Below are positions 1 to 7,485 of a DNA stretch of 7,485 nt, piece after piece; position 1 is the stretch's first letter; each line of letters starts with the position of its first letter. The notes beneath the pieces were generated by a model, which was not told the origin of the DNA, ran no database searches, and saw only the letters and a program-made list of their open reading frames with translations. Origin of the DNA: Solirubrobacteraceae bacterium. Lineage in GTDB: Bacteria; Actinomycetota; Thermoleophilia; Solirubrobacterales; Solirubrobacteraceae. The translations under genes and the position numbers were made by a program. The stretch covers positions 1 through 7,485 of the forward strand of contig JAICUS010000285.1 in NCBI GenBank assembly GCA_025935735.1. Direction: 5' to 3'.

Positions 1-470
1 ACGCCCTTGTAGTCGAAGCTGTAGTAGCCGCTGCCGTGCGACCCGCGGCCGAAGAAGCGCCGGTACAGCTTCCCGCCGTCGACGAACACGTCGTGCTCGC
101 CCGGGACGTGGAACGTGCGGTCGGTCCTGATCGTGCCGGTGATCTGCTTGACCGTGTCGAACTCGCCCGCCGTGGACAGGTGCACGTGGTCGCCCGTGTG
201 CACGACGAACGCCGGCCGCTGCGGCAGCGCGTTGATGCGCGCCACCGCCTGCTGGTAGGTGCCGGTCACGTCGGTGTTCGGCGCGTGGTCGAAGCCGATG
301 TGGCTGTCGCTGATCTGCACGAACGTGAAGTCCGCGCGCGGGGCGGCCGCCGCCGCCGCGTCGACCGGGCGCGAGCGCATCTCGCCGCCGCACGCGCTGA
401 CCACCACCGCGGTCCCGGCCCAGGCCATGCAGCCGAGGAAGCCCCGGCGGTCGATGCCGTCGTCGGTCAC
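1..470 (-). CDS. Tat-exported calcineurin-like metallophosphoesterase, probable lipoprotein (C-terminus outside window)
   Basis: Partial gene: the first ~156 residues are present and the frame is open through position 1. The N-terminus has a twin-arginine motif (DRRGFLG, residues 7-13), a hydrophobic stretch and a lipobox-like VSAC ending at Cys27, so export by Tat and lipid anchoring on the outer face of the membrane are likely. The mature part shows metallophosphoesterase blocks in order: ISDSHIGF (Asp55, His57), HTGDHVH (Asp94) and VPGEHDVF (124-127 GEHD in place of the usual GNHD). The family hydrolyses phosphate mono- or diesters with two metal ions; the substrate cannot be read here. 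I chose the GTG at 470-468 because it precedes the RR motif and overlaps the stop of the cupredoxin gene by 4 bases (GTGA), which points to translational coupling; the next ATG (residue 15) would delete the Tat motif. It is the last visible gene of the sigma/Rieske/cupredoxin operon. Confidence 0.85.
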   Translation of the reverse strand, partial: MTDDGIDRRGFLGCMAWAGTAVVVSACGGEMRSRPVDAAAAAAPRADFTFVQISDSHIGFDHAPNTDVTGTYQQAVARINALPQRPAFVVHTGDHVHLSTAGEFDTVKQITGTIRTDRTFHVPGEHDVFVDGGKLYRRFFGRGSHGSGYYSFDYKG

Positions 471-805
471 CTGCGCACCACCACGACGCCGTGCATGTAC
501 GGGTGGATCTTGCAGAAGTAGCTGTAGGTGCCCGGCTTGCGCAGGACGATGCTGTAGCGCTTGCCGGTGTCGAGCGCCTGGGAGTGCAGCGCGCGGCCCT
601 TGGTGCTCGTGACCGTATGCGGGTCGCCGTCGCGGTTGACCCAGGTGATGCGCGTGCCCGGCTTGACCACCAGCCGCCGGGGCTGGAACTTGAACATGGT
701 GATCTTGACGGTCTTGGCCGGCGCGGCGGGCGCCCGGGCGGCGTCGGCGAAGCCGGCGACGCCGATGGCCGCCGCCGCCACCGCGGCGGCGAGTTGGAGC
801 TTCAT
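467..805 (-). CDS. Secreted cupredoxin (plastocyanin/amicyanin-like type 1 copper protein)
   Basis: A complete 112-residue protein. Residues 1-25 form an Ala-rich signal peptide (MKLQLAAAVA... with ADA/ARA cleavage options), so the protein is exported. The rest is one cupredoxin domain: VKPGTRITWVNRDGDPHTV carries the first copper ligand His63, and YFCKIHPYMHG gives Cys98, His101 and Met104. The C-x2-H-x2-M loop is the short amicyanin-type ligand loop, and all four type 1 copper ligands are present, so a functional one-electron carrier is expected. The ATG at 805 is well supported by AGGAGG at 820-815, nine bases upstream. It lies 27 bases after the Rieske gene and overlaps the phosphoesterase start by 4 bases. 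A copper electron carrier beside an extracytoplasmic Rieske centre suggests that the two exchange electrons, which is inference. A protein of this size could instead work in copper storage or delivery. Confidence 0.93.
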   Translation of the reverse strand: MKLQLAAAVAAAAIGVAGFADAARAPAAPAKTVKITMFKFQPRRLVVKPGTRITWVNRDGDPHTVTSTKGRALHSQALDTGKRYSIVLRKPGTYSYFCKIHPYMHGVVVVRR

Positions 806-814
806 CGGTTTGGT

Positions 815-820
815 CCTCCT
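815..820 (-). promoter_or_regulatory. Shine-Dalgarno sequence of the cupredoxin gene
   Basis: AGGAGG on the minus strand, nine bases before the ATG at 805. It is the strongest ribosome site in the sigma/Rieske operon, which otherwise relies on overlapping GTGA junctions, so the cupredoxin may be made in larger amounts than its neighbours. Confidence 0.8.
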
Positions 821-832
821 CTGGTTGTCGGT

Positions 833-1498
833 TCAGGCTTCTTCGCGCGTCCCGCGGGCGTACACGCGCCCGCGCGCGACGCGCAGGTCGATCTCGGGCA
901 GCGCCCGCGGCGCCAGGCCGGCCACCACGCGGCCGGCGGCGTCGAAGCGCGAGTCGTGGCACAGGCAGCGCAGGCCGTCGCCGTCGGGCTTGACCCGGCA
1001 GCCCATGTGGGTGCAGATCCCGGACACGGCGCGCAGCGCGCCGCCGCGGTTGAGCAGGTAGCCCTCCACGCCGCCCGCGGTGAACGCCTTGGCGCCGCCG
1101 GGCGGCACCTCCTCCACCGCGGCGACGTCGTACCAGCGCCCGGCGCCGGCCGCGACGAGCGCGTGGGGAGCGCCGGCTCCGAGTTCGCCCAGCGCGGCCG
1201 CGGCGCCCGCGCCGCCGGCGGCCACGGCCACGGCGTTGCGCACGAACGCCCGGCGGCTCACGCCCCGCCGCCCGGGCCGCGCGCCGGCGATCGCCTCGCC
1301 GACCCGCTGCTCGAGCGCCTGCAGGAAGGGCTCCGTCGGCGCCGCGCCGGTGCAGGCCACCCGCAGCTGGGCGGCCAGCAGGCGCGCCGCCAGCTCGTCG
1401 GCGTCCCGGGCGTGCGAGGCCGGGCGCGCGGGGCCGGCGAGCGCGTCCAGATAGGCGTCGAGCCGCGCGACGCGGTCCAGCGAGACGGGCTCGCTCAC
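833..1498 (-). CDS. Membrane-anchored Rieske [2Fe-2S] protein with cytoplasmic N-terminal extension; candidate redox-sensing anti-sigma factor
   Basis: A 221-residue protein in three parts. Residues 1-78 form a helical, charged, presumably cytoplasmic region (LDAYLDALAG, then LAARLLAAQLRVA and EPFLQALEQRV). A twin-arginine motif SRRAFV (81-86) leads into one Ala/Gly-rich span at about 87-106. Residues ~120-217 are a Rieske domain with both cluster boxes intact: CTHMGC (Cys162, His164, Cys167) and CLCHDS (Cys178, Cys180, His181). Cys162, His164, Cys178 and His181 would hold the cluster, and Cys167/Cys180 would form the usual disulfide. A bc1-type Rieske subunit would normally be beside cytochrome b and c genes; none is seen here. 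Instead the GTG start at 1498 overlaps the sigma factor stop (GTGA) with GGAG upstream, the arrangement of sigma/anti-sigma pairs. The extension lacks the HxxxCxxC zinc motif of common anti-sigma factors. The Rieske assignment is firm; the anti-sigma role is inference. Confidence 0.93.
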   Translation of the reverse strand: MSEPVSLDRVARLDAYLDALAGPARPASHARDADELAARLLAAQLRVACTGAAPTEPFLQALEQRVGEAIAGARPGRRGVSRRAFVRNAVAVAAGGAGAAAALGELGAGAPHALVAAGAGRWYDVAAVEEVPPGGAKAFTAGGVEGYLLNRGGALRAVSGICTHMGCRVKPDGDGLRCLCHDSRFDAAGRVVAGLAPRALPEIDLRVARGRVYARGTREEA

Positions 1499-2031
1499 GC
1501 CGCGCTCCGCTCGGCCACCGCGGCGGCGCGGCGCAGCGCACGCAGCTGGACGACCCGCGCGTGCCCGGGCGTGATGCCCAGGGCAGCGGCGATCCGCCGC
1601 GAGTCCAGGTCGTGCAGGAAGCGCAGCCGCAGCACCTCGCGGTCGCGCTCCGGCAGCGCGGCGAGGATGCGCTCGGCGCGCTCGCGGGTGCGCCGGACCT
1701 CCTGCTCGGAGTCCGAGCCGCAGAACAGCAGCCGCTCGGCCACCTCGCGGGTCAGCTGGTCGTCCTGCGCCTGCGCGCGCCAGAAGTCGGCGATGCTCGT
1801 GCGCGCCGTGGCGTACAACCAGGCGCGGATGCTGTCGGCGCTGCGGTCGGCGGCGATCCAGCGGACCGCCTTCAGGAACACGACGCTGGTCAGGTCCTCG
1901 GCCGCGGCCCGGTTGCCCACCTTCGCGTAGATGAAGCGATGGATCTCGGCGGCGTTCTCCTGGAACGCCGTCCGCACAGCCGCCGAGGCGGCCCGCTCCC
2001 GCACCATCGTGTCCAGCTCCCCAGCCGCCAT
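1495..2031 (-). CDS. ECF-type (group 4) RNA polymerase sigma factor
   Basis: A compact 178-residue sigma factor with only regions 2 and 4. Region 2 spans about residues 22-86 (FQENAAEIHRFIYAKVGN, AAEDLTSVVFLKAVRW, then IRAWLYATARTSIADFWR), covering core binding and -10 recognition. After a ~30-residue linker, region 4 spans about 118-171 (ILAALPERDREVLRLRFLHD followed by a helix-turn-helix ending ALGITPGHARVVQLRALRRA), which recognises the -35 element. There is no C-terminal extension. Two starts are possible: ATG at 2031 (GGTGAG directly against it, poor spacing) and ATG at 2007 (residue 9) with GGGGAG nine bases upstream, which is the better ribosome site and gives 170 residues; both keep region 2 intact. 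The stop overlaps the Rieske start by 4 bases, so the Rieske protein is its likely regulator. ECF factors often transcribe their own operon; the upstream region has a candidate element. The regulon is not visible. Confidence 0.93.
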   Translation of the reverse strand: MAAGELDTMVRERAASAAVRTAFQENAAEIHRFIYAKVGNRAAAEDLTSVVFLKAVRWIAADRSADSIRAWLYATARTSIADFWRAQAQDDQLTREVAERLLFCGSDSEQEVRRTRERAERILAALPERDREVLRLRFLHDLDSRRIAAALGITPGHARVVQLRALRRAAAVAERSAA

Positions 2032-2062
2032 CTCACCGGGGGATACGCACGCGCGTTACAGC

Positions 2063-2079
2063 TACTACGAGTTGTAGTA
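2063..2079. promoter_or_regulatory. Palindrome (candidate operator) upstream of the sigma operon
   Basis: TACTAC, five bases GAGTT, then GTAGTA: a perfect 6-base inverted repeat lying in the 85-base divergent gap between the sigma gene and the small membrane protein gene, in locally AT-richer DNA. It resembles operators of BlaI/MecI/CopY-type repressors, which have TACA/TGTA half-sites in a longer dyad, but the spacer differs and no such repressor is in the window. It overlaps the proposed -10 of the sigma operon. Confidence 0.45.
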
Positions 2080-2092
2080 CGCACTCTGACAA
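2064..2092 (-). promoter_or_regulatory. Candidate promoter of the sigma/Rieske/cupredoxin/phosphoesterase operon
   Basis: On the minus strand TTGTCA (2092-2087) is followed after 17 bases by CGTAGT (2069-2064). TTGTCA fits a housekeeping -35, but the -10 does not fit TAnnnT well; TGTCA followed by CGTA is also the general form of some ECF promoters, so self-transcription by the encoded sigma factor is possible. The predicted transcript would start near 2057, leaving a leader of about 26 bases to the ATG at 2031 or about 50 to the ATG at 2007. Read by eye only. Confidence 0.3.
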
Positions 2093-2116
2093 CCCGCGAA
2101 CTGGCAGAGTGGTGGC

Positions 2117-2335
2117 GTGGCGCTCGCGTTCGTACGCATCGGGCTGCCGGCGCTGATCGCCGTCGCCGGGATCGTGCTGGTGATCGCCGGCGGCGACTCC
2201 GGCCGCGGCGCGGGCATCGTGCTGATCGGGGTCGCGGTGCTCGTCGTGCTGGCGAACGTCTTCATCCGCCTGGCCATCGAGAGCGAGCGCGACCGCGCGC
2301 GCGAGGCCGAGCGGCGCGAGCGCCCGCCGCGTTAG
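2117..2335 (+). CDS. Small two-span membrane protein of unknown function
   Basis: A 72-residue protein starting at GTG. Residues ~5-24 (FVRIGLPALIAVAGIVLVIA) and ~33-52 (GIVLIGVAVLVVLANVFIRL) are hydrophobic spans joined by a short Gly/Asp/Arg turn (GGDSGRG), and the C-terminus (~54-72) is highly charged (ESERDRAREAERRERPPR). This predicts a hairpin with both ends in the cytoplasm. I recognise no named family. Reality is supported by the coherent hydrophobic pattern, the use of a gap left by genes on the other strand, and a stop codon (TAG 2333-2335) that interlocks with the TAA of the convergent gene (TTAG). No clear Shine-Dalgarno is seen before the GTG, so the start is uncertain. It is divergent from the sigma operon and could share its control region. 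Confidence 0.65.
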   Translation: MALAFVRIGLPALIAVAGIVLVIAGGDSGRGAGIVLIGVAVLVVLANVFIRLAIESERDRAREAERRERPPR

Positions 2336-2838
2336 CCGAGCGGGTCCACGACGTCGTGGGGCGGCGGATGCCCCGGGTCGCGCACGCAGCACGGCTTGAA
2401 GGCCTGCGCGCCGGCCAGCTCGGGCGGATAGGCGGCCAGCGCATCCGCGCCGCCGCGCGCCACCAGTGCGCGCCAGCGCTCCGGCTCCCGTGCCGGGTAC
2501 GCGAGCGCCCGGTGCTCGCGGCCGTCCCCGTCGATCACCGCGAGCTCCTCGCGCACGTACGGGCCCGACAGCTCCAGGCGGTCGATCGCCGCGAGCGCGT
2601 CGTCACTCAGCGCGAACAGGTCGCCCTCGGCGCGCAGCGGCGCGAAGCCCGCGACGAGCACGGCCATGCGGTGCACGAGCTCGCAGCCCGGGTTGCTGCA
2701 CGCCGCCGCCCGCGACACCACCACGGCGTGCGGCAGCGTCGTGCGGCAGCGGGCCGCCGGCTCGCCGAGCACGGCGGCGAGCCGGCGGTGGTGCGGGAAG
2801 CCCGCCCGCGTGGTTCCGTAGGCGAAGTAGAGGGCCAT
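2332..2838 (-). CDS. Gamma-glutamylcyclotransferase/AIG2-like protein
   Basis: A complete 168-residue protein of the GGCT-like fold. The N-terminal LYFAYGTTR (residues 3-11) is the YGT/YGS substrate-binding loop. The central part reads EGDLFALSDDALAAIDRLE with Glu89, the position of the catalytic acid in the family's D-x-x-E segment, followed by GPYVREELAVI, the typical Y-x-R strand. Family members release 5-oxoproline from gamma-glutamyl peptides or gamma-glutamylamines; which substrate is used here cannot be told. Five cysteines (31, 47, 52, 150, 151) are more than usual for a cytoplasmic protein of this size. The ATG at 2838 has GGAGGG only three bases ahead. It follows the four-span membrane gene by 20 bases and its TAA (2332-2334) interlocks with the TAG of the opposing small gene. 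Its place downstream of an amino acid/amine permease fits gamma-glutamyl compound metabolism, which is inference. Confidence 0.82.
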   Translation of the reverse strand: MALYFAYGTTRAGFPHHRRLAAVLGEPAARCRTTLPHAVVVSRAAACSNPGCELVHRMAVLVAGFAPLRAEGDLFALSDDALAAIDRLELSGPYVREELAVIDGDGREHRALAYPAREPERWRALVARGGADALAAYPPELAGAQAFKPCCVRDPGHPPPHDVVDPLG

Positions 2839-2858
2839 CGCCCTCCGATGATGGTGGC

Positions 2859-3287
2859 TCAGGAGCGGCCGGCGAGCGGCTGCCGGCCGGTCGCGCGGCG
2901 CGCCGGCGTACGGCGGGCGGGCGCCGGGCGGGCCAGCGCGCGCAGCGCGATCAGGCAGAAGGACGCCTCGATGACGAGCGAGGCGATGCCCAGCGGCTCC
3001 CAGTCGCTCTCCTTGAACGAGGGCAGGCCGGTGGTGCGGGCGAGGATGAAGCCCACGAACGCGCCGCCGGCCACCAGGATGCCCAACGCCCAGGCCCAGC
3101 GCGGCGCGCCGCGCAGCAGCCCGATGACGGCCACCGCGGCGCCGATGGCGTTGAGCACGAAGAGGACGCCGACGTAGGCCTGCGCGTCGAAGTAGTCGGG
3201 AGCCTCGATTGCGTGGATCAGCCCGGTGAGGGCGAGCAGCGCGGCCGCCGCGATCAGCAGCGGGCGGCTGATGGATGTGTACGGCAT
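2859..3287 (-). CDS. Four-span integral membrane protein, unknown function
   Basis: A 142-residue protein with four predicted spans at about residues 8-27, 36-57, 64-83 and 97-118, and a basic Arg/Pro/Ala C-terminal tail (AR-PAPARRTPARRATGR) that should lie in the cytoplasm. Recognisable conserved-looking segments are GLIHAIEAPDYFD at the end of span 1 and TGLPSFKESDWEPLG between spans 3 and 4; the latter has the style of uncharacterised actinobacterial membrane proteins, but I cannot assign a named family. His25 and Glu28 sit at the membrane edge and could bind a metal or proton, which is speculation. The ATG at 3287 has no proper Shine-Dalgarno: only a GGGGG run touches it, and this run is buried in a GC hairpin (3288-3307). 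It lies 68 bases after the dirigent-like gene and 20 bases before the GGCT-like gene. Confidence 0.8.
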   Translation of the reverse strand: MPYTSISRPLLIAAAALLALTGLIHAIEAPDYFDAQAYVGVLFVLNAIGAAVAVIGLLRGAPRWAWALGILVAGGAFVGFILARTTGLPSFKESDWEPLGIASLVIEASFCLIALRALARPAPARRTPARRATGRQPLAGRS

Positions 3288-3307
3288 CCCCCGGGCCTAC
3301 CCGGGGG
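3288..3307 (-). promoter_or_regulatory. Perfect GC hairpin abutting a start codon
   Basis: Minus strand CCCCCGGG, loop TAGG, CCCGGGGG: an 8-base perfect stem with a 4-base loop, extendable by an A-T pair that uses the first base of the ATG at 3287. It hides the only purine-rich stretch before that start. No T-run follows, so a classical intrinsic terminator is unlikely; translational control of the four-span protein or a U-less terminator are the alternatives. Confidence 0.5.
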
Positions 3308-3308
3308 A

Positions 3309-3337
3309 CGCCGCGGGAGCGGGCACCTGGCGCGGCG
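3309..3337 (-). terminator. Second GC hairpin after the dirigent-like gene, possible U-less terminator
   Basis: CGCCGCG (3331-3337 read on the minus strand) and CGCGGCG (3309-3315) form a perfect 7-base stem around a 15-base loop, 19 bases after the stop codon at 3356. It is directly followed by the hairpin at 3288-3307. No T-run is present, and chance pairing in very GC-rich DNA is a real alternative. Confidence 0.25.
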
Positions 3338-3355
3338 GCACCCCTTTCTGGCGCG

Positions 3356-3796
3356 TCAGCGCAGGTGGAAGGTGAAGTCGTACTTCGTGCCGCCGGCCAG
3401 CGAGTGCAGGCGCATCGTGCCGCGCACGGCGCGGTAGCGCCCGGTGCCGCCGGTGATCGCCAGCGTGCTGTCCTTGGCGTCGTAGAACGGCCCCTGGACC
3501 ACGATCTGCCCGCCCTTGAGGAACGTCGTCCACGTGCACTCGTAGGACGCGCCGGCCACGACGCGGACGCAGTAGCCCTGGTCGGAGCCGACCTGCCGGG
3601 CGTCGGCCCGGTTGAACACCGGGTTGGCGAAGGTGAGGATGTCGCCCGCGCTGTCGCCGGCGGCGCCCGTGTCGGTCGTCGCGTCGGTGAGCGCGTGCTC
3701 GACCACCCGGATCGTCTTCCGCGGTGCCGCGGAGGCGGGCGCCGCGAGCGCGCCCGCCACGACGAAGGTGGCCAGGACTGCCGGTAGTCGCTGCAT
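3356..3796 (-). CDS. Secreted dirigent / allene-oxide-cyclase-like beta-barrel protein
   Basis: A 146-residue protein with a signal peptide (residues 1-23, ending APASA before APRK). The mature part matches the small eight-stranded barrel shared by plant dirigent proteins and allene oxide cyclases: GDSAGDILTFANPVFN (48-62), then GSDQGYCVRV (70-79), YECTWTTFL (85-93), IVVQGPFYDAKDSTLAITGG (98-117) and GGTGRYRAVRGTMRL (116-130), the last being the most typical segment. Cys76 and Cys87 could form a disulfide outside the cell. In plants these barrels guide stereoselective coupling or cyclisation; bacterial members are common in actinobacteria but have no established role that I can name, so no reaction is proposed. 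AAGGGAGG (3810-3803) lies six bases before the ATG. Only 15 bases separate it from the permease stop, so the two are probably co-transcribed. Confidence 0.8.
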   Translation of the reverse strand: MQRLPAVLATFVVAGALAAPASAAPRKTIRVVEHALTDATTDTGAAGDSAGDILTFANPVFNRADARQVGSDQGYCVRVVAGASYECTWTTFLKGGQIVVQGPFYDAKDSTLAITGGTGRYRAVRGTMRLHSLAGGTKYDFTFHLR

Positions 3797-3811
3797 GGGA
3801 AGCCTCCCTTG

Positions 3812-5407
3812 TCAGCCGGCGCGCTCCGCGCCGGTGGGCTCGAGCGTGTCGTGGACGTGGCGCGAGACTCCGCGATCCGGCCGTCCGATCGCGAAGTACA
3901 CCGCGCCCACCACCGCGATCACGACGATGACGGTGAGCGTGATCCAGTCGAGGTTGAAGAACGCCCGCGGGCTGTCGAGGCCGCTCGGGAACGCCACGTT
4001 GACGAACATCAGCCCCAGGTACACGGCGGCGATGATCGACACCGTCCAGCCCCAGCGCCCGAGCGTGAAGCTGCCCTCGGGCACCCAGCCGCGGGCGCGG
4101 GCGATGATCGACGCCAGCACGGTGAGCAGGAACGACAGGTAGATGCCGCTGACGCCGAAGGAGACGAGCGCGACCAGCGCGTTCGTGTTCGCCGGGTAGG
4201 TGATGAACCAGATGTGCACGTCGTGCGTGGGCGACGGGAACACCAGCAGCACGAACAGCACGGTCACCACCAGGCCGCCGAGCAGCGCGTTGACCGGCGT
4301 CTTGAAGCGCGGGTGCACCTTGCCGAGCCAGCTCGACGCGGGCAGCGCGCCGTCGCGGGCGTAGGAGAACGCCAGCCGGCTGCCGGCGCCCTGCACCGAG
4401 GTGCCGCAGGAGAAGAAGGCGAAGATGATCAGCAGCAGCAGGAAGTCCTGCACGCCGGTGGACAGCGAGCCGAGGATGAACGGCACGCCGCCGCCGTCGA
4501 CCGTCGCGCCGACCGGGTTGTTCTCGGGCATGGCCAGCAGCAGGCTCGCGGTCAGCACCAGCGAGGCGATGCCGCCCCAGATCAGCGCCAACCGCATCGC
4601 CCGCGGCACGCTGCGGCCGGCGTCCTTGGTCTCCTCGGAGATGTCGCCGGCCGACTCGAAGCCGTAGAAGATGTAGACGGGCGCCAGCACCGCGACCAGC
4701 GCGGCGGCCGGGAACCACGACCCGTGGAAGTCGAGCTTGAGCGGGTTGCTCGCCGCGTGCTCCACGCCCTGGCTGGAGAACAGGAAGCCGAGGTCGTGGT
4801 GGAAGCCGTGGATCAGCAGGATCAGCGCGATCCCGAACGTGCCCAGCACCTCGACGTAGACGCCGAACTGCGCCACCCGCGCCATCACCCGCGCGCCGGT
4901 GATGTTCAGCGTCGTCTGGATGCCCAGCAGGATCAGCGTGACCACGAGGATCGTGCCGTGCTTGGTCGGGTCGAGGTTCCAGCCGAAGAAGTTGTGGGTG
5001 AGCGCCGCGACGTAACTGACGACGCCAGTGTCCACCGAGGCGACGGTGACCAGCAGCGCGATCCCGTAGAACCAGCCGACGAACCAGCCGAAGCCGGGTC
5101 CGACCGAGAACTTCGAGTACTGATAGAGCGCGCCGGCCACGGGATAGTGGCTGGCCAGCTCGCCGAACACGAGCGCCACGAACAGCATCCCGACGACCGG
5201 CAGGATCGTCAGCCACAGGTAGGCGGGGCCGCCGGTGCCCACGCCGAGCACGAACAGCGAGTAGATCCCGACCATCGGCGACAGGTAGGTGAACGCGACC
5301 GAGAAGTTCGCGAACAGCCCGAGCACGCGGTTGAGCTGCGGCGTGTAGCCGAGGCTCTGCAGTCGCGCGTCGTCGTCGGATCCGACCGGGGCCCGTGTGG
5401 TGGCCAT
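3812..5407 (-). CDS. APC-superfamily amino acid/amine permease (ACT-type)
   Basis: A 531-residue permease with about twelve hydrophobic spans from residue ~30 to ~515 and short hydrophilic ends. The N-terminus (DDDARLQSLGYTPQLNRVLG followed by FANFSVAFTYLSPMVGIYSL) and the segment FGELASHYPVAGALYQY (81-97) are typical of the amino acid-polyamine-organocation superfamily; IFYGFESAGDISEETKDAGR (246-265) matches the loop after the sixth-span region in the ACT group (amino acid/choline/GABA-type permeases). It should import an amino acid, GABA-like compound or amine by ion symport. The ATG at 5407 is chosen over the in-frame GTG at 5425 because GAGGAGGAG (5423-5415) lies seven bases ahead of it and would otherwise be coding. 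It is the first gene of a probable operon with the dirigent-like, four-span and GGCT-like genes, and it is divergent from a GntR-type regulator that probably controls it. Confidence 0.93.
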   Translation of the reverse strand: MATTRAPVGSDDDARLQSLGYTPQLNRVLGLFANFSVAFTYLSPMVGIYSLFVLGVGTGGPAYLWLTILPVVGMLFVALVFGELASHYPVAGALYQYSKFSVGPGFGWFVGWFYGIALLVTVASVDTGVVSYVAALTHNFFGWNLDPTKHGTILVVTLILLGIQTTLNITGARVMARVAQFGVYVEVLGTFGIALILLIHGFHHDLGFLFSSQGVEHAASNPLKLDFHGSWFPAAALVAVLAPVYIFYGFESAGDISEETKDAGRSVPRAMRLALIWGGIASLVLTASLLLAMPENNPVGATVDGGGVPFILGSLSTGVQDFLLLLIIFAFFSCGTSVQGAGSRLAFSYARDGALPASSWLGKVHPRFKTPVNALLGGLVVTVLFVLLVFPSPTHDVHIWFITYPANTNALVALVSFGVSGIYLSFLLTVLASIIARARGWVPEGSFTLGRWGWTVSIIAAVYLGLMFVNVAFPSGLDSPRAFFNLDWITLTVIVVIAVVGAVYFAIGRPDRGVSRHVHDTLEPTGAERAG

Positions 5408-5414
5408 GCCTGCT

Positions 5415-5423
5415 CTCCTCCTC
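5415..5423 (-). promoter_or_regulatory. Shine-Dalgarno sequence that fixes the permease start
   Basis: GAGGAGGAG on the minus strand, seven bases before the ATG at 5407. It overlaps the in-frame GTG at 5425-5423, which therefore is unlikely to be the start. Confidence 0.85.
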
Positions 5424-5446
5424 ACCCTCGACCTGCGATGGAAACT

Positions 5447-5476
5447 AGCCTATGGTTTTATAGCTTTGACTGTCAA
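5447..5476 (-). promoter_or_regulatory. Sigma-70-type promoter of the permease operon
   Basis: On the minus strand a consensus -35 TTGACA (5476-5471) is followed after 18 bases by TAGGCT (5452-5447), which fits the actinobacterial TAnnnT -10. The region is markedly AT-rich for this window. The expected start of transcription near 5440 gives a leader of about 33 bases containing the Shine-Dalgarno sequence. Confidence 0.7.
5466..5476. promoter_or_regulatory. Palindromic candidate operator for the GntR-type regulator
   Basis: TTGACTGTCAA is a perfect 5-base inverted repeat around one central base. It covers the permease -35 and ends 10 bases before the proposed regulator start, so a protein bound here could block both genes. 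A looser dyad, CTAT-GGTTTT-ATAG, lies at 5450-5463. GntR/FadR proteins bind short palindromes of this size, but the match to this regulator is inferred from position alone. Confidence 0.5.
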
Positions 5477-5486
5477 GCCGTCCTCC

Positions 5487-6839
5487 GTGGGCCTGACGAC
5501 GGCCGCCGCGCGCACGCTGCTCGCGCCGCTGGAGGAGTCCGGCGGGCGGGCGGACCTGATCGCCCGCCGGCTCGAGGCGGCGATCCGCCGCGGGCTGCTG
5601 CTGGACGGCGAGCGGCTGCCGGCCGAGCCAGAGCTCGCCGCCCGGCTCGGGGTGTCCACCGTCACCCTGCGCGAGGCGCTGACCGTCCTGCGCGGGCAGG
5701 GCCTGGTCACCACCCGCCGCGGCCGGGGCGGCGGCAGCTTCGTCCGCGCGCCGGCGGACCGCGGGGCGCCGCTGCAGCGCTTCGGGATCGGCGAGCTGCG
5801 CGACCTGGGCGACCAGCGCCGAGCGATCTCCGGCGCGGCGGCCCGCCTGGCGGCCGAGCGCGCGCAGCCGGAGGAGATCCGCCGCCTGGAGGAGCAGGTG
5901 CAGCGCCTGGACACGGCTGCCACCGCGGCCGAGCGCCGGCGGGCCACCGCCGAGCTGACACTCGCCGTGGCCGCCGCCTCCCAGTCGCCGCGGCTGACCG
6001 ACGAGGAGGCCCGGCTGCGCTCCGAGCTCGGCGACCTCGACCTCGGCGACGAGGCCCCGGCGGGCGACCGGCGGCGGCTCGTGGCGGCGATCGCGGCGCG
6101 CGACGCCGCGCTGGCGGGACGGCTGGCCGAGGAGCTCGTCGCCGCCGAGACCGAGCGGCTCATCCGCGGGCGCCTGGCATCCCCGGGCGCGCTCCCGGGC
6201 GGCCTGGAGGACGTCGCGGCCGAGCTCGACCGGCTGTTCGCCGGGCTGGAGGAGCTGGGCGGGCGCTTCGGCGCGCTGGCCCCGCAGCGGCGCGACGACC
6301 TGCCGCCCCTGCGCCCGGCGATCCTCGCGCTGCTGGACGAGCACGCCGAGCTCGTGGCGGGGACGGGGATCGTCACCGCGCCGGGGCTGCTCGCCGACGC
6401 CCCGCACTGGCTGGAGTGGTGGTGGACCGGCGCGCGCGGGACGCCGGAGCCGCTGCGGGTCAACCTCGACCCGGCGGCGCCGGACTTCTACGACTACACC
6501 ACGACGGACTGGTGGCGGGCGCGCGAGCCGAGCATGACCGGGCCGTATGTCGACTACGCCTGCACGAACGCCTACGCGCTCACGCTCTCGGTCCCGGTGG
6601 CGGGCCCGGGCGGGAGGCTCGGCGTCGCCGCCGCCGACGTCCCGCTGGCGAGCCTCGAGACGCGCCTGCTCCCGCCGCTCGCCGCGCTCGGCCGCCCGGC
6701 CGCGCTGGTCAGCGCCGAGGGCCGGGTGATCGCCTCGAGCTCGCCGGCGGCGCTGCCCGGGCAGCGGCTCGAGGCGGCGGGCGGCGAGGCCTCCCCCGTG
6801 CGGTCCTGGCGGCTCGTCGAGCTCAGCGATTGTGGTTGA
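5487..6839 (+). CDS. GntR/FadR-type transcription factor with degenerate FCD domain and C-terminal Cache-like sensor domain
   Basis: A 450-residue regulator if translated from GTG 5487. Residues ~20-87 are a GntR winged helix-turn-helix: [60 protein letters not shown]. Residues ~100-230 look like the helical FCD domain ([47 protein letters not shown]), but histidines expected at its metal/ligand site are absent. Residues ~240-430 form an extra domain with Cache/PDC traits: [75 protein letters not shown]. There is no membrane span, so the sensor is cytoplasmic. The start is uncertain: no clear ribosome site is seen; the open frame continues to 5397 but that part would overlap the permease promoter. 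It is divergent from the permease and probably represses it until a transported substrate binds. Confidence 0.88.
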
Positions 6840-7485
6840 CGACCTCGACGTTGAGCCCGTCGGGGTCCAGGACGAACGCGCCGTAGTAGCCCGGGTGGTA
6901 GACGGCGCGCTCGCCGGGGCCGCCGTTGTCCGCGTAGCCCGCGGCGAGCGCGGCGGCGTGGAACGCCCGCACGGTCGCGTCGTCGCGCGCCGGGAACGCG
7001 ATGTGGACGTGCCGCGTGGGCGGCCGCCCGTCGGCGATCAGCGAGAAGCTGAAGTCCGCGCCGGCCAGCGTGACGTGGTCCGGCTCGTCCACCGCGAGCC
7101 GGAGCCCGGCGTGCGGGGCGATCGTCGTGTAGAAGCGCCGGGACGCGGCGGCGTCGCGCACGCGCAGCCAGAGGTGGTCGATCTGACCGTCGGGCACGGG
7201 GTCCGCGCGGTCGGTGTGCACCGCCTCGGCGCTGTTGCCGTCCGGGTCGAGCAGGAAGCCGCCGTAGTAGTCCGGGCCGTAGACCGGTCGCGGGCCGGGC
7301 GGGCCGTCGTCGCGGTGGCCGGCGTCGATCCCCGCCTGCCAGAACGCGTCCACGGCCGCGCGGGACGGCGCGCGAAAGCCGACGTGCAGGCCCCGGGTCA
7401 CGGGGTGCTCGCGGTCCGTCGGCATGATGTCCCAGTCCTCCCACTCGACGATCTCGGCGTCCGCGTGGACCGGCTCGGCGCCCAG
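6823..7485 (-). CDS. Double-domain VOC-superfamily protein (glyoxalase/extradiol dioxygenase fold), N-terminus outside window
   Basis: At least 220 residues are encoded; the frame is open through position 7485 and the upstream residues ([20 protein letters not shown]) are typical VOC sequence, so the ATG at 7425 is internal and the gene is cut by the window edge. Two VOC domains are visible: the rest of the first ([40 protein letters not shown]) and a complete second ([60 protein letters not shown]). Candidate metal ligands are the His in GLHVGF and Glu in NSAEAVH for domain 1, and His in IDHLWL, His in HVHIAF and Glu in LNVEVV for domain 2. Members include glyoxalases, ring-cleaving dioxygenases and antibiotic-binding proteins; none can be chosen here. 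The gene converges on the regulator gene and their 3' ends overlap by 17 bases. Confidence 0.88.

Follow-up and report, generated by a model that had tools for sequence, protein, structure and literature searches.

Conserved pairing of an ECF sigma factor with a membrane Rieske protein, a probable transmembrane regulator with an outer iron-sulfur cluster

An ECF sigma factor gene and the gene for a membrane-bound Rieske protein form a conserved pair, which probably encodes a sigma factor together with its dedicated transmembrane regulator. The cytoplasmic N-terminal domain of the regulator (the “N-domain”) would sequester the sigma factor, and the Rieske cluster on the other side of the membrane would sense a signal and bring about the release. 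The conserved gene pairing and gene fusions of the N-domain indicate that the outer cluster probably reports redox or metal conditions to the sigma factor. The pair is located in a stretch of 7,485 nucleotides from a Solirubrobacteraceae bacterium (contig JAICUS010000285.1), which is named “the window” here. Its relevant features are the following.

1495..2031, minus strand: ECF sigma factor with the regions sigma2 and sigma4, 178 aa, Pfam Sigma70_r2 and Sigma70_r4 above the cut-off.
1495..1498, minus strand: GTGA overlap of sigma stop and Rieske start, read directly from the sequence.
833..1498, minus strand: membrane Rieske protein, the proposed anti-sigma factor, 221 aa, PF00355.
1265..1498, minus strand: residues 1-78, predicted cytoplasmic three-helix, sigma-associated N-domain, from the alignments A1 and A2, HMM searches, sigma fusions, and AF2 models of relatives.
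1184..1258, minus strand: residues 81-105, twin-arginine motif SRRAFVRN plus single span, from motif and hydropathy.
857..1138, minus strand: residues 121-214, outer [2Fe-2S] domain of the Rieske type, its six key residues complete, from Pfam, A1, and motif.
467..805, minus strand: exported cupredoxin, likely in the same operon, PF13473/PF00127 above the cut-off.
3..470, minus strand: metallophosphoesterase, truncated at the window end so that only its 5' part is present, PF00149 above the cut-off.

The pair heads a run of four genes on the minus strand (window 3-2031) in the order sigma factor, Rieske protein, cupredoxin, and metallophosphoesterase, and the last two genes also share a GTGA overlap. 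The same order was present in the Chloroflexota loci L048 and L051 and on a Mycobacteroides plasmid (L115). The first-pass annotation had described the GTGA junction between the sigma and Rieske genes and the lack of cytochrome bc genes in the vicinity. Both statements were borne out, the second one by a scan of the 8 other window ORFs, none of which matched a cytochrome b or c family. A TACTAC-n5-GTAGTA dyad was spotted by eye at 2063-2079, in the interval that separates the sigma start from a divergently oriented ORF for a small membrane protein (2117-2335). Elsewhere in the window, an allene oxide cyclase/dirigent-like protein (3356-3796, minus strand; PF06351 and PF03018 above the cut-off) adjoins an amino acid permease gene.

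The sigma ORF matched Sigma70_r2 with an E value of 7e-10 and Sigma70_r4 with 9e-10. It is short and contains only the sigma2 and sigma4 regions, which identifies it as an ECF sigma factor. Its closest solved structure by sequence is 6dxo_A, a chain of the RsbN-BldN complex. In the Rieske protein, PF00355 matched residues 122-201 (E value of 1e-14), and the six Rieske residues are present in CTHMGC from position 162 and CLCH from position 178. The twin-arginine motif at residues 81-88 is followed by one Ala/Gly-rich, weakly hydrophobic span with a best 19-residue mean hydropathy of 1.41, starting at position 89-90. On motif and hydropathy, the arrangement of an approximately 78-residue extension, one span, and an outer [2Fe-2S] domain with six residues, as read in the first-pass annotation, was found again. 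It is the layout of a transmembrane anti-sigma factor, composed of a cytoplasmic domain, one span, and an outer domain. By the same two measures, the best span exceeded a value of 1.3 in 118 of 140 family sequences and an RR pair was positioned just before the span in 117 of the 140.

Conservation of the pair was evaluated with a genome survey. A protein search yielded 75 homologues of the window Rieske protein. The alignment A1 of homologues (27 aligned rows) covers proteins that are 36-73% identical, and the extension aligns throughout. The A1 profile was run against 301 genomes of Chloroflexota, the phylum to which an Oscillochloris genome belongs, at an E value of 1e-22 or lower, and returned 67 Rieske matches in 59 of these genomes. 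An ECF sigma gene was located directly upstream on the same strand at 67 of the 67 loci, including L049 and L107, which have broken Rieske ORFs and were kept for this count. The loci were selected on the whole Rieske model and not on the sigma gene, so that the presence of the N-domain follows partly from the search model but the adjacency of the sigma gene is independent of it. A plain tblastn search with the window sigma factor likewise found the neighboring sigma gene at 30 of 30 of the first loci taken. With start codons chosen by the analyst, the distance between both genes ranged from -35 to +78 nt; with these starts, the genes overlap in 53 of 68 pairs (window included), by exactly 4 nt in 29 and by 8 nt in 12 of them.

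All-against-all clustering of the ORFs showed that the sigma and Rieske families were the only ones common to all 68 loci. The third-largest cluster occurred at 30 loci and was mostly antisense to the pair at its start, and the next clusters occurred at 14 loci or fewer. Rieske genes without the extension served as controls (47 loci, 45 of them distinct, composed of 13, 4, and 30 loci, the 30 from 12 pair-bearing genomes), with flanks of 1.5 kb for 34 loci and of up to 5 kb, where the contig allowed, for 13 loci. None of the 45 distinct control loci contained a sigma match at an E value below 1e-5, with one weak match of 1.6e-4 at L004. Compared with these controls, the 67 of 67 pairs confirm that the gene pair is conserved far beyond chance.

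Outside the Chloroflexota, sigma adjacency in actinomycetes rests on one named record, the Mycobacteroides plasmid NC_021278.1, where both genes overlap by 4 nt. The genome survey that the first-pass annotation had proposed as a check gave 67 of 67 Chloroflexota loci plus this actinomycete record. The Rieske protein of NC_021278.1 has 1,667 relatives at an E value of 1e-3 or lower, and several of the 120 listed relatives are named Mycobacterium or Mycolicibacterium. A search of plasmids gave one full-length relative, a search of viral contigs gave no relative, and PHROGs contained nothing for the Rieske protein.

The sigma factors of the pairs are a distinct subgroup dedicated to the Rieske partner. 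When the sigma alignment A6 was searched against the 12 pair-bearing genomes that had supplied 30 of the controls, 111 matches were obtained at an E value of 1e-12 or lower. The 13 Rieske-adjacent sigma factors, 6 of which were in A6 and 7 of which were not, scored between 191 and 241 bits, and the other 98 matches reached 120 bits at most. Adjacency at 67 of 67 loci and 13 of 13 within the subgroup is the conserved pairing with one sigma subgroup that is expected from an anti-sigma factor. Mirror-tree correlations of 65 of the 68 loci (L049, L107, and L093 left out) were 0.84 for sigma factor and N-domain, 0.82 for sigma factor and Rieske domain, and 0.80 for N-domain and Rieske domain; these values are alike for all three parts and do not discriminate between them. 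In 66 stretches upstream of the sigma genes, a shared ECF-type promoter was not found. The commonest two-box word occurred in 12 of the 66 stretches and was GC-rich, five simple shuffles gave maxima of 8-10, and boxes of the GGAAC type were seen 2 times compared to 1.5 times expected. No upstream promoter motif is claimed.

The conserved columns of the N-domain suggest three helices, the first ending in a frequent R-R-P, the second around A-A-x-L, and the third around P-x-P-x-F-xxx-L. An HMM of the diverse alignment A2 (49 sequences, from 48 of the 67 loci plus the window) detected the N-domain in 71 of 72 tested relatives of the window protein (of the 75 homologues), in all of the 120 relatives listed for the NC_021278.1 Rieske protein, and in none of 1,815 control ORFs. 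A second HMM, built from A1 alone and including none of the 67 loci, found it at 62 of the 67 loci with an i-E value below 1e-4 and at 66 with 1e-2, missing L093. This model also matched 110 of 120 listed fusion proteins, described below, at values below 1e-4 and none of the 1,815 control ORFs below 0.01.

The N-domain reaches the cut-off of no known anti-sigma family. The first-pass annotation had stated that the extension lacks the zinc-binding motif HxxxCxxC; this motif occurs in 0 of 140 family sequences, and assignment to the zinc anti-sigma factors (ZAS) was rejected. The NCBIfam model “anti-sigma factor” matched 2 of the 49 N-domains with a best value of 8.9e-4, too thin to use, and the N-domain profile gave no anti-sigma chain among its 11 PDB hits up to an E value of 10. 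Residues 6-40 of the window N-domain matched RsdA_SigD_bd (PF16751) weakly, with E values of 0.018 and 0.0059. The scores of 15.7 and 17.3 bits compare to a gathering cut-off of 26.7 bits, and membership in this family was rejected as well. Six of 27 close relatives share the match, the best of them with a value of 4.2e-4; among the 49 sequences of A2, it is restricted to the window itself. The RsdA protein of M. tuberculosis binds region 4 of SigD, and region 4 of one paired sigma model (L063, see below) is close to SigD4; the differences are the score below the cut-off and the restriction of the match to the window among the diverse N-domains. RsdA is not known to contain a Rieske domain.

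ECF anti-sigma factors often possess one span and an outer part. The factors of classes I to III have a small helical cytoplasmic domain and are encoded together with their sigma factor (PMC7406223). Like RseA, ChrR, RskA, CnrY, and RsbN, the window protein has a small helical predicted cytoplasmic domain and is encoded with a sigma factor. Unlike the class I to III proteins, its N-domain scores below every family cut-off, the family is devoid of the zinc motif, and the outer part is a Rieske domain.

A second line of evidence comes from fusions. At L050 and L068, a second sigma-like ORF upstream of the pair carries the N-domain at its C terminus, without a span or a Rieske part. The i-E values of the N-domain in these ORFs were 3.7e-10 (L068) and 5.5e-9 (L050), and the best value of 69 other sigma ORFs was 0.3. 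The fused protein has 223 relatives at an E value of 1e-3 or lower. The N-domain was present with an i-E value below 1e-5 in 119 of 120 listed fusion relatives, and none of 600 shuffled sequences scored below 0.01. Since the N-domain is found both next to sigma proteins and as a part of them, it very likely serves to bind sigma factors. The first-pass suggestion of a different sigma-binding domain agrees with these fusions and with the missed family cut-offs, and fusions plus pairing are the strongest support for its idea of an Fe-S-sensing anti-sigma factor. The sigma-like fusion proteins themselves may act as decoys, or they may exert a further level of control over the pair. Members of the fusion family are L050:2705-3436 (plus strand), the ORF on the reverse strand of L068, and P0196-P0315, many of which are named hypothetical.

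Structure models were obtained with AF2 for two natural pairs in which both genes share a reading frame, each modeled as one continuous chain with Gly in place of the stop. The L114 chain (470 residues) reached a mean pLDDT of 78 and a pTM of 0.54. Its N-domain appeared as helices at 193-209, 222-236, and 246-269, with block means of 74-92 compared to 82-96 in the Rieske part. By the analyst's estimate, the pTM is about that expected if sigma2, sigma4, and the N-domain formed one unit with the Rieske part floating. The L063 chain (241 residues, short linker) had a mean pLDDT of 84, a pTM of 0.57, and N-domain block means of 69-91, and would fit at most partial docking. Both runs appear compatible with docking of the N-domain onto the sigma factor but not decisive. 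Region 4 in the L063 model superposes on SigD4 with 0.9 A for 3vfz_A and 0.8 A for 3vep_D over about 60 columns, although the Foldseek E value was only about 0.1. Fold searches related single sigma domains to BldN, SigW, and SigL; whole-sigma superpositions had an rmsd of about 12-26 A, indicating that only the single domains match well. The Rieske part resembled PetC3 and the arsenite oxidase subunit. No row was returned for the N-domain in lists that were filled by the sigma and Rieske parts, and this result has little weight.

These data can be combined into a model. The three helices of the N-domain would bind the sigma factor on the cytoplasmic side and retain it at the membrane, out of reach of RNA polymerase; this sequestration and inhibition is proposed by analogy to the known ECF anti-sigma factors. 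The single span, inserted by the Tat route, would join the N-domain to the extracytoplasmic Rieske [2Fe-2S] sensor. A change of the cluster, by its redox state, by its loss, or by failed making or export, might alter or destroy the regulator and set the sigma factor free. Once free, the sigma factor would direct the transcription of its targets, with its own operon probably among them; in the window, this operon also comprises the cupredoxin, conceivably a partner of the cluster, and the metallophosphoesterase. Autoregulation of this kind could occur, as could sensing of the redox state or loss of the cluster.

Proteolysis often releases sigma factors from transmembrane anti-sigma factors. It is possible, though unlikely, that the N-domain binds the sigma factor while the cluster only stabilizes the protein or provides a check on its export, and that the sigma factor is freed by a different signal, for instance proteolysis. 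An Asp replaces the first cluster His (C-x-D-x-x-C) in 5 of 67 scored sequences (L060, L067, L103, L109, and L111), and the canonical cluster is therefore not universal in the family. On the other hand, 132 of 140 family sequences keep the complete ligand and disulfide motifs, a constraint that would be strong if the cluster were no more than a scaffold. The remaining 8 are these five, P0065 without one disulfide Cys, and the broken ORFs L049 and L107.

It is improbable that the Rieske protein acts as an electron carrier together with the cupredoxin, shares an operon with its sigma factor by coincidence, and uses the N-domain for assembly instead of sigma control. The cupredoxin gene follows the pair in the window, L048, L051, and L115, and a cupredoxin-like ORF was present somewhere in the analyzed stretch at 8 of 67 loci. 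A downstream neighbor ORF was picked at 57 of the 67 loci and none at 10; some picks may be spurious. Of the 57, 54 were scanned and gave other exported families such as YtkA (4) and Lipoprotein_15 (3) besides Cupredoxin_1 (3). These genes would suit an electron carrier, but no further gene family is common to the pairs, the N-domain is fused to sigma-like proteins lacking a Rieske part, and the families listed for the 54 downstream neighbors (25 of 36) included no cytochrome b. Moreover, the window protein stayed far below the cut-offs of the bc1, b6f, and arsenite oxidase models, with 40.1 versus 97.4 bits for TIGR01416, 34.6 versus 275 bits for bc1_QcrA_actin, 33.9 versus 250 bits for PetC, and 37.2 versus 95.65 bits for the arsenite oxidase small subunit TIGR02694. 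A Tyr residue of respiratory Rieske centers raises their potential. Its position is occupied by Phe in 63 of 66, 71 of 72, and 120 of 120 scored sequences in the three sets, and this, together with the absence of cytochrome b from the scanned genes, speaks against quinol oxidation. A respiratory complex subunit, one of the findings that the first-pass annotation had named as refuting its proposal, left no sign in the ORFs and families scanned and is disfavored. Compared with the Rieske subunits of bc1/b6f complexes and arsenite oxidase, the window protein has an extra N-domain and a sigma partner, no cytochrome b was found for it, and it misses the equivalog cut-offs. At L050 (4703-5236, plus strand) and L068, a second Rieske gene is located directly downstream of the pair; the next ORFs scanned at L050 were one without a Pfam match and one for a PAP2 protein, neither of them a cytochrome b.

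That the N-domain instead activates the sigma factor, or tethers it in a positive way, has little probability: the direction of control is unreadable from sequence and the fusions indicate association only, but membrane partners encoded beside ECF sigma factors are mostly inhibitory (see also PMC7406223 on class I anti-sigma factors), and the five fusions scanned, which showed only sigma region 4 (above the cut-off in 3 of 5) and no region 2, look less like active sigma factors.

The preferred reading, a sigma factor held by a Rieske-type transmembrane regulator, has a counterpart in the anti-sigma factors RsmA and RshA, both of which contain a [2Fe-2S] cluster (PMC3427169 and PMC8346170); the ligands in RshA are cysteines (PMC3427169). 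The cluster of the window protein differs from these by being of the Rieske type, with Cys and His ligands, and by its position beyond a membrane span. RsmA and RshA are cytoplasmic proteins. Among the titles and abstract openings listed in a search of the open literature, none described a sigma/Rieske pair, and within this scope a Rieske domain that senses on the far side of the membrane would be without precedent.

Tentatively, and with somewhat less than an even chance, the pairs may represent a class of Rieske-gated transmembrane redox signaling in Chloroflexota and actinomycetes, with a hitherto unrecognized anti-sigma domain and a cluster that could pass electrons to or from the cupredoxin. 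The recognized roles of Rieske proteins are those of electron carriers and oxygenase components. If the proposal is true, it would couple gene expression directly to the redox or copper state beyond the membrane, would add one more, new sigma-binding domain, and would explain many proteins of actinomycetes and Chloroflexota that are now labeled as respiratory or ferredoxin-type Rieske subunits.
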